Part shown: one piece after another, positions 1 to 64,000 of the stretch | Position numbering within the stretch: position 1 is the first letter of the stretch | How the letters are laid out: every line of letters begins with the position of its first letter | From: Curtobacterium flaccumfaciens pv. betae | GTDB lineage: Bacteria > Actinomycetota > Actinomycetes > Actinomycetales > Microbacteriaceae | NCBI RefSeq assembly: GCF_026241855.1 | Contig: NZ_JAPJDC010000001.1 | Location: forward strand, 372,001-436,000 | DNA: 64,000 nt | Direction: 5' to 3' | The notes under the pieces: model-generated | Database searches by the model: none | What the model was told of the DNA's origin: nothing | The model's input: the letters and a program-made list of their open reading frames with translations, nothing else | Position numbers and translations under genes: made by a program

Positions 1-1947
1 CGCGAGCGCCACGAGTGCGATCGCTCCGGCGACTCCGGCCGACTGCGCGACCGGGTCGAGCGCCGATCTGAGCCCACTTCCGTCCGGGCGCTGCGACCAC
101 CAGGTGTTGACGACGGCGATGACGGAGACCGAGGCCAGACCGGCTTCGATCGTCAGCAGGCCAGCATCGGTGCGGATGGGCGAGACGCCACTGGTGAACT
201 TCGCGAACAGTGCACGGCCGTGACGGCGTCGGTGCGCGATCGTGGCGACCATGCCGAGCATGACGCTGACGACGAGGGTGCTGACCAGGGTGCCCGTCCC
301 GATCGCCACTTTCGTTGCTGCGTGCCGTGCCTGTTCCGCCGCAGACTGACCCACTGCGACGACCGCGCTGAACTCGGCGCGGAGGTCAGACGCGCCGATC
401 GACCGCTCGGCGGCAGCACGGGACGTGAAGACGACGTCTCCGGTCGACAACCACGATCCGAGTTCATCGGCCGAGAAGACGTCGACCGGCGTGGGGACGA
501 CCACGATTACGGCGTCGTCGAGCCACGCGAGCGACGATGCGTCGTCCGGGTACGAGTAGACCTGCTGGCGTGCCAGCGTGCCACCGGCGACGTGCTCGAG
601 GAGGGCGTCGGGTGCGTCCCGCAACTGCCAGTCGGTCAAGCCCTCAACGAGCCGATCGCGGGAGAGCTCACTGTCGGCAGGCATCCACACGGCGATCTCC
701 GCGTCGTCGGTGGTGATGCGGGCTCCGTCCTCGGAACGGACTTCCTGCAGGTCGAGGTAGCCCTGGTCGACGACCAGCGCAGGAACCGTCGACTTCCCTC
801 GGCCACTCGACACCTCGACCGCTGCGGCGAGGAACGCATCACGCCGCTCGAGCGCCCCACCGGCGAAGTCGCCGATGCGGTCCCAGTAGGCCTGCTCCTC
901 GACAGGGCGAGGATCCGGGGTGACCCAGAGCTGGACGGTTTCGCCGGCCGCCCGCAGATCCCGTTCTGCCGTGCCCTGTCGCGCGGTGGTCACCGCCCCG
1001 GTCAGTTCGAACACGGCCGCGACGAGCAACAGCAGCGCGGGCACCCGTGCGATCTGTGCGACGAGCAGGAGCGCGCCCGCTGGTCGAGCGCCCCGCAGTG
1101 CGCCGGTCAACGGCTGTCGACACGCGAGCACCGTGCCGGTCGTGTGCGCGACGACGACCGGAACGAGCAGCCCCACGCAGAACACCGAGATCGCGGCGGC
1201 GAGGGTCGCCGCCGAAGCGAGCCCGTTGTAGAACAAGAGCCCGATGGCGGCGACGGGTGCTCCGATGGCGATGACGAGCATGGCGGTCCGGAGCTCAGCC
1301 AGCTCCTGGAAGACGATGGCGGCTGTGGTGTCTCCGTGCAGCCGGCGGACTGCGCTGCGGCGAGGGGCCCCGACGGTCGTCATCAGGCAGAGCACCACAC
1401 ATCCTGAGGTGAGTGCGCCGACCAAGGCCAGGGTCTGATCCAAGCCGTCGGTGACGCCGATGCGCTGCAGGAGCGGCACGCGCTCCGCGCTGGCCTCGTA
1501 CCCGGCGCCTTCCAGCGCGCGCACGACGGCTCGCCGAGCGTCGTCGTCCCCGAAGACCGAGTACGAGCCGGTCGGGTCGAACTGGTCGAGTTCCGACATC
1601 GGACGGACGGTGGTGTCCATCGATCTCGTGAAGTCCTCGTACCCGTCGAGGAGCCAGCCGGCTCCGCGGCTCGAGGGAGCGTCGGTGACGAGCGCCACGC
1701 GGCGCGTCGTCGGAGCTTCGCGGTCCGCCACCACCCGGGCGATCGTCGCGTGCTCGGCCTCGGCGACCTGCTCGAGTGCGATCGCGACCCGCTGGTTCGA
1801 TCTGGTCTCGGCGCCGGCGGCAGCGGTCACCACGGACGAGGCGCCCACGATGCCGGCTTCGCTGACCTGCACCAGGCCGATGAAGCCCAGAACGGAAGCC
1901 AGGAGGGGCGGGACGAAGTAGGCGAGCGTCACCGATCGGATGTTCAT
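1..1947 (-). CDS. Bacteriocin-associated integral membrane protein (DUF1430-like), C-terminus cut by window edge
   Basis: An open frame of 649 codons runs from an ATG at 1947, with AAGGGGG just upstream, to the window edge without a stop. I translated it fully by hand. It has one N-terminal membrane segment (residues about 8-25), a short hydrophilic stretch, four more segments (about 169-188, 225-245, 250-269, 290-313), a long exposed domain (about 315-545) and at least three C-terminal segments (about 549-571, 600-617 and 638 to the edge). This layout and its place directly after a lactococcin-972-type gene fit the DUF1430 bacteriocin-associated membrane proteins. In that family the partner is thought to serve export or self-protection together with an ABC ATPase; the ATPase gene would lie beyond the left edge. 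The family call rests on topology and neighbour. Confidence 0.72.
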   Translation of the reverse strand, partial: MNIRSVTLAYFVPPLLASVLGFIGLVQVSEAGIVGASSVVTAAAGAETRSNQRVAIALEQVAEAEHATIARVVADREAPTTRRVALVTDAPSSRGAGWLLDGYEDFTRSMDTTVRPMSELDQFDPTGSYSVFGDDDARRAVVRALEGAGYEASAERVPLLQRIGVTDGLDQTLALVGALTSGCVVLCLMTTVGAPRRSAVRRLHGDTTAAIVFQELAELRTAMLVIAIGAPVAAIGLLFYNGLASAATLAAAISVFCVGLLVPVVVAHTTGTVLACRQPLTGALRGARPAGALLLVAQIARVPALLLLVAAVFELTGAVTTARQGTAERDLRAAGETVQLWVTPDPRPVEEQAYWDRIGDFAGGALERRDAFLAAAVEVSSGRGKSTVPALVVDQGYLDLQEVRSEDGARITTDDAEIAVWMPADSELSRDRLVEGLTDWQLRDAPDALLEHVAGGTLARQQVYSYPDDASSLAWLDDAVIVVVPTPVDVFSADELGSWLSTGDVVFTSRAAAERSIGASDLRAEFSAVVAVGQSAAEQARHAATKVAIGTGTLVSTLVVSVMLGMVATIAHRRRHGRALFAKFTSGVSPIRTDAGLLTIEAGLASVSVIAVVNTWWSQRPDGSGLRSALDPVAQSAGVAGAIALVALA

Positions 1948-2010
1948 GGTCCCCCTTGCGGCGAGCGTGAGCGTGAGCGGACGGTCGCTCAGGACCGCCC
2001 GCTCCCGGTC

Positions 2011-2403
2011 TCAGCAGTTGTGGTAGTAGGCCTTGTTGCCGCTGCGCGCCTTCGGTGTCATCGCCATCGCGTACCGTCCGCCTGGCACGTTCGTGACGCG
2101 CTTCGACTTCTTGCCGACAGCAGTCGCGCCGTGGCACCGCTTCTCGCGGAAGTAGTTCGACCAGGTGTCGTCCTTCCCGACGCCCCACTGCCAGAAGCTC
2201 CCGCCCCCGCCGTCGTTGTTGGTGCCGATGCCGCTGGTCTCACCGCTCGCACCTTGGCCAGAAGCGGCGACGGTGACTCCGCCGGCTTCCGACCCTGATC
2301 CCATGACCTCGAACTGCGCAGCTGATGCCGCCGTCGCAGTGCCCGTGATCAGGCCGACGGTGAGACCAAGGCCGACGAGCATCTTCGTCCTGGAGATGTG
2401 CAT
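2011..2403 (-). CDS. Lactococcin 972 family bacteriocin precursor
   Basis: A secreted 130-residue precursor. Residues 1-29 form a Sec signal peptide (charged start, hydrophobic core, Ala-x-Ala end near ASAA), then a Gly/Ser-rich linker to about residue 64. The C-terminal core has the family pattern: GGGSFWQWGVG (66-76), WSNYF (81-85), a central HGAT, a GGRYAMA stretch and NKAYYHN near the end. Lactococcin 972 blocks septum formation by binding lipid II in sensitive Gram-positive cells; the same action here is inferred. Two cysteines, Cys90 and the last residue Cys130, could form a disulfide; the classical lactococcin 972 core has none as I recall it. The start is fixed by GGAGGA eight bases upstream of ATG 2403. 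The DUF1430-like gene follows 63 bases downstream on the same strand. Confidence 0.85.
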   Translation of the reverse strand: MHISRTKMLVGLGLTVGLITGTATAASAAQFEVMGSGSEAGGVTVAASGQGASGETSGIGTNNDGGGGSFWQWGVGKDDTWSNYFREKRCHGATAVGKKSKRVTNVPGGRYAMAMTPKARSGNKAYYHNC

Positions 2404-2467
2404 GACTGTTTCCTCCCATGTGCCCCCCGATGAGGCTCAACCGATCGTGGCAGCGGCACAAGATTGA

Positions 2468-2486
2468 TGTCAAGCATTTGAAATGC
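2468..2486 (-). promoter_or_regulatory. Putative bacteriocin promoter -35 box with adjoining palindrome
   Basis: On the minus strand TTGACA lies at 2473-2468, about 65 bases upstream of the bacteriocin start. Immediately upstream is a perfect 13-base palindrome, GCATTTGAAATGC (2474-2486), in an unusually A/T-rich patch for this genome. A matching -10 box is weak (CACGAT-like at a suitable distance). The palindrome is a candidate activator or repressor site. Inference from sequence alone. Confidence 0.4.
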
Positions 2487-2551
2487 ATGTTTCACGACCA
2501 CTGTAACGAGTGGCGTTGGTCTTCCCGGCCTGACTCGCTACTGTGATGGGC

Positions 2552-2567
2552 ACTGGTCATGTCCGCG
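2552..2567 (+). promoter_or_regulatory. DasR/NagR-like operator, imperfect copy, upstream of gntR gene
   Basis: ACTGGTCATGTCCGCG resembles the left half of the 16-base dre site bound by DasR-type GntR regulators (ACTGGTCTAGACCACT in Streptomyces). It lies 43 bases before the chosen gntR start, where it could mediate autoregulation. A much better copy is at 4175. Confidence 0.5.
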
Positions 2568-2609
2568 CATGACCACCGCCCAGGACCAGCAACGGAGCAC
2601 GAGGGACGC

Positions 2610-3344
2610 ATGACGAGCCGCATCACCGAGGGTGCCGAACCGAAGCACCAGCAGCTGCGGCGCATCCTGCTCGACCTCGTCACGACCCGCCTGGCTCCCG
2701 GTGCCGCGATCCCGTCCGAACGCCAGCTCATCGCCGAGTACGGCGTCTCCCGGATCACCGTGCGCGAAGCCCTCGGACAGCTGGTGAACGAGGGGTACCT
2801 GGAGCGCGTCCGCGGCAAGGGCACCTTCGTCGCGCACCGGCCCGTGCAGTCGACGCTGCACCTCGCCTCGTTCACCGAGGAGATGCGGGCGATGGGGCAC
2901 GAGCCGACCACCGTGGTGCTCGTGCGCGAGGAACGCGTGCCGCCGGCCGACACCGCCGCGGCCCTGCGGATCGATCAGGACGTGCCGGCCTTCCACGTGA
3001 AGCGCCTGCGGATGGCCGACGGCGCCCCGGTCTCGATCGACGACGCCTGGCTCGTGGCCGACGCGTTCCCGGGCCTGCTCGACCACGACCTGTCCGGGTC
3101 GGTGTACTCGATCATCGCCACGGAGTACGGCACCCCGATCGACCGCGCGCAGCAGACCGTCGCGGCGAACCCGGCGGCCGACGACGTCGCGACCCTGCTC
3201 GGCACGAAGACCGGAGCACCGGTGCTCGAGTTCGACCGGGTGTCGTACGCGGGGGAGCGACCCGTGGAGCACACCCGCAGCTGGTACCGATCGGACCGCT
3301 ACCGCGTGCAGATGGAGGTCACCGCGACCCCCGCGGTCGCGTAG
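2610..3344 (+). CDS. GntR-family regulator (HutC/DasR type)
   Basis: A 244-residue regulator with an N-terminal winged helix-turn-helix (about residues 10-75, including IPSERQLIAEYGVSRITVRE and the wing RVRGKGTFVA) and a C-terminal UTRA effector domain (about 90-240). In DasR and NagR the UTRA domain binds phosphorylated amino sugars. Start: ATG 2610 has GAGGG eight bases upstream, while the upstream in-frame ATG 2559 has no ribosome site and would overlap the DasR-like operator at 2552-2567, so it was rejected. It is followed by the PTS genes for EIIA/EIIB (opposite strand) and EIIC, and a good operator lies between EIIB and EIIC. It is therefore probably the amino-sugar-responsive repressor of this PTS. 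The exact effector is not shown by sequence. Confidence 0.82.
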   Translation: MTSRITEGAEPKHQQLRRILLDLVTTRLAPGAAIPSERQLIAEYGVSRITVREALGQLVNEGYLERVRGKGTFVAHRPVQSTLHLASFTEEMRAMGHEPTTVVLVREERVPPADTAAALRIDQDVPAFHVKRLRMADGAPVSIDDAWLVADAFPGLLDHDLSGSVYSIIATEYGTPIDRAQQTVAANPAADDVATLLGTKTGAPVLEFDRVSYAGERPVEHTRSWYRSDRYRVQMEVTATPAVA

Positions 3345-3362
3345 TCCGCCCAGCAACGCGAA

Positions 3363-3403
3363 AGCGACCGTCTGCCGCGGGTGGTCCGCAGCACACGGTC
3401 GCT
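3363..3403. terminator. Hairpin between convergent gntR and EIIA genes
   Basis: AGCGACCGT (3363-3371) pairs perfectly with ACGGTCGCT (3395-3403) around a 23-base loop. It sits between two converging reading frames, where a bidirectional terminator is expected. There is no clear T-run. Confidence 0.5.
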
Positions 3404-3421
3404 CTCGACGAGGAAGAACCC

Positions 3422-3874
3422 CTAGACCTCGAAGAGGGTGTCGCCGTCGAGCACCGTGGTGCCGACCGTCCCCTGGTCGACGCTGTCCGCCGTCGAACCG
3501 AGCACCACGACCGGGCAGATCGGCGAGTACCCGGCTGCTGAGATCACCGAGGGGGTGAACCGGACGACGGGGTCACCGGCGGTGACGGTGTCGCCCTCGG
3601 TCGCGAGGAGCTCGAAGCCCTCGCCGGAGAGCTTCACGGTGTCGATGCCGACGTGCACCAGGACGTCGGTGCCAGCGGCGCCCTGCAGGGCGAACGCGTG
3701 CGGGTGCAGCTTCACGATGGTGCCGTCGACCGGGGCCACCGCGGTGACCGCGCCCTCGACGCCCGTGGGGTCGACCGCGACGCCAGCACCGACGAGCTGT
3801 CCGGCGAACACCGGGTCGGGCACGTCGGCGAGGGCGACGACCGGGCCGCCGAACGGGGTGCGGACGACGGTCAC
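3422..3874 (-). CDS. PTS sugar transporter EIIA component, glucose family
   Basis: A 150-residue cytoplasmic phosphocarrier of the glucose/GlcNAc EIIA family. The two histidines of the family active site are in LHPHAFAL (His59) and VLVHVGIDTVKL (His74); His74 is the expected phosphoryl acceptor from HPr. The biotinyl-like beta fold is indicated by APVDGTIV and EGDTVTAGDPV. It starts at GTG 3874, overlapping the EIIB stop by four bases (GTGA), so the two are translationally coupled. With the separate EIIB and the divergent EIIC it completes a split PTS permease. Substrate is probably N-acetylglucosamine or glucose, judged from the DasR-like operator; sequence alone does not settle it. Confidence 0.88.
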   Translation of the reverse strand: MTVVRTPFGGPVVALADVPDPVFAGQLVGAGVAVDPTGVEGAVTAVAPVDGTIVKLHPHAFALQGAAGTDVLVHVGIDTVKLSGEGFELLATEGDTVTAGDPVVRFTPSVISAAGYSPICPVVVLGSTADSVDQGTVGTTVLDGDTLFEV

Positions 3875-4107
3875 AGTTCGTCCTGGATGTCCTGGGCGAG
3901 GTTGTCGGCGATCGTGCCGACGATGACCTGCCAGCCGGTGCCGCCACCGATGACGGCCTGGGCCCCGGCGGCCTGCAGGGCGGCCTTGTCGACCAGGTCC
4001 CCGTCCTCGACCTCGACGCGGAGGCGCGTGATGCAGCCCTCGACCTCTTCGATGTTCTCGGCACCGCCGAGTGCGGCGATGATGTCGGCTGCCTTGATGT
4101 CGGCCGT
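3871..4107 (-). CDS. PTS EIIB component, glucose family, apparent ACG start
   Basis: A 78-residue EIIB protein. It contains the phosphorylated cysteine motif GCITRLRVEV with Cys25, preceded by AALGGAENIEEVE and followed by GGTGWQVIVG, all typical of the glucose/GlcNAc family. There is no ATG, GTG or TTG in frame between the upstream in-frame stop and this conserved region. The only sensible start is an ACG at 4107 placed five bases after AGGAGG (4118-4113), where homologues would have ATG. It is either a rare near-cognate start, a start-codon mutation lowering expression, or a sequence error. It overlaps the EIIA start by four bases. EIIB passes phosphate from EIIA to sugar entering through EIIC (4286-5554). 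Confidence 0.82.
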   Translation of the reverse strand, partial: TADIKAADIIAALGGAENIEEVEGCITRLRVEVEDGDLVDKAALQAAGAQAVIGGGTGWQVIVGTIADNLAQDIQDEL

Positions 4108-4174
4108 CGTTTCCTCCTCGTTAAGGGTTTGCGTCGCAGGTTGACACCGGTCCGCTCGCGGATCAGACTACGGA

Positions 4175-4190
4175 ACTGGTCATGACCGGA
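4175..4190. promoter_or_regulatory. DasR/NagR-like operator between EIIB and EIIC genes
   Basis: ACTGGTCATGACCGGA contains the perfect palindrome GGTCATGACC (4178-4187) and matches the DasR dre pattern (ACTGGTCTAGACCACT) at most outer positions. It lies between the divergent EIIB (start 4107) and EIIC (start 4286) genes, so one site could control both. The GntR/UTRA gene at 2610 is the likely binder. Confidence 0.65.
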
Positions 4191-4285
4191 CAGGACCGGA
4201 CCTGGCGACACCGCCGAGGTTACCTGCGCTGGCTGCACGACTCAACTCACCCCGACAGCTCCACCCAATGACGAGAGGACCTCCG

Positions 4286-5554
4286 ATGAGCGCCACCACT
4301 GCCACGGATGTGCCGGAGAAGAAGAAGCCGAAGAAGCAGTCACGGCTGTTCGCGCAGGCCCAGCGCCTCGGACGGAGCCTGCTCCTGCCGATCGCGGTCA
4401 TGCCTGCAGCGGGCATCCTGAACCGCATCGGCCAACCGGACCTCCTCGGCGCGATTCCCGGCTTCGAGACCGGTGCCGGGGTCATCTCGGCCGCCGGCCA
4501 GGCGATCTTCACGTGGCTCCCGCTGCTGTTCGCCGTGGGCATCGCGATCGGCTGGGCCAAGAAGTCCGACGGCACCACCGCGCTCGCGGCGGTCGTCGGC
4601 TACATGGTCATGTACGAGGTGTTCGCAGTGATGTCGCCGGTCGTCCTCGCCGGGGTCAAGAACGCCAACGGCGAGCAGGCCACGATCAACTACGGCGTGC
4701 TGGGCGGCATCGTGATGGGTCTCGTCTCGGCCGTGATGTGGGAGAGGTTCCACCGCACGAAGATGCCCGACTTCCTCGGGTTCTTCTCCGGTCGCCGCCT
4801 GGTTCCGATCCTGACGGCCGCTGCGGGTCTCGTCATCGCGGTCCTGATGTCGTTCGTCTACCGCTACTTCGACATCGCGCTGACGGCAGCCGGCACCGCC
4901 GTCGCCGACAACGCCGTGATCGGCGGCGGTATCTTCGGGTTCGCGAACCGCATGCTCATCCCGATCGGGCTGCACCAGCTGCTCAACTTCTTCCCGTGGT
5001 TCCAGCTGGGCAGCTTCACCAACGCGGCCGGTGACATCGTCCACGGCGACATCCCGCGCTTCCTGGCGGGCGACCCGACCGCCGGCATCTTCCAGACCGG
5101 CTTCTTCCCGATCATGATGTTCGCGCTGCCCGCCGGTGCCCTCGCGATCTGGCGCAACGCCAAGCCGCAGAACCGCAAGCTCGTCGGCGGCATCATGATC
5201 TCCGCCGCACTGACCTCGTTCGTCACGGGCATCACCGAGCCGCTCGAGTACTCGTTCATGTTCGTCGCGTTCCCGCTGTACGTCATCCACGCGGTGCTCA
5301 CGGGCACCTCGCTCGCCCTGGTGAACGCCCTCGGGATCCACGACGGGTTCTCGTTCTCGGCCGGCGCGATCGACTTCGTGCTGAACTTCGGCAAGGCGGA
5401 CGGGGCGATCTGGCTCATCCCGATCGGCCTCGGCTACGCGGTCGTCTACTACTTCCTGTTCAGTTTCGTGATCAAGAAGTGGAACCTCCGCACCCCCGGG
5501 CGTGAAGAGGACACGATCGCCGAGAACACGATCGACGCGGCCACCAAGCCGTAG
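4286..5554 (+). CDS. nagE: PTS EIIC permease, GlcNAc/glucose family
   Basis: A 422-residue membrane permease with a lysine-rich cytoplasmic N-terminus, then SLLLPIAVMPAAGILNRIG, the standard opening of glucose-family EIIC proteins, about ten membrane segments, and the substrate-binding signature GITEPLEYSF. It carries no fused EIIB or EIIA; those are separate genes on the other strand, as in the NagE2/NagF arrangement of Streptomyces. Start ATG 4286 follows GAGAGGACCTCCG; the upstream in-frame ATG 4268 lacks a ribosome site. The operator at 4175-4190 lies about 100 bases upstream. N-acetylglucosamine is the favoured substrate; glucose cannot be excluded. Confidence 0.82.
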   Translation: MSATTATDVPEKKKPKKQSRLFAQAQRLGRSLLLPIAVMPAAGILNRIGQPDLLGAIPGFETGAGVISAAGQAIFTWLPLLFAVGIAIGWAKKSDGTTALAAVVGYMVMYEVFAVMSPVVLAGVKNANGEQATINYGVLGGIVMGLVSAVMWERFHRTKMPDFLGFFSGRRLVPILTAAAGLVIAVLMSFVYRYFDIALTAAGTAVADNAVIGGGIFGFANRMLIPIGLHQLLNFFPWFQLGSFTNAAGDIVHGDIPRFLAGDPTAGIFQTGFFPIMMFALPAGALAIWRNAKPQNRKLVGGIMISAALTSFVTGITEPLEYSFMFVAFPLYVIHAVLTGTSLALVNALGIHDGFSFSAGAIDFVLNFGKADGAIWLIPIGLGYAVVYYFLFSFVIKKWNLRTPGREEDTIAENTIDAATKP

Positions 5555-5565
5555 ACGCGCGTTCC

Positions 5566-5613
5566 GACGGACGGGAGGCCCGGTGCCAGCTGGCACCGGG
5601 CCTCCCGTCCGTC
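5566..5613. repeat. 48-base perfect palindrome, terminator-like (copy 1)
   Basis: Two 24-base arms, beginning GACGGACGGGAGGCCCGG and meeting at CCAG/CTGG, form an uninterrupted palindrome 11 bases after the EIIC stop. It could fold into a long stem with almost no loop. Close copies are at 23144, 62032 and, more diverged, 18163 and 37908. It probably terminates the PTS transcript; its dispersed nature also suggests a repeat family. Confidence 0.85.
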
Positions 5614-5646
5614 TCCTGGTCGCACTGAGAGCCCTCATAGCGGTTT

Positions 5647-5661
5647 TGACAATCGTTATCA
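5647..5661 (+). promoter_or_regulatory. Zur box upstream of znuA
   Basis: TGACAATCGTTATCA is a near-perfect 15-base inverted repeat of the Fur/Zur type (compare TGAAAATGATTTTCA in actinobacteria). It ends 20 bases before the znuA start and overlaps the probable promoter. The operon's last gene encodes a Fur-family regulator, giving a likely zinc-repressed feedback loop. Confidence 0.75.
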
Positions 5662-5681
5662 GTAGGCGTTAGCGTCGTGCC

Positions 5682-6593
5682 ATGCACAACCGCCTCCTCG
5701 CCCTCCCGCTCGTCGCCGGCGCCGCCGCGCTCGCCCTGACCGGGTGCGCCACCTCGTCCGCCTCGGGGGAGGCCAGCGGTGACGGCACGGTCAACGTCGT
5801 CGCCTCCACCAACGTCTACGGCTCGATCGTCAAGACCATCGGTGGCGACGCCGTCACCGTGACGAGCATCCTGAGCGACCCGTCGCAGGACCCGCACTCG
5901 TTCGAGTCGAGCGCCCGCACCCAGCTCTCCGTTTCCAAGGCCGACCTGCTCATCGAGAACGGTGGCGGGTACGACGACTTCATGACGACGCTCGCGAACG
6001 CCTCGGACACCAAGGCCGACACGATCAACGTCGTGAAGCTCTCCGGCCTCGACAAGGGCGGCAGTGCCGAGTTCAACGAGCACGTCTTCTACAGCTACCC
6101 GACGATGGTCAAGCTGGTCGAGGCGGTCACGAAGGACCTCAGCGCGCTCGACGAGAGCGGCAAGGACGCCTTCGAGAAGAACGCCGCCACGCTCACCACC
6201 AAGCTCGAGGACCTCGAGTCCCAGACCGACGCCGTCAAGAAGCAGGACTCCGGCGACAAGGTCGCGTACACCGAGCCGGTGCCCGGGTACCTGTTCGACG
6301 CGATGGGGCTCGAGAACGAGACCCCGCCGGCCTTCTCCGAGGCCATCGAGGAAGGCGACGACGTCCCGCCGGCGGCCCTCCGCGACACCCTCGCGCTGTT
6401 CACCGGCAAGCGCGTGCAACTGCTCGCCTACAACAACCAGGCGTCGAGCCCCGAGACCGAACAGGTCCAGAAGGCGGCCGAGCAGAACGACATCCCCGTC
6501 GTCGGTGTCACGGAGACGCTCCCCAAGGGGCAGGATTACGTCTCGTGGCAGCAGGCGAACATCGACGCGGTGAAGGCAGCGCTCCAGAAGTGA
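5682..6593 (+). CDS. znuA: Zinc ABC transporter substrate-binding lipoprotein
   Basis: A 303-residue cluster A-I metal-binding protein. The signal peptide ends in a lipobox, LTGCAT (Cys22), so the mature protein is lipid-anchored outside the membrane. Metal-ligand candidates are the histidines of DPHSFE and FNEHVFYSYP, with acidic residues in the C-terminal lobe. The long His-rich loop of many ZnuA proteins is absent. It starts the operon znuA-znuC-znuB-zur behind a Zur box, so zinc rather than manganese is the likely cargo. The stop overlaps the next start by four bases (GTGA). Confidence 0.9.
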   Translation: MHNRLLALPLVAGAAALALTGCATSSASGEASGDGTVNVVASTNVYGSIVKTIGGDAVTVTSILSDPSQDPHSFESSARTQLSVSKADLLIENGGGYDDFMTTLANASDTKADTINVVKLSGLDKGGSAEFNEHVFYSYPTMVKLVEAVTKDLSALDESGKDAFEKNAATLTTKLEDLESQTDAVKKQDSGDKVAYTEPVPGYLFDAMGLENETPPAFSEAIEEGDDVPPAALRDTLALFTGKRVQLLAYNNQASSPETEQVQKAAEQNDIPVVGVTETLPKGQDYVSWQQANIDAVKAALQK

Positions 6594-7486
6594 CGACCTC
6601 GACCGCAGCAGCGGCGACCCACGGCCCGGCGACCACCACGGTGGACGACCGGGCTGCGGCTCGTCCGGTCCTCGCGCTCCGCGACGCCGGGTTGTCCTAC
6701 GGCGCCCGGAAGCTCTGGGCGGGCCTCGACCTCGACCTCGCGCCGGGTGAGTTCGTCGCGGTCCTCGGCCCGAACGGCGCCGGCAAGACCTCACTGCTCC
6801 GTACCGTCCTCGGGCAGCAGCGGCTGACGAGCGGCACGATGTCGTTCCTCGGGCAGCCGGTGCACCGCGGCCACCGGAAGATCGGCTACATCCCGCAGCA
6901 GCGTCTGATGGAGGCGGGGACGCCCCTGCGCGCGCGGGACATGATCGCCCAGGGCGTGACCGGGCACCGGTGGGGCATCCGACGTGCGTCGAAGGCCGAC
7001 CGGATGCGCATCGACCGGGTCCTCGACGAGGTCGGCGCCACCGCCTTCGCGGACGCCCCCGTCGCCGAGCTCTCCGGCGGCGAGCAGCAGCGCACCCGCG
7101 TCGGGCAGGCCATCGCCGCCGACCCCGCCCTGCTGCTGTGCGACGAACCCCTCATCTCGCTCGACCTGCGGCACCAGCGCGGGATCACCGAGCTCATCGA
7201 CCGCGAGCGCCGGCAGCGAGAGGCCGCCGTGCTCTTCGTGACGCACGACGTGAACCCGATCCTCGACGTCGTCGACCGCGTGCTCTACATCGCCGGGGGT
7301 CGGTTCCGGATCGGTTCCCCGGACGAGGTCCTGCGCGCCGACGTCCTGAGCGACCTGTACGGCACGCCCGTCGACGTCGTCCGCACCATGGGACGCATCG
7401 TCATCGTCGGGGCGAACGAGGCCCACGAGCACCACCCGGGCGAGGTCGACCCGCACGCCGACCAGCCGGACGAAGGGCGGATCTGA
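6590..7486 (+). CDS. znuC: Zinc ABC transporter ATP-binding protein
   Basis: A 298-residue ABC ATPase that energises zinc import with ZnuA and ZnuB. Walker A is GPNGAGKTS (about 60-68), the signature is LSGGEQQR, and Walker B is ALLLCDEP followed by a switch His in FVTHD. The first 25 residues are a low-complexity Thr/Ala-rich extension. GTG 6590 is preferred because it overlaps the znuA stop as GTGA; an in-frame ATG 45 bases upstream lies inside znuA. The C-terminal tail is His/Asp-rich (HEHHPGEVDPHADQ), possibly metal-binding. Confidence 0.9.
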   Translation: MTTSTAAAATHGPATTTVDDRAAARPVLALRDAGLSYGARKLWAGLDLDLAPGEFVAVLGPNGAGKTSLLRTVLGQQRLTSGTMSFLGQPVHRGHRKIGYIPQQRLMEAGTPLRARDMIAQGVTGHRWGIRRASKADRMRIDRVLDEVGATAFADAPVAELSGGEQQRTRVGQAIAADPALLLCDEPLISLDLRHQRGITELIDRERRQREAAVLFVTHDVNPILDVVDRVLYIAGGRFRIGSPDEVLRADVLSDLYGTPVDVVRTMGRIVIVGANEAHEHHPGEVDPHADQPDEGRI

Positions 7487-8424
7487 TGGACGTGCTGTCG
7501 ACCGTCTTCTCGTTCCAGGACTACGGCCAGCTCCTCGTGCTGGTGCAGAACTCGATCTGGGCCGGCGCGGTGCTCGGCATCGTCGGCGGGCTCATCGGCC
7601 CGTTCGTCGTCGCCCGGAACATGCCCTTCGCCGTGCACGGCATCTCGGAGCTCTCGTTCGCCGGGGCCAGTGCCTCGCTGCTGCTCGGGGTGAACGTCAT
7701 CTCCGGCTCACTCGTCGGGTCGGTCATCGCCGCCCTGCTCATCGGCGTCCTCGGGTCGCGTGCCCGGGAACGCAACTCGATCATCGCCGTCCTCATGCCG
7801 TTCGGGCTCGGGCTCGGCATCCTCTGCCTGGCGCTCTACAAGGGCCGGGCCGCCAACAAGTTCGGGTTGCTCACCGGGCAGATCGTCTCGGTCGACAACC
7901 CGCAGCTGGCGTTCCTGATCGTGGTCGCCGCGATCGTCGTGGCGACGCTGCTCGTCATCTGGCGCCCGCTGATGTTCGCCTCGGTCGACCCCGACGTGGC
8001 TGCAGCTGCGGGGATCCCGGTGCGCACCCTCGCGATCGTGTTCATGCTCGTGCTCGGACTGGCCACCGCCGTGTCAGTGCAGATCGTCGGTGCGTTGCTC
8101 GTGCTGTCCCTGCTCGTGACCCCGGCGGCCGCGGCCCTGCGCCTCAGCTCGCACCCGGTCGTCGTGCCGGTGCTGTCGACGGTGTTCGCGGTGACGTCGG
8201 TCGTCGGTGGCATCCTGCTCGCACTGGGCGGCGGCCTGCCGATCAGCCCCTACGTGACGACGATCTCGTTCGCGATCTGGGTGGTCTGCCGGATCATCGG
8301 GTCGCGACGCGACAGGCGGGGACGCAACCGCGTCGCCGGCCGGAACCAGCGTGGCGGGGGCGAGCCGGGCCTCCAGGCAGGGACGACGTCGACAGCCGGT
8401 CGGAAGGAAGAGGTGTCAGCATGA
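7486..8424 (+). CDS. znuB: Zinc ABC transporter permease
   Basis: A 312-residue ABC-3 family permease with eight to nine predicted membrane segments, beginning with VQNSIWAGAVLGIVGGLIGPF and including the conserved HGISELSFAGAS. ATG 7486 overlaps the znuC stop by one base. The C-terminal 40 residues are hydrophilic and rich in Arg and Gly; within them PGLQAG is encoded by the dispersed 12-mer GGGCCTCCAGGC (8367-8378), so this tail may be a late addition. Its stop overlaps the zur start (ATGA). Confidence 0.9.
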   Translation: MDVLSTVFSFQDYGQLLVLVQNSIWAGAVLGIVGGLIGPFVVARNMPFAVHGISELSFAGASASLLLGVNVISGSLVGSVIAALLIGVLGSRARERNSIIAVLMPFGLGLGILCLALYKGRAANKFGLLTGQIVSVDNPQLAFLIVVAAIVVATLLVIWRPLMFASVDPDVAAAAGIPVRTLAIVFMLVLGLATAVSVQIVGALLVLSLLVTPAAAALRLSSHPVVVPVLSTVFAVTSVVGGILLALGGGLPISPYVTTISFAIWVVCRIIGSRRDRRGRNRVAGRNQRGGGEPGLQAGTTSTAGRKEEVSA

Positions 8425-8846
8425 ACGCCGTGCAGAAGACCAAGCGGAACACGTGGCAGCGCGAAGCGGTGCGCGGTGCCCTCGACTCCACCGAGGGGTT
8501 CGTCAGCGCGCAGGCGCTGCACCAGCACCTGCGGGACGAGGGCTCGACCATCGGACTGGCCACGGTCTACCGGGCCCTCGCCGACCTGGCCACCGAGGGC
8601 GACGCCGACTCGCTGCAGCAGGACGGCGAATCGCTGTACCGCGCGTGCACGACGGACGCGCACCACCACCACCTGATCTGCCGGAACTGCGGCCGGACCG
8701 TCGAGATCGAAGCGGACCCGGTGGAGCAATGGGCGCAGGACGTCGCTGCCGCCAACGGGTTCACCAACGCCAGCCACGTCGTCGACATCTTCGGCGAGTG
8801 CGCCGTCTGCACGGCAGCCCGAGCGACTGCCGCCACCGACGAGTAA
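8421..8846 (+). CDS. zur: Fur-family zinc uptake regulator
   Basis: A 141-residue Fur-family repressor: winged-helix N-domain (about 10-80, with STIGLATVYRALADL), the HHHHLIC metal-sensing stretch (81-87), and two CxxC pairs (Cys87/Cys90 and Cys127/Cys130) that hold a structural zinc. Being last in the znu operon and having a Zur box at the operon's head make it a Zur rather than a Fur. It would repress znuACB when zinc is plentiful. ATG 8421 overlaps the znuB stop by four bases. Confidence 0.87.
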   Translation: MNAVQKTKRNTWQREAVRGALDSTEGFVSAQALHQHLRDEGSTIGLATVYRALADLATEGDADSLQQDGESLYRACTTDAHHHHLICRNCGRTVEIEADPVEQWAQDVAAANGFTNASHVVDIFGECAVCTAARATAATDE

Positions 8847-8856
8847 CCTGCCCCGC

Positions 8857-9552
8857 ATGCACGTCATCCTGGTCCCCGGGTTCTGGCTCGACGCGAGCGC
8901 GTGGGACGACGTCGCCCCGGTGCTCCGCGAGGCCGGGCATTCGGTGCAGGCGATCACGCGCGACGGCGACACGCTCGACGAGCAGGTCGCCGCGTTGGTC
9001 GCGATCCTGGACGACGTCGCGTCCGCCGACGAACCGGTCGTGCTCGCCGGACACTCGGGTGCCGGGCCGATCGCGTACATGGCCGCCGACCAGCGCCCGT
9101 CGCTCGTCGCGCACCTGCTCTACGTCGACACGTTCCCGGGGCCCGAGGGCGGGTGCGTCAACGACGAGCTGCCCGTGGTCGACGGGGTCGTACCGCTGCC
9201 GTCGTGGGACATCTGGGAACCCGCCACCGTCCGGGGCATGACGCCCGAGGTCCGGCAGGACGTCGAGCACCGGGCGATCCCCGAGCCGGCCTCGGTGCCG
9301 TCGGACCGGTTCCACTACGCCGACCCGGCACGGCACACGATCCCCGCGACGATCATCACCTGCGAGATCCCCGCCGCCGAGCTGCTGGCGATGGTGGCGG
9401 ACCACCAGGCCTGGGCGGCCGAGCTCGTCGCGACCGAGGAACTCTCCATCGTCGGGCTCGAGACCGGCCACTGGCCGATGTTCACGGCGCCGCAGCAGCT
9501 CGGCGAGCTGATGGTGCAGGCGCTCGCGCCCAAGCCGACGCAGGCGCCGTAG
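8857..9552 (+). CDS. Alpha/beta-fold hydrolase
   Basis: A 231-residue soluble alpha/beta hydrolase. The N-terminus MHVILVPGFWLDASAW has the oxyanion-hole region, GHSGAG (65-70, Ser67) is the nucleophile elbow, and a histidine in LETGHWPMF near the C-terminus completes a triad. The substrate cannot be read from sequence. A TAACCT hexamer (8844-8849) lies seven bases before the ATG and overlaps the zur stop codon, so the gene probably has its own leaderless promoter besides read-through from znu. Confidence 0.75.
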   Translation: MHVILVPGFWLDASAWDDVAPVLREAGHSVQAITRDGDTLDEQVAALVAILDDVASADEPVVLAGHSGAGPIAYMAADQRPSLVAHLLYVDTFPGPEGGCVNDELPVVDGVVPLPSWDIWEPATVRGMTPEVRQDVEHRAIPEPASVPSDRFHYADPARHTIPATIITCEIPAAELLAMVADHQAWAAELVATEELSIVGLETGHWPMFTAPQQLGELMVQALAPKPTQAP

Positions 9553-9591
9553 GGGCGACCACGCGGGTGCGTGAGCGGTCCGGTCCGACCG

Positions 9592-9619
9592 CCACGGGCC
9601 TCCAGGCCTGGAGGCGTGG
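9592..9619 (+). terminator. Hairpin after hydrolase gene, built on the GGGCCTCCAGGC repeat
   Basis: GCCTCCAGG is followed directly by CCTGGAGGC, with outer CCAC/GTGG pairs: a strong stem about 40 bases after the stop. No T-run. The rest of 9553-9874 shows no reading frame I can support; the rpmB promoter should lie in it. Confidence 0.6.
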
Positions 9620-9874
9620 CTTGCGACACGCCCGGTCCTCGCGTAACGTGGACCCCTGGTTCTCCGCGTCCGCGCGGCGGACCCGTTGTTCCAAGCCCTC
9701 CGACCGTCGCGAACGCCGCGGTCGCGCGGTGTCCGGCTCTCCTTCGACAGGGGATGCGGACCTGGGCGGTGCACACAACCCCCTCGCACGGTCACCCCGG
9801 TGACGGTGCGCGTGTGCACCAGGCAAGTGAACTTGGGTGCGGCCGTCCGGTCGCACGGTACTCAGGAGGAAACC

Positions 9875-10111
9875 ATGGCAGCAGTGTGCCAGGTGACCGG
9901 CGCCGTTCCCGGCTTCGGTCACAACATCTCGCACTCGCACCGCCGGACGAAGCGTCGCTTCGACCCGAACGTGCAGAAGAAGACGTACTACGTGCCCTCG
10001 CTTCGTCGTAACGTCACGCTCACGCTCAGCGCGAAGGGCATCAAGGTGATCGACGCACGTGGCATCGAGTCCGTCGTCAAGGATCTCCTCGCCCGTGGGG
10101 AGAAGATCTGA
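9875..10111 (+). CDS. rpmB: 50S ribosomal protein L28, zinc-independent form
   Basis: A 78-residue L28 with [20 protein letters not shown] near its start. It has one cysteine only (CQVTG), not the CxxC pairs of the zinc-binding form, so it is of the C-minus type. A strong ribosome site (CAGGAGG) precedes ATG 9875. First gene of rpmB-rpmG-rpsN; the stop overlaps the rpmG start by one base. Confidence 0.93.
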
Positions 10112-10281
10112 TGGCGAAAAAGGGTCAGGACATCCGTCCGATCATCAAGCTCCGCTCGACGGCGGGCACCGGGTTCACCTACGTGACCAAGAAGAACCGT
10201 CGGAACAACCCCGACCGACTCGTGCTGAAGAAGTACGACCCGGTGATCCGCAAGCACGTCGACTTCCGTGAGGAGCGCTAA
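10111..10281 (+). CDS. rpmG: 50S ribosomal protein L33, zinc-independent form
   Basis: A 56-residue L33 ([19 protein letters not shown]) with the conserved [15 protein letters not shown] core. It has no cysteines at all, so it cannot form the zinc ribbon of the other L33 type. ATG 10111 shares its A with the rpmB TGA stop. Second gene of the small ribosomal operon. Confidence 0.93.
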
Positions 10282-10283
10282 GC

Positions 10284-10589
10284 ATGGCGAAGAAGAGCAA
10301 GATCGCGAAGAACAACCAGCGTGCCGTCATCATCGCGCGCTACGCCGAGCGTCGTCTCGAGCTGAAGAAGGCCCTCGTGGACCCGAACGGCACCGACGAG
10401 TCGCGTGAGGCCGCCCGCGTGGGCCTGCAGAAGCTGCCCCGCGACGCATCGCCCATCCGGTACCGCAACCGTGACGCCATCGACGGCCGCCCCCGTGGCC
10501 ACCTCGGTGAGTTCGGCATCAGCCGTGTCCGCTTCCGTGACATGGCCCACCGCGGCGAGCTCCCCGGCATCACGAAGAGCTCCTGGTAA
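10284..10589 (+). CDS. rpsN: 30S ribosomal protein S14, zinc-independent form
   Basis: A 101-residue S14 of the long, cysteine-free type ([20 protein letters not shown] ... [20 protein letters not shown]). It starts two bases after the rpmG stop. L28, L33 and S14 are the three ribosomal proteins whose zinc-free paralogues are often Zur-regulated in actinobacteria; here they sit 1 kb from znuACB-zur, but no Zur box was found upstream. Confidence 0.94.
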
Positions 10590-10605
10590 GCACTCGCAGT
10601 ACACG

Positions 10606-10635
10606 ACGCCCCGTCACCTCCTGGTGGCGGGGCGT
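10606..10635 (+). terminator. Rho-independent-type terminator after rpsN
   Basis: ACGCCCCGTCACC (10606-10618) pairs with GGTGGCGGGGCGT (10623-10635) around the four-base loop TCCT, with one G-T wobble. It lies 16 bases after the rpsN stop. The T-tract is only TT. Confidence 0.8.
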
Positions 10636-10879
10636 TCGCTGTGTACGGGGTACACGCGAGCCGTCATTCGTCACATCTGCCCCTCCAGCACCCCCTCGGA
10701 GCCCCGACAACCCCGGAAATCCGGGCGAGTCGGCGGTTTTCACCCCCGGCGGCTGGTAGGTTCAACTCCGGTTCCGCCGGGCCCTCGGCCCACTGGCACC
10801 GTGGCACGGGGCAACCGCTCCGGGCGCCGGACGACACGTGCGTCCGACCGATACTGCAAGAAGTCCGAGGAGGACATCC

Positions 10880-11167
10880 ATGGCTGACAAGTCACTGAAC
10901 CGCACCGAGCTCGTCGCTGCCGTCGCCGCTGAGTCCGGCCAGAGCCAGGCCACCGTCAACGGCGTCGTCGACGCGCTCTTCAGCGTCGTCTCGTCGTCCG
11001 TCGCCGACGGCACGAAGGTCACGATCCCGGGTTGGATCGCCTTCGAGAAGACGCACCGCGCCGCCCGCACCGGCCGCAACCCGCAGACGGGTGACGCCAT
11101 CGAGATCGCCGCGAGCGACTCGGTCAAGGTCAGCGCCGGCTCGAAGCTCAAGGCTGCGGTCAAGTAA
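10880..11167 (+). CDS. hup: HU-family nucleoid protein
   Basis: A 95-residue HU protein (MADKSLNRTELVAAVA), a small basic DNA-bending protein. The conserved arm region is GRNPQTGDAIEIAASDSVKV. It lacks the long Lys/Ala/Pro tail of mycobacterial HupB. Start ATG 10880 follows GAGGAGG; in-frame codons upstream are not conserved. The 290 bases before it contain the rpsN terminator and no supportable gene. Confidence 0.93.
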   Translation: MADKSLNRTELVAAVAAESGQSQATVNGVVDALFSVVSSSVADGTKVTIPGWIAFEKTHRAARTGRNPQTGDAIEIAASDSVKVSAGSKLKAAVK

Positions 11168-11187
11168 GACTGTTCCGCGCATCGGGA

Positions 11188-11207
11188 GGGACGGCTTCGG
11201 CCGTCCC
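11188..11207 (+). terminator. TTCG-loop terminator after hup
   Basis: GGGACGGC-TTCG-GCCGTCCC followed by TTT: a perfect eight-pair stem with a stable tetraloop 20 bases after the HU stop. Confidence 0.9.
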
Positions 11208-11361
11208 TTTCGTCGTTCCCGGGGCGCGTGCGTGGACGTTTGCTCGGTCGGGCGCGCGTGCGTGCGCCCGGTGCGCATGTCCGGCCTGGAGGCCCGTGCC
11301 GGTTTGCACAGATCGGCCCGCCCCGTCCGTCGGCCGGGTGGGCACCGCCTAGGCTTGACGG

Positions 11362-13404
11362 GTGAATCGGATCGCGCGCATCGCCGGTCCCGCCGTGCTC
11401 CTGCTCGTCGGGTTCGTGGCGCTGCTCACGGCACTCGTCATCGGTGGGGGCGCGAACCCCGCACTCATCGCCGACCCGGGGCCAGTCGTCCGCTTCGGGC
11501 TGCCGATCGCCCGGCTCGTCGTCGACCTGTCCGCGGCCACCACGATCGGTGGGCTCGCGCTGGCGACCATCGGCCTCTCGCGCTCCGGCCCCGAGTGGAA
11601 CCGCGCGATCGACGTCGCCGCCGGGGCCAGTGGCGTCTGGACGGTGGCATCGGCCGTCGCCACGTTCTGCACGTTCCTCAGCGTCGCCGGCTCGCGCATC
11701 AGCATCGACGAGCAGTTCGGGCAGTCGATGGGGGTCTTCCTCACCGGCACCGAGCTCGGGCTGGCCTGGCTCGTGACCGTCCTCGTCGCCGCGGCCGTCA
11801 CGGTGCTCTGCTTCGCCGTCCGTTCGCGGGGCATGGTCGCCCTGACCGCCGGCGTCTCGATGATCGGCCTCATCCCGCTCGCGCAGCAGGGCCACGCCGC
11901 CGGCACCGCCAGCCACGACGCCGCTGTGACGGCACTGGGGCTGCACCTGGTCGGTGCGGCGCTGTGGGTCGGTGGGCTCGTCATGCTCGTGCTGCTGCGC
12001 GGGGTGCTGCCCGGCGACCGGCTGGCCGCGGTCGTGGCCCGGTACTCGAGCATCGCCCTCGGCTGCTTCGTGCTCGTCGCCGTCTCGGGCACCGCGTCGG
12101 CGCAGATCCGCGTCGGGGCGCTGTCGAACCTGTTCACCCCGTACGGCACGCTCGTCCTGGTGAAGATCGGTGCGATCGTCGCCATCGGGGTCCTCGGTGC
12201 GGTGCAGCGCCGTCGGGCCATCCGTGCGCTGACCACCTCGCCCGATCGGCAGCGGCCCTTCTGGACCCTCATCGTCGTCGAGCTCGCGGTGATGGGCGTG
12301 GCGTCGGGGTTCGCCGCGGCACTCGGGCGGACCGCCACCCCGGTCGACCAGATCGCCCTGAGCAAGACCACCGACCCGAGCCCGGCGGAGCTCCTGACCG
12401 ACGACCTGCTGCCGCACGCGCCCGGTGCGTGGGGCTGGCTGACCCAGTGGAACATCGACCTGTTCTGGCTGATGGCCGCCGTCCTGCTCGCTGCGACCTA
12501 CGTGGCCGGCGTCGTGCGACTGCGGCGGGGCGGCGTGCGGTGGCCGGCGCGTCGCTCGATCGCCGCGGCCCTGGCGGTCGTGTCCCTGGTGGTCGCGACC
12601 TCGGGCTCGCTGCACCAGTACGACCGGTTCCTCGTCTCGGCGAACGTCGGTGCCCACGTGCTGCTCGGCCTGGTGGTCCCCGCCCTGGTGTGGGCGGCGG
12701 CACCCGTCGCCCTGATCCGCGCCGCCGTGCACCCCCGGAACGACGACAGCACGGGGGTGCGTGAGTGGACCGACGTCATCGTCGAGCACCCCTCCGTGCG
12801 GTACCTGGCGCAGCCGTTCCCCGCGTTCCTGCTCGCGGCGGGCCTGTGGTGGGCCTTCTTCGCCACCGACGCCGTCCGGTGGTCGGTGAGCGACCCCACC
12901 GGCCGCACCGTCAGCGACGCCGTGTTCCTGCTGGTCGGGCTACTGGCCGTCCCGACGCTCTGCACACCGATCCCCGCCGGGCACCGTCGTCCGACCACGG
13001 CTGCCGTGGCCGTCCGGATCGTCGGGGCCGTGGTGATCGCGGCGGGCACGGTCTCGCTCGGCATCGCGATGCGCGGGCCGCTCGGGCTGCTGCAGGCCTC
13101 GTGGTTCGGCGCGATGGGCCGGACGTGGGGGCCGGACCCGCTCGTCGACCAGGCCAGGGCCGGCCTGGTGCTGATCGTCGCCGGCGTGCTGCTCCTGGTG
13201 ACCGTGGTCGTGGTGGTGCTCGTGCGGCTGCGGCGTGACGGCGGAGACCCGGTCGACGTCGTCGACGCAGCTGCTGCCGGCGACGCAGCTGTGGCCGGTC
13301 CGACCGCCGCCGCCGAGCCCGCTGCCCGGGCCGACCAGGACGACCTGGACTTCGACGACGGCAGTGACGACCTCGAACCCTCGCCCGGGGCGGACGCCCG
13401 ATGA
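11362..13404 (+). CDS. CopD/CtaG fused membrane protein
   Basis: A 680-residue polytopic membrane protein. The N-terminal half (to about 330) has the CopD copper-resistance pattern with LHLVGAALWVGGLVMLVLL; the C-terminal half is a caa3-type CtaG domain (LHQYDRFLVSANVGAHVLLG, then WWAFFATDAVRW). The tail is acidic and probably cytosolic. Such fusions are linked to copper delivery to cytochrome oxidase; that role is known for the families, not shown here. GTG 11362 has no ribosome site, but TAGGCT (11350-11355) lies six bases upstream, as in a leaderless transcript. A paralogue is at 28575-30620. It overlaps the helicase gene by four bases. Confidence 0.82.
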   Translation: MNRIARIAGPAVLLLVGFVALLTALVIGGGANPALIADPGPVVRFGLPIARLVVDLSAATTIGGLALATIGLSRSGPEWNRAIDVAAGASGVWTVASAVATFCTFLSVAGSRISIDEQFGQSMGVFLTGTELGLAWLVTVLVAAAVTVLCFAVRSRGMVALTAGVSMIGLIPLAQQGHAAGTASHDAAVTALGLHLVGAALWVGGLVMLVLLRGVLPGDRLAAVVARYSSIALGCFVLVAVSGTASAQIRVGALSNLFTPYGTLVLVKIGAIVAIGVLGAVQRRRAIRALTTSPDRQRPFWTLIVVELAVMGVASGFAAALGRTATPVDQIALSKTTDPSPAELLTDDLLPHAPGAWGWLTQWNIDLFWLMAAVLLAATYVAGVVRLRRGGVRWPARRSIAAALAVVSLVVATSGSLHQYDRFLVSANVGAHVLLGLVVPALVWAAAPVALIRAAVHPRNDDSTGVREWTDVIVEHPSVRYLAQPFPAFLLAAGLWWAFFATDAVRWSVSDPTGRTVSDAVFLLVGLLAVPTLCTPIPAGHRRPTTAAVAVRIVGAVVIAAGTVSLGIAMRGPLGLLQASWFGAMGRTWGPDPLVDQARAGLVLIVAGVLLLVTVVVVVLVRLRRDGGDPVDVVDAAAAGDAAVAGPTAAAEPAARADQDDLDFDDGSDDLEPSPGADAR

Positions 13405-14723
13405 GCATCGAGCTGAGCGACGAACAGCGCGCCGTCTTCGAGTACATCGAGCACACCCGTGACCACGTGTTCATCACCGGCCGGGCCGGCACGGGCAAGT
13501 CCACGCTGCTCAACCACCTGTCGTGGAACACCGAGAAGCAGGTCGTCATCTGCGCGCCGACGGGGGTCGCCGCGCTCAACGTCGGCGGCCAGACGATCCA
13601 CTCCCTGTTCCGGCTGCCGATCGGGCTCATCGCCGACGCCGAGCTGCGGCAGGGCCCGGACACCCGCAAGCTCCTCAACACGATCGACACCCTGGTCATC
13701 GACGAGGTGTCGATGGTCAACGCCGACCTGCTCGACGGCATGGACCGGTCGCTCCGCAAGGCCCGCGGTCGGCAGTTCGAGGCGTTCGGCGGCGTCCAGG
13801 TCGTGATGTTCGGCGACCCGTACCAGCTGCCCCCGGTGCCCGGCGACGCCGACGAGCGCGCCTACTTCACCGACCACTACCGGTCGATGTGGTTCTTCGA
13901 CGCCAAGGTGTGGCTCGAGGCCGAGCTCAACATCATCGAGCTCGCCACGGTGCACCGGCAGCGCGACGACGCCTTCGCCGCGATGCTCACCGCCGTCCGG
14001 CACGGTCGGGTCACCGCGGACATCGCCGAGCAGCTCAACACCGCCGGGGCACGTCCGGCTCCGGACGACGCCATCACCCTGGCGACCCGCAACGACACGG
14101 TCGCCCGGATCAACAAGGCGGCCCTCGAGCGGCTGCCCGGCAAGGTGAAGACCGCCAAGGCCGACGTGAACGGCGACTTCGGTGGACGCAACTTCCCGGC
14201 CGACGAAGCCCTCGAGCTGAAGCCCGGCGCGCACGTGATGTTCCTGCGCAACGACGCCGACCAGCGCTGGGTGAACGGCACCCTGGGCATCGTGACGGCC
14301 ATCCGCGACACGGTGTGGGTCGACGTCGACGGTGAGTCGTTCGAGGTCCAGCCGTCGGTGTGGGAGAAGTTCAAGTACTCGTACGACGCGGACAAGAAGG
14401 AACTCAAGAAGGACACCGTCGGGGAGTTCCAGCAGTTCCCGCTCCGACTGGCCTGGGCCGTGACCATCCACAAGTCGCAGGGCAGCACCTACGACCGGGC
14501 CGTGGTCGACCTCGGCAACCGGGTGTTCAGCGCGGGCCAGACGTACGTGGCGCTGTCGCGGCTGACCTCGCTCGAGGGGTTGTTCCTCACCCGCCCGCTC
14601 CGGCCGCAGGACATCATCGTGGACCTGGACGTCCGACGCTTCATGTCCGAGGCGCCCCGCATCGTGGCCACCGAGCTCGAGGCCCCGAAGAAGCAGCCCG
14701 ACGCCGAGCCCGACGCCGACTGA
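13401..14723 (+). CDS. Pif1/RecD2-like superfamily 1 DNA helicase
   Basis: A 440-residue ATP-dependent helicase of the Pif1/RecD type. Walker A is GRAGTGKS (27-34), Walker B is LVIDEVSMV (about 98-106), motif III is VMFGDPYQLPPV, and the C-terminal motif is AVTIHKSQGSTYDRA followed by YVALSRLTSLEG. Length fits stand-alone bacterial Pif1-like proteins; no nuclease domain is seen. It probably acts in replication-fork or recombination metabolism. ATG 13401 overlaps the CopD-CtaG stop (ATGA), an odd operon partner. Confidence 0.85.
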   Translation: MSIELSDEQRAVFEYIEHTRDHVFITGRAGTGKSTLLNHLSWNTEKQVVICAPTGVAALNVGGQTIHSLFRLPIGLIADAELRQGPDTRKLLNTIDTLVIDEVSMVNADLLDGMDRSLRKARGRQFEAFGGVQVVMFGDPYQLPPVPGDADERAYFTDHYRSMWFFDAKVWLEAELNIIELATVHRQRDDAFAAMLTAVRHGRVTADIAEQLNTAGARPAPDDAITLATRNDTVARINKAALERLPGKVKTAKADVNGDFGGRNFPADEALELKPGAHVMFLRNDADQRWVNGTLGIVTAIRDTVWVDVDGESFEVQPSVWEKFKYSYDADKKELKKDTVGEFQQFPLRLAWAVTIHKSQGSTYDRAVVDLGNRVFSAGQTYVALSRLTSLEGLFLTRPLRPQDIIVDLDVRRFMSEAPRIVATELEAPKKQPDAEPDAD

Positions 14724-15106
14724 CGCGTCCGACCTGCGGCTGTCCCACGCCGCCGTCCGAGCGGGTTCCGTCCGTTCCGCGCGGCGCGGTTGAGCGGTCA
14801 CGACTCCCCGTCGGTGCCGCCTCGAGCGGTCACGACCTGTCGCTCCGACGCGCCCCAGTCGACGATTCGTGACCGGCCGGCGGACCTGAGCGGGGAGTCG
14901 TGACCGGATGACACCCCCGCCGGACCACCCCGCCCCAGCCGGCCCCGCCCCCGCGGGGCCCCCGACCCCGCCGGACCCACGCCCCAGCCGGCCCCGCCCC
15001 CGCCCGGCCCCCGACCCCGCCCCCGCCCCGCCAGACTCCGCGCACACGACCACGCCCGCCTGCCGGAGCGGCAGACGGGCGTCGGGAGTGCGGTCGAGCG
15101 GGTGCG
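14724..15106. other. 383-base non-coding stretch with inverted repeat and C-rich tract
   Basis: No reading frame I can support. GGTCACGACTCCCC (14796-14809) is repeated inverted as GGGGAGTCGTGACC (14892-14905), and part of it again at 14829. Positions 14910-15055 are an extremely C-rich, purine-poor tract made of CCCCGCCCCAGCCGG-like units. It lies between convergent genes (helicase and DUF4383), so it may hold their terminators. Confidence 0.6.
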
Positions 15107-15553
15107 TCAGGCGCGCGCCGCTCGCAGCGCGCGGAGGTTCTCCTTGTCGGCGCCGAGCGCGGTGAGCAGCAGGAGCACACCGACGACGGCGTGGAACACG
15201 TTGTCCGTGGTGTTGAGGGCGAAGACGTTGGCCGAGGTGTCGACGAAGACGAAGCCGTACACCGCGAAGACGACGAGCAGGACCCCGACGAGCAGGTTGC
15301 CGTTGCGCGATCCGACGGTGTTGCCGAGGCCGGTGATGAGCAGCACCGCGGCGAGCAGCACCCACACCAGGCAGAGCGCCGGGTTCACGCCGAACGCGTT
15401 CCACAGCATGCCGCCCTGGCGGTTGAAGAAGCCCGGGTCGCCGTCAGCGGCGAAGAAGAAGCCCAGGACGCCCCAGAGTGCGAGGACGCCGCCGGCCGTG
15501 AGTGCGAGACCCCGGTTCGGCGAGGCGATGATGCCCGGTTCCTTGATGGCCAC
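15107..15553 (-). CDS. DUF4383 family small membrane protein
   Basis: A 148-residue protein with four predicted membrane helices. VNPALCLVWVLLAAVLLITGLGN and NTTDNVFHAVVGVLLLL resemble the DUF4383 family of unknown function common in actinobacteria. GTG 15553 is chosen because GAGGAGG lies eight bases upstream; the frame stays open further upstream but without conserved features. Divergent from the PAP2 gene. Confidence 0.65.
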   Translation of the reverse strand: MAIKEPGIIASPNRGLALTAGGVLALWGVLGFFFAADGDPGFFNRQGGMLWNAFGVNPALCLVWVLLAAVLLITGLGNTVGSRNGNLLVGVLLVVFAVYGFVFVDTSANVFALNTTDNVFHAVVGVLLLLTALGADKENLRALRAARA

Positions 15554-15794
15554 TTCGGTTTCCTCCTCGTACACTGCCGACGCGACGTGCGTCGGTCCCG
15601 CGTGGTGCGACGGCCCGGCGGGGATCACCGATCCCTTCGTGTCAGCGCGCAGTGCGCGGCCGACGGGGGTGCGGTTCCCAGCCTCCGGCCGGTGCTCCAA
15701 CGGTATCGTGTCGGACCCCGACCGACCCAATCGCAGCGCCGCCGCCAGTCGTGCGACGAGCCCGACGACGACCACCCCGAGGAGGACCAGCCCG

Positions 15795-16694
15795 GTGACC
15801 TTGACACCCGAGCGCAGTGCATCCGAGTCGCGCGGACCGTGGGTCTCGCGGCGGGTGCGGTGGGCTGCGCTGGCGGCTCTGGGGTTCGTGATCGTGCCTC
15901 TCGTCTACGGGGTCGCGGTGCTGACCCCGGTCGGTCAGAAAGCGGAGGACGCCGCGCTCGGCGGGGTCCGGGAGTCCGACCTGTTCAGTTCGGACACTGC
16001 GCTCAACGTCATCTCGGTGCCGGTGATCCTGTTGCTCGTCGTCGTGATCGTCGCCGTGGCGTTCGCCAGACGGCGGCTCTCGGTGGGACTCGGCGCGGGG
16101 GTCGTGGTGCTCGCGTCGGCGGCCACCTCGACGCTCGTCAAGCGTATCGCCGTGCGCCCTGAGATCGCTCAGTCGACGACGCCGAACTCGTTCCCGTCCG
16201 GGCACGCGACGATCGCGCTGGCGGCGCTGTTCGCCGTCCTGATGGTCACGCCTCGTCGGTTCCGCCCGCTGGTGACCATCGTCGGTGCCGGGTACGCGGT
16301 CTTCGTGGCGAACCAGACCGTGGTCTACGGCTGGCACCGGGTCAGCGACATCATCGGTGCCTGCGCGATCGCGATGTTCTGGCTCGGGATCGTCCGCGCG
16401 GTCGGGCCCCGGGTCGACCGCGGGCTCCGGGGCGACCGTGACGGTCGGCGGGGGCCGCGGCGGGTGGTGAGCGTCGTGCTCCTCGTCGCGACCGGGATCA
16501 CGCTGACGATCGGTGTCGCGGCGCTCGTGGTCGGCCTGACCGGCGGCGGCGCGCACGACCACGCCGCGATCCTGGTTGCGGGACGGCTGGCGTCCAGTGC
16601 GAGCGTCCTGGCGGTCGTGACGATCGTGTGGTTCCTCGACGGGATGCACCACGCCGCGCGCACCGACCCGGCCACGCTGCCGGCCGTCCGCTGA
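15795..16694 (+). CDS. PAP2-family membrane phosphatase
   Basis: A 299-residue integral membrane phosphatase. The three PAP2 motifs are present: KRIAVRP, NSFPSGHA and YGWHRVSD, whose two histidines and lysine/arginines form the phosphoenzyme site. Six or more membrane segments. It probably dephosphorylates a lipid phosphate such as undecaprenyl or phosphatidyl phosphate. GTG 15795 has GAGGAGG nine bases upstream. Two further C-terminal helices extend beyond the basic PAP2 core. Confidence 0.82.
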   Translation: MTLTPERSASESRGPWVSRRVRWAALAALGFVIVPLVYGVAVLTPVGQKAEDAALGGVRESDLFSSDTALNVISVPVILLLVVVIVAVAFARRRLSVGLGAGVVVLASAATSTLVKRIAVRPEIAQSTTPNSFPSGHATIALAALFAVLMVTPRRFRPLVTIVGAGYAVFVANQTVVYGWHRVSDIIGACAIAMFWLGIVRAVGPRVDRGLRGDRDGRRGPRRVVSVVLLVATGITLTIGVAALVVGLTGGGAHDHAAILVAGRLASSASVLAVVTIVWFLDGMHHAARTDPATLPAVR

Positions 16695-16814
16695 CCCGGC
16701 CACGCTGCAAGCCGTCGGCTGACCCGGGAGCCGAGTCGGGCCTCCAGGCCGCCCGTCCGACGGGCGTGAGCCTGGCGGGAATGCCACGCCGTGCGCTACG
16801 TTGTACCGAGCAAG

Positions 16815-16832
16815 TCGATGCAAACGCATCGA
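16815..16832 (+). promoter_or_regulatory. Inverted repeat before monooxygenase gene, candidate operator
   Basis: TCGATGC-AAAC-GCATCGA is a perfect seven-base inverted repeat with a four-base spacer, 21 bases before the LLM-family start and in a locally A/T-richer stretch. It suits a dimeric repressor. The binder is not identified. Confidence 0.45.
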
Positions 16833-16853
16833 AATTGCGAAAGGCGGCGCATC

Positions 16854-17993
16854 ATGCAGTTCGGCATCTTCACGGTCAGTGACGTCACGACCGACCCCAC
16901 GACCGGCACCACGCCGGACGACACCCAGCGCGTCCGCGACATCCTGACGATCGCCGAGCACGCCGACCAGGCCGGACTCGACGTCTTCGCGACCGGTGAG
17001 CACCACAACCCGCCGTTCGTGGCCTCGTCGCCGACCACGCTGCTCGCCTACCTGGCGGCGAAGACGAAGGACATCACCCTGTCCACGTCGACGACCCTGA
17101 TCACCACCAACGACCCGGTGCGCATCGCCGAGGAGTACGCGATGCTCCAGGTCGTCTCCGACGGCCGCATGGACCTGATGATGGGCCGCGGCAACACCGG
17201 CCCCGTCTACCCGTGGTTCGGGCAGGACATCCGCCAGGGCGTCAACCTGGCGATCGAGAACTACGCACTCGTCCGCCAGCTGTGGGAGAACGACGTCGTC
17301 AACTGGCAGGGCAAGTTCCGCACGCCGCTGCAGGGCTTCACCTCGACCCCGCGTCCGCTCGACGGTGTCCCGCCGTTCGTCTGGCACGGCTCGATCCGCA
17401 CGCCGGAGATCGCCGAACAGGCCGCCTACTACGGTGACGGCTTCTTCCACAACAACATCTTCTGGCCGATCCAGCACACCGAGCAGATGGTCGGCCTGTA
17501 CCGCCAGCGCTTCGAGCACTACGGGCACGGCCGCGCCGACCAGGCGATCGTCGGGCTCGGTGGGCAGTTCTTCGCGCGGAAGAACTCGCAGGACGCGATC
17601 AACGAGTTCCGGCCCTACTTCGACAACGCCCCGGTCTACGGTCACGGCCCCTCGATGGAGGACTTCACCGCCCAGACCCCGCTCACCGTCGGTTCGCCGC
17701 AGCAGGTCATCGACCGGTACGCGGCGATGAAGGACCACGTCGGCTACTACCAGCGCCAGCTGTTCCTCATCGACCACGCCGGTCTGCCGCTCAAGACGGT
17801 GCTCGAGCAGATCGACATCCTGGCGACCGACATCGTGCCGGAGCTGCGCAAGCTGAACGACGAGGGTCGCCCCGCCGACGTCCCGTCGGACCCGCCGTCG
17901 CACGCGGCACGTGCCGCTGCCGCGATGGCGGCCGGCACGGTCGGCAGCGACCACGTCGCCGCCGAGGACGAGTGGACGGGCGCGTCCGTCTGA
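16854..17993 (+). CDS. LLM-class flavin-dependent oxidoreductase
   Basis: A 379-residue luciferase-like monooxygenase (TIM barrel, F420 or FMN dependent). Family features: MQFGIFTVSD at the start, AGLDVFATGEHHNPPF, LSTSTTLITTNDPVRIAEEYAMLQVVSDGRMDLMMGRG, and GSPQQVIDRYAAM near the end. It resembles the CE1758 subgroup. Substrate unknown. Start ATG 16854 is preceded by GAAAGGCGG; the longer frame from 16791 would include the inverted repeat. The gene stands alone and is followed by a strong terminator. Confidence 0.83.
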   Translation: MQFGIFTVSDVTTDPTTGTTPDDTQRVRDILTIAEHADQAGLDVFATGEHHNPPFVASSPTTLLAYLAAKTKDITLSTSTTLITTNDPVRIAEEYAMLQVVSDGRMDLMMGRGNTGPVYPWFGQDIRQGVNLAIENYALVRQLWENDVVNWQGKFRTPLQGFTSTPRPLDGVPPFVWHGSIRTPEIAEQAAYYGDGFFHNNIFWPIQHTEQMVGLYRQRFEHYGHGRADQAIVGLGGQFFARKNSQDAINEFRPYFDNAPVYGHGPSMEDFTAQTPLTVGSPQQVIDRYAAMKDHVGYYQRQLFLIDHAGLPLKTVLEQIDILATDIVPELRKLNDEGRPADVPSDPPSHAARAAAAMAAGTVGSDHVAAEDEWTGASV

Positions 17994-18021
17994 CGCTCCC
18001 AGCGCTCCCAGCGCTCCCATC

Positions 18022-18072
18022 GTGAGCAGGAATGGTCGGGTCCCGCGAGGTGACCCGACCATTGCTGCTCAC
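18022..18072. terminator. Long hairpin after monooxygenase gene
   Basis: GTGAGCAG-N2-TGGTCGGGTC pairs with GACCCGACCA-N2-CTGCTCAC around a nine-base loop; 27 bases after the stop. Three tandem copies of GCTCCCA-like sequence (17996-18020) precede it. Confidence 0.8.
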
Positions 18073-18162
18073 CATGCGCGGTGGGCGCGGCCCCGAGCGG
18101 ACGGGAGGTGGGCCCCATCCGCCGGTTCCGGCGTGACGCGCCAGCGGCACGACGGCCGTGCC

Positions 18163-18196
18163 GGGAGGGACGGTGCCAGCTGGCACCGGGCCTCCC
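18163..18196. repeat. Diverged copy of the 48-base palindrome (copy 2)
   Basis: GGGAGG, CGGTGCCAG and then CTGGCACCG and CCTCCC match the palindrome at 5566, but two central left-arm bases differ and the outer left arm is lost. The right flank (CCGTCCGTCTCGGCGCG) is identical to the flank of the copy at 62032, which suggests shared ancestry beyond the hairpin itself. Confidence 0.75.
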
Positions 18197-18282
18197 GTCC
18201 GTCTCGGCGCGCGTCCTCGGACCCGCGCCGACGTCACGGGGTCAGCGACACCTCACGGGGTCGCTGGTGCGTGAGCTGTCGC

Positions 18283-18636
18283 TCAGCGCGTGAGTTCGGC
18301 GGCGGGCTCCGCGGCGGGGCGGGCCGGCACCAGCTTGAGGCCCACGACGCACCCGACGATGCCGGCGATGAACAGCAGGCGCAGGACGGTGACGGGCTCC
18401 GCGCCGGTGGCCATGCCCCACAGCACCGTGAGCGCGGCGCCGGTGCCGGTCCACACTGCGTAGGCCGTGCTGATCGGGATGTGCTTGAGGACGTAGCCGA
18501 AGGCGACCAGGCTGATCACGATCGTGACGGCGAACACGATCGTCGGTCGGAGCTCGGTGAAGCCGTCGCTCTCGCCGAGGGCGGTCGCCCAGACGGTCTC
18601 GAGCGCGGCGCTGACGAACAGGACGATCCACGCCAC
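18283..18636 (-). CDS. SMR-family exporter subunit, Gdx/SugE type (second of pair)
   Basis: A 117-residue protein with four membrane helices. The essential glutamate of SMR transporters is Glu13 in MAWIVLFVSAALETVWATAL. ISTAYAVWTGTGA follows the Gdx (guanidinium exporter, formerly SugE) pattern rather than the Qac pattern. The C-terminus has a short Ala/Glu tail. GTG 18636 lies one base past the end of the partner gene, so the two are co-translated and probably form a heterodimer like YkkC/YkkD. Controlled with its partner by the divergent TetR, as judged from position. Confidence 0.8.
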   Translation of the reverse strand: MAWIVLFVSAALETVWATALGESDGFTELRPTIVFAVTIVISLVAFGYVLKHIPISTAYAVWTGTGAALTVLWGMATGAEPVTVLRLLFIAGIVGCVVGLKLVPARPAAEPAAELTR

Positions 18637-18637
18637 G

Positions 18638-18952
18638 TCAGCTCACCACCTTGAGGCCGATGACGCACGCCACCAGGCCGAAGACCAGGGCGAGGCGGGC
18701 GAAGGACGCGGCCTCCTGCCGTCGGAGGATCGCGACGACCACGGTCAGGCTCGCCCCGATGCCGACCCAGACGGCGTAGGCGGTGCCGACCGGGATGCTC
18801 TTCATCGCGAACGCCAGCCCCACCATGCTCAGCGCCATCCCGGCGACGAACACGATCGTGGGGACGACCTTCTTGAAGCCGTTCGAGGCGCTGAGGGCGG
18901 TGGCCCAGACGGCCTCGAGCACGCCGCTGAGCACGAGGATTGCCCATGCCAT
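18638..18952 (-). CDS. SMR-family exporter subunit, Gdx/SugE type (first of pair)
   Basis: A 104-residue four-helix SMR protein. Glu13 in GVLEAVWATALS is the proton/cation-coupling residue, and VGTAYAVWVGIGA is the Gdx-like loop. Start ATG 18952 follows GGAAAGGA. First gene of a two-gene operon; paired SMR subunits usually insert in opposite orientations. Substrates could be guanidinium or quaternary ammonium compounds. No guanidine riboswitch was recognised upstream; instead two TCGTACGACTGTGCGA repeats face the TetR gene. Confidence 0.82.
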   Translation of the reverse strand: MAWAILVLSGVLEAVWATALSASNGFKKVVPTIVFVAGMALSMVGLAFAMKSIPVGTAYAVWVGIGASLTVVVAILRRQEAASFARLALVFGLVACVIGLKVVS

Positions 18953-18987
18953 GACGATGTCCTTTCCTGCGGGAGTCGTTCGTTCTC

Positions 18988-19011
18988 GTTGTCGTACGAC
19001 TGTGCGACAAC
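18988..19011. promoter_or_regulatory. Operator 1 for the SMR/TetR divergon
   Basis: GTTGTCG-N10-CGACAAC is a perfect inverted repeat containing TCGTACGACTGTGCGA (18992-19007), about 40 bases from the SMR start. The same 16-mer recurs at 19033, which supports a TetR binding site. Confidence 0.65.
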
Positions 19012-19032
19012 GACACCGACGGTAGCACGAGT

Positions 19033-19048
19033 TCGTACGACTGTGCGA
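19033..19048. promoter_or_regulatory. Operator 2 for the SMR/TetR divergon
   Basis: An exact second copy of TCGTACGACTGTGCGA, 41 bases (about four helical turns) from the first and directly in front of the tetR start, where it would block tetR transcription as well. Confidence 0.65.
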
Positions 19049-19058
19049 GTATGGCGTC

Positions 19059-19637
19059 GTGGCCAGGAGCATGGACGTCGACGAACGGCGCCGCACCGTG
19101 TCCGAGGCGGCCTGCCGGGTCCTCGCCCGCGACGGCCTCGGAGCGCTGAGCGTGCGCAACGTCGCCGCCGAGGCGGGGCTGCCGCCGAGCACGGTCCGCT
19201 ACACGTTCCCGACCCAGGCGAGCGTCCGTGAGCACACCATCACGCTCGTGTTCGACCGGATCCGCGAGCGCATCGACGCCATCCCGGCTGAGCTCACGCC
19301 CGCCCGACGCGCACGCCGGATCGTGCTCGAGCTGCTGCCCCTCGACGAGGAGCGGGTCATCGAGCTCGAGGTCTACCTGGCGCTCGGCAACGCCGCGCTC
19401 ACCGACGTCGCGCTCCGGCCGACGCTGGACCGCACCGTCGCGGCGATGCGGACGTGGTGCGAGGAGATCCTCCGGTTGCTCGGCGTGCCGGCGGACGACC
19501 GGGAGTACGAGGCCTGCCGTCTGCACGCGCTCCTGGACGGGCTCGCGATGCAGGTCGTCCGACTGGCTCCGGGGGAGTCCGGCGACTGGGCGATCGACGT
19601 GCTCGACCGACACCTGGACGGCGTCACCGCGGGCTGA
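19059..19637 (+). CDS. TetR-family regulator of the SMR pair
   Basis: A 192-residue TetR regulator. The N-terminal HTH covers about residues 10-55 (GLGALSVRNVAAEAGLPPST, then VRYTFPTQ), followed by an all-helical ligand domain. It is divergent from the SMR genes across two identical 16-base operators, so it very probably represses both and responds to an exported compound. The start is uncertain: GTG 19059 is given; ATG 19071 is also possible and removes four residues. Confidence 0.85.
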   Translation: MARSMDVDERRRTVSEAACRVLARDGLGALSVRNVAAEAGLPPSTVRYTFPTQASVREHTITLVFDRIRERIDAIPAELTPARRARRIVLELLPLDEERVIELEVYLALGNAALTDVALRPTLDRTVAAMRTWCEEILRLLGVPADDREYEACRLHALLDGLAMQVVRLAPGESGDWAIDVLDRHLDGVTAG

Positions 19638-19645
19638 TCGCGTGG

Positions 19646-19779
19646 CCCCCTCGCACCGTGCGAGGGGGGCGTGCGGGTCGTGCGAGGTTCCGTACTCGGT
19701 GGGAGGCTCGCGACCCCGCACCGAGTACAGAACCTCGCACCGAACGATTCACCGGCCGTCCCCTCGCACGGTGCGAGGG
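19646..19779. repeat. Three consecutive hairpins sharing the CTCGCAC/GTGCGAG motif
   Basis: Hairpin 1: CTCGCAC-C-GTGCGAG with flanking C/G runs (19646-19669). Hairpin 2: GTGCGAGGTTCCGTACTCGGT (19680 on) pairs with a near-perfect complement ending 19740, with one mismatch and a 19-base loop. Hairpin 3: CCCTCGCAC/GTGCGAGGG (19760-19779). All lie between tetR and the permease operon. They could terminate tetR and may also regulate the permease genes; function unknown. Confidence 0.7.
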
Positions 19780-19823
19780 TGCGCGCGCAGCCCCGGGCAG
19801 GACGCGTCACCTATCCTGTCCCG

Positions 19824-20837
19824 GTGACGACGACCACGCGGCCGCCGCAGCGCACCCGGAGCCTCACCGGCCCCGGCCTGGTGCTGCTCGCCCTCGTGAT
19901 CCTGCTCGGCATCCGGCTGTTCTCCCCGAGCATCGGGTCGACCGGGCTACCGGACGTCGTGCAGGACTTCCTCACGCTGGCGATCAGCGTCGTCGTCGAG
20001 TCCCTGCCGTTCGTGGTGCTCGGCATCGTGCTGTCGATCGTCGTCGAGGTCTGGGTGCCGGTCGGCGCGCTCGAGAAGGTCCTGCCGCAGAACGCCTTCG
20101 GCCGTCGCGCCGTGATCTCCCTGATCGGCATGCTGTTCCCGGTGTGCGAGTGCGGCAACGTCCCGCTCGCGCGCGGCCTGATGATGCGCGGGTTCACGCC
20201 GGCCGAGGCCGTCACGTTCCTCGTCGCGGCCCCGATCCTCAACCCGCTGGTCATCATCAGCACCGCGCAGGCGTTCGGCTGGTCCGGGTGGATCCTGCCG
20301 GTGCGCATCGTCGGCGGGTTCGTCATCGCGAACCTCGTCGGCTGGATCGTCGCCGCGCACCGCCGTCCGGCCGACCTGCTGCTCCCCGCCTTCGAGGCCC
20401 GGTGCCGTGCGGCCGTCGGAGCGCCCCGCGGCCTGCACCGCTGGCGGCAGAGCGCCGCGCAGTTCGGCGGCGAGACGGCGACGATGATGCCGGCGCTGTT
20501 CGTCGGTGCCGGCCTCGCCGCGGCGATCCAGGTCGCCGTGCCCCGCTCGACCCTGGTGGCCGTCGGCTCGAACCCGGTGCTGTCCGTCGCGGCGATGATG
20601 CTGCTGGCGATGACGGTGTCGCTCTGCTCGAACGTCGACGCCTTCTTCGCGCTGTCGTTCGCGTCGACGTTCCTGCCCGGGTCGATCACGGCCTTCCTGA
20701 TCATCGGGCCGATCATCGACGTCAAGATGATCGCCCTGCTGCGCACGACGTTCCGGGTCCGCTTCCTGGTGCTGCTGTCCGTCGTGTGCGTCCTGTTCGC
20801 CGGAGCCGTCGGGTTGGTGATGAATGTCCTCGTCTGA
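19824..20837 (+). CDS. Permease, COG0701/UPF0718 (ArsP-like) family
   Basis: A 337-residue membrane protein with about eight helices. Family marks: VVESLPFVVLGIVLS, then FPVCECGNVPLARGLMMRGF with the two cysteines of the CECG motif, PILNPLVIIST, and the second-half repeat SLCSNVDAFFALSF. ArsP-like relatives export organoarsenicals; other relatives pair with a TIGR03943 protein, as here, and their cargo is unknown. GTG 19824 follows TATCCT by six bases, a leaderless arrangement. The end overlaps the next gene by 14 bases. Confidence 0.8.
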   Translation: MTTTTRPPQRTRSLTGPGLVLLALVILLGIRLFSPSIGSTGLPDVVQDFLTLAISVVVESLPFVVLGIVLSIVVEVWVPVGALEKVLPQNAFGRRAVISLIGMLFPVCECGNVPLARGLMMRGFTPAEAVTFLVAAPILNPLVIISTAQAFGWSGWILPVRIVGGFVIANLVGWIVAAHRRPADLLLPAFEARCRAAVGAPRGLHRWRQSAAQFGGETATMMPALFVGAGLAAAIQVAVPRSTLVAVGSNPVLSVAAMMLLAMTVSLCSNVDAFFALSFASTFLPGSITAFLIIGPIIDVKMIALLRTTFRVRFLVLLSVVCVLFAGAVGLVMNVLV

Positions 20838-21690
20838 TGCACGCAGCAACGCGGCCGCGTACCTGGGTCTCGGGTCGGTGCTGGCCGCGGCGCTCTGCAC
20901 GCTGTGGCTCGCGCTGGTCGGGCACCTCGACCTGTACATCAACCCGCGGTACTCGGTGTTCACCGTCGTGCTCGCCGCCGTCGGTGTGCCCGCGTCGATC
21001 GCCGGACTGGTGGCCACCGCCCGCGGGTACGGCCACTCGCACGGCGACGAAGCGGACGAGCACCCTGCGGACGAGCACGACGACGCCGATGCCCACGGGC
21101 ACGAGCACGACGCCGACGCCGACGCCCACGAGCCGCGCCCCGGCCGCGGTCGCGCCGTCCGCCTCGCCCTCGGCGGTGCCGCCGCCGTCGTCACGATCGG
21201 CGTCACGGTCGCGATGCTCGTCCTGCCGCCGACGACCCTGTCCGCCCGCACCGCCCAGCAGCGGAGCGTGGACTCCGCGACCCTGTCCAACGCGACCGGC
21301 TCCGAGTCCGCGGTGCAGCTGCTCGGCAGCGAGGGCGTCGACACCTCGAAGTACGGCGTCAAGGACTGGGCCGCGCTGATCCGGCAGACCACCGACACCA
21401 CGGCCCTCGTCGGCAAGCAGGTCGAACTGTCCGGCTTCGTGGTGCCGGGCGACGACGGGTCCTTCACCCTCACCCGCTTCGTGATCAGCTGCTGCGCCGT
21501 GGACGCGCAACCGGTCGGTCTCGGCGTCGTGACCGGCGACGGCACCGGGGCCGTCCCCGACGAGGGGCAGTGGGTCACCGTCCGCGGAGCCCTGGCCGCC
21601 AACCCGGACCAGTCCGCCGACGCCCGCATCGTCGTCAAGGCCGCGAAGATCACCGACATCGCGCAGCCCGAGGACCCGTATGAGTTCTGA
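20824..21690 (+). CDS. TIGR03943-type putative permease subunit with His-rich loop
   Basis: A 288-residue membrane protein that accompanies COG0701 permeases (COG3689/TIGR03943 pairing). Two helices occur in the first 60 residues, then a His/Asp/Glu-rich cytosolic or surface loop (about residues 68-110, e.g. DEHDDADAHGHEHDADADAH), a third helix, and a C-terminal beta domain with FVISCCAVDAQPVG. The acidic-histidine loop could bind zinc or another divalent metal; this is inference. It overlaps both neighbours, so the three genes are one operon. Confidence 0.75.
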   Translation: MSSSDARSNAAAYLGLGSVLAAALCTLWLALVGHLDLYINPRYSVFTVVLAAVGVPASIAGLVATARGYGHSHGDEADEHPADEHDDADAHGHEHDADADAHEPRPGRGRAVRLALGGAAAVVTIGVTVAMLVLPPTTLSARTAQQRSVDSATLSNATGSESAVQLLGSEGVDTSKYGVKDWAALIRQTTDTTALVGKQVELSGFVVPGDDGSFTLTRFVISCCAVDAQPVGLGVVTGDGTGAVPDEGQWVTVRGALAANPDQSADARIVVKAAKITDIAQPEDPYEF

Positions 21691-23131
21691 GCGCCGCGGA
21701 GACCAGCGCCGCGAAGGCCACCGCCGCGGAGACCAGCGCCGCGAGCGCCGCCCCGTCGCGCACCGCTTCCACCGCCGGTACGTCGCCGTCGTGGTGGTCC
21801 TCGCCGTGGTCGCCGCGCTCGCCGCGGTCGTCGGCTCGCAGCAGGGCCCGCGGCTCCGCGACGTGTCCTACGACGCGACCGGTCTCGTCACGCGTCCGGC
21901 CCAGCGGGTGATCCTGACGGCGAACCAGGCGCTGCAGAAGGTCGCCGCCGCCGACGTCCGGGTCAGCCCGGCTGCGCCGCACACCGTGACCTCGAGCGGC
22001 AACACGATCGCGGTCGAGTTCGCCGGCCCCCTGGCCTACGACCGCGAGTACACCGTGACGGTCGCGGGGGTCCGGGCACCCGGGCAGCGCGCCACGTCCG
22101 ACCTGACGGCGGCGATCCGCACCGGCAGCACCGACGTGCTCGCACTCGTTCCGGGGCAGGCCGCGGCGAAGGACCGCATCGTCCGGCGCTCCCTCGACGC
22201 GGGCGGCGCCACGACGGTCTACGAGGGCACCGCGATCTCCGAGTACGCCCGGCTCGGCCGTTCCCTGGTGGTCGTGAGCGGCACGGACGCCAGCTCGTCC
22301 GTCGACATCGTGGCGCTGAGCGGTGGCGTGCAGGACGCCGACGCCCCCGTCGAACACCTCACCCTGCCGACCTCCGAGGGTCGCGTCACGGCGCTCCACG
22401 TCGCCGACGACGGTGCCTCGTTCGGGTTCGAGTACGCCGACACCTCGACCGGGCAGTCCCGGAACACCGGCCTGTACGTGGTCGACATGACGGGCACCCA
22501 CATGCCCACGGCGATCGCGGCGAACGGCAAGCCGGAGACGGGCGCCGTGCCGATGACCGTCGGGCAGTGGGCCTACGTGCCGCGGACCGAGAGCGCCCTG
22601 GTCCGGACGGGCGGCGACGACCTGGTGCTCGTCGACATGAGCGGGCGTGCCGACCCGGTCCGGCTCGGCAGCGCCACCTACCTGCACGGCTTCGTCGGCA
22701 CCGGCACCACGGCCGTCGTCGAGACGGGCACCGGCATCGAGCGGCTGGACCTGACCGACGGGTCGAAGTCGGCGCTGCAGGCGCCCGCCGCGAGCACCGA
22801 TGCGGCCGTCCTCGGCCGCATCGCCCAGCTGTCCGACGACACGTACCTGCGGGTGCTGGGGGATGTGCGGTCGGACGGCACCATCGCGGCACGGATCGTG
22901 CGCGTGGACGGGGGACGGGCCTCCCGGCTGCCGGTGGCGATCCCGGACGACGCGAGCGTCACCGCGGTCTGCCCGTCCCCGAACAGCCAGTTCGTCGCGG
23001 TCGCGACGAAGTCGGCGGCCGGCGAGCTCGTGAGCATCGTCGACGCGGCCTCCGGCGCGCTCGAGGCGAGCATCGACGCGGGCTCCGTCGACTGGTGCGG
23101 TGCGCTGCCGTCCGGTGACGAGGTCGGCTGA
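21680..23131 (+). CDS. Membrane-anchored beta-propeller-like protein, function unknown
   Basis: A 483-residue protein with a basic N-terminus, one membrane anchor (about 33-53) and a large extracytoplasmic part made of repeating beta-strand units (e.g. YEGTAISEYARLGRSLVVV, TALHVADDGASFGFEYADTS) suggesting a WD/YVTN-like propeller. The first 25 residues contain a duplicated RRGDQRRE unit from a 22-base direct DNA repeat (about 21696 and 21726). ATG 21680 overlaps the previous stop by 11 bases. It may be a periplasm-side partner of the permease pair. I do not recognise a named family. Confidence 0.6.
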   Translation: MSSERRGDQRREGHRRGDQRRERRPVAHRFHRRYVAVVVVLAVVAALAAVVGSQQGPRLRDVSYDATGLVTRPAQRVILTANQALQKVAAADVRVSPAAPHTVTSSGNTIAVEFAGPLAYDREYTVTVAGVRAPGQRATSDLTAAIRTGSTDVLALVPGQAAAKDRIVRRSLDAGGATTVYEGTAISEYARLGRSLVVVSGTDASSSVDIVALSGGVQDADAPVEHLTLPTSEGRVTALHVADDGASFGFEYADTSTGQSRNTGLYVVDMTGTHMPTAIAANGKPETGAVPMTVGQWAYVPRTESALVRTGGDDLVLVDMSGRADPVRLGSATYLHGFVGTGTTAVVETGTGIERLDLTDGSKSALQAPAASTDAAVLGRIAQLSDDTYLRVLGDVRSDGTIAARIVRVDGGRASRLPVAIPDDASVTAVCPSPNSQFVAVATKSAAGELVSIVDAASGALEASIDAGSVDWCGALPSGDEVG

Positions 23132-23143
23132 CGGCCCGGACAC

Positions 23144-23191
23144 GACAGACGGGAGGCCCGGTACCAGCTGGTACCGGGCCTCCCGTCTGTC
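23144..23191. repeat. 48-base perfect palindrome, bidirectional terminator (copy 3)
   Basis: Two 24-base arms starting GACAGACGGGAGGCCCGG and meeting at CCAG/CTGG. Compared with the copy at 5566, two positions differ in each arm in a complementary way, so pairing is preserved. It lies between the convergent propeller gene and alcohol dehydrogenase gene and could stop both. Confidence 0.85.
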
Positions 23192-23203
23192 AGGTGGTGA
23201 CGA

Positions 23204-24250
23204 CTACGCCAGCGTGGCCGCGTCGATCACGAAGCGGTAGCGGACGTCCGAGGACAGCACGCGCTCGTAGGCCTCGTTGATCTGGTCGGCGCTGATGAGC
23301 TCGGTCTCCGGGAGGATCCCGTGCTCGGCGCAGAAGTCGAGCATCTCCTGGGTCTCCTGGATGCCGCCGATGGCGGAACCCGCCCAGCTGAGCCGACGCG
23401 GGATGAGCGCGAAGGCCGGCACCTCGAGCGGCTCGGACGGAGCGCCCACGTTGACGAGCGTGCCGTCGACCTTGAGCAGGCCGAGGTAGGCGCCCATCGG
23501 GATCTTCGCCGAGACGGTGTTGATGATCAGCTCGAAGGAGTTCGCGAGCTTCTCGAACGTCTCCGGGTCCTTCGTCGCGTAGTGGGCCTTCGCGCCGTAG
23601 CGGAGCGAGTCCTCCTGCTTGGAGGTGGTCTGCGACAGGACGGTGACCTCGGCACCGAGCGCGACGGCGATCTTGACGGCCATGTGGCCGAGCCCGCCCA
23701 TGCCGACGACGGCGACCTTGGTGCCGGGACCGGCGTTCCAGTGGTGCAGCGGCGAGTAGGTGGTGATGCCGGCGCAGAGCAGCGGCGCGACCTTCTCGAT
23801 GTCGAGCGACTCGGGGACACGGAGGACGAAGTCCTCGTTCACCACGACGGCCTGCGAGTAGCCGCCCTGGGTGATCGAGCCGTCGGCCGGGTCGACGCTG
23901 GCGTAGGTGCCGATGTTGCCCTTGAGGCAGTACTGCTCCTGGCCGGCGACGCAGTTCTCGCACTCGCCGCACGAGTTCACCATGCAGCCGACGCCGACGC
24001 GGTCGCCGACCTTGTGCTTGGTGACGTTCTCGCCGACCTCGGTGACGTGGCCGACGATCTCGTGACCGACGACCTGCGGGTACTGGATGGGGCCCCACTC
24101 ACCGCGGACGGTGTGGATGTCCGAGTGGCAGATGCCGGCGTAGGCGATGTCGATCGCGACGTCGTCCGGGCCGACGTCCCGACGGGTGATGGTGGTCTTG
24201 ACGAGCGGCTCGGTCGCTGACGGTGCCGCGTACGCGTTGACGGTGCGCAA
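23204..24250 (-). CDS. Zinc-dependent alcohol dehydrogenase (YahK/CAD type), TTG start
   Basis: A 348-residue NAD(P)-dependent alcohol dehydrogenase/aldehyde reductase. Catalytic zinc ligands are in GICHSDIHT and VGHEIVG; structural-zinc cysteines are in [15 protein letters not shown]; the cofactor fold shows [15 protein letters not shown]. It resembles the cinnamyl-alcohol-dehydrogenase/YahK group, which reduces broad aldehydes with NADPH. The best start is TTG 24250 with GAGGAG four bases before; no ATG or GTG is available before the conserved region. Confidence 0.88.
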
Positions 24251-24402
24251 TGATCTCCTCGTGGGGGTGGTGCGTTGCGGGCCGGTTCCGGCCCGGAACC
24301 AGTGTGCGCGCAGCCGCGGCCGGGTGGGAGGTACAACCAGGACACCCCTGTGCCCGCGGACGGGCGCGTCGTACCGGCCGCGTGGCGCGGCGTTCTGCTC
24401 GC

Positions 24403-25464
24403 TCAGGCGAGCCGGGCCAGCCGCTGCCCCGCGATCGTGGCGAAGCGCAGCGGGTCGGCGAGGGCGTCGTCGGGCTCGCCGGTGGTCTGCGTCGCGAGCA
24501 CGGTGAGCGACGCGGCGGCCGCGTAGTCGTCGAGCGGGGCCTCGATCGCGCCCGCGACGAGCATCGAGCGGGCACCGGGAGCGTGCGCCGCGGTCAGGTC
24601 GCGGACCACCGAGGGCACCTTCCCGACGGCGCTCTGCCCGTCGAAGCACCCTTCGCCGCTGATCACGACGTCGGCACCGCTCACGTCGGACCCCTCGAGC
24701 AGCGCCGGCAGCCCGAGGACCTCGGCGACGGCCGCGGCCCCACCGGCGAGCGTGGCGCCCCACACCAGCAGGCCGAACCCGACACCGCCGGCGGCTCCGG
24801 CGCCCGGGGTGTCCGGGTCGACGTCGGGGAAGCGTGCGGCCCAGGTTGCGAGTCGGTCATCGAAGGACACCACACGGTCGGGCGTGATGCCCTTCTGCGG
24901 GCCGAAGACGGCTGCGGCACCGGTCGGACCGAGCAGCGGAGAGGTCACGTCGGTGAGCACGGTGACACCGAGCGGGGGGAGCGCGCGGAGGCCGCCGGTG
25001 CCGGCTCCTTCGCTGCCGAGTCCGAGCGCCTCGAGCACTGGACGCCCGCCGTCGGTCGACGCGCTGCCCCCGATGCCGAGCACGAGCCCCGTCGCACCGG
25101 CGTCGAGCGCGGCGGCGATCGCTTCGCCGAACCCGCGGCTCGTCGCCGTGTCCGGCATCGGTGCGTCGAGCAGGGGGAGGCCGCTCGTCGCCGCGAGCTC
25201 CACCACCGCGCGGTCGTCGGGCAGCCGCAGCCAGTGGGTGTCGACCGGCGTGCCGGCCGGTCCGGTCACGGTGACGGGGACCCGGACTGATCCGGGGACC
25301 GCGGACTCGAAGGCGTCGAGCGTGCCCTCGCCGCCGTCGGCCATCGGGACGAGCACCACGTCGTCGTCGGGGCGTTCGGTCAGCCAGCCGTCGCGGACCG
25401 CCTCAGCGATCGACGCCGCCGTCGCGGTGCCCTTGAACGAGTCCGGAGCCACGATGATGCGCAC
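24403..25464 (-). CDS. Glycerate kinase (GlxK/GarK family)
   Basis: A 353-residue glycerate kinase. It opens with [20 protein letters not shown] and has the family blocks [31 protein letters not shown] and [19 protein letters not shown]. It phosphorylates glycerate, linking glyoxylate or glucarate degradation to glycolysis. No pathway partners are adjacent. GTG 25464 has TACGGT seven bases upstream and no ribosome site, so it looks leaderless. Confidence 0.9.
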
Positions 25465-25504
25465 GGCTCCCACCGTAGCGGCCGGTCGCCAGACGCCGGC
25501 GTGC

Positions 25505-25657
25505 GTGCGAGACGCCGGCGTGTGCGCATGTGCGCGCGTGCGAGACGCCGGCGTGTGCGCAGGACGCCTCGTTGTCCTCGAGACGCCTCCGGATCCGGCG
25601 GCGTTTCGACGACATGGCGGCGTCGAACGAAGACGCCGGCGTCTCGCGAACGACCGC
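25505..25657. repeat. Direct repeats around GAGACGCCGGCGT
   Basis: A 24-base unit beginning GTGCGAGACGCCGGCGTG is exactly duplicated at 25505-25528 and 25538-25561, and a third related core (GACGCCGGCGTC, itself palindromic) lies at about 25632-25643. A further pair, CGCCTCCGGATCCGGCGGCG, can form a hairpin between. This fills the space between the DAO-type oxidase stop and the glycerate kinase promoter. Function unknown; part may terminate the oxidase... glycerate kinase region transcripts. Confidence 0.6.
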
Positions 25658-25666
25658 GCGCTGGCC

Positions 25667-26803
25667 TCAGGGCGCGGGCACCGGCTCCGGCAGGGCGAAG
25701 CGCGGGTGCGGCACACCGCCCGTCGCGAGGTCCGCGAGCATCTCGCCGAGCAGCGGCGCGAACTTGAAGCCGTGCCCGGAGAACCCCGTCGCCACGGTCA
25801 GCGGCCCGACCCGGTCGATGACGAAGTCCTCGTCGGGGGAGTTGTCGTACAGGCAGCTGATGAACTCAGGCTTCGTCGCGTCGACCCCCGGCACGTACCG
25901 CGCGACGTACGCCTGTAGTCGCTCGGCCTCGGCAGGCACGGGCACGAAGTCCCGGTGGTCCGGGTCGACGACGGGGCCGGTGCCGTGGAACCCGACCTTG
26001 ACGCCCTCGCCCGGCGTCAGCAGCCCGTACACGTCGTCGCCGTCGGCCCAGTGCACGAAGCTCGGCCAGGCCGCGTCCGGCAGGTGGCTGGGGAAGTGGG
26101 CCGGCTGCTCCTGGGTGACGCGGATGGCCGGGAGGCCCGCCCCGCGTCCGGCGAGCAGCCCGCCGACCAGCGTGGGGGCCCACGAGCCCACCGCGGCCAC
26201 CACGGACGCGGTACGGACCGCGGCGCCGTCGGACAGCGCCACGGTGACGTCGTCACCGTGGTCCTCGAGCCCGGTGACCCGCGTGTCGAACCGCAGGTCG
26301 GCGAGACCGGTCCGTTCGGCCAGCGTCAGGAACACCTCGATCGTCCGGTCGGAGCGGATGCGCCCGGCGGAGGGATGGGTCAGCACGTGCCCCTCGAACG
26401 CGATGCCGGGCCAGCGCGCCGCCGCCTGGTCCGGGGTCAGCGACTCGTGCGGGATGTCCGCGTCGGCGAGGGCGGCGGCGATCGCGTCGACGACCTCGGG
26501 CCGACCGTGGTCGACGGCCCCCGTGCGGACGATGAGCTCCTCGCCGGCGGCGGCCTCGAGCGCTCCCCACAGTTCGAGGGCCCGGGTGGTCAGGGCGACG
26601 TACTCGGGGTCGGCGTAGCCCTGCCGGAAGATCCGGGTCGCACCGTGCGAGGAACCGAGGTGGTGGCCGCGGGCGTGCTGTTCCACGAGCAGGACGCGCT
26701 CGCCGCGAGCAGTGAGCGCGTAGGCGGCCGCAGCGCCGACGACCCCGGCACCGATGACGACCACGGGTCCGATGTGTTCGGGGGAACCGGGAGACGAGGA
26801 CAT
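25667..26803 (-). CDS. FAD-dependent sarcosine/N-methyl-amino-acid oxidase (MSOX/SolA-like)
   Basis: A 378-residue flavoprotein. The FAD-binding GAGVVGAAAAYAL is at about 18-30; SSHGATRIFRQGYADPEYV is the monomeric sarcosine oxidase signature; CLYDNSPDEDFVID carries the cysteine to which FAD is covalently attached in the family; GFSGHGFKFAP is the C-terminal flavin motif. It oxidises an N-methyl amino acid (sarcosine or N-methyltryptophan) to give formaldehyde and hydrogen peroxide. Exact substrate not determinable. ATG 26803 lies just downstream of the tRNA gene. Confidence 0.88.
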   Translation of the reverse strand: MSSSPGSPEHIGPVVVIGAGVVGAAAAYALTARGERVLLVEQHARGHHLGSSHGATRIFRQGYADPEYVALTTRALELWGALEAAAGEELIVRTGAVDHGRPEVVDAIAAALADADIPHESLTPDQAAARWPGIAFEGHVLTHPSAGRIRSDRTIEVFLTLAERTGLADLRFDTRVTGLEDHGDDVTVALSDGAAVRTASVVAAVGSWAPTLVGGLLAGRGAGLPAIRVTQEQPAHFPSHLPDAAWPSFVHWADGDDVYGLLTPGEGVKVGFHGTGPVVDPDHRDFVPVPAEAERLQAYVARYVPGVDATKPEFISCLYDNSPDEDFVIDRVGPLTVATGFSGHGFKFAPLLGEMLADLATGGVPHPRFALPEPVPAP

Positions 26804-26825
26804 GCGGCGAGCGTACGTCCGACGG

Positions 26826-26896
26826 AGCGAGTGACGGGAATCGAACCCGCGCTACCAGCTTGGGAAGCTGGAGTTCTACCATTGAACTACACTCGC
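26826..26896 (-). tRNA. tRNA-Gly (anticodon CCC)
   Basis: A 71-base tRNA on the minus strand. Acceptor arms GCGAGTG/CACTCGC pair fully; the anticodon stem CCAGC/GCTGG encloses the loop TTCCCAA with anticodon CCC; the T arm has GGTTCGATTCC. The 3' CCA is not encoded. It reads GGG glycine codons. Confidence 0.95.
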
Positions 26897-27091
26897 GCGC
26901 CCCGCAGAACGGGACTCGGCAAGCCTAGCGGATTCTCGCCTGGAAGCCAGCCGACCGCGCACCGTACGCCGTCTCGCGGGCGCGTGTCGCGCCTCCCGAG
27001 TCTCCGCTGTGAGGGTGCGAGCCTGACGGACAGGTGTCGCCCCCGTGTGTACCGTCCAGGGAGTTCCAGCCCCGAACCGAGGAGGACCCGG

Positions 27092-28201
27092 ATGGTCAGG
27101 CATCCCCTCATCGACGACGTGGTCGGCTCGGCGATCGTGGTCGAGTCCGCCTCGCCCGTCGTGTGGCTGACCGATGCGCTCGCCTCGCTGCTCCGCCGGT
27201 CGGCGGACGCCGGACGGACGGTCGTGCTCCGCACCGGCCGGGCCGCGGCGATCACCCCGGCTCTCCGGCACGCGCTCGGCGCGTACGGCGCCGCGTGGGC
27301 GGTGTCCGACTTCGACGGCACACTGCGTGACGGCCGGACCGGCGTCGCCGCATCGGACATCGAGGACTTCGTGCACCGAGGCCCCGAACTCGTGGGCACG
27401 CCGTCGCCCGAACACCCGGTCTCGGCTGACTCGGTGCGACAGATCAGCATCGACCTGACCCTCCGGCACCACCCCGGCCGTGCGGTCGACATGGGCTCCG
27501 CGATCGAGGCGTTGTGCCACACCGTCGGCACCTGCCCGACCCGGTGGGGTACCGCCGAACCGCTCACCGTGCCGTGGGACCGCTGGGTCGTGACGCAGTA
27601 CGCGAAGCACGAGGCGCCCGGGATCTCGACCTCGTACGCCGTCGGCGAGGGGTTCTCCGCGACGATGACCGCGCACCTGGTCGGCGGGGTCGTCGTCGAG
27701 ACGATGTCCGCCGTGCTCACCGTGCCCGAGGAGAACACCGACCCGGGGCTGGCGAACCGGATGTTCGACGCCGTGCAGCGGGTCGCCGACCAGGTCGTCC
27801 CCGTGTTCGGCGTGGTCATGCAGCGCCGCGGGGACGCCGACCACCTGGTGCGGGCCGTCTCGCACGGCGAACCGTCGCCGCTCGCCGTCGTCGTGGGCCC
27901 CGAGGCCGCGGGCTTCCTGGACCGCGACGGCGTCTGGCCGCCGCCGCGCACCACGACCGCGACCTTCGCGGCCGGCTCCGGCTCGGCCGCTCGTCCGGGT
28001 GCCGACGCGACCGACGACGGTGGGATGATCGTCCGCTTCGAGGACGGCTGGGAAGCGCTCGAGTCGTTCCTCGACCGCATCGACGAGGACCGCTTCCTGC
28101 AGCTGGTCGGTGGCGCACCGCTCGACCCCGCGCACGACGAGGGCACGCTCGACGGCCACGTCCGCGACGACCGGATGGTGGGCGGTCACGGTGCCGCGTG
28201 A
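27092..28201 (+). CDS. Protein of unknown function, DUF6177-like
   Basis: A 369-residue soluble protein with no clear signal peptide or membrane helix. It resembles, from memory only, the actinobacterial DUF6177 family. Notable stretches are QISIDLTLRHHPGRAVDMGS, CPTRWGTAEPLTVPWDRWVV and a Gly/Ser/Ala linker near residue 300 before an acidic C-terminal part. A strong ribosome site (GAGGAGG) precedes ATG 27092. It overlaps the next small gene by 11 bases and so forms a two-gene unit behind tRNA-Gly. No function is assigned. Confidence 0.6.
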   Translation: MVRHPLIDDVVGSAIVVESASPVVWLTDALASLLRRSADAGRTVVLRTGRAAAITPALRHALGAYGAAWAVSDFDGTLRDGRTGVAASDIEDFVHRGPELVGTPSPEHPVSADSVRQISIDLTLRHHPGRAVDMGSAIEALCHTVGTCPTRWGTAEPLTVPWDRWVVTQYAKHEAPGISTSYAVGEGFSATMTAHLVGGVVVETMSAVLTVPEENTDPGLANRMFDAVQRVADQVVPVFGVVMQRRGDADHLVRAVSHGEPSPLAVVVGPEAAGFLDRDGVWPPPRTTTATFAAGSGSAARPGADATDDGGMIVRFEDGWEALESFLDRIDEDRFLQLVGGAPLDPAHDEGTLDGHVRDDRMVGGHGAA

Positions 28202-28538
28202 CGTCACCATCCTCTGCCGCCAGCCGGTCGAGACGCGCGAGGTGGCGGAGGCGCTCCTGCTGCACGACGAGACCTGGGGTGTCCGGGCGCTCGACGACGG
28301 CCCGATGATGCAGGTCTGCCGTGACGCCACGCACCCGGTGATCACCGTGCTCGGCGTGCGCCGGGTGGACTCCTTCGACGAGGTCGAGCGGATCCTGCCG
28401 GACGCCCCGACCCTGGCGACGCCGCTGTGGTGGGTCGACACCGTGACCCCCGCGGGCCCCGACGGGGAATCGGGGATCTCGGCCGCCCTCGAGGCCGCGA
28501 TGGACCTCAACGCGGTCTGCATCGTCCACGGGGACTGA
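28191..28538 (+). CDS. Small conserved-looking protein, unknown function
   Basis: A 115-residue soluble protein starting at GTG 28191 inside the end of the preceding gene. Content: PRDVTILCRQPVETREVAEA, then an alternating strand/helix pattern (MQVCRD, VITVLGVRR, VDSFDEVERILP) ending in AALEAAMDLNAVCIVHGD. The alpha/beta pattern is compact; no catalytic motif is evident. It is presumably a partner of the DUF6177-like protein, by coupling alone. Confidence 0.6.
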   Translation: MPRDVTILCRQPVETREVAEALLLHDETWGVRALDDGPMMQVCRDATHPVITVLGVRRVDSFDEVERILPDAPTLATPLWWVDTVTPAGPDGESGISAALEAAMDLNAVCIVHGD

Positions 28539-28574
28539 CCGGGGTCGTTCCAGCCGTGTGGCCGGTACCGCGGG

Positions 28575-30620
28575 TCAGTCCCGCTTGCTCATCGCGGCCA
28601 GGCGCTCGTTGTAGGCCTTGAGGTCGGCGTCACCGTCGCGGTCGGCCTTGCGGTCCAGGCGCTTCGCGTCGCGCTTGTCCGAGCGCATCCAGTTCCGGAC
28701 GACGAGCAGGGCCACGAACACCATCGGGAGCTCCGACGCACCCCAGGCGATGCCGCCGCCGGTGTGCTGGTCGTCGAGCAGCGCGGCGTCGTTCGTCTGG
28801 CCCAGCGCGTGGAACCAGTCCACCGCGAACACCGACTGCGACGTCATGACCGCGACGCCGAAGAACGCGTGGAACGCCAGGGTGGCCAGCAGGGTGATGA
28901 TGAGCATCGGGTACGGCGGGCGCTGTGGGCCCGGGTCGACGCCGACGAAGACCCAGAAGAACAGGTAGCCGCTCAGGACGAAGTGGATGATCATCGCGAC
29001 GTGCCACTCGTGCGATTGCATCGCGGCCTGGTACGCCGGCGTGAAGTAGAACACCACGAGGGACCCGGCGAAGATGATGCCCGCGACGGCTGGCTTGCCG
29101 AGGAACTGCATCCAGCGGGAGTGCACGAAGAGCATGAGCCACTCGCGGGCGCCGCGTGAGCCGTCGTTCCGGACCGGCAGGGTTCGGAGCGCGAGCAGCA
29201 CCGGGCCACCGAGCACGAGCGGCAGCGGGACGAACATCATCAGCAGCATGTGCTGGAGCATGTGCGACGAGAAGTGGATCATGCCGTAGACGGCGGGGCC
29301 GGCCGAGGTGGTCCAGATGAACAGGGCGCAGCCGATCAGCCAGGCGATGGTGCGACCGACGGGCCAGGCGTCGCCGCGCTTCCGGAGCTTGCGCACCGCC
29401 AGCAGGTACCAGACGGCCCCGACGACGGCCAGGCCGAGCCACACCCAGTCGATGTGCCACTGGGTCAGGTAGGTCTGCGTGGTCTGTGCCGGCGGGAACG
29501 GGAACCCGATCAGGCCGGAGCGGGTGTCCTCGCCCGTCGCGGGGGTCTGCGGGATCGGCGGCTGTGAGCGGGACACGGCGACCGAGACGCCGATCGCCAC
29601 GGCCATGAACACGATCTCGGCCAGCGCGAACCGGGTGAACAGGCGGCGGTCGAGCGGCGCGCGGAGGAGCCCGGGCACGAGCTTCCGGCGCTGCACGATG
29701 CCCGCGACACCGAGCAGTACGAGGATGAGCGCCTTGACGGTGATGAGCCAGCCGTACGTCGTCGTGACGAGGTCGAGCGGGCCGGTCAGACGCAGCGATG
29801 CGTTGACGATGCCGGAGAACGCCACGGCCCCGAACGACCAGCCGGCGAGCGTCGAGTACCGGGCGATCACGCGTCCGGTCGCGCCCTTGGTGCGGGTGCG
29901 GAGCAGGACCACGGCGACCAGGCCGCCGGCCCATACGCACACCCCGACCAGGTGGATCGCGAGCGAGTTCACCGCGTTCGCGTGCTCGAGCGACCCGGCG
30001 GCGTGGCCGGACAGGGCCAGGGGGAGCAGGGCGAACAGGCCGATCACGGTGGCGAACGCCAGGGTCGTCACCCGGGTGGCGAAGGCAGCGACCACCGTGG
30101 CGACCAGGATGGCGGCAGCCGACACCACGAGCGCCTGGCCGATCTCGACCTGGAACGCGAAGAGCATGAAGTTGCGGGCGAACACCGGGCTGGTGAGCGG
30201 GACACCGAGGGTGTTCGCGCCGGTCAGGACGATGCTCACCGCGGCGGCCAGGAACCAGACGGCGCCGGTTGCCGCGGCCCACCGGGTGGCCCGGTGCTGC
30301 ACGCTCGACAGGGCGCCGTGGTCCTTCTTCTGCGCGGGCAGCGCGAACGCCGCGACGATGAGGAGCCCGATGGTCAGTGCTGCCATCGTGTCGTGCACGA
30401 CTCGGGCGATCGGCAGGCCGTACTCGACGACGTCGCCGGCGGACACCAGCTGCTGACCCGCGCTGAAGGCACCGGTAATCGTCAGCCCGAGGATCGAGCA
30501 CGCGACGGCGAGCGGGATCGCGATGACGAGGACCGTCGCGACGGTGGACGAGCGCCCGGTGGTGGGGGCGGCGTCCGGCGCTGACCCGGTGGGCTGGGTT
30601 TCGGGTGACGTGACGGTCAT
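28575..30620 (-). CDS. CopD/CtaG fused membrane protein (second copy)
   Basis: A 681-residue paralogue of the 11362-13404 product with the same architecture: CopD-type N-half (LAIHLVGVCVWAGGLVAVVLL) and CtaG-type C-half (MIHFSSHMLQHMLLMMFVPLPLVLG, TSQSVFAVDWF). Its histidine-rich HFSSHMLQHM stretch is typical of CtaG and may bind copper. The C-terminal 35 residues are highly charged. ATG 30620; the convergent 28191-28538 gene ends 36 bases away. Likely role is copper handling for cytochrome oxidase assembly. Confidence 0.84.
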   Translation of the reverse strand: MTVTSPETQPTGSAPDAAPTTGRSSTVATVLVIAIPLAVACSILGLTITGAFSAGQQLVSAGDVVEYGLPIARVVHDTMAALTIGLLIVAAFALPAQKKDHGALSSVQHRATRWAAATGAVWFLAAAVSIVLTGANTLGVPLTSPVFARNFMLFAFQVEIGQALVVSAAAILVATVVAAFATRVTTLAFATVIGLFALLPLALSGHAAGSLEHANAVNSLAIHLVGVCVWAGGLVAVVLLRTRTKGATGRVIARYSTLAGWSFGAVAFSGIVNASLRLTGPLDLVTTTYGWLITVKALILVLLGVAGIVQRRKLVPGLLRAPLDRRLFTRFALAEIVFMAVAIGVSVAVSRSQPPIPQTPATGEDTRSGLIGFPFPPAQTTQTYLTQWHIDWVWLGLAVVGAVWYLLAVRKLRKRGDAWPVGRTIAWLIGCALFIWTTSAGPAVYGMIHFSSHMLQHMLLMMFVPLPLVLGGPVLLALRTLPVRNDGSRGAREWLMLFVHSRWMQFLGKPAVAGIIFAGSLVVFYFTPAYQAAMQSHEWHVAMIIHFVLSGYLFFWVFVGVDPGPQRPPYPMLIITLLATLAFHAFFGVAVMTSQSVFAVDWFHALGQTNDAALLDDQHTGGGIAWGASELPMVFVALLVVRNWMRSDKRDAKRLDRKADRDGDADLKAYNERLAAMSKRD

Positions 30621-30672
30621 GACCGTCCAATGGTAGGCGTGTCGGCTGGCAACCGGCCCCTCGGTTGCGCGC

Positions 30673-31764
30673 TCAGACCCGCCGTTCCCAGATGCCCTCG
30701 CAGCCGACGCCGACGAACCCGACGGCCTCGTTCACGTCGAGCATGTGGCGGTTCTCCTCCGCGTTGAACGTGATGATCGACGGGTGCCCCGGATGCTCGC
30801 GCTCGACGGCCTCGATCCCGACCGCCTTCAGGAGCCATCCGAGCCGCTGCCCACGGTGCTCACGGACGACGAGGGTGTCGCCCTGCATGACCGGCTGCGC
30901 GAGGGGACCGGGGACGGCGAGCTGGGTGAACCCGACGAGCGACCCAGTCGAGGTGTCCTCGACCACGACCGTGCGCATCGTGCGGGGTCCGTCCTCGAGG
31001 TGCTGCTCGTGTGTCCGGAGCCGCTCGACCGTCCAGGCGTCCTCGGGCTCGGTCATGTCGCCCGACGGGGCGTCGGTGCTCATCCGGGTCAGCAGGAGCG
31101 CGAGGTCCGACTGCCACCGATCGGGTGTCGGACCCATCCAGGTGTGCACGCGGTGGTGGTCACCCGACGCCGCGGTCGCAGCCGCACGGACGTCGGCCAC
31201 CGCGGCCTCGGCAGCCGGGAGTGCGAGACGGCTGATCCGGTTGACCTGCCCGAGCCGCCAGCCTCGACGGGTCAGGAACCGGACCGCTGCCTCGTCCTCC
31301 GGGACGGCCCCGAACCCGGTGGGGGCCTGTCGGTACCCGGGGCCGGATGCCGGCCCGACCTGTCGTGAGACCGCGTACGTCTTCCACTGCGTGCGTCCCT
31401 GACCGCGAGCGACGTCCTCCAGGTGTTCGGCCAGGAGCGTGCCCACGCCGCGACGTCGGTGTCCGGGTGCGACGCTGACCGCGATCCAGCAGTTCGGGGC
31501 GGCCGGGTCCACCTTCGAGTCGTACGAGCCGGCTCCGACCGCGGTCCCCTCGTCGTCGCGGACCAGGAACAGTCGGCTGGGTGCGTCCGGGTCGAGCAGG
31601 TACGGCAGCTGTTCCTCGGGGGTCCAGAGCAACTCGGGCAGGTGCGTGGTCGCGATCTCGGCCCGGTTCTGCACGTCGACCCACTCGCGGAACACCGAGA
31701 CGACCGCCGGGTCGTCGTCCATGGTGGCGGGCACCGTGATCTCGTCGACGGTGTACGTGGTCAT
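30673..31764 (-). CDS. GNAT acetyltransferase with two tandem domains
   Basis: A 363-residue protein with two GNAT folds. The first has the acetyl-CoA loop APGHRRRGVGTLLAEHLEDV (near 110-130); the second has VREHRGQRLGWLLKAVGIEA (near 310-330) and ends with NEAVGFVGVGCEGIWERRV. The layout resembles mycothiol synthase (MshD), but relatives of other function are common, so only acetyltransferase is claimed. ATG 31764 has a weak GGAG upstream; the frame extends further without support. Confidence 0.8.
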   Translation of the reverse strand: MTTYTVDEITVPATMDDDPAVVSVFREWVDVQNRAEIATTHLPELLWTPEEQLPYLLDPDAPSRLFLVRDDEGTAVGAGSYDSKVDPAAPNCWIAVSVAPGHRRRGVGTLLAEHLEDVARGQGRTQWKTYAVSRQVGPASGPGYRQAPTGFGAVPEDEAAVRFLTRRGWRLGQVNRISRLALPAAEAAVADVRAAATAASGDHHRVHTWMGPTPDRWQSDLALLLTRMSTDAPSGDMTEPEDAWTVERLRTHEQHLEDGPRTMRTVVVEDTSTGSLVGFTQLAVPGPLAQPVMQGDTLVVREHRGQRLGWLLKAVGIEAVEREHPGHPSIITFNAEENRHMLDVNEAVGFVGVGCEGIWERRV

Positions 31765-31835
31765 CACTGCTCCGAACGCCGCCCGCCCGGGTGGTGGGCA
31801 GCCTGGCAGCATACCGGCGCGACGCCCGCTGCCGC

Positions 31836-31841
31836 TAGGCT
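31836..31841 (+). promoter_or_regulatory. -10 hexamer of leaderless dcd promoter
   Basis: TAGGCT six bases before the GTG start of dcd. The same hexamer stands six bases before the GTG at 11362 and seven before 50752, and no ribosome site is present at any of them. Confidence 0.6.
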
Positions 31842-31847
31842 TCGTCC

Positions 31848-32435
31848 GTGCTGCTCTCCGACCGCGACATCACCGCCCAGCTCGCCGAAGGCCGGATCGG
31901 CCTCGACCCGTACGACGCCTCGCTCGTGCAGCCGTCGAGCATCGACGTCCGGCTCGACAAGTTCTTCCGGCTGTTCGACAACCACAAGTACCCGCACATC
32001 GACCCCGCGGTGGACCAGCCCGACCTGACCCGCCTGGTCGAGACCGACCCGGACGAGGCGTTCGTGCTGCACCCGGGTGAGTTCGTCCTCGGCTCCACGT
32101 TCGAGGTCGTGACGCTGCCCGACGACATCGCGGCGCGGCTCGAGGGCAAGAGCTCGCTCGGTCGCCTCGGCCTCCTGACCCACTCGACCGCGGGCTTCAT
32201 CGACCCCGGGTTCTCCGGGCACGTGACGCTCGAGCTGTCGAACGTGGCGACGCTGCCGATCAAGCTGTGGCCGGGGATGAAGATCGGGCAGCTCTGCTTC
32301 TTCCAGCTGTCGAGCCCGGCCGAGAAGCCCTACGGTTCCGCCGAGTACCAGTCCCGCTACCAGGGTCAGCGTGGCCCGACCGCGTCCCGCTCGGCGCAGA
32401 ACTTCCACCGGGCGGACGTCTCCGACCCGCGCTGA
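31848..32435 (+). CDS. dcd: dCTP deaminase, probably bifunctional dCTP deaminase/dUTPase
   Basis: A 195-residue trimeric nucleotide hydrolase. Family marks: [69 protein letters not shown] and the C-terminal lid YQGQRGPT. It deaminates dCTP; actinobacterial members such as the M. tuberculosis enzyme also hydrolyse dUTP directly to dUMP, so that is likely here. Start GTG 31848 is leaderless. Length fits the family. Confidence 0.93.
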
Positions 32436-32506
32436 CGAGCGCCGGATAGTCCCGTTCCGTCCGGCCATGCACGGACCCGTCGGTTCCGCCAGCAGACGAA
32501 ATGTCG

Positions 32507-32530
32507 CATGCTGTGTATCGTTGCAGCATG
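32507..32530 (+). promoter_or_regulatory. Inverted repeat spanning the toxin-antitoxin promoter
   Basis: CATGCTG (32507-32513) and CAGCATG (32524-32530) flank a TATCGT -10 hexamer (32516-32521) and include the ATG start at 32528. Binding here by the antitoxin's HTH domain would block transcription, as in autoregulated toxin-antitoxin operons. Confidence 0.65.
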
Positions 32531-33043
32531 TCCGCTGTCCCCCCACGGTCCGCCCCGCCACTGTCGGCCGCGGTGCTCATCCGCGACGCCCGTGAACGCG
32601 CCGAACTGACCCAGGTCCAGCTCGCCCAGCGCGCCGGCGTCACGCAGAGCGTCATCAGCACCTACGAGAACGGTCGGCGGGAACCGTCGCTCGCCGCCCT
32701 GCAGCGGATGCTCCGGGCGGCGGGCTTCACGACGACGATCGACCTGCAGCCGGTCGAGGAACCCCAGCCGCTCCTCGAACGGGTGGTCGCCGCCCGGCAG
32801 GACCTCGTCGACATCGTGCAGCGGTTCGGCGGGCGGAACCCCCGGATCTTCGGCAGCGTCGCCCGGGGTGAGGACGGCCCGGACAGCGACGTCGACCTGA
32901 TGGTCGACGTCGACGCGGGGCTCGGGATCTTCGCGCTCATGCGGATCCAGGACGCCGCCGAGCGGTTGCTCGGCGTGCGGGTCGACGTGGTCGACGCCGC
33001 GGGCATGCGCCCCGGGGTCGTCCGGACCGCGGTGCCGCTGTGA
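32528..33043 (+). CDS. HTH-nucleotidyltransferase fusion, MntA-like antitoxin
   Basis: A 171-residue protein. Residues about 15-65 form an XRE/Cro-type HTH (RAELTQVQLAQRAGVTQSVISTYENGRREPS); residues about 85-171 are a minimal nucleotidyltransferase with the MNT signature GSVARGEDGPDSDVD, an exact GS-x10-DxD. MntA antitoxins inactivate HepT toxins by AMPylating a tyrosine. The extra HTH is not part of basic MntA and suggests that one protein does both transcriptional autoregulation and toxin modification. ATG 32528 is six bases after a TATCGT -10 box; an upstream ATG 32501 would precede that box. GTGA overlap with the next gene. Confidence 0.85.
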   Translation: MSAVPPRSAPPLSAAVLIRDARERAELTQVQLAQRAGVTQSVISTYENGRREPSLAALQRMLRAAGFTTTIDLQPVEEPQPLLERVVAARQDLVDIVQRFGGRNPRIFGSVARGEDGPDSDVDLMVDVDAGLGIFALMRIQDAAERLLGVRVDVVDAAGMRPGVVRTAVPL

Positions 33044-33387
33044 GCGCCGAGCCGGGCGTCCGCCGTGCCGTCGGAGACCGCCTCGACGACGTCATCCGGG
33101 CCTGCGAGGCGATCCGGCGCTACGTCGACGACGAGCGGCTGCCCGAGGACCTGGTGCACGACGCGGTCCGGATGCGCCTGGTCGAGATCGGTGAGGCCGT
33201 GCGGGTGCTCCCGGTCGGGGTCACCGCGAGCGAGCCCGGCATCCCGTGGTCGCGCGTGTCCGACCTGGGGGAGCGGCTGACCCGGCGGTACTTCGACACG
33301 ACGCGTGCGCTGGTGTTCGGCACCGCCCGCACCGACGTCCCGCACCTCGCCGACGCCGCGCGGCGGTTGCGCGCTGCCCACCCCTGA
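33040..33387 (+). CDS. HepT-like toxin (DUF86), catalytic motif altered
   Basis: A 115-residue helical protein of the HepT/DUF86 type, recognised by DRLDDVIRACEAIRRYVDDE, by AVRMRLVEIGEAVRVLP and by IPWSRVSDLGERLTRRYFDT. HepT RNases use an R-x4-6-H-x-Y motif in the last region. Here the aligned stretch is GERLTRRYF: the tyrosine remains but the arginine and histidine positions are Gly and Arg. So it may be a toxin with lost or altered RNase activity, or a different use of the fold. It starts at GTG 33040 inside the antitoxin stop. Confidence 0.75.
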   Translation: MSAEPGVRRAVGDRLDDVIRACEAIRRYVDDERLPEDLVHDAVRMRLVEIGEAVRVLPVGVTASEPGIPWSRVSDLGERLTRRYFDTTRALVFGTARTDVPHLADAARRLRAAHP

Positions 33388-33511
33388 CGGACGCGGGCAC
33401 GGACCGGGCGCGGCCACGTGCCCTGGGCGGACCACATGCCGGACTGGAGGCATGGATCACGACGTGCACCGAGCCTCCCGTCCGCCGTGTGGCCGGCCTC
33501 CGGACGACGCA

Positions 33512-33549
33512 GGACGGCCCCGTCTCGCCGAAGCGAGACGGGGCCGTCC
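33512..33549. terminator. 17-bp CGAA-loop terminator between hepT and chvE genes
   Basis: GGACGGCCCCGTCTCGC, loop CGAA, then the exact complement. It lies between the convergent toxin-antitoxin operon and the sugar ABC operon, 15 bases after the chvE stop, and can serve both. Confidence 0.9.
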
Positions 33550-33564
33550 GTGGTGCTGGGGAGA

Positions 33565-34668
33565 TCAGCCCTTCTTGGCGAGCTCCTCGAGGGTGTCGTT
33601 GCCCTTGTAGGCCTCGACGGCGTTGTCCTTGGTGACCAGGACCGGCGTGAGCTCGATCGCGGGGACCGTCTTCTTGCCGTTGTAGTTGTTCGTCTTGTCC
33701 ATCTTCGTGTCGGGCTTGTCGCCCTTCGACAGCGTGGAGACGAGGTCGACGGCCGCCTGGGCCTCCTTCGACGTGTCCTTGAAGATCGTCGAGTACTGCG
33801 TGCCCTGCATGATGAGCGGGATGGACGCGGTCTCCGAGTCCTGGCCCGTCACGACGGGGTTGTCCTTGCCGGCGGCCTTGGTCGCGGTGAGGATCGCACG
33901 GGCGAGGGTGTCGTTCGGCGACAGGACGCCGTCGAGCTCGGTGTCACCCGTGTAGTACTGCGAGAGCAGGTCGGTCATGCGCGACTGGGCCTTCTGCGCG
34001 AGCCAGCCCTGCGTGACGACCTTCTGGAACGTGGTCTGACCGGAGACGACCTTGATCGTGCCGTCGTCGATCTTCGGCTGCAGGACGTCCATCGCACCGT
34101 TGAAGAACACGGTCGCGTTGGCGTCGTCCGGCGAACCGGCGAAGAGCTCGACGTTGTACGGCTTGTCGCCCTTCTTCTCCTCGAGGCCCTTGAGCAGCGC
34201 CTCGGCCTGGAGCTGGCCGACCTTGAAGTTGTTGAACGCCACGTAGTAGTCGACGTTCTTCGTGTTCAGGATGTTGCGGTCCCAAGCGATGACGACGGCG
34301 CCACGGTCCTTGGCGGACTTGACCTGCGCGGTCAGCTGCGAACCGTCGGCGGCACCGATGATGACGGCCTTGGCGCCCTTGGTGATCATGCCCGAGATCT
34401 GCGACTGCTGGTCGGGGACCGGGTTGCCGGCGTTGGCGTACTGGATGTCGGCCTTGAAGCCGGCGTCCTCGATCGACTTCTTGAACGCGGCACCCGCGAG
34501 GACCCAGTTCTGCGAGGTCTTGGCCGGCAGGGCGACGCCGATGAGGTCGCCCTTCTTGATGCTGCTGGTGCTGCCGGCGTCGTCGGACGAGCCGCGTGCC
34601 GAGCAGCCGCTGAGGGCGAGGCCCGCGATGAGCGCCAGGCTGAGGCCGGCGACGATCTTCTTGCGCAT
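33565..34668 (-). CDS. chvE: Multiple-monosaccharide ABC transporter substrate-binding lipoprotein
   Basis: A 367-residue periplasmic-binding-protein-like lipoprotein (lipobox LALSGCSA, Cys22) of the ChvE/XylF group (peripla_BP_4). Family stretches: IGVALPAKTSQNWVLAGAAF, AVIIGAADGSQLTAQVK and DGVLSPNDTLARAILTA. It binds aldoses such as xylose, arabinose, galactose or glucose outside the cell and passes them to the permease. Third gene of the operon mmsA-mmsB-chvE, 62 bases after the permease. Controlled by the LacI regulator downstream, from matching operators. Confidence 0.87.
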   Translation of the reverse strand: MRKKIVAGLSLALIAGLALSGCSARGSSDDAGSTSSIKKGDLIGVALPAKTSQNWVLAGAAFKKSIEDAGFKADIQYANAGNPVPDQQSQISGMITKGAKAVIIGAADGSQLTAQVKSAKDRGAVVIAWDRNILNTKNVDYYVAFNNFKVGQLQAEALLKGLEEKKGDKPYNVELFAGSPDDANATVFFNGAMDVLQPKIDDGTIKVVSGQTTFQKVVTQGWLAQKAQSRMTDLLSQYYTGDTELDGVLSPNDTLARAILTATKAAGKDNPVVTGQDSETASIPLIMQGTQYSTIFKDTSKEAQAAVDLVSTLSKGDKPDTKMDKTNNYNGKKTVPAIELTPVLVTKDNAVEAYKGNDTLEELAKKG

Positions 34669-34730
34669 GTGATTGCTTTCTCTTCGTTGAGGAGGTGTGG
34701 GGCCGGAGCCCCGCTGTGGGGAGGGGTGAA

Positions 34731-36023
34731 CTAGGGGAGAGTGATCTTGTCCGGCTGGTCCTCGATGGACCGCGGCTGCTGGGCGGCCACCGTGTTCTGC
34801 TCGGTGTCCTTCCGCTGGAACTGCCGCATCATGCCGCCGATCAGCGACGGGCGTCCCTGCGACTTCGAGTAGACGTCGAAGGCGACGGCGACGAGCAGGA
34901 CCAGGCCGCGGATGATCTGCACCTGGTTGGACTCGAGGCCCATGAGCTGCAGACCGTTCGACAGCAGCGCCATCACGAGACCACCGATGATCGAGCCGGA
35001 GATCGTGCCGACACCACCGGCGACCGCCGCTCCACCGACGAACACGGCGGCGATCGCGTCGAGCTCCCAGCCGGTGCCGTCCGCGGGGCCCGAGGCGCCG
35101 GAGTAGGCGACGAACACCATGCCGGCGATCGCGGCGAGGACCGACATGTTCATCATGACGAAGAAGTTGACCCGCCGCGCCGAGACGCCGGACAGGATGG
35201 CTGCGTTGGCGTTGCCACCGACGGCGTAGACCTGGCGACCGAAGATCGTGTTCTTCGTGACGAAGCCGTAGACGATGGTCAGGATGCCGAGGATGATCGC
35301 GACGATCGGGACCGAGGTGCCGACCGGGCCGGCGCCGAACAGGTACGTGGCGACGAGCGTGACGGCGACCAGGATGCCGGTGCGGACGATCGAGACCCAC
35401 AGCGGCGGGACCTCGGCCTGCATCTTCCGACGGCGGGCACGGCCACGGGCCTCGATGATGATGAGCGCGAGGATCGTGACGAGGCCGATGAGCAGCGTGC
35501 CGTTGCTGAAGCCGAAGTCGGGGCCGAAGTCACCGAGGAAGCCGGCGCCGATCGGGGTGAAGGCGTCCGGGACGGGGACCGACGTCGAGTTGCCGATGAT
35601 CTGGTTCACACCACGGAAGATGAGCTGACCGGCCAGCGTCACGATGAAGGCCGGGACCTTCACGAACGCGACCCAGAAGCCCTGCCACGCACCGATCAGG
35701 GCACCGCACGCGAGACCCAGGATGATGGCGGCCCACACCGGGAAGTCCCACACGGCCATGGACTGCGCCACGACGATGCCGACGACCGCTGCGACCGACC
35801 CCACCGACAGGTCGATGTGCCCCGCGATGATGACCATGACCATGCCGAGCGCCAGGATCAGGATGTAGGAGTACTGCAGGAACAGGTTGATGACGTTGGT
35901 CGGCTCGAGGATGAGCCCGTTCGTCGTGATCGAGAAGAAGATCAGCAGCACGATGAGCGCGATGATCATGCCGTACTGGCCGATGCTGTTGCCCTTGCCG
36001 AAGAGCAGTTTCAGGTTGTTCAT
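34731..36023 (-). CDS. mmsB: Multiple-monosaccharide ABC transporter permease
   Basis: A 430-residue CUT2 permease with about ten to twelve helices. [16 protein letters not shown] is the characteristic N-terminal motif and [19 protein letters not shown] the cytoplasmic coupling loop; the long central region ([13 protein letters not shown]) is typical of the MmsB/XylH branch. The start overlaps the ATPase stop (ATGA). Works with 36020-37612 and 33565-34668. Confidence 0.88.
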
Positions 36024-37612
36024 GAGGCGGTGGCGCCCTTCCGCGCGGAGGTCATGCTGCGCATGAGCGATTCGGGATCGGCCTGGTCGGCCGGGAGGTC
36101 AGCGGTGATCTGGCCCTCGAAGATGGTGTAGATCCGGTCGGAGAGACCGAGGAGTTCGGGGAGCTCGGACGAGATGAGGATGATGCCCTTCCCCTCGGCG
36201 GCGAGCTGCTGGATGATCCCGTAGATCTCGAACTTGGCGCCCACGTCGATGCCGCGGGTGGGCTCGTCGAGGATCAGGATGTCCGGGTCGGTGAACATCC
36301 ACTTGGACAGGACGACCTTCTGCTGGTTGCCACCGGACAGCTTGCCGACGTTGTCCTCGACGCTCGGCACCTTCGTGCGGAGCATCTTGCGGTACTTCTC
36401 GGCGACCGAGTACTCCTCGAGCGAGTCGACGACACCGGCCTTCGAGATCTTCTTCAGGTCGGCGGCGACCGTCGAGCGCTTCACGGTGTCGAGCAGGTTC
36501 AGGCCGAGCGCCTTGCGGTCCTCGGAGACGTAGCCGAGGCCGTTCTCGATCGCCTGCTGGACGTTCGTGACCTTGATCTCGCGGCCGTCCTTGATGATCT
36601 GGCCGTCGAGCCAGGTGCCGTACGAGCGACCGAACAGGCTCATCGCGAGCTCGGTGCGTCCGGCGCCCATCAGGCCGGCGAAGCCGACGATCTCACCGCG
36701 GCGGACGTGGAAGTTCGAGGCCTTGCAGACCAGACGCGACGAGTCGAGCGGGTGCTGCACGGTCCAGTTGCGGACCTCGAAGAAGGTCTCGCCGATCTTC
36801 GGGGTGCGGTCGGGGAAGCGCGACTCGAGCGAGCGGCCGACCATGCCGCGGATGATGCGGTCCTCGTTGACGCCGTCCGCCTTGACGTTGAGCGTCTCGA
36901 TGGCCTTGCCGTCGCGGATGATCGTGATCTCGTCGGCGATCTGCTCGATCTCGTTGAGCTTGTGGCTGATGATGATGCTCGCGATGCCCTTGGCCTTCAG
37001 CCCGACGATCAGGTCGAGCAGGTGCTGCGAGTCGTTCTCGTTGAGCGCGGCGGTCGGCTCGTCGAGGATCAGGAGCTTGACGTCCTTGTGCAGGGCCTTC
37101 GCGATCTCGACGAGCTGCTGCTTGCCGACACCGAGGTTCTTGATCTGCGTGTCCGGGTCGTCGGCCAGGCCGACGCGGGCGAGCAGGTCCTGCGCACGCA
37201 GCTGCGCGGCGGTCCAGTTGATGACGCCACCGCGGCTCGGCTCGTTGCCCAGGAACAGGTTCTCGGTGATCGAGAGCTCCGGGATGAGCGCCAGCTCCTG
37301 GTGGATGATGACGATGCCGGCCTGCTCGGACTGCTTGATGTTCGAGAAGCGGACTTCTTCGCCCTCGTAGACGATCTCGCCGCTGTAGGTGCCGTACGGG
37401 TAGACGCCCGACAGGACCTTCATCAGGGTCGACTTGCCGGCGCCGTTCTCGCCGCAGATCGCGTGGATCTCGCCGGCACGGACGCTGAGGGAGACGTCGG
37501 CCAGCGCCTTCACACCAGGGAACTCCTTGGTGATCGAGCGCATCTCGAGGATCGTCTCGGGTGCGGTGATCGACCGGGTCTCGAGGCCGGTGTCGATCGG
37601 GGTTGACGCCAC
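36020..37612 (-). CDS. mmsA: Multiple-monosaccharide ABC transporter ATP-binding protein
   Basis: A 530-residue ATPase with two ABC domains, as in CUT2 transporters. Domain 1 has Walker [10 protein letters not shown], a signature near [14 protein letters not shown] and Walker [12 protein letters not shown]. Domain 2 has the degenerate Walker [11 protein letters not shown] usual for the family, signature [14 protein letters not shown] and Walker [18 protein letters not shown] 37612 is chosen because AAGGAG lies seven bases upstream. First gene of the operon, behind a TTGACA/TAAATT promoter with a LacI-type operator. Confidence 0.88.
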
Positions 37613-37736
37613 AGTGCATCTCCTTCTGCCGCTTCGGTGCGGCAGTGTGTTCGGGTGGTTCTGCTGCGGCAGCGAAAGCACAGGGGGCCTGTGTGGACTT
37701 CGTTGTCGCGTCCGGATCCGGCTCGGTGTGACGCTC

Positions 37737-37798
37737 ATGTGAACGGTCACATCGGCTGGACGGAGGCAATTTACGCACAGCCTCGGTGCGGCTGTCAA
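37737..37798 (-). promoter_or_regulatory. Promoter and LacI-type operator of the monosaccharide ABC operon
   Basis: Minus strand: -35 TTGACA (37798-37793), 19-base spacer, -10 TAAATT (37773-37768), then the operator ATGTGA-N4-TCACAT (37752-37737) just after the expected transcript start. This is the classic position for repression. A second near-identical operator precedes the lacI gene at 39274. Confidence 0.75.
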
Positions 37799-37907
37799 TT
37801 CGGATTGGTCGCGTTTTCGTAACGGCGTGCGTGATCCGGAGGGAACGTCCCCCGGGTTGGGGCCAGGGGCCCCGGGGGCGGGCGTTTCGTTGCGCGAATC
37901 CGCATGC

Positions 37908-37953
37908 GCGGACGGGAGGCCCGTGGCGGGCCAGCCACGGGCCTCCCGTCCGC
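37908..37953. repeat. Palindrome of the GGGAGGCCC family (copy 4)
   Basis: Perfect 20-base arms starting GCGGACGGGAGGCCCGTGGC around the six-base loop GGGCCA. The outer arms share GGACGGGAGGCCCG with the other copies; the inner part differs but still pairs. Located in the 605-base gap between the ABC operon and lacI. The rest of 37613-37907 holds the operon promoter and no gene that I can support. Confidence 0.8.
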
Positions 37954-38003
37954 TTCGTGGTCGCGTTCGGAGCCGCGCTCGCCGGTGCGCCGTGGCTGTG
38001 CGG

Positions 38004-38190
38004 TTCCGGGCGTGGCTGGTGCTTCCGGGCGTACCTGGTCGGAACTTCTTGGCAGGTATGCCCGTTCGTGGCAAGTACTGCGGGGCGGCCGGGTGGTTCC
38101 GGGCGTACCTGGTGGTTCCGGGCGTACCTGGTGTCTTCGGGCGTACCTGGTCGGAACTTCGTGGCAGGTATGCCCGTTCCTGGCAGGTAC
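38004..38190. repeat. Tandem/dispersed direct repeats downstream of lacI
   Basis: A unit of about 55-60 bases (starting GGGCGTACCTGGTCGGAACT) occurs at 38027 and again at 38139, 112 bases apart, with few differences. Between them the shorter core TTCCGGGCGTACCTGGT appears at 38098 and 38116, with a truncated relative at 38004. No reading frame or hairpin structure explains it. It directly follows the lacI stop. Confidence 0.75.
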
Positions 38191-38217
38191 TCGGGGCGTG
38201 GCGCGGCCCGAGGTGCG

Positions 38218-39237
38218 TCAGCGCGTGCGCGGCGCGCTGGTGGAGGCGCGCACGACCAGCTGCGGGACGATGTCGATCGGGCGGAGCAGTTCGCCCTCAC
38301 TCGGCAGCAGCAGGTCCACGCAGCGACGCCCGAGCTCGGCGAAGTCGACCTGCACCGTGGTGAGCGGCGGCCAGAAGTGCTTCGCCTCGGGGATGTCGTC
38401 GTAGCCGACCACGGACAGGTCTCCCGGGACGTCGAGCCCGTACGAGCGTGCCGCGTGCATCACCCCGAGCGCCATCTGGTCGTTCGAGCAGAAGATCGCG
38501 GTGCAGTCCCGCCACCGCAGCAGCTCACGGCCGGCGTGGTAGCCGAAGTCGGCGGTCCAGTCGCCCAGGATCGGTGGCGCGACGGCCATGTCGCGGTCGG
38601 ACATCTCGCGCAGGAACCCCTGCATGCGGGCGTCGGCCTCGATCCAGTCCTGTGGTCCGGCGATGTGCCGGACGTACTCGTGCCCCAGGTCGAGCAGATG
38701 CGCGGTCGCGAGTCGTGCGCCCTCCATCTGGTCCACCCACAGCGCCGTCGGATCCTCGCCGACGCTGGCGCGCATGGTGACGTAGGGAGTGCGGATGCCG
38801 AGCTCCGCGATCAGGTCGAAGACCCGCTGCTGGGGCGCGATGACGACGATGCCCTCGACGTCGAGGTCGAGCAGGTGCCCGAGTCCCTCACGCACGGCGG
38901 TGTCGGTCGCCTCGGCGATGTTCGCCGTCGTGACCGAGTAGCCGCGGAGCATCGCGGCGTCCTCGATCGCCTGTAGTGCCACGGCGGGACCGTAGTGGGC
39001 GCGGCGGGCCGTCAGGACGCCGATCGTGTGGGTCCGGCTCGTGACCAGGGCGCGTGCGGCCCGGTTCGGCCGGTACTGCAGCTGCTCCATGGCCGCCAGG
39101 ACCTTGTCGCGTGTCTCGGCCCGGATCGCATCCGAGTTGTTCAGCACCCGCGAGACGGTCTGGTGCGAGACGCCCGCGATCCGTGCGACGTCACGGATGC
39201 TGGGCGAACGCGGTTGCTGTGTCCGCGATGACGCCAT
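38218..39237 (-). CDS. LacI-family repressor of the monosaccharide ABC operon
   Basis: A 339-residue LacI/GalR regulator: HTH plus hinge helix at residues about 12-60 ([20 protein letters not shown] ... [11 protein letters not shown]), then a periplasmic-binding-like effector domain. Operators ATGTGA/TCACAT-type occur in front of both the ABC operon (37737) and this gene (39274), so it most likely represses both until a sugar binds. The ribosome site before ATG 39237 is weak. Confidence 0.88.
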
Positions 39238-39273
39238 TGCTGCTCGTTTCCGCCCGGGCGTCGTGGCACATCG

Positions 39274-39308
39274 ATGTGCACGTTCACATTCCGGGCCAGA
39301 TCATTATG
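39274..39308 (-). promoter_or_regulatory. lacI promoter -10 and autoregulatory operator
   Basis: Minus strand: extended -10 TGCATAAT (CATAAT at 39308-39303), followed by the 16-base operator ATGTGAACGTGCACAT (39289-39274), 37 bases before the lacI start. Its arms match the operator at 37737. Confidence 0.7.
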
Positions 39309-39314
39309 CACGTC

Positions 39315-39349
39315 CGGCGGATCGACGCCACCTGTGCGTCGATCCGCCG
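39315..39349 (-). terminator. Terminator after corA
   Basis: CGGCGGATCGACGC and its exact complement form a 14-bp stem with a seven-base loop, six bases after the corA stop on the minus strand. Confidence 0.8.
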
Positions 39350-39354
39350 TCCAC

Positions 39355-40404
39355 TCAGAGCCAGTTGCGCTTGCGGAAGATCGCCCAGAGCACGCCCATC
39401 AGCAGGAGCATGCCGAGGATCGCGACCGGGTACCCGTAGTGCCAGTGCAGCTCGGGCATGTGGTCGAAGTTCATCCCGTACACACCGGCGATCAGGCCCG
39501 GTGCGAACAGGATCGCCGCCCACGACGAGATCTTCTTCACCTCCTCGCCCTGGCGGTGTGCTGCCCGGGCGAGTTGCCGGCTCTCCTCACCCTGGGCCAG
39601 GCTCGCGCTGGTCATCCGGCGCATCGCCTCGTTCTGCTCCTGCGACACCAGGGTGGCGTGCAGGGTCAGGGCGTTCTCGAGCAGGGCGCGGAACGAGTCG
39701 ACGCGCTCGGTGACGCGGAGCGCGTGGTCGTGCACATTGCGGAGTCGGTGCTGCACGTCGTCGTCCACGCCGTACTTGTCGGCGCCGCGGAGCAGCCCCG
39801 TGACCATCGCCGGCACCGGGGTGGTGGCGCGCTGGAACGCCAGGACCTCGCTGAGTAGCTGGTAGATGCGCTTCGAGACCCCGGGGTCGACCTGCCCGGC
39901 GAACAGCTGGTCCTCGACGGCGTCGATCTGCTCCTGCAGCACCTGGACGACGGGGCCGTAGCCGTCCACGACCTCGTTGAGCACAGCGGCGGTCACCGCC
40001 TCCGACCCCTTCGCCAGGAACTCCGGGTCCGCCTCGACCTGCGCCCGCAGCACCGCCAGGTCGGGTCGGGCGGCGTGCCGGACGCTCACGACGAAGTGGT
40101 CGCCGACGAACAGGTGCACCTCGCCGAACTCCACGGTGCCCTCGGACGGGTCGAACCAGGCCGGCCGGAGCACCAGGAACAGGGTGTCGCCGTAGCGCTC
40201 GAGCTTGGCGCGCTGGTGTCCCTTGCGGGCGTCCTCGACGGCGTTCTCGTGCAGGTCGAACTCGGTGGCGACGGCCTCGAGCTCGTGCGGGTCGGGCCGG
40301 AGCAGCCCGATCCACGTCAGGTCGCCACGAGCCGGTCGCGACAGGGTCGACGGAGACTCCACGCGGCGTCCCCGGACGTAGATCGCGTTGTCGATCAATG
40401 CCAT
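39355..40404 (-). CDS. corA: CorA-family magnesium/cobalt channel
   Basis: A 349-residue CorA protein: large cytoplasmic N-domain, long coiled helix (about 215-290), and two C-terminal membrane helices with the selectivity motif YGMNF (about 309-313) at the end of the first. The C-terminus is basic (FRKRNWL). It imports Mg2+ as a pentamer. ATG 40404 has GGAG eight bases upstream, buried in a hairpin (40410-40429). The roughly 150-base leader is highly structured, suggesting metal-responsive control. Confidence 0.9.
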   Translation of the reverse strand: MALIDNAIYVRGRRVESPSTLSRPARGDLTWIGLLRPDPHELEAVATEFDLHENAVEDARKGHQRAKLERYGDTLFLVLRPAWFDPSEGTVEFGEVHLFVGDHFVVSVRHAARPDLAVLRAQVEADPEFLAKGSEAVTAAVLNEVVDGYGPVVQVLQEQIDAVEDQLFAGQVDPGVSKRIYQLLSEVLAFQRATTPVPAMVTGLLRGADKYGVDDDVQHRLRNVHDHALRVTERVDSFRALLENALTLHATLVSQEQNEAMRRMTSASLAQGEESRQLARAAHRQGEEVKKISSWAAILFAPGLIAGVYGMNFDHMPELHWHYGYPVAILGMLLLMGVLWAIFRKRNWL

Positions 40405-40409
40405 GTGCG

Positions 40410-40549
40410 TGCTCCTTCGGTGGGGAGCAGCCGGGCGCGATGGCGCCCCGGAGGTGACCCGGGACGGGGCAGGGTCAGCGAGCGGGCGCGACGACCGACA
40501 CGGGCGGCCGGCCCGATCGAGGATGGTCACCCGACATCGCGCCTCACCT
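40410..40549 (-). promoter_or_regulatory. Structured corA leader with ribosome-site-sequestering hairpin, candidate riboswitch
   Basis: Reading the minus strand: AGGTGAGGC (40549-40541) resembles the first conserved block of the M-box magnesium riboswitch. P1 pairs GGCGCGATG (40543-40535) with CATCGCGCC (40442-40434). P2 pairs GGTGACC (40531-40525) with GGTCACC (40459-40453). TGCTCC (40429-40424) pairs with GGAGCA (40415-40410), hiding the Shine-Dalgarno GGAG. AGGTGA (40549-40544) could instead pair with TCACCT (40457-40452), excluding P2. Other M-box blocks were not recognised. Confidence 0.55.
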
Positions 40550-40650
40550 GCCCTTCTCGTCTCGTCCTGGCGGCGCCCGGAGCGCTGCCGACGGTCGAGC
40601 GTACGCCTGCGGCGCGGGTCCGACAACCCGTCGCGGCAGGCGCAGGAGCG

Positions 40651-41193
40651 TCAGCGCGTGACGTGCAGCCCAGCGGTCTCCAGCTCGGCGAGCTGCCACC
40701 CGAGCCACGGGCTCCAGGCGAACGGCGCGCCGGCGACGGCCTGCCTGAGAGAGTCCTCGGACACCCATGCCCACTCGGCGACCTCGTCGTCCGCGGGCGC
40801 CGGGGTGTCGTCGGTCACGGCGCGGAAGACGGGGCAGACCTCGTTCTCCACGATGCCCGAGGCGTCGACCGCGCGGTACCGGAACTCCGGCAGCACGACC
40901 TCGACGTCGCGCACGGTGATGCCGAGCTCGCGGGAGGCCCGACGGGCGATCGCGTCCTCGAAGGACTCGTCCGGACCGGGGTGGCCGCAGAAGGTGTTCG
41001 TCCACACCCCCGGCCAGGTCTTCTTCGACAGTGCTCGTCGGGTCACCAGGACGTCACCGTCGGTGTTCCGGACGTGGCACGAGAACGCCAGGTGCAGGGG
41101 CGTGTGGGCTGTGTGCACCGTGAACTTGTCCGCCGTGCCGATCGGGGTACGGTCGTCGGCCAGGAGCACCACGGATTCAGGGAAAGCGTTCAT
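40651..41193 (-). CDS. idi: Isopentenyl-diphosphate delta-isomerase, type 1
   Basis: A 180-residue Nudix-fold isomerase that interconverts IPP and DMAPP, feeding the carotenoid pathway. Catalytic Cys69 is in WTNTFCGHP, the Nudix-like helix is RRASRELGI, and the essential glutamate region is ENEVCPVF (116-123). ATG 41193 is divergent from crtE with only 21 bases between; the palindromic TAACCTA/TAGGTTA can provide -10 elements in both directions. Confidence 0.92.
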   Translation of the reverse strand: MNAFPESVVLLADDRTPIGTADKFTVHTAHTPLHLAFSCHVRNTDGDVLVTRRALSKKTWPGVWTNTFCGHPGPDESFEDAIARRASRELGITVRDVEVVLPEFRYRAVDASGIVENEVCPVFRAVTDDTPAPADDEVAEWAWVSEDSLRQAVAGAPFAWSPWLGWQLAELETAGLHVTR

Positions 41194-41202
41194 CTGTGTC
41201 GA

Positions 41203-41208
41203 TAGGTT
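41203..41208 (+). promoter_or_regulatory. Shared -10 region of the idi/crtE divergon
   Basis: TAGGTT lies six bases before the crtE ATG, giving a leaderless transcript; its reverse complement TAACCT reads toward idi. With so little space the two promoters must overlap and may be controlled together. Confidence 0.6.
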
Positions 41209-41214
41209 AGGCCA

Positions 41215-42273
41215 ATGAGCGAGGAAGCGACCACCGTGCCGCACATCGACCTCGCGCTCGTCGACGACTGCCTCGAGCGCTTCTTCGCCGTGTCGTCGGC
41301 GCGCGCCGAGCGCTACGGCCGACCGTCGGAAGAACTGTGGCGCGTGCTCCGCAAGGCAAGCATGGGCGGCAAGCGCTTCCGGCCCCGCATGGTCATGACC
41401 GCGTACGCCGGAATGGGCGGCACCGACGCGCACGCCGCCGCCAACGTCGCAGCGGCGTACGAACTCCTGCACACCGCACTCGTGGTGCACGACGACGTCA
41501 TCGACCGCGACTGGTCGCGCCGCGGGCAGCCGAACGTCGCCGGGTCGTTCCGCGACAACGGGACGACGGGTGGCCTACCGCTGCCGACCGCCGAGCACCG
41601 GGGGATGAGCGCCGCCGTGATCGCCGGTGACCTGGCGCTCGCCGGGGCACCCCGCTTCATCGAGGCCGCGGGCGTCGACGGCACCCGGCGCGAGCGACTG
41701 CTCGAACTGTTCGACGAGGCCGTGTTCGCGAGCGCTGCCGGTGAGATGACCGACGTCGACCTGGCACTCGGCGTGATGCCGACGGTGGACGAGGTCCTGG
41801 CGATGGAGCGGGCGAAGACGAGCGTGTACTCGTTCGAGGCTCCGCTGCAGTCCGGGGCCGTGCTGGCCGGCGCCGACGAGGAGATCGTCACCGCCCTCGG
41901 TGCCTTCGGTCGCGAGATCGGCATCGCGTACCAGATCGTCGACGACCTGCTCGGGGTCTTCGGCGACGAGACCATGACCGGCAAGACCGTGCTGGGCGAC
42001 CTGCGCGAGGGCAAGCGCACGATGCTCATCGCCTACGCGGCGACCACGGACTGCTGGCCGGACCTCGAGCCGTACCTCGGCGACCCGGACCTGACCGAGG
42101 CCCGTGCGGACGAGGTCCGTGCGACCCTGGTCTCCTGCGGTGCGCGCGGCGCCGCGGAAGAACGCGTCGCCGACCACACCGCACTCGCCCGGGCCGAGCT
42201 CGCCCGGCTGCCGTACGACCTCGCCGACCGCCTGGAGGCCCTCGTGACCGAACTCGTGGAGCGCGCCCGGTGA
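41215..42273 (+). CDS. crtE: Geranylgeranyl diphosphate synthase
   Basis: A 352-residue trans-isoprenyl diphosphate synthase. The first aspartate-rich motif is VVHDDVIDRD (DDVID at 93-97), the second is QIVDDLLGVFGDE (about 240-252). GGKRFRPRMV holds the conserved pyrophosphate-binding residues. It condenses IPP units into GGPP for phytoene. First gene of the carotenoid operon; leaderless start; stop overlaps crtB (GTGA). Confidence 0.92.
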   Translation: MSEEATTVPHIDLALVDDCLERFFAVSSARAERYGRPSEELWRVLRKASMGGKRFRPRMVMTAYAGMGGTDAHAAANVAAAYELLHTALVVHDDVIDRDWSRRGQPNVAGSFRDNGTTGGLPLPTAEHRGMSAAVIAGDLALAGAPRFIEAAGVDGTRRERLLELFDEAVFASAAGEMTDVDLALGVMPTVDEVLAMERAKTSVYSFEAPLQSGAVLAGADEEIVTALGAFGREIGIAYQIVDDLLGVFGDETMTGKTVLGDLREGKRTMLIAYAATTDCWPDLEPYLGDPDLTEARADEVRATLVSCGARGAAEERVADHTALARAELARLPYDLADRLEALVTELVERAR

Positions 42274-43208
42274 CCCACAGCACCACCACGGCGACCGGAT
42301 CCCGTCCGGCTCGCCTCCAGCTCTACGACGCCACGGCCGAGGCCGCGTCGGGTGTCGTCATCGACCGGTACTCCACGTCGTTCGGCCTGGCGAGCCGGAT
42401 GCTCGGCCGCGACACCCGCGAGCACATCCGGAACGTCTACGCGCTGGTCCGCGTCGCCGACGAGGTCGTCGACGGCCCCGCGACCGAGGCCGGGCTCGAC
42501 CGCGAGCTCGCCCGCACGGTGCTCGACGAGCTCGAGGCCGACACCGAACGGGCCATCGCGCTCGGCTTCTCGGTGAACCCGGTCGTCCACGCCTTCGCTC
42601 GGACCGCCCGCGCCACCGGCTTCGGCGCCGAGCTCACCGCCCCGTTCTTCGCCTCGATGCGCATGGACCTCGACCGCACCGAGCACGACGACGCCTCGTT
42701 CGACGCGTACGTGTACGGCTCCGCCGAGGTCGTCGGCCTGATGTGCCTCCGCGCGTTCGTGTACCGGGCCGGTCGTCCGACGTTCGACCAGGCCGAACTC
42801 GTCGCCGGGGCGCGTGCGCTCGGCGCCGCGTTCCAGAAGGTGAACTTCCTGCGTGACCTGCACGCCGACTTCGAGGTGCTCGGTCGCTCGTACTTCCCGG
42901 GCGTCGACATCCGGTCCTTCGACGAGGCCACGAAGGACCGCCTGGTCGCCGACGTGCAGGCCGACCTCGACCACGCCGCACGGACGATCCGGCTGCTGCC
43001 GGCCGACGCCCGCAACGCGGTCGCACTCGCACACGCGCTGTTCCAGGAACTCAACGACCGACTCGCGCGCACGCCGGCGAGCCGCCTCGTCACGACGCGC
43101 GTGCGCGTCCCCAACCCGGTGAAGGTGCGCCTCGCGGCGCAGGTCCTCGCCGGACGCGCACCGCTCCGGTCGCGCGTCACCACCCACCGGCCGGGAGGCT
43201 CCTCATGA
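42270..43208 (+). CDS. crtB: Phytoene synthase
   Basis: A 312-residue squalene/phytoene synthase that joins two GGPP molecules head to head. Motifs: YALVRVADEVVDG (aspartate-rich 1), YVYGSAEVVGLMCLRAF, and FLRDLHADFEVLGRSYFP (aspartate-rich 2). GTG 42270 overlaps the crtE stop. The end overlaps crtI by four bases. Confidence 0.93.
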   Translation: MTHSTTTATGSRPARLQLYDATAEAASGVVIDRYSTSFGLASRMLGRDTREHIRNVYALVRVADEVVDGPATEAGLDRELARTVLDELEADTERAIALGFSVNPVVHAFARTARATGFGAELTAPFFASMRMDLDRTEHDDASFDAYVYGSAEVVGLMCLRAFVYRAGRPTFDQAELVAGARALGAAFQKVNFLRDLHADFEVLGRSYFPGVDIRSFDEATKDRLVADVQADLDHAARTIRLLPADARNAVALAHALFQELNDRLARTPASRLVTTRVRVPNPVKVRLAAQVLAGRAPLRSRVTTHRPGGSS

Positions 43209-44845
43209 CCCCGCCCCGCGCCTCCCGACCGACGACGGTCGCCACCACCACCCGGCGCAAGGTGCCCGCACGCCGCGCCGTCGTCATCGGCGGCGGCATC
43301 AGCGGCCTGGCGGCCGCCGCGCTGCTCGCACGCGACGGCTTCTCGGTGACGGTGCTCGAGCAGCGCACGCAGCTCGGCGGCCGTGCCGGTTCGTGGGAGC
43401 AGGACGGGTTCCGGTTCGACACCGGGCCGTCGTGGTACCTCATGCCCGAGGTCTTCGACCACTTCTTCCAGCTGCTCGGGACGTCGGCCGAGGCCGAACT
43501 CGACCTGGTGAAGCTCGACCCCGGTTACCGCGTCTACAGCGAGGGCCACGACGAGCCGATCGACCTGCGGGCCGACGCCGAGGCCAACATCGCGCTGTTC
43601 GAGTCCATCGAGCCCGGTGCCGGCGAGCGGATGCGGAAGTACCTCGCGTCGGCCGAGGACACCTACACGATGGCAGTGCGCCGGTTCCTCTACACGAGCT
43701 TCCAGGACCTCACGAAGCTCGCCGCACCCGACGTCCTGCGTCGCCTGCCCAAGCTCGCGCGCCTGCTGCTCGAGCCGCTCTCCACGTTCGCCGAGACCGC
43801 GGTGCGCGACCGTCGCCTGTGGCAGATCCTCGGCTACCCGGCGGTGTTCCTCGGCACGAGCCCGTACGCGGCACCGAGCATGTACCACCTGATGAGCCAC
43901 CTCGACCTCGCCGACGGCGTGCTCTACCCGAAGGGCGGCATCACCGAGGTGATCTCCGCCGTCGAGCGGGTCGCCCGGGCCGAGGGCGCGAAGATCATCG
44001 CCGGTGCGAAGGTCGAACGGATCGTCGTCGAGGACGGCGTCGCCACCGGGGTCGTCCACCGCGACCGCGACGGCGTGCAGCACACGGCCCCCGCCGACCT
44101 CGTGGTCAGCGCTGCCGACATGCAGCACACCGAGATGCAGCTGCTCGACCGCGAGCACCGCACCCACGGCGCCGACCACTGGAAGAAGCGCGACCCGGGC
44201 CCGAGCGCGGTGCTCGTGTACCTCGGCATCGACGGTCCGACGCCGGGCCTGCTGCACCACACCCTGGTGTTCACCGCGGACTGGAAGGCGAACTTCGGCG
44301 CTATCTTCGGGGACGACCGGCACGTGCCGGACCCCGCCTCGATCTACGTCTGCGCCCCCTCCGAGACCGACCCGAGCGTCTCCCCACCCGGCACCAGCAA
44401 CCTGTTCATCCTGGTGCCCCTGCCCGCCGACCTGTCGATCGGCAAGGGCGGCATCGACGGTGCCGGTGACTACCAGGTCGAGCAGATCGCGGACCGTGCC
44501 ATCGACGTGCTGGCCGAGCGCGCCGGGGTGCCGGACCTGCGCGACCGCATCCGGGTCCGACGCACGATCGGACCGCGCGACTTCGCCGACGACCTGAACG
44601 CCTGGAACGGCTCGATGCTCGGCCCGGCGCACACCCTGAAGCAGAGTGCGTTCTTCCGCGAGAAGAACGCGTCGAAGAAGGTCGAGGGGCTGTACTACGT
44701 CGGCGCTTCGACGATCCCGGGCATCGGTCTGCCGATGTGCCTGATCAGCGCCGAGGTCCTGCTCAAGCGCATCCACGGCGACCGGAGCACCGAGCCGCTG
44801 CCGACGCCCCTCGGGGCTCAGCGGGACCGGACCGAGACCGCCTGA
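43205..44845 (+). CDS. crtI: Phytoene desaturase (lycopene-forming)
   Basis: A 546-residue FAD-dependent desaturase/isomerase. The dinucleotide fold is VVIGGGISGLAAAALLARDG (about 21-41) followed by LEQRTQLGGRAGSWEQDGFRFDTGPSW, and the C-terminal carotenoid signature is GLYYVGASTIPGIGLPMCL. It introduces four double bases to convert phytoene to lycopene, the substrate of the C50 branch encoded next. ATG overlap with crtB. Confidence 0.94.
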   Translation: MTPPRASRPTTVATTTRRKVPARRAVVIGGGISGLAAAALLARDGFSVTVLEQRTQLGGRAGSWEQDGFRFDTGPSWYLMPEVFDHFFQLLGTSAEAELDLVKLDPGYRVYSEGHDEPIDLRADAEANIALFESIEPGAGERMRKYLASAEDTYTMAVRRFLYTSFQDLTKLAAPDVLRRLPKLARLLLEPLSTFAETAVRDRRLWQILGYPAVFLGTSPYAAPSMYHLMSHLDLADGVLYPKGGITEVISAVERVARAEGAKIIAGAKVERIVVEDGVATGVVHRDRDGVQHTAPADLVVSAADMQHTEMQLLDREHRTHGADHWKKRDPGPSAVLVYLGIDGPTPGLLHHTLVFTADWKANFGAIFGDDRHVPDPASIYVCAPSETDPSVSPPGTSNLFILVPLPADLSIGKGGIDGAGDYQVEQIADRAIDVLAERAGVPDLRDRIRVRRTIGPRDFADDLNAWNGSMLGPAHTLKQSAFFREKNASKKVEGLYYVGASTIPGIGLPMCLISAEVLLKRIHGDRSTEPLPTPLGAQRDRTETA

Positions 44846-45177
44846 TGCCCGGGGTCTACCTCGCCGGCCTGGTGGTGTCCCTGGTCGGCATGACCGTGCT
44901 GGACGCCCGCTTCCGGTTGTTCTTCTGGCGGGCACCGTGGCGGGCGGCTGCCGTGATGCTCGTCGGTGTCGCGTTCTTCATGGTGTGGGACGTCGCCGGT
45001 GTCGCTGCCGGCATCTTCTTCATCGGGCCGCAGAACCTGCTCACCGGGGTGCTCCTGGCGCCCGAGGTCCCGCTCGAGGAGCTCTTCTTCCTGCTGCTGC
45101 TCTGCTACTCGACGATGGACCTGGTCGGCTTCGTCCGGCCCCTGGTGCAGCGCGCGACCGATCGGCGGCGTGCGTGA
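44845..45177 (+). CDS. crtYe: C50 carotenoid cyclase subunit CrtYe (LbtA-like)
   Basis: A 110-residue membrane protein with three helices, of the heterodimeric lycopene-cyclase type: YLAGLVVSLVGMTVLDARF, GIFFIGPQNLLTGVLL and VPLEELFFLLLLC, with the PLEE glutamates conserved. With the next protein it cyclises the C50 chain ends to epsilon-, beta- or gamma-rings. ATG 44845 shares a base with the crtI stop. Confidence 0.88.
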   Translation: MPGVYLAGLVVSLVGMTVLDARFRLFFWRAPWRAAAVMLVGVAFFMVWDVAGVAAGIFFIGPQNLLTGVLLAPEVPLEELFFLLLLCYSTMDLVGFVRPLVQRATDRRRA

Positions 45178-45590
45178 ACGGCACCGGGGCCTACGCGCTC
45201 CTGGCCCTGCCGTTCTTCGGAGTCACGGCCGTCGTGGCCGTGACCGCCGGCGTCGTCGCCGCCCGCCGGGCCCGTGCGGCGGGTCGACGGCCGGCCCTTG
45301 GGCGCCGGGTCGCGGTGCGCACGTCCGTCATCGCCGGCATCGCGCTGCTCGTGATGACGATGGTGTTCGACAACGTCATCGTCACGCTGCGGATCGTCGC
45401 CTACGACCCCTCGCTCATCAGCGGTGCGAAGATCGGTGCGATCCCGGTCGAGGACCTCGCCTACGCGATGTCCGCCATCGTGCTGCTGCCCAGCCTGTGG
45501 GTCCTGTTCGACCGGACGAGCGCACGCGACCGGACCGGCGCGCGCCCCGCGCCCGACCCGACCCCAGCACCAGCAGAGGACATGAAGTGA
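45174..45590 (+). CDS. crtYf: C50 carotenoid cyclase subunit CrtYf (LbtB-like)
   Basis: A 138-residue membrane protein, second half of the heterodimeric cyclase. MTMVFDNVIVTLRIVAYD and GAKIGAIPVEDLAYAM carry the conserved residues; the C-terminal 25 residues are Pro/Arg-rich and variable. GTG 45174 overlaps the crtYe stop. Ring type (epsilon as in decaprenoxanthin, gamma as in sarcinaxanthin) cannot be told from the sequence by eye. Confidence 0.87.
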   Translation: MNGTGAYALLALPFFGVTAVVAVTAGVVAARRARAAGRRPALGRRVAVRTSVIAGIALLVMTMVFDNVIVTLRIVAYDPSLISGAKIGAIPVEDLAYAMSAIVLLPSLWVLFDRTSARDRTGARPAPDPTPAPAEDMK

Positions 45591-46513
45591 ACGCCAGCAC
45601 CGCCTCCAGGCCGTCGACCCTGCGTGCCCTGTTCGTGTCGTCGCGCCCGATCAGCTGGGTGAACACCGCCTACCCGTTCGGCGCCGCGTACCTGCTCGGC
45701 AGCGGGGTCGGCGTCGATGGTGGCGGCGGGTTCTCGCTCGTCGCGTTCCTGGTCGGCGTCGTGTACTTCCTGGTGCCCTACAACCTGGCGATGTACGGCA
45801 TCAACGACGTCTTCGACTACGAGTCCGACCTCCGCAACCCGCGCAAGGGCGGTGTCGAGGGCGCCCTGCTCGACAAGAGCGTCCACCGCACCACGCTGTG
45901 GGCCGTCGTCGTCACGAACGTCCCCTTCCTCGTCGCGCTCGTGGTGCTCGGTGCGGTCAGCGGCAACGGGCCGTGGTCGTGGCTCGTCCTGGCGATCAGC
46001 GTGTTCGCGGTGATCGCGTACTCGGCCCCGGGCCTGCGGTTCAAGGAGAAGCCGTTCCTCGACTCGCTCACGTCGAGCACCCACTTCGTCTCACCGGCGA
46101 TCTACGGCCTCGCCCTGGCCGGCCCGCACTGGACCGGGGAACTCGTCGCCGTCTGCATCGCGTTCTTCCTGTGGGGCGTGGCCTCGCACGCGTTCGGTGC
46201 CGTGCAGGACGTCCTGGCCGACCGCGCCGGCGGCATCGGCTCCGTCGCGACCGTGATCGGTGCACGGGCCACCGTCCGCCTGGCCTTCGCCGCCTACCTG
46301 GTCGCCGGGGTCGCGCTGCTGTTCTCGGCGTTCCCGGGCCCGATCGCCGCGGTCGTCGTCGTGCCGTACGCGCTCAACGTGCTGCCGTGGTGGAACATCA
46401 CGGACCAGGGTGCCGAGGCCGCGAACGCCGGGTGGAAGCGGTTCCTCTGGATCAACTACCTGGCGGGCTTCATCGTGACGATGGCGCTCATCGCGTACGC
46501 GTTCACGCACTGA
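45587..46513 (+). CDS. crtEb: Lycopene elongase, UbiA-type prenyltransferase
   Basis: A 308-residue membrane prenyltransferase with about eight helices and two aspartate motifs, NDVFDYESD (73-81) and QDVLADRAGG (about 205-214). It adds two C5 units to lycopene to give the C50 backbone (flavuxanthin or similar). Its place after crtYe-crtYf matches the decaprenoxanthin and C.p.450 clusters of Corynebacterium and Dietzia. GTG 45587 overlaps the crtYf stop. Last gene of the operon. Confidence 0.9.
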   Translation: MNASTASRPSTLRALFVSSRPISWVNTAYPFGAAYLLGSGVGVDGGGGFSLVAFLVGVVYFLVPYNLAMYGINDVFDYESDLRNPRKGGVEGALLDKSVHRTTLWAVVVTNVPFLVALVVLGAVSGNGPWSWLVLAISVFAVIAYSAPGLRFKEKPFLDSLTSSTHFVSPAIYGLALAGPHWTGELVAVCIAFFLWGVASHAFGAVQDVLADRAGGIGSVATVIGARATVRLAFAAYLVAGVALLFSAFPGPIAAVVVVPYALNVLPWWNITDQGAEAANAGWKRFLWINYLAGFIVTMALIAYAFTH

Positions 46514-46586
46514 CAGACTGGACGCACGCACCGCGGCGTCCGTGGTGCGTCACCAGCCACGACGGCAGCCACGAAGGAGTGCACGC

Positions 46587-47630
46587 ATGAGCGTCCGGAT
46601 CATCCACGTCGGTCTCGGAGGGTGGGGCGGCAACTGGGCCCGCACCGCCATCCCAGAGGTGTCGGAAGTGCAGGTGGTCGGGATCGTCGACCCGTCGGCG
46701 CCGACGCTCGAGGCCGTGCGAACCGACCTCGGGCTCCCGGCCTCGGCGGCGTTCGGGTCCCTGACCGAGGCGCTCGCCGCGGTCGAGGCGGACGCCGTCG
46801 TCATCACCGCCCCCGCCGTGACGCACGTGCCCCTCGCGCTCGAGGCCCTCGACGCCGGCAAGCACGTCCTGGTCGAGAAGCCGTTCGCCAACACCACCGA
46901 CGAGGCCGTCACCGCGGTCCGTCGCGCCGAGGAGCTCGGCCTGGTGCTGCAGGTCAGCCAGAACTACCGCTGGTACCCGGCACCGCGGGTGGTGCAGGAG
47001 ATGCTCGAGGCGGACGTGGTCGGCGAGGTCTCCGCGATCAACGTCGACTTCCGGCAGTGGGACAACGACCAGCCCGCCGAGACGTACCCGCACTACCGGT
47101 TCCCGCACGCGATGATCAACGACATGGCGATCCACCACTTCGACCTGCTCCGGATGATCACCGGGCAAGAGGCGGTCCGCGTCTTCGCCAAGGCGAGCTA
47201 CCCCTCCTACAGCAAGTACCAGGACGAAGCGGTCGCCTCGATGATCATCGAGCTCGACGGCGGCACGGTCGTCAACTACCGCGGCAGCTGGCTGAGCCGT
47301 GGCCCGCGCACCGCCTGGGCCGGCGAGTGGAGCATCGAGGGCGAGGACGGCGAACTCTGGTTCACGAGCCGCGACGGTGAGCCGAACGCGGTCGATGGCG
47401 ACCGGGTCACCGTCCGCCGTACGCAGGACGACGTCGCCGAGCCGGTCGAGCTCCCCGTGCTCGCGCACACCGACCGCCAGGGTGGGCTGCAGGCGTTCGC
47501 CCGATCGGTGCAGGGCGGCCCCGCCCCCGAGACGAGCGGGCGCGACAACCTGCGGAGCCTTGCACTGATGGAGGCCGCCGGCCGCTCCGCGGCGTCCGGT
47601 CTGCCCGAGGACGTCGTCGTCCCGTCCTGA
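46587..47630 (+). CDS. Gfo/Idh/MocA-family oxidoreductase
   Basis: A 347-residue NAD(P)-dependent dehydrogenase. The cofactor loop is HVGLGGWGGNWART (7-20), the catalytic lysine is in HVLVEKPFAN, and the C-terminal beta-sheet domain has MINDMAIHHFDLLRMITG with the conserved histidines. Substrate would be a sugar, inositol or sugar acid; no pathway genes adjoin. ATG 46587 follows AAGGAG; an in-frame ATG 45 bases earlier lacks a ribosome site. Confidence 0.85.
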   Translation: MSVRIIHVGLGGWGGNWARTAIPEVSEVQVVGIVDPSAPTLEAVRTDLGLPASAAFGSLTEALAAVEADAVVITAPAVTHVPLALEALDAGKHVLVEKPFANTTDEAVTAVRRAEELGLVLQVSQNYRWYPAPRVVQEMLEADVVGEVSAINVDFRQWDNDQPAETYPHYRFPHAMINDMAIHHFDLLRMITGQEAVRVFAKASYPSYSKYQDEAVASMIIELDGGTVVNYRGSWLSRGPRTAWAGEWSIEGEDGELWFTSRDGEPNAVDGDRVTVRRTQDDVAEPVELPVLAHTDRQGGLQAFARSVQGGPAPETSGRDNLRSLALMEAAGRSAASGLPEDVVVPS

Positions 47631-47643
47631 CCGCGACCACCCA

Positions 47644-47687
47644 CGGCCTGGAGGCGCGGGGCGGGACCGCACCGCGCCTCCAGGCCG
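47644..47687. repeat. 16-bp hairpin made of GCCTGGAGGC/GCCTCCAGGC
   Basis: CGGCCTGGAGGCGCGG (47644-47659) and its exact complement (47672-47687) enclose a 12-base loop, 14 bases after the oxidoreductase stop: a likely terminator built from the dispersed CCTCCAGGC repeat. Following it, GGCGACGTTTCGCGC occurs twice (47711, 47738). No gene in 47631-47823. Confidence 0.75.
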
Positions 47688-47823
47688 GCTCTGGTCGCGT
47701 CCACCGCGTCGGCGACGTTTCGCGCACGCCCCTACGGCGACGTTTCGCGCCCGCCGACAGTCCACGCGTCGGAGCGCCCGTGAGGTGTCGCTGAGCGCGT
47801 GGACTCGCGAGCTGGTCGCCGCG

Positions 47824-48564
47824 TCAGGCGGCTCCGGCCACTCGCCGCGCCTGCGCGACGGCCCGCCGTACACCGAGCGACCAGCCCGGCCCGTGGCCGG
47901 GCAGCACGTGCTTCGCCTCGGTGTCCGCGAGCCGGTCGAGCGACGCGACCGCCGTGTCGACGTCGGAGGTCGCGGCGGGGGCCACGATCCGGGGTCCGAT
48001 CCCGCCCGTGTACGGGTCGAAGGTGACGAGCGCGTCCCCGGCGATCACGGCGTCGCGGTCGGCGAAGTGCAGCGCCACGTGGCCGTCGGTGTGCCCCGGG
48101 GTCTCGATGATCCACGGGTTGCCCGGCACGTCGGCGCGGCTTTCCAGCGGTTCGGTGTCCGCGATGCCGTCGACCGTGACCGCACCGGCCAGCAGCATCC
48201 GGCCCAGGGGGCGCAGACCGCCCGGGTGGAGCGCGACGAACCCGAACCGGTTCGTCTGCGGCCGGTACGAGTACGGGTGCGCGGCGAGGTGCCGATCGCC
48301 CGGGTGGACGAACACGGGTGTGCCCCAGTCGCGGTGCATCCGTGCGGCGGTGCCGACGTGGTCGAAGTGCCCGTGCGTGAGCAGGAGCCCCTCGACCTGG
48401 TCGGGCGTGTAGCCCAGGTCGTGCACGGCGAGCTGCAGGTGCGGCCATGCGGCGGGCAACCCCGCGTCGACGACGAGCAACCGATCGCCGGTCTCGACGA
48501 GGTACGTGTTGGTGTGTGCGATCTCGAGGCGGTGGATCCCCTCGGCGGCGTCCCGGAAGAGCAT
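47824..48564 (-). CDS. Metallo-beta-lactamase-fold hydrolase
   Basis: A 246-residue hydrolase. The zinc motif THGHFDH (63-69) and later histidines in TPGHTDGHVALHF and AGDALV define the MBL fold; the glyoxalase-II-like end is KHVLPGHGP. Function may be thioester or lactone hydrolysis; unspecified. ATG 48564 has TACCGT seven bases upstream, so the transcript may be leaderless. Divergent from the DUF3618-like gene. Confidence 0.85.
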   Translation of the reverse strand: MLFRDAAEGIHRLEIAHTNTYLVETGDRLLVVDAGLPAAWPHLQLAVHDLGYTPDQVEGLLLTHGHFDHVGTAARMHRDWGTPVFVHPGDRHLAAHPYSYRPQTNRFGFVALHPGGLRPLGRMLLAGAVTVDGIADTEPLESRADVPGNPWIIETPGHTDGHVALHFADRDAVIAGDALVTFDPYTGGIGPRIVAPAATSDVDTAVASLDRLADTEAKHVLPGHGPGWSLGVRRAVAQARRVAGAA

Positions 48565-48627
48565 GTGCGGCACGGTAGACGCGGCCTGCTGGGCACGATC
48601 CCGGGTGGGACGTGTACGAAATGGGGA

Positions 48628-49143
48628 ATGGCCAAGGACAGTCTGCCCGAGCTCGAACTCGCCAACGTGCGCACCCGTGAGGGCATCACGGACACCGTGA
48701 CGGAGCTGAAGCGACGTGCGGACCTGCCCGCCCGGACGCGGCTCGCCGTCGCGAAGACGAAGCAGCGGTGGCACCGCGACCCCACACCCCTGGTGGCGAT
48801 GGGCATCACCGGACTGACCGGTGTCGCGGCGATCGTCCTCGGCATCGCGTTGCGGAACCGCCCCGCCGGGCACCTGGCCCAGCCGCCGGCGAACTCGGCG
48901 TTCACCGCGCTGCTGCCGTTCGGTGCGCGTGGCGACGCCCCCTCGGCGAAGGAGCAGGCGCAGGCAGGCCGCAAGGGACGGAAGGCGCGGGCCAAGGCGG
49001 CCGAGGAAGCCCTCGAGCAGGACCCGGCGCACCGCGCCCGCGTGAAGCAGCAGGTCGGCATCGCGGCGGTGCAGCGACGGGCGAACAAGAACCGCAAGCA
49101 GGCGGTCAAGCGGTCGAAGCAGGCCGTGAAGGCGAGAGGGTAG
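48628..49143 (+). CDS. DUF3618-like membrane-associated protein
   Basis: A 171-residue protein: N-terminal helix LANVRTREGITDTVTELKRR of the DUF3618 type, one membrane helix (about 65-85, GITGLTGVAAIVLGIAL), then a very basic C-terminal half (repeated Lys/Arg/Ala, e.g. NRKQAVKRSKQAVKARG). It is probably anchored to the membrane with the basic tail in the cytosol, where it could touch nucleic acid or other polyanions. It is coupled to the YihY gene five bases on. Function unknown. Confidence 0.65.
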   Translation: MAKDSLPELELANVRTREGITDTVTELKRRADLPARTRLAVAKTKQRWHRDPTPLVAMGITGLTGVAAIVLGIALRNRPAGHLAQPPANSAFTALLPFGARGDAPSAKEQAQAGRKGRKARAKAAEEALEQDPAHRARVKQQVGIAAVQRRANKNRKQAVKRSKQAVKARG

Positions 49144-49147
49144 TCAC

Positions 49148-50179
49148 ATGGCGCACGAAGAGCACAAGCCGGACCCGGACGACGCCCGGAAACCCGACAA
49201 CCCCACCGACCTCAAGAAGCCGACGCTCGTCTACACGCTGAAGAAGACGCTGCGCGAGTTCACGAGCGACCAGTGCACCGACCTGGCGGCGAGCCTGACG
49301 TACTACTCGGTGCTCGCGCTGTTCCCCGGGCTGCTGGCGGTCGTGTCGCTGCTCGGCCTGGTCGGGCAGGCCGACAACACGATCAAGACCATGCTGCAGA
49401 TCATCGGCAACATCGGGTCGGACCAGGTCGTGGACCTGATCAAGGAGCCGCTCGAGGGACTCGTCCGCTCGCCCGCCGCCCCGATCACGTTCATCGTCGG
49501 TGTCGTCGGTGCCCTCTGGTCGGCCTCCGGCTACGTGGGCGCGTTCGGCCGTGCGATGAACCGGATCTACAACGTCCGCGAGGGCCGCCCGATCTGGAAG
49601 CTCCGCCCGACCATGCTCGGCGTGACCGTCACCACGGTCGTCCTGCTCGTGATCGGTCTGCTGGTCCTGGTGAGCGCTCCGCTCGCCCGCAGCTTCGGCG
49701 ACGTCATCGGCCTCGGCGACGTGGCCGTCACCGTCCTGTCGATCGTGCAGTGGCCGATCCTGCTCGTCATCGCGATCATCGTCGTCGCGGTGCTCTACTA
49801 CTGGTCGCCGAACGTCAAGCAGCCGAAGTTCACCTGGGTCAGCGGGGGCTCGATCCTGGCGCTCCTCATCTGGATCATCGCCAGTGTCGGCTTCGGGTTC
49901 TACGTCGGGAACTTCTCGAACTACAACGCCACGTACGGCTCCCTGGGTGGGGTCATCGTGTTCCTGCTGTGGATCTGGATCACGAACAACGCCCTGTTCT
50001 TCGGTGCCGAGTTCGACGCCGAGATCGAGCGGGGTCGCGAGCTGCAGGCCGGCATCCGAGCAGAGGAGGACATCCAGCTCCCCGAGCGCGACACCCGCCA
50101 GATCGAGAAGCAGGACGAGAAGCGGGCGCAGGACGTGCTCGAGGGCATCCGCATCCGCCAGGGCGTCGACAACGACTGA
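49148..50179 (+). CDS. YihY/BrkB-family inner membrane protein
   Basis: A 343-residue protein with about six membrane helices. Family marks: CTDLAASLTYYSVLALFPGLL near the start, GVVGALWSASGYVGAFGRAMNRIYNV, and GGVIVFLLWIWITNNALFFGAEFDAE near the end. The charged C-terminal 60 residues are cytosolic. YihY was once called RNase BN in error; the true function is unknown, with transport proposed. Confidence 0.88.
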   Translation: MAHEEHKPDPDDARKPDNPTDLKKPTLVYTLKKTLREFTSDQCTDLAASLTYYSVLALFPGLLAVVSLLGLVGQADNTIKTMLQIIGNIGSDQVVDLIKEPLEGLVRSPAAPITFIVGVVGALWSASGYVGAFGRAMNRIYNVREGRPIWKLRPTMLGVTVTTVVLLVIGLLVLVSAPLARSFGDVIGLGDVAVTVLSIVQWPILLVIAIIVVAVLYYWSPNVKQPKFTWVSGGSILALLIWIIASVGFGFYVGNFSNYNATYGSLGGVIVFLLWIWITNNALFFGAEFDAEIERGRELQAGIRAEEDIQLPERDTRQIEKQDEKRAQDVLEGIRIRQGVDND

Positions 50180-50249
50180 GTGTCGTTCGTCTGACCGGCA
50201 CCGGGTGCGCTGACGGGCGCTCTCCGGGTCGGGACGCTACGGTGCGAGC

Positions 50250-50741
50250 GTGCCGTCCTTCCTCGAGGGGCTCCCGTTCCGGTGGCTCGTCCTCGCGCTC
50301 TTCGTGATCGTGTTCTGCCGTGCGCAGGCCACGTACTGGGTCGCGCGGCTCGCGGTCACGGGTGCGTCCCGATCGCGGTGGGGCGGATGGCTGCGCTCGC
50401 CGGCGGTCCGTCGCGGTTCTGCGCTGCTCGATCGCTGGGGGTTGCCCGTCGTGACGGTGAGCTTCGTCGTGGTCGGCCTGCAGACGGTGATGAACGCCGC
50501 AGCGGGGCTGGCGCGGGTCGCCTGGTGGCGGTACACGATCGCGATGGTTCCGGGATGCGTGGCCTGGGCGTTCCTGTACGCGACGGTCGGGCTCGCCGTG
50601 TTCTGGGCGGTCGTCGCGGCCCTCGCCGGCTCGCCGTGGGGCATCGCGGCGCTCGTGGGTCTGGTGGTCGTCGCCGGCGTCGCGCTGACGGTCCTGCGTC
50701 GTCGTCGCGACCGCACAGGAGGCCCGGCCCGGCTTCCGTAG
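50250..50741 (+). CDS. Small VTT/DedA-like membrane protein
   Basis: A 163-residue membrane protein with about four helices. WWRYTIAMVPGCVAWAFLYA resembles the core of VTT (DedA/SNARE-associated) proteins, and GLPFRWLVLALFVIVFCRAQ the N-terminal helix, but the protein is shorter than full DedA. GTG 50250 follows TACGGT by six bases (leaderless). Identity tentative. Confidence 0.6.
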   Translation: MPSFLEGLPFRWLVLALFVIVFCRAQATYWVARLAVTGASRSRWGGWLRSPAVRRGSALLDRWGLPVVTVSFVVVGLQTVMNAAAGLARVAWWRYTIAMVPGCVAWAFLYATVGLAVFWAVVAALAGSPWGIAALVGLVVVAGVALTVLRRRRDRTGGPARLP

Positions 50742-50751
50742 GCTGGCCCAC

Positions 50752-51447
50752 GTGACGACAGACCAGCTCCAGAACCGTCCGGTCGCCCTGGTGACCGGAG
50801 CCACCCGCGGCATCGGCCGCGCGATCGCCGCCGACCTCGGCCGCACCCACCACGTGCTCGTGGGCGGCCGGTCCGCCGACGCCGTGGACGCCCTGGTCGC
50901 GGAGCTGCCGAGCGCGGCGCCGTTCGTCGGTGACCTGGGCGTGGGCGAGGTCCCCGCGCTGCCCGATCGGCTCGACGTCCTGGTGCACTCGGCCGGTGTC
51001 GAGCAGGGCACCACCGTCGCCGACACCCCGCGCGCGGTGTGGGAGCAGGTCTTCGCGACGAACGTGTTCGCGGTCGCCGAGCTCACCCGGTCGGCGCTGC
51101 CGGCACTGCGGGCAGCCCGGGGCATCGTCGTACCGATCAACAGCGGCTCCGGGTTCCACTCGGGCCCCGGCGGTGGGGTGTACGCGGCGTCGAAGTTCGC
51201 GCTGCGGGCCTTCGCCGACGCCCTGCGCGAAGAGGAGCGGGCGAACGGCGTGCGGGTGTCGAGCGTGCACCCGGGCCGGACCGACTCGGACATGCAGCGG
51301 CAGCTCGTGGCGAAGCTCGGGGAGTCCTACGACACCGACTACTACCTGGCACCCGAGGACGTGGCCGCCGCGGTCCGCACCGTCGTCGACCTGCCCGAGC
51401 GCGGCACCGTCGAGTCGCTCGCGATCCGGCCGACCCGACGGCGCTGA
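50752..51447 (+). CDS. Short-chain dehydrogenase/reductase
   Basis: A 231-residue SDR. The NAD(P) motif is VTGATRGIGRAIAADLG (14-30), GRSADA suggests NADP preference, LDVLVHSAGVEQG is the NAG-like region, and the active-site YAASK follows an INSGSG serine. Substrate unknown. GTG 50752 has TAGGCT seven bases upstream, apparently leaderless, only 10 bases after the preceding gene. Confidence 0.86.
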   Translation: MTTDQLQNRPVALVTGATRGIGRAIAADLGRTHHVLVGGRSADAVDALVAELPSAAPFVGDLGVGEVPALPDRLDVLVHSAGVEQGTTVADTPRAVWEQVFATNVFAVAELTRSALPALRAARGIVVPINSGSGFHSGPGGGVYAASKFALRAFADALREEERANGVRVSSVHPGRTDSDMQRQLVAKLGESYDTDYYLAPEDVAAAVRTVVDLPERGTVESLAIRPTRRR

Positions 51448-51468
51448 CACGCTGACGGCGACCATCGG

Positions 51469-53100
51469 CTACCGCAGCTCGATCCGTTCGTCGAGGTCGA
51501 GTCGCTCCAGGAACGTCTCGTCGTGGCTCACCACGACGAGTGCTCCCCGGTAGGCCCGCAGTGCGTCGACGAGCTGGTCGACGCTCGTCAGGTCGAGGTC
51601 GTTCGTCGGCTCGTCGAGCACGAGCAGCTGCGGCGGCGGGTCGGCGAGCACCAGGGCCGCCAGCGCCACCCGGAACCGCTCCCCGCCGGACAGGTCCCCG
51701 GCCGGGCGCTCGACGGTGTCCCCGCGCACCAGGAACTTCGCCAGCCGGTTGCGGACCTCGGCGACGGGCACGTGCGGGGCGTCCCGGCGCACGTTGTCGA
51801 GCACCGTGGCGGTGTCGTCCAGGGTGTCCTTCCGCTGCGGCAGGTACGCGATCCGGTCGACGTGGGCGACGGCCCCGGTCTCGGGCAGCGGGTGCTCCCG
51901 GGCAGCGGGGTCGCCGACGAGCTGCTCGAGCAGGGTGGACTTGCCGACCCCGTTGTCCCCGGTGACGGCGACCCGTTCCGGCCCCTGCACGACGACGTCA
52001 CGCCCCCGCACGGTCACGGTGGCGATCCGACGCGACGCCGGCACGTCCGGGTCGGGCAGGGTGACGTGGATCGACTCGTCGTCGCGCAGACGGAGCTCGG
52101 CCTCGCGCTTGGTGGCGAGGGCGGCAGCTTCGTCGCCCGCGTACCCGACGCGCAGTCGACCGGCGGTCTCCTGCGCCTTCTTCCGCTGCTCGTTCGCCAG
52201 GATCTTCGGCATCGAGCGGCCGGCTTTCTCGCCGGCCTTCGCGCGTCGGGCGATCTTGGTCTCCGCCTCGATGCGCTGCCGCTTCTCGGTGCGGTGCCGC
52301 TGTTCGGCGACCCGGACCTCGCGCTCGACGGCTGCCTGCTGCACGGCGAGGTGCTCCTCGAACGCGCTGAACGTCCCGCCGAACACGGTCATCGCCCCGG
52401 CGCGGAGTTCCACGGTCTCGTCGACGTGCTCCAGGAGTTCCCGGTCGTGGCTGACGAGCACCAGGGTGCCGCGCCAGTCGTCGACCAGGTCGAGGAGCAG
52501 CCCGCGGGCCCGGCGGTCCAGGTTGTTCGTCGGCTCGTCCAGGAACACGATCGGCCGCGCGCGCAACCGGACCCCGGCGACGGCGACGAGCACCGACTGC
52601 CCGCCGGACAGCGTCGACACCGGCCGGTCGAGCTCGGTGCCGTCGAGCCCGACCCGGTCGAGCACCGCGGCGGCCCGTTCCTCCAGGTCCCAGTCGTCGC
52701 CGACCGCCTCGAGCTGTGCGGCAGTGGCGTCGCCGGCCAGGACGGCCCGGAGCGCCGTGAGGGTGGGCCGGATGCCGAGCAGGTCGGCGACGGTGTCGTC
52801 CGCGCTGGCGTGGGCCCACGGCGCCGGTTCCTGATCGACGCGCCAGCGGCGATCAGGCCGTGCCGGTGGGGAGAGGCGTTGCGGCAGGTGGTCGACGGGA
52901 CCCGACGTCGCGATGCTGCCCGAGGTGGGGTGGAGCCGGCCGGTCGCGAGCCGGACCAGCGTGGACTTGCCGGCCCCGTTCCTCCCGACCAGGCCGGTCC
53001 GGCCACGTCCGAAGGCGGCGGTGAGGTGGTCGAGCGCGACGGTGCCGTCGGGCCAGGCGAAGGTGACGTCGTGCAGGACGACGGACGGACTGGTGGGCAT
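51469..53100 (-). CDS. ABC-F family ATP-binding protein
   Basis: A 543-residue soluble protein with two ABC domains and no membrane part. Domain 1: Walker A VGRNGAGKST (38-47), signature LSGGQSVLVAV, Walker B IVFLDEPTNNLD. A basic coiled-coil linker follows (REVRVAEQRHRTEKRQRIEA). Domain 2: GDNGVGKST, LSGGERFRVAL, LLVLDEPTNDLD. ABC-F proteins act on ribosomes in translation control or antibiotic protection; which one is not shown. ATG 53100 has GGGAG upstream. Confidence 0.88.
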   Translation of the reverse strand: MPTSPSVVLHDVTFAWPDGTVALDHLTAAFGRGRTGLVGRNGAGKSTLVRLATGRLHPTSGSIATSGPVDHLPQRLSPPARPDRRWRVDQEPAPWAHASADDTVADLLGIRPTLTALRAVLAGDATAAQLEAVGDDWDLEERAAAVLDRVGLDGTELDRPVSTLSGGQSVLVAVAGVRLRARPIVFLDEPTNNLDRRARGLLLDLVDDWRGTLVLVSHDRELLEHVDETVELRAGAMTVFGGTFSAFEEHLAVQQAAVEREVRVAEQRHRTEKRQRIEAETKIARRAKAGEKAGRSMPKILANEQRKKAQETAGRLRVGYAGDEAAALATKREAELRLRDDESIHVTLPDPDVPASRRIATVTVRGRDVVVQGPERVAVTGDNGVGKSTLLEQLVGDPAAREHPLPETGAVAHVDRIAYLPQRKDTLDDTATVLDNVRRDAPHVPVAEVRNRLAKFLVRGDTVERPAGDLSGGERFRVALAALVLADPPPQLLVLDEPTNDLDLTSVDQLVDALRAYRGALVVVSHDETFLERLDLDERIELR

Positions 53101-53374
53101 GGGGGTGTCTCCCGGTGTCGATGCTGGGCGCACGACACCGAGGCCACCGCGGTGCGGTGGAGCGCCCGACGGGGCGCGCGATCACGGTGTCAGCGCGTGG
53201 GCTGAGCGGTACCGGTGATCGACAGCAATCCGTCTGCTTCCGTCGGGGGACCCCCGTGTCCGCCATCCGTTCCGCCGGTCGGTCTCCCGCCCCGGCGGCC
53301 CCGCGATGACGACGAGGTGACCTCCACGGTAATCCCGTGACACGGGCACCCGCAAGGGATGACAGGCTGGGGGC
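53101..53374 (-). promoter_or_regulatory. Intergenic region with GC-rich hairpins ahead of the ABC-F gene
   Basis: No gene is supported here. On the minus strand, GCGCCC-GTC-GGGCGC-type and CCACCGC/GCGGTGG stems lie in the last 130 bases before the ABC-F start, and a short frame from GTG 53147 overlaps that start. Some antibiotic-responsive ABC-F genes are controlled by leader attenuation; this region would allow that but does not prove it. On the plus strand CAGGCT (53363-53368) is the likely -10 of the DUF3151 gene. Confidence 0.3.
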
Positions 53375-53800
53375 ATGCCGGAGAACCTGTTGCCGACCCC
53401 GTCGTCGAACCCCGAGACCCTGCTGCCCGCCGAGCCGGAGGTGACCGCCGCGATCGAGGCGGAGGCCCCTGTCGCGAGCGTGGTGGTGTCCTACCCGTCG
53501 TCGAGCCTGGCGTGGGCGCTGCTCGCCGACGAGGCGTGGGCGCGCGGCGCGACCCTCGAGTCCTACGCGTACGCCCGCGTCGGGTACCACCGTGGGCTCG
53601 ATGCCCTGCGCAAGGCCGGCTGGCGCGGTGTCGGCCCGGTGCCGTGGTCGCACGAGCCCAACCGTGGCGTGCTGCGGGCGCTGTTCGCCCTGCGCCGTGC
53701 GGCCGAGGCGATCGACGAGCCCGGCGAGCCCGAGCGCCTGACCGATTTCCTGAACGCGAGCGACCCCGAGGCCCTGCGCGCACTTTCCGCCGGCGCGTAG
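53375..53800 (+). CDS. DUF3151 family protein
   Basis: A 141-residue soluble protein of the actinobacterial DUF3151 family: SSLAWALLADEAWARGATLESYAYARVGYHRGLDALRKAGWRG is nearly diagnostic, followed by VPWSHEPNRGVLRALFALRRAA. Mostly helical. Function unknown. ATG 53375 follows CAGGCT by six bases. Convergent with lacZ, with a strong hairpin between. Confidence 0.82.
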   Translation: MPENLLPTPSSNPETLLPAEPEVTAAIEAEAPVASVVVSYPSSSLAWALLADEAWARGATLESYAYARVGYHRGLDALRKAGWRGVGPVPWSHEPNRGVLRALFALRRAAEAIDEPGEPERLTDFLNASDPEALRALSAGA

Positions 53801-53811
53801 CTCCCGCACGA

Positions 53812-53877
53812 AAAACACCGGCGTTCGCACTGCACGCCGCGGGATGCGGGTGTGCAACGTGCGAACACCGGTGTTTT
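53812..53877. terminator. Bidirectional A/T-flanked hairpin between DUF3151 and lacZ
   Basis: AAAACACCGGCGTTCGCAC pairs with GTGCGAACACCGGTGTTTT at 18 of 19 positions around a 28-base loop. The terminal A and T runs fit intrinsic termination in both directions. Confidence 0.85.
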
Positions 53878-53889
53878 GCGCGTGACCGA

Positions 53890-56800
53890 CTAGCCCAGCA
53901 GCACGCTCCAACTGAACGCCTGCGGCCAGAGCTGGTGCTCCGGCAGCACGTCGAGCCCGCACGCCCGGCTGCCGAGCCCGTGCTGCGCGGCGTCGAGGTA
54001 CAGGTACAGGTGGTCCGACGTCGGCAGCTCGTACGGGTGCTCGGCACGGTCGATCTGCTGCGCGGTCCACGGCGACAGGGTGAACCCCGCACGGTGCGAC
54101 CCGACCGTCGACACCGTGAACGGCCCGACCGCCAGCGACCGGAGCGACGGCCGGTGCCCGGTCTCCTGCGGCCGCGAGTACGCCACCCCGAGTGACCGCA
54201 CCGGAGCGGTGAACTGGCCGACGCGGGCAGCATGCGAAGAATCGGCGTACGACTCCAGCGGTCCGGTCCCGAACCAGGTGGCGTCCGCATCGGCCAGCGA
54301 CGCGGGCAGGTCGAAGCGCACCCCGATCCGCGGCCACGTGACGTCCCAGGCACCGAACGGCACGGCGTCGGTCTGCAGCACGAGCCCCTCGGACGTCAGG
54401 GTCCAGCGGTGCGTGACCTCGAGGCCCCACCCGCTGTTCGCCGCCGCGACGCGGACGCGCTGCTCCAGACCGGAGCCGGTCCGCGACACCGACACCAGCC
54501 GGTGCGTCAGCCGGTCCAGCCCTCGGTCGCGCCAGCGCGTCGCGGACGGGGGAGCGGTCGGGTCGCCGACACCGTGCGTGAGCACCGGGTCCGCGGTCTC
54601 GTAGCCGCCCTGTGACGCCAGGCTGTCGTTGTCGGTCGGTGCACGCCAGAGCTCCAGACGGGGCCCGGCGACCTCGTGGCCCTTCCAGGACACCAGGTCG
54701 CCGCGGGCGCTGAAGGTGCCGTCACCGAGTCGGTCGCCGTCCCACCCCTGCCGGGAGGCCCGTGGTGCGTCCGCCGCGCGCGCCGCGACGAGCCGCTGGG
54801 TGCGTGCGACGACGTGGCCGGTGTCCGCCCACGCGGTCGGCCCCGCCAGTTCCACGGTCAGGTCGAACCAGAGCTCGTCGCCGGGTGCGAGTTCGGACGT
54901 GGCCGCGTCGAGCACCTCGGAGGGCACCGGGACCGTCGCCGACTCCCGGGCGGCGACGATGCCCGTGGACAGGCGTCCCGAGGCCTCGACGACGCCGTTC
55001 CGCGACAGGGTCCAGCACAGCCGGAGCCCGGCGGTCGAGGCCGAGTGGTACCGGTTCTCGACCAGGACCGTGGTGTCCGAGACCGCCAGACGGATCGGGG
55101 CCACGACGGCGGCGAACTCGGCGAGCCCCGGCGTCGGGGTGTCGTCGGGCAGCACCAGGCCGTCCATCACGAAGTTGCCGTCGTGCACGACCTCGCCGAA
55201 GTCCCCGCCGTAGGCGTAGAAGTCCTCGCCCGTGGGCGTCTTCGCGAGCAGGCCGTGGTCCCGCCACTCCCACACGAACCCGCCGTGCAGCCGTGGGTAC
55301 CGGTCGACCAGGGCCTCGTACTCGGCGATCTGCCCGGGGCCGTTGCCCATCGCGTGCACGTACTCGCAGTGGATGAAGGGCTTCGACCGCTGCCGTGCGG
55401 CCTCGGCCGGGCCGCAGCCGAGCAGGGGCGTCGGGGTGCCGCCGCCGATCGACTCGGTCTCCTGCAGCGTCGGGTACATCCGCGAGTAGACGTCGGTGTA
55501 CTCGCCCGTGTAGTCGCCCTCGTAGTGCACCGGGCGCTCGGGGTCACGGTCGTGCACCCACTGCGACATCGCCGCGAGGTTCCGGCCGGTGCCGGACTCG
55601 TTGCCGAGCGACCACATCACGATCGACGCGTGGTTCTTGTCGCGCTCGACGGTGCGGGCGATGCGATCGAGGTAGGCCTCGGCCCACGCCGGGTCGTCGG
55701 AGGGGTTGCCGACCCAGTCGGTGAACAGGAAGCCGTGGGTCTCCAGGTCGCACTCCAGGATCACCCAGAAGCCGAGCTCGTCGGCCAGGTCGAGCACGCG
55801 GGGGTGCGGCGGGTAGTGCGAGGTTCGGATGGCGTTGACGTTGTTCCGCTTCATCAGCGCCATGTCGGCGCGGGCGTGCTCCTCGTCGAACACCCGGCCG
55901 CGCACGGGGTGGGTCTCGTGCCGGTTCACGCCGTGGAAGACCACGCGTTCGCCGTTCACCAGGAACCGGTCGCCGACGATCGACACGGTGCGGAACCCGA
56001 GCCGGAGCGACACCGTCTCGCCGGCCGCGCCAGCCGCCGCGGCGCGGGTCGACAGCGTCGCGTCGTACAGCTTCGGCAGCTCGGCACTCCACGGCTCGAC
56101 ACCCTCGACCTCGATCGGCGCGACGTCGTCCGCCGTGGCCCAGGTCACGTCGACGCCCAGGTCCGGCACCGCGAACCGCATCGGGAACACCGCGTCGAGC
56201 GTCGGGAACGTGATCGTGCCGGTCCCCGTCTCCGGCCGTCCCGACGCCGCGGTGCCCGCCGAGGCGGCCGTGCCGAGCGTCGCTCGCCAACCGGCCTGGA
56301 CGAACACGTCGTCGATCGGCGCCGTGGGCCGGGCGAGCAGGGTGACGTCACGGAAGATGCCCGGCAGCCACCACTGGTCCTGGTCCTCCAGGTAGGACGC
56401 CGCCGACCACTGGTGCACCCGGACCGCGAGCTCGTTCGCTCCCGGGCGCACCAGCTCGGTGACGTCGAACTCGGTCGCCAGGCGGGAGCCCGTCGACCAC
56501 CCCACGAGCGTCCCGTTCAGCCACACCCGGAAGTGCGACTCGACCCCGTCGAACCGCAGCAGCACCCGGCCGGCACCGTCGAACGACGACGGCAGCTCGA
56601 ACGTGCGGCGGTGGTCACCGGTCGGGTTCTCCTCCGGCGGGTGCGGTGGGTCGATCGGGAACGGGTACTGCAGGTTCGTGTAGCTCGGAGCGCCGTGGCC
56701 GTGCAGCACCCAGTGCGACGGCACCGGGAGCTCGCCCCAGGCCGGGTCGTCGTCCTCCCCACCCTCGGTCGCGAAGTCCTCGGAGACCGAGGCGACGGGC

Positions 56801-56922
56801 GACCACCGGAACCGCCAGTCCCCGTTCAGCGACAGGGACGGGGCGTCGGTGTGCAGCCAGGCACGGGGTGCCAGCCGCGAGTCGGAGCCGGGTGCGGTGG
56901 ACGAGAGTGCGGAGTGGGTCAA
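53890..56922 (-). CDS. lacZ: Beta-galactosidase, glycoside hydrolase family 2
   Basis: A 1010-residue GH2 beta-galactosidase, close to the 1023 of E. coli LacZ. Domains in order: jelly-roll (about 40-210), immunoglobulin-like, TIM barrel (about 300-600), then the small and large C-terminal domains. The acid/base glutamate is in MWSLGNESGTGRN (about residue 441), the nucleophile is in FIHCEYVHAMGNGPGQ (about 521). No signal peptide, so intracellular. The start is TTG 56922, overlapping the permease stop (TTGA). Fourth gene of a galactoside ABC operon, so imported lactose-like sugars are split at once. Confidence 0.92.
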   Translation of the reverse strand: MTHSALSSTAPGSDSRLAPRAWLHTDAPSLSLNGDWRFRWSPVASVSEDFATEGGEDDDPAWGELPVPSHWVLHGHGAPSYTNLQYPFPIDPPHPPEENPTGDHRRTFELPSSFDGAGRVLLRFDGVESHFRVWLNGTLVGWSTGSRLATEFDVTELVRPGANELAVRVHQWSAASYLEDQDQWWLPGIFRDVTLLARPTAPIDDVFVQAGWRATLGTAASAGTAASGRPETGTGTITFPTLDAVFPMRFAVPDLGVDVTWATADDVAPIEVEGVEPWSAELPKLYDATLSTRAAAAGAAGETVSLRLGFRTVSIVGDRFLVNGERVVFHGVNRHETHPVRGRVFDEEHARADMALMKRNNVNAIRTSHYPPHPRVLDLADELGFWVILECDLETHGFLFTDWVGNPSDDPAWAEAYLDRIARTVERDKNHASIVMWSLGNESGTGRNLAAMSQWVHDRDPERPVHYEGDYTGEYTDVYSRMYPTLQETESIGGGTPTPLLGCGPAEAARQRSKPFIHCEYVHAMGNGPGQIAEYEALVDRYPRLHGGFVWEWRDHGLLAKTPTGEDFYAYGGDFGEVVHDGNFVMDGLVLPDDTPTPGLAEFAAVVAPIRLAVSDTTVLVENRYHSASTAGLRLCWTLSRNGVVEASGRLSTGIVAARESATVPVPSEVLDAATSELAPGDELWFDLTVELAGPTAWADTGHVVARTQRLVAARAADAPRASRQGWDGDRLGDGTFSARGDLVSWKGHEVAGPRLELWRAPTDNDSLASQGGYETADPVLTHGVGDPTAPPSATRWRDRGLDRLTHRLVSVSRTGSGLEQRVRVAAANSGWGLEVTHRWTLTSEGLVLQTDAVPFGAWDVTWPRIGVRFDLPASLADADATWFGTGPLESYADSSHAARVGQFTAPVRSLGVAYSRPQETGHRPSLRSLAVGPFTVSTVGSHRAGFTLSPWTAQQIDRAEHPYELPTSDHLYLYLDAAQHGLGSRACGLDVLPEHQLWPQAFSWSVLLG

Positions 56923-57854
56923 CCCTTGACCGATCCTTCCGTGAGGCCTCCACGCCAGAAGCGCTGGAGGACGATGATGGCGATGACGAGCGGGATGACC
57001 GAGACGAGCACCCCGCCGGTGGTGAGCTGGTAGAACTCCGGCAGGCGGTCGACCTGCGAGCGCCAGTTGTTCAGACCCAGTGTTATCGGGTACAGCTTCT
57101 GGTCTGCCAGCATGATGAGCGGCAGGAAGAAGTTGTTCCAGATCCCGACCACCTGGAACAGGAACACGGTGACGAGCGCCGGGGTCATCTGCCGGAGCAC
57201 CACGGTGTGGAAGATCCGCAGTTCGCCGGCACCGTCGATGCGAGCCTGTTCGAGCAGGGTGGTGTCCACCGACGCGGCGGCGTACACCCGGCACAGGAAC
57301 AGGCCGAACGGCGACACCAGGCTCGGGATGAGCACGCTCCAGTACGTGTTGGTCAGGCCCATCGACGAGAACAGCAGGAACAGCGGCAGTGCCGTCGCGG
57401 TCCCCGGCACGAGCACGCCGCCGAGGATCGTGCCGAACACGAACTGACGCCCCCGGAAGTCGTACTTCGCCAGCGCGTACCCGCCGGCCGCGGCGAAGTA
57501 GGTGGCCAGGACGGCACCGACGCCGGAGTACAGGATGCTGTTCGCGATCCACCGGACGAAGATGCCGCCGTCGTAGGTGAACACCTGCTGCAGGTTGCTC
57601 CAGAGGGCGAACTCGCCGCCGAACCAGAACCCGTTGGTCGAGAACAGCGCGCCCGTGGTCTTCGTCGCGGCGATGACGACCCAGTACAGCGGGACGATGA
57701 AGTACAGCGCGACGACGACGAGGATCCCCGTCACGACGATCTGCGAGCGTGGGGACCGGTCGAGCTTCCGGCGCTGGTGCGCCGAGATCGACGTGGTGTC
57801 CACGGGGACGGCGGACTTCGCCGTGGCCGGCGCTTCGATGGCTTCGCTGGTCAT
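56919..57854 (-). CDS. Carbohydrate ABC permease, MalG type
   Basis: A 311-residue CUT1 permease with six helices and the EAA-like coupling loop EQARIDGAGELRIFHTVVLRQM. TKTTGALFSTNGFWFG is typical of the family's N-terminal region. Third gene of the operon; start overlaps the MalF-type gene (ATGA) and its stop overlaps the lacZ TTG start. Likely cargo lactose or other beta-galactosides, from the neighbour. Confidence 0.87.
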   Translation of the reverse strand: MTSEAIEAPATAKSAVPVDTTSISAHQRRKLDRSPRSQIVVTGILVVVALYFIVPLYWVVIAATKTTGALFSTNGFWFGGEFALWSNLQQVFTYDGGIFVRWIANSILYSGVGAVLATYFAAAGGYALAKYDFRGRQFVFGTILGGVLVPGTATALPLFLLFSSMGLTNTYWSVLIPSLVSPFGLFLCRVYAAASVDTTLLEQARIDGAGELRIFHTVVLRQMTPALVTVFLFQVVGIWNNFFLPLIMLADQKLYPITLGLNNWRSQVDRLPEFYQLTTGGVLVSVIPLVIAIIVLQRFWRGGLTEGSVKG

Positions 57855-58966
57855 CGGTCAGTCCCTTCGGTGGTCGCGACGCGACCGGCCTGGAGGCCCG
57901 GGTCGGCTTGGGTGGTGACCGTGCTGCCCGCCGCAGCGCGCGTCTGGAGCGCGGTGCGGGCCTCCCGGCCGTCGCGCCGTGCGCGCTTGCGGCGGTCGCG
58001 TTCGTCCTTGGGCGGTCGGTTCGTCAGCGCGAGGAACGTGAACGACAGGATGAACGCGGCCAGCGCGATGATGACCGCCTGCGCACTCGCGACGCCGTAC
58101 TCGTTGAACGCGAACGCGTTCGTGTAGGCGGCGTAGTTCGGCGTGTACTCGGTGTCGATCGCCGGGGCCACGGTCGACAGGATCTGCGGCTCCGCGAAGA
58201 GCTGCAGGGTGCCGATGATCGAGAACACCGTCGTGAGCACCAGGGCCGGCGCGATGAGCGGGATCTGGATCCGCCACGCGACCTGGAACGCGTTCGCTCC
58301 GTCCACCTTGGCGGCCTCGTAGACCTCGCCGGGGATGGACTTCAGCTGCGCCACGATGATGAGCATGTTGTAGCCGGTGTACGTCCACGTGACGATGTTC
58401 GCGATCGACCACAGCACGCTGTTCGCGCCGAGGAAGTCCGGCTGCAGCCCCATCGACTGCAGCAGCGACACGATCGGTGACAGGCCGGGCACGTACAGGA
58501 ACGACCACAGGATCGTGGCGATGACCCCGGGGACGCCGTACGGCATGAAGTAGATGGCCCGGAAGAAGCCCGGCCAGCGGGCGCTCGCCGACTCGAGCAG
58601 CAGCGCGAGGATCGTGCAGGCGATGATCATCACCGGGACCTGGACGATGCCGAAGAGCAGCATGCGGCCGATCGAGGCGACGAACCCGCTGTCCTGCAGG
58701 GCGATCGCGTAGTTGTCGAACCCGGCGAACCGGCCGACGACGCCGTCCTCGCCGAACAGGCCCTCGCGGTCGACGGTGGTGAACGACTGGAACAGGGCGC
58801 TGATGATCGGGATGACGAACGTCAGCAGGAACAGCGCCAGGAACGGGGCGAGCAGGATCCACGGGGCACGCTTCTGCGCACTCGTGGCCTTCGTGCTCGT
58901 GCGGAACGCGGGGGTGCCGCCGGCCGGTCGGCCGGTGGACCGTGGGGTGGTGGTCTGCTGGGTCAT
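57851..58966 (-). CDS. Carbohydrate ABC permease, MalF type
   Basis: A 371-residue CUT1 permease with six helices and coupling loop EAAKVDGANAFQVAWRIQIPLI. The first 35 residues are Thr/Arg-rich and cytosolic; the last 45 are basic and include PGLQAG, encoded by the dispersed 12-mer GGGCCTCCAGGC (57899-57888 on this strand), as also in the znuB tail. Start overlaps the SBP stop (ATGA). Confidence 0.87.
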   Translation of the reverse strand: MTQQTTTPRSTGRPAGGTPAFRTSTKATSAQKRAPWILLAPFLALFLLTFVIPIISALFQSFTTVDREGLFGEDGVVGRFAGFDNYAIALQDSGFVASIGRMLLFGIVQVPVMIIACTILALLLESASARWPGFFRAIYFMPYGVPGVIATILWSFLYVPGLSPIVSLLQSMGLQPDFLGANSVLWSIANIVTWTYTGYNMLIIVAQLKSIPGEVYEAAKVDGANAFQVAWRIQIPLIAPALVLTTVFSIIGTLQLFAEPQILSTVAPAIDTEYTPNYAAYTNAFAFNEYGVASAQAVIIALAAFILSFTFLALTNRPPKDERDRRKRARRDGREARTALQTRAAAGSTVTTQADPGLQAGRVATTEGTDR

Positions 58967-60321
58967 CGTGCCGTCCTGACGCTGAGGCCCTTGTCCTTGA
59001 AGGACTGGACGATCTCCCGCTGTGCGAGCTCCACGGCGTCACTGAGCTTCAGGCCCGAGGTGAGCTTGCGGCGGAACTGGTTCTGCAGGCTGGTGAAGGC
59101 CGACTGGGTCACCGGGGACCACGACCAGTCGATGTTCTGCTCCTTCGAGGCCGGCACGAAGACGTCCTCGTTGTAGTTCTGGCCGGAGAACCACTTCGAC
59201 GGCTTCTCGCGCTGCGCCCCGATGTAGTCGACCGCGGGCGACCAGCCGATGCCGCAGTGCTTGATCATGGCGTCGATGCCCTCCTTCGAGGTGGTCATCC
59301 ACGTGATGAACTCGAGCGCCTCCTTCGGGTGCTTCGCGTTCGCCAGCACCGCGGCTGTCGAACCGCCGATGGCGCTCGAGCCGAAGCCGTCGGCGCCCCA
59401 CTTCTGCATCGGGGCGACCTTCCACTTGCCCTCGCCGCCCTGCACCGACTCGATCAGTGCGTCACCCCAGCTCGCGCTGGTGACCGCGGCGATCTTGCCG
59501 CTCGCGGCCGCGGCGTACCACCCGGGGGAGTACGCACCGGCACTCGTGTCGACGAGCTTGTCGTCGATCACCCCGTCGAAGAAGTCCGCGACCATCAGGG
59601 TCTTGTCGTCGGTCATGTCGACGACCCACTCGTCGCCGTCGACCTTGAACCAGCGCGCGCCGGCCTGCTGTGCGTACGCGGCGAACGGCGAGGCGTCGGC
59701 GACCGGGAACACCTCGAGGTAGTTCTGCTTCCCGGTGCTCCGGACCTTGTCGGCCAGGTCACGCCACTCGTCCCACGTCGTCGGGGGTTCGCCGCCGGCC
59801 TGCTCGAGGATCGCGGTCTGGTAGTAGAACCCCATCGGGCCGGTGTCCTGCGGGATGCCGTAGATGCCGTCGACGAACGACACCTGCGCCCACGCGGCCT
59901 CGTCGTACTTCGACTCGAAGTCCTTCGCGCCGTACCGGGCCAGGTCGACCAGGCCGTTCGCGAGCATGAACTCGGGGATCTGCCGGAGCTCGACCTGCCC
60001 GATGTCCGGGCCGCCGCCGGCCGCGAGCGCGGAGTACATCTTCTGGTACCCGCCGCTGTTGCCGCCGGGGATCCAGTTCGCCGACACCTGGATGTTCGGA
60101 TGTGTCTCGTTCCAGACGTCGCAGACCTTCTGCAGGTCCTTGAGCCAGGCCCAGTAGGTGAGCTGGACGGTCTCACCCGAGGCCGCGGCGGGCACGAGGG
60201 CCGCCTTGTTGACGTTGGTCGAGCCCGGGACCGCACAGCCGGCGAGGAGTCCCGCCGCCGCGGTGCCGAGGCCGAAGCCCAACAGGTGTCGTCTCGTGAT
60301 GGGTCGTGGTCGTGGCGCCAT
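58963..60321 (-). CDS. Extracellular sugar-binding lipoprotein of the galactoside ABC transporter
   Basis: A 452-residue CUT1 binding protein. Its N-terminus has a twin-arginine motif (ITRRHLLG, residues 8-15) and a lipobox LLAGCA (Cys29), so it is probably a Tat-exported lipoprotein. Binding-protein stretches: VCDVWNETHPNIQVSANWIP and ALAAGGGPDIGQVELRQIPEF. First gene of the operon SBP-MalF-MalG-lacZ; no ATPase is included, so it may share a MsiK-type ATPase encoded elsewhere. ATG 60321. Confidence 0.87.
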   Translation of the reverse strand: MAPRPRPITRRHLLGFGLGTAAAGLLAGCAVPGSTNVNKAALVPAAASGETVQLTYWAWLKDLQKVCDVWNETHPNIQVSANWIPGGNSGGYQKMYSALAAGGGPDIGQVELRQIPEFMLANGLVDLARYGAKDFESKYDEAAWAQVSFVDGIYGIPQDTGPMGFYYQTAILEQAGGEPPTTWDEWRDLADKVRSTGKQNYLEVFPVADASPFAAYAQQAGARWFKVDGDEWVVDMTDDKTLMVADFFDGVIDDKLVDTSAGAYSPGWYAAAASGKIAAVTSASWGDALIESVQGGEGKWKVAPMQKWGADGFGSSAIGGSTAAVLANAKHPKEALEFITWMTTSKEGIDAMIKHCGIGWSPAVDYIGAQREKPSKWFSGQNYNEDVFVPASKEQNIDWSWSPVTQSAFTSLQNQFRRKLTSGLKLSDAVELAQREIVQSFKDKGLSVRTAR

Positions 60322-60362
60322 TGCCGCACTCCGTTCGTCGTTGATCGGGGTTGTCCACACCC

Positions 60363-60390
60363 AACCACAGAACCGAACGCCGTTGTGGTT
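60363..60390. promoter_or_regulatory. Inverted repeat upstream of the galactoside operon
   Basis: AACCACA (60363-60369) and TGTGGTT (60384-60390) form a perfect seven-base inverted repeat with a 14-base spacer, about 40 bases before the binding-protein start. It may be an operator, but no regulator gene is adjacent. Confidence 0.4.
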
Positions 60391-60529
60391 TCGTGACCGT
60401 ACCGACACTGCGCGTTCCCGGCGCACCTTGGAACGGCCCCAGGCCCGGGCGCGGACGGTGGGGTCACAGAGCAGACACCGACGCCCCGGACGGCGAAGGC
60501 CGCCGGTGGCACGACCGGGAGGAGAAGCG

Positions 60530-60871
60530 ATGACCGAACGCGGGAACACCACCCATCGCCCCGAACTCGACGAGCAGCTCGCGCACGAGGCGCAGAGCAT
60601 CGTCCAGGGGCACGGCAGCAACGCCCACGTCGAGGAGTTCCGGCAGTCCGAGCCGGTCCCCGACGACACCGACAGCCCGGAGACCCTCGCCGCGTCGGGC
60701 TACGACGGCGAGCTCGAGGGCGAACTGCAGGACGACACCACCGACGTGCTCCCCGAGGACGACGCCGACCGTGCCGACCCGTTGCCCACCGGCGAGGGCG
60801 ACGGAGCCGACGCGACCGTGTACCGCACCGAGACCGGGGAGGGCAGCGCCGATGGCTCTGACGCAGAATGA
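60530..60871 (+). CDS. Small acidic, probably disordered protein
   Basis: A 113-residue protein with a strongly acidic, Gly/Asp/Glu/Thr-rich composition (e.g. DVLPEDDADRADPLPTGEGD) and a short helical N-terminal part (ELDEQLAHEAQSIVQGHGSN). No cysteine, membrane segment or motif. GGGAGGAG precedes ATG 60530. Its last 20 bases overlap the start of the Balon-like gene, so the two are coupled. It may be a partner or stress protein; no function assigned. Confidence 0.65.
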   Translation: MTERGNTTHRPELDEQLAHEAQSIVQGHGSNAHVEEFRQSEPVPDDTDSPETLAASGYDGELEGELQDDTTDVLPEDDADRADPLPTGEGDGADATVYRTETGEGSADGSDAE

Positions 60872-62018
60872 CGCGCCGCACCTGCAGTGCGGCATCGCCG
60901 AACGCCTGAAGCGCGGGGGCACGTGGACGTGGGCCTACGTCGACGCGTCCGGTGACCGTGAGGACCCGCAGCACCTCGCCGCCCTGCAGCGCCGGAAGGC
61001 CGAGGACGTGCTGCGGTCGGCCGGGGCGGACGCCGAGGTCATCGACACGGTGATGGCCGAGCTCGAGGAGACGCCGGGGGTGCCGGCACCCGTCAGCCGG
61101 TACGTGCTCGTGCACGACGGCGAACTCGTGCTCAGCGAGGTCCTGCCCGGCGCGATGCACGCCCCGACGTCGATCGGCCACGACCCCGTGCCCGACCTGC
61201 TGCCGCTCCTGGCACACCGGCCGCTCGACCTGCCGTTCCTGATCGTCGAGGTCGGTCGCGAGGGCGGTGGCTACCGCGCCTACCGCCTGGGCCACGCCGA
61301 CGTGCCGGACCGTCGCGACGAGCAGCGCGTGCAGGGCCGCACCGACACGCTCCACAAGTTCCAGGGCGGCGGCTGGTCGCACCTGCGGTGGCAGCACCAC
61401 ACCGAGGAGATCTGGCGCGACAACCAGAACGAGGTCGCCACGGCGGTCGACGAGGCGTTCCGGCGGCTGCAGCCGAAGCTCATCGTGGTCGCGGGGGACA
61501 TCCGCGCACGGGGGCTCCTGCTCGACCAGTTGTCCACCGAAGCGCGCGCCGTCGTCTCCGAGGTCCCGGTCGACACCCGGGCGTCGGACGCGTCGGAGAC
61601 CGCGCTCGTCGAGCACGTCGACATCGCGCTCGCGCGGGTCATCGCGACCCGCCGGCACGACTTCGAGGACCTGCTCCGCACCCACGTCGGCCGCGGGGAC
61701 AACCAGACGGTCACCGGTCTCGGTTCCGTCGTCGAGGCGCTGCAGCAGGCGCAGGCCTCGGTCGTCGCGATCGACGCCGCCGCGATCGGCGACCGCACCC
61801 TGCTCGCGCTGGGAGCGGTGCCGTGGATCGCCACGGCACCCGAGCAGGCGGCGGGGGCACCGGTCATCGGACCGGTCCCGGCCGTGTGCGCGATCGTCCG
61901 GGCGGTCGCCCTCACCGACGCGGAGCTGCTGCTCGTAAACGCCGCGTCGCTCCCGAACGGCGCGCCCGCCGCGGCGTTGCTGCGGTGGCCGGTGGGACCG
62001 GCGGTGCCGGCCGCCTGA
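60852..62018 (+). CDS. Rv2629/Balon-like ribosome-associated protein (bacterial aeRF1 family)
   Basis: A 388-residue protein of the bacterial archaeo-eukaryotic release-factor family. Evidence: the central HKFQGGGWSHLRWQHHTEE region (family: hydrophobic-GGW-x-R-x-Q), then VDEAFRRLQPKLIVVAGDIRARGLLLDQL, and a C-terminal L7Ae-like alpha/beta domain (AVPWIATAP). Relatives such as Rv2629 and Psychrobacter Balon bind the ribosomal A site in dormant or stressed cells. The hibernation role here is inferred. ATG 60852 lies inside the preceding gene. Confidence 0.75.
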   Translation: MALTQNDAPHLQCGIAERLKRGGTWTWAYVDASGDREDPQHLAALQRRKAEDVLRSAGADAEVIDTVMAELEETPGVPAPVSRYVLVHDGELVLSEVLPGAMHAPTSIGHDPVPDLLPLLAHRPLDLPFLIVEVGREGGGYRAYRLGHADVPDRRDEQRVQGRTDTLHKFQGGGWSHLRWQHHTEEIWRDNQNEVATAVDEAFRRLQPKLIVVAGDIRARGLLLDQLSTEARAVVSEVPVDTRASDASETALVEHVDIALARVIATRRHDFEDLLRTHVGRGDNQTVTGLGSVVEALQQAQASVVAIDAAAIGDRTLLALGAVPWIATAPEQAAGAPVIGPVPAVCAIVRAVALTDAELLLVNAASLPNGAPAAALLRWPVGPAVPAA

Positions 62019-62031
62019 GCGGTGACCGGAC

Positions 62032-62079
62032 GACGGACGGGAGGCCCGGTGCCAGCTGGTACCGGGCCTCCCGTCCGTC
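62032..62079. repeat. 48-base palindrome (copy 5)
   Basis: Arms begin GACGGACGGGAGGCCCGG and meet at CCAG/CTGG; a single position (GGTGCC against GGTACC) would be a G-U wobble in RNA. 13 bases after the Balon-like stop. Right flank identical to that of copy 2 (CCGTCCGTCTCGGCGCG). Confidence 0.85.
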
Positions 62080-62129
62080 TCGGCGCGATCCTGCGGGCCG
62101 CCACGACGGCCGCGTATAGCGTCCCGGCC

Positions 62130-62972
62130 ATGACCGACGACCGCCGACGTGAGCTCGGCACCAGCGACGCCCCCGTTGAGGACGAACTCGCGGAGTCCTT
62201 CGACGCGACCATCGAGGAGGGCGCGGAGCGGCTGCAACGGACGACCCGGGCCGTCCTCGTCACGGGGTTCTTCGGCGGCCTCGAGGTCGGTCTCGGGGTG
62301 ATGGCGTACCTCGCCGTGCTCACCGAGACCGACAGCCACCTGATCGCCGGGCTGGCCTTCGGCATCGGCTTCATCGCGCTGCACCTGGCGCACAGCGAAC
62401 TCTTCACCGAGAACTTCCTGATGCCGGTCGCGGCCGTGGTCGCCCGCGAGGGGACCGTGCTGCAGCTCGTGCGACTGTGGGGCGGCACCCTCGTGGCGAA
62501 CCTGGCCGGGGGATGGGTGTTCATGTGGCTCGTTGTCCAGGCGTTCCCGCAGTGGCACGCCACGCTCTCGGAGTCGGCGCACCACTACGTCGACGCGCCG
62601 TTCGGACTGCAGAGCATCGTGCTGGCGGTCCTGGGCGGCAGCACCATCACCCTGATGACGCGGATGCAGCAGGGCACCGACTCAGACCCCGCGAAGCTCG
62701 TCGCCGCCGTCGCCGGAGGCTTCCTGCTCGCCGGGCTGCAGCTCTTCCACTCGATCCTCGACTCGCTGCTCGTCTTCGGGGCGATCCAGTCGGGCGCGGA
62801 CATCACCTACGGGCAGTGGCTCGGCTGGTTCGGGTACACGCTGCTGTTCAACGTCCTCGGTGGGCTGGTGCTCGTGACGGCGCTGCGCCTGCTCCGGACG
62901 AAGGAGCTCATGCAGGACCGCCGCCGGGACTCCCAGGACGACCCCGAGCGCGCCGACCACGAACAGGGGTGA
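62130..62972 (+). CDS. Formate/nitrite transporter (FNT) family channel
   Basis: A 280-residue membrane protein with six helices of the FNT type: IAGLAFGIGFIALHLAHSELFTENFLMPV has the characteristic motif seen in relatives (GF-x-N/L-xx-xxxELFT). The N-terminal 45 residues and C-terminal 30 are charged and cytosolic. It probably conducts a small monovalent anion. TATAGC lies nine bases before ATG 62130 and no ribosome site is evident. Confidence 0.78.
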   Translation: MTDDRRRELGTSDAPVEDELAESFDATIEEGAERLQRTTRAVLVTGFFGGLEVGLGVMAYLAVLTETDSHLIAGLAFGIGFIALHLAHSELFTENFLMPVAAVVAREGTVLQLVRLWGGTLVANLAGGWVFMWLVVQAFPQWHATLSESAHHYVDAPFGLQSIVLAVLGGSTITLMTRMQQGTDSDPAKLVAAVAGGFLLAGLQLFHSILDSLLVFGAIQSGADITYGQWLGWFGYTLLFNVLGGLVLVTALRLLRTKELMQDRRRDSQDDPERADHEQG

Positions 62973-63029
62973 CGGGCGCGACGGGCGGCGCAGGCTGACG
63001 GGGTCGTCCGCGGTCAGTCGCGCGGACGG

Positions 63030-64000
63030 TCAGTCGTGCGAGCGGTCGCGTCGGGGCACCAGCGGGACCGCGAGCAGCGGGAGCACCGCCACGATGCCGA
63101 ACGACGCCGCGAACCCGAGCGCACCGACCAGGGCGCCGATGCCCGGACCGACGGCGCTCGCCGCGATGAACTGCCCGGTGTTCTGCGCCCCGAGCGCCCG
63201 GCCCGACCAGAACGGTCCCGCCGCCTCGGCGACCGACGTGTAGGCCAGCCCGTTGTCGGCGACCGTCACGCTCGTCGCGAGCACCAGGAACACCGCAGCC
63301 CCGGCCAGGTGCGTCGCGTCGACGACCGCGAGCACCGCCATCACCACCGCGGCGCTCACCGCGACGATCCGCAGGGGCCCGACGCGCGACCCGGCCCGGT
63401 CGCTCCAGCCACCGACCAGGATCCGGCCGATCGCCCCGACGAACTGCGCGGCGCCGACGAGCAGCCCGGCCGCCGGCGTCGACCAGCCGAGGCCCACGAG
63501 CCAGACGAGCCCGTACGTCGACAGGGTGAACTGCGGCACCACGAGCAGGACCGACACCGCGTGCACCCGCCACAGGAACCCGCTCGACCGGTAGGGGTTC
63601 GCGGTCGCCGTCGTCGCCACCGTGGCCCGGGCAGGGCGTGGCGGGTCGGTGATCCCGATCGCGCAGCACACGGCGAGCACCGCGCACAGCACGATCGGCA
63701 GGACCAGGGCCGCACGGATCCCGGAGCCCTCGGCGAGCTGCGGCACCGTGACCGCCGCGAGCGTCACCCCGAGCGGTTGCGACATCTGCCGGATGCCCAT
63801 CGCGAGTCCCCGGCGCTCCTTCGGGAACCACCCCACCACGACCCGGCCGCTCGCGGCGTTCGTCGAGGCACTCGTCATGCCGGCGGCCAGGAACGCCAAC
63901 CCGAGCAGCACCGGGTCGCCCGCAGCCAGCCAGGCGGCGACCACGGCCAGCGTGGTGAGCACGAGCCCGCCGGCGATGACGACGCGCTCGCCGAACCGGT
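63030..64000 (-). CDS. Major facilitator superfamily transporter, N-terminus beyond window
   Basis: At least 323 residues with about ten membrane helices visible. PKERRGLAMGIRQMSQPLGVTLAAV is the family's cytoplasmic loop, and the second half shows VGAIGRILVGGWSDRAGSRVGP. The frame stays open to the right edge with MFS-like sequence (RFGERVVIAGGLVLTTLAVV), so the true start lies outside. Cargo unknown. Confidence 0.83.
   Translation of the reverse strand, partial: RFGERVVIAGGLVLTTLAVVAAWLAAGDPVLLGLAFLAAGMTSASTNAASGRVVVGWFPKERRGLAMGIRQMSQPLGVTLAAVTVPQLAEGSGIRAALVLPIVLCAVLAVCCAIGITDPPRPARATVATTATANPYRSSGFLWRVHAVSVLLVVPQFTLSTYGLVWLVGLGWSTPAAGLLVGAAQFVGAIGRILVGGWSDRAGSRVGPLRIVAVSAAVVMAVLAVVDATHLAGAAVFLVLATSVTVADNGLAYTSVAEAAGPFWSGRALGAQNTGQFIAASAVGPGIGALVGALGFAASFGIVAVLPLLAVPLVPRRDRSHD

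Follow-up and report, generated by a model that had tools for sequence, protein, structure and literature searches.

A conserved corA leader in Curtobacterium as a candidate translational switch around a short upstream open reading frame

Introduction

Expression of corA in Escherichia coli was regarded as constitutive before its leader was studied. That account (PMC11552253) describes an upstream open reading frame (uORF), corL, in the corA leader of E. coli and Salmonella, two exclusive structures of this leader, and Rho-dependent termination; in E. coli, translation of corL is inversely related to corA. An actinobacterial leader, the Mycobacterium tuberculosis pe20 Mbox leader, carries a ladder of pairings, which PMC12810186 sets out as follows: the Shine-Dalgarno (SD) site of a uORF acts as an anti-anti-SD, and the anti-SD chooses between the uORF SD and a downstream SD. 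The ladder comes after an M-box aptamer there and acts on a second uORF, and without the upstream start codon downstream expression was about 1.3-fold higher. The corA motif, a riboswitch candidate, is also a structured leader 5' of corA and is reported from gammaproteobacteria and metagenomes (PMC6429828).

Here we describe a corA leader found in the window, by which we mean the whole 64,000-nucleotide stretch of Curtobacterium flaccumfaciens pv. betae DNA that was analyzed. No earlier account of a Curtobacterium corA leader was among the literature matches listed, a scope that mostly did not extend to subscription journals. By analogy, and with no kinship implied, this leader is a structure resembling both the pe20 ladder and enterobacterial corL-corA. 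As in the SD1/anti-SD/SD2 order of the ladder, its uORF SD is predicted to pair with an anti-SD, through the helix P1; unlike in pe20, no M-box was found in it, and it has corA as its target and a hairpin within the uORF. As in corL-corA, a uORF precedes corA among exclusive pairings, but, compared by description, a predicted SD-sequestering hairpin stands where Rho-dependent termination is reported for the enterobacteria. The corA motif differs from the Curtobacterium leader in its reported distribution.

Results

The leader lies immediately 5' of a CorA family gene

The earlier note on this DNA had proposed a leader on the (-) strand 5' of corA, and its coordinates and strand proved right. 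The corA product matched PF01544 in a family profile search (E 9e-60), and the PDB contains CorA relatives of it. Its score against TIGR00383 was 190.6 bits, slightly below the curated cut-off of 200.75, and because of this its ion specificity is likely but not certain. On these profiles, we regard the product as a CorA family protein and probable magnesium channel.

As to the neighborhood, an idi-like gene on the (-) strand ends upstream of corA; at 40651-44845 of the window it adjoins a (+)-strand row of carotenoid-type genes (prenyl transferase, phytoene synthase and desaturase-like ORFs), all labels coming from reading the translations.

From 5' to 3', the leader of about 150 nt comprises a promoter-like site, the hairpin P0, the 5' strand of P1, the uORF with the hairpin PA, the hairpin P2, the 3' strand of P1 and the hairpin P3. 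The features in the window are:

39355..40404, (-) strand: corA, CorA-type Mg2+/Co2+ transporter, 349 aa, ATG start.
40598..40626, (-) strand: promoter-like site by sequence, TTGTCG (40626..40621), 17 nt, TACGCT (40603..40598).
40569..40589, (-) strand: P0, hairpin near the predicted 5' end; recurs while its sequence varies among species; weak.
40537..40553, (-) strand: P1 5' strand GGGCAGGUGAGGCGCGA, nearly invariant in 40 Curtobacterium leaders; holds the uORF SD.
40549..40542, (-) strand: uORF SD AGGTGAGG, inside the P1 5' strand; the uORF ATG is at 40537.
40475..40537, (-) strand: uORF of 20 codons, MSGDHPRSGRPPVSVVAPAR, stop TGA; start and in-frame stop in 41/41 leaders.
40522..40536, (-) strand: J1/A, fixed block UGUCGGGUGACCAUC between P1 and PA; uORF codons 1-6.
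40479..40519, (-) strand: PA, hairpin within the uORF, ending just 5' of the stop codon; from covariation and stability.
40444..40466, (-) strand: P2, hairpin lying between the uORF stop and the P1 3' strand; from covariation and stability.
40425..40440, (-) strand: P1 3' strand UCGCGCCCGGCUGCUC, also carrying the anti-SD.
40410..40429, (-) strand: P3, hairpin UGCUCC/GGAGCA over the corA SD (GGAG, 40415..40412); from stability and clade variants.

A TANNNT box 62-105 nt 5' of the uORF start, accompanied by a -35-like box (at least 3/6), was present in 39 of 41 leaders, while 100 dinucleotide shuffles gave a mean of 2.1 and a maximum of 5 of 41. By that measure, the arrangement was missing in L015 and L142. 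A stricter promoter scan of the window returned 0 sites, and no intrinsic terminator-like site was found at 40300-40760. So far as sequence tells, transcription would not start downstream of 40543, a start that the earlier note had considered fatal to its leader, because the promoter-like site lies upstream of that position.

The leader is essentially limited to one genus and one gene

We collected corA orthologues from related genomes for comparison of their leaders. With model R1, 40 of 66 Curtobacterium genomes proved to carry the leader, in a single copy each; the same family contributed one further genome, from a second genus. In a set of 48 Curtobacterium genomes, 32 have a corA orthologue and 31 of those also have the leader; the sole exception is G022, where corA meets the contig end. 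The other 16 have neither a full corA orthologue nor the leader (G010 retains a corA copy truncated to residue 121 onwards, and others a 69% relative). In the second genus, the leader (L142:1501-1652) lies immediately 5' of a corA orthologue that is 67% identical; three congeners of that genome gave no match.

Wider scans agreed with this picture. A family scan with R1 (299 genomes, E up to 0.1) gave one solid and four weak matches. A pattern scan of 398 family genomes found six Curtobacterium genomes and the second-genus genome, with 0 in the reversed control, and model R2 found the same seven at E up to 0.01 and no leader elsewhere in those 398 genomes. The second-genus match reached E 6.8e-13 with R2, a model built including that very leader. 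At class level (394 genomes, E up to 0.001), the own genome alone matched. Model searches across more than 40 genomes ran with stricter filters, so that weak matches were lost. The regions upstream of the corA paralogue (69%, same genome, L159), of L036 and of the truncated L160 were without a model match at E up to 0.1, and the DNA motif of the leader was absent from all distant CorA relatives L036-L110. By these scans, the distribution is narrow, being essentially one genus and one gene.

Several candidates were rejected. L143-L146 (299 family genomes; 22-25 bits, E 0.03-0.06) and L154-L155 (297 order genomes; about 27 bits, E 0.008) were judged chance matches, probably coding DNA, and L074, the single match to a loose uORF peptide pattern among L038-L110, was set aside as chance-like.

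Three observations concern the relatives of corA themselves. One Curtobacterium genome (L022) starts corA with TTG rather than ATG. In Curtobacterium flaccumfaciens Sample7_18 (L113/L035; G025), the corA frame is broken and the leader is present, owing to a sequencing error or a pseudogene. The truncated copy in G010 (L160, 1175-1861) begins at residue 121 and has no leader.

PA and P2 covary, and the leader is almost certainly cis-regulatory

By itself, the window leader was no more stable than shuffles (z -0.28; 74 of 200 shuffles were equally stable), so support for the structure has to come from comparison across species. We used two alignments. A1 is a sequence alignment of 29 Curtobacterium leaders, omitting L030, which lies at a contig edge, the paralogue L036, L037, whose N-terminus is missing, and L031-L035, named records that mostly repeat strains already included. 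A2 holds 41 leaders and was fitted to the structure model; because such fitting leans results towards the model, the A1 count is the fairer one.

On A1, most leaders share two almost invariant blocks, GAAGGGCAGGTGAGGCGCGATGTCGGGTGACCATC on the 5' side and TCGCGCC..GCTCC on the 3' side (five leaders, all of one clade, end the latter in GCCCTCC), and the parts between them differ strongly. The 5' block corresponds to the SD and start of the uORF. We found 85% of cells paired, compared with 38-51% when partners were slid. Cells paired, cells with changes on both sides and the covariation score (0.123 vs 0.087) beat all 500 shuffles; the remaining two of the five measures were reached by 12 and 32 of 500. 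On A2, both-side changes occurred in 17 of 38 pairs and all five measures beat every shuffle (covariation score 0.173 vs 0.092). Because the sequences share a history, we also counted changes on the corA tree. For the 17 pairs of A2, 43 of 83 possible coincident pair changes were found; 60 mispairings averaged 20.9 and gave 29 at most.

The covariation that had been called for in orthologous leaders was thus found, and it lies in PA and P2. On A1, 4 of the 8 outer pairs of PA had changed on both sides, for example A-U to C-G. P2, a hairpin already proposed from the window, recurs while its sequence varies: both-side changes reached 9 of 9 pairs on the structure-fitted A2, and about 62% of cells only were paired on the unfitted A1. 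Stability was computed for 39 of the 41 leaders (L132 and L133 are missing from this set, and the cut in L157 fell at a wrong place). PA had a mean z of -2.26, with 26 of 39 leaders at or below 5% of shuffles, and P2 a mean z of -1.89 (23 of 39); P0 reached a mean z of -1.01, with 2 of 39 below 5%. The second-genus leader has its own PA and a P2 of GUCCGC/GCGGAC. Taken together, we conclude that PA and P2 covary across leaders and that the leader is almost certainly a cis-regulatory element.

The stretch from PA to P1 measures 63-85 nt in L015, L025, L028, L131, L156 and L157 and 27-40 nt in the other 35 leaders; in L015, an extra hairpin is predicted within it.

P1 and P3 are predicted to exclude each other

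A long-range P1 of 9 bp had been claimed for this leader. Two nearly invariant complementary blocks do support P1 in 40 Curtobacterium leaders, but its core is 7 bp (GGCGCGA/UCGCGCC), extending to 16 pairs with one bulged A. P1 had 97% of cells paired on A1 (29 leaders) and 96.8% on A2 (41 leaders). No P1 pair changed on both sides in either alignment, because the strands hardly vary. Only 0-2 of 300 shuffles equaled the P1 duplex in 8 of 10 leaders examined; shuffles often matched it in L015 (55 of 300) and L142 (23 of 300). In the second genus, P1 is clear mainly in its outer half (AGGCAGGU/ACCUGCCU), the complete helix being weaker. One P1 pair is a G-G mismatch in the window but not in a same-species relative.

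The hairpin proposed to hide the corA SD is present as P3, and 93.7% of its cells pair across 29 leaders, but 500 of 500 shuffles matched its pair counts; P3 hardly varies, which leaves it without covariation support. In the five-leader clade, the SD and its partner differ jointly (CUCCC/GGGAG), and the second genus has CCUCAC/GUGAGG. In stability, P3 had a mean z of -2.44 (28 of 39 leaders at or below 5%).

P1 and P3 share UGCUC, so outer P1 and P3 are mutually exclusive. The idea of mutually exclusive pairings in a cis-acting corA leader is therefore borne out as a conserved property, alongside the covarying PA and P2, yet the pair is a different one. The earlier note had set AGGTGA/TCACCT against P2; this alternative exists in the window, but TCACCT follows the uORF start in only 1 of 41 leaders, the window's own, and a same-species genome reads TCGCCT there. 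The predicted P1 and P3 are the mutually exclusive pair that relatives keep, giving the leader the exclusive pairings of a translational riboswitch, one of which would hide the downstream SD. The earlier note contained neither the competition of P1 with P3, nor the uORF overlapping the 5' strand of P1, nor PA inside that uORF.

The leader matches no Rfam 15 family

The letters AGGTGAGGC in the leader resemble the start of the M-box. It had been suggested from this likeness that the leader is a strongly diverged M-box or a different class. Those letters and a Mg2+ transport context are shared with M-box/ykoK (RF00380), but AGGTGAGG at that place is the SD of the uORF, which had been overlooked, and the RF00380 model stayed silent throughout the window at gathering score, at 40350-40700 with E relaxed to 10, at three further leader loci with E relaxed to 1, and in the own genome, with Bacillus subtilis and Lactococcus lactis positive as controls. 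These covariance-model searches lend a diverged M-box no support. No Rfam 15 family matched the leader in searches of the window and three other leader loci; a relaxed search of 40350-40700 returned four matches (E 0.46-5.4), all far below gathering scores. By these model searches, the leader is outside the M-box family and any Rfam 15 family, which leaves the different class.

The uORF keeps its frame and stop, and its peptide varies freely

The uORF was counted at 42 loci picked for carrying the leader, of which 41 were used (L141 was dropped as identical to L012), and a start and an in-frame stop were present in 41 of 41. Its length is 20-22 codons in 39 leaders, with outliers of 26 and 31 codons. 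From the ATG to the PA 3' strand, a single phase was kept in 41 of 41 leaders despite four length changes on the tree; by contrast, the stretch just 3' of PA underwent 24 length changes, 16 of them out of phase. The stop at the uORF end is retained as TGA or TAG in 40 of 41 leaders (TAG in 6), the aligned stop having been lost in L024.

For selection counts, only same-length uORFs were used, 28 in one count and 27 in the other. Changes at codon positions 1/2/3 numbered 32/31/16 in uORF codons 7-21 (28 leaders) and 168/132/1135 in corA (27 leaders, aligned). From these counts, the reading frame and stop are retained while the amino acids are unselected, and we conclude that the peptide of codons 7-21 is without purifying selection. 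With its SD, frame and stop, we infer that the uORF is probably translated.

A switch model based on P1 and P3

Our preferred reading, to which we give a probability of roughly 0.55, is that the leader is a cis-acting translational switch for corA around the short uORF. The uORF ribosome-binding site would act as an anti-anti-SD by pairing, in P1, with the strand just 5' of the corA SD; alternatively, this anti-SD strand would pair with the corA SD in P3. With P1 formed, the uORF would be closed and the anti-SD engaged, leaving corA translatable. Occupation of the uORF start by a 30S subunit or a ribosome would block P1, P3 would then close corA, and expression would fall. Initiation at the uORF and translation of corA would thus be inversely coupled, through the alternation of P1 and P3 over the shared anti-SD strand. 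P1 may be able to form first during transcription, before the corA SD exists. The signal that we would put first is Mg2+ status, acting via uORF translation or via P1 folding; gene identity is the one thing that points to it, and we hold Mg2+ as the signal only tentatively, at somewhat less than even odds.

We modeled the switch by partition-function folding of 41 leaders, with an assumed ribosome footprint and co-transcriptional folding ignored. Mean openness of the corA SD fell from 0.32 in free leaders to 0.18 once the uORF start carried a ribosome; with the ribosome elsewhere, it was 0.21 (codon 6), 0.25 (codon 10), 0.35 (codon 14) and 0.25 (stop). The window's own sequence gave 0.20 in every state tried. 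The model agrees with the switch in direction, and the predicted effect is modest across leaders and nil in the window sequence.

The uORF start is fixed at the nucleotide level

In 40 Curtobacterium leaders, uORF codons 1-5 are almost fixed, rare codons included. Codon 5 is CAT in 40 of 40, a codon used for 7 of 433 His in 39 corA genes; codon 3 is GGT in 40 of 40 (61 of 903 Gly codons in corA genes), and codon 6 is CCT in 35 of 40 (2 of 509 Pro codons). The GGTGACCAT part of J1/A is retained in the second genus. These fixed rare codons point to selection on the RNA, and an aptamer would fit first codons that are fixed while the peptide is without purifying selection. An ion- or ligand-binding riboswitch, which we consider unlikely, would explain this start by making J1/A the binding core of a P1-PA-P2 three-way junction, whose flanking helices vary and covary; the ligand would stabilize P1 or permit P3, with the uORF embedded in the aptamer or incidental. 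Codon fixation alone is no proof, because 63 of 222 invariant corA residues keep their codon too, and an aptamer alone does not explain the kept frame and stop. The restriction to one gene and essentially one genus also speaks against a riboswitch, as does the lack of a match to any known class. The more specific form, a class of metal-sensing riboswitch whose aptamer core doubles as the first uORF codons and ribosome-binding site, seems to us rather unlikely.

As a cause of the rare CAT, a mini-hairpin GAUG/CAUC masking the uORF start was considered and rejected, being no better than shuffles (z 0.14-0.40 in Curtobacterium pieces; -1.07 in L142).

The encoded residues bear on a further reading, leader-peptide attenuation, in which Mg2+- or amino-acid-dependent stalling or drop-off in the uORF sets P1 against P3, or sets Rho access. 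We consider it improbable. The leader shares with the corL/mgtL type a uORF with conserved frame, start and stop, preceded here by an SD, and the consensus start is MSGDHP, where, of 40 Curtobacterium leaders, 39 have Asp4 and 36 have Pro6; Pro and acidic residues destabilize mgtL translation, according to PMC11552253. In the folding model, moreover, the corA SD is as open with a ribosome at codon 14 as in the ribosome-free state. However, a start rich in Pro and acidic residues was not found, the first six residues holding one Asp and, in those 36 leaders, one Pro. Four Curtobacterium leaders have His at residue 6 and the second genus has Ser there (uORF MAGDHSDASRLPTSGFGVLAR), residues after 5 vary freely, and there is no run of a single amino acid.

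Finally, a DNA operator, in which the fixed 5' block binds a regulator and the pairings merely set a constant translation rate, would account for some 30 nt being almost invariant 3' of the promoter-like site but is very improbable, because the matching 3' strand, the covarying PA and P2, and the position over an SD and start codon indicate RNA.

Discussion

If the translational switch around the uORF holds, the leader would represent post-transcriptional control of CorA in actinobacteria, apart from both the M-box and enterobacterial corL. The freely varying peptide, set against a uORF start fixed at the nucleotide level, poses the question of whether the ribosome or the RNA is the sensor. 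Should a metal riboswitch with its core in the uORF be true, ligand binding, uORF initiation and corA translation would compete for one strand. At about 150 nt, the leader is small enough to make the switch amenable to plain reporter fusions.
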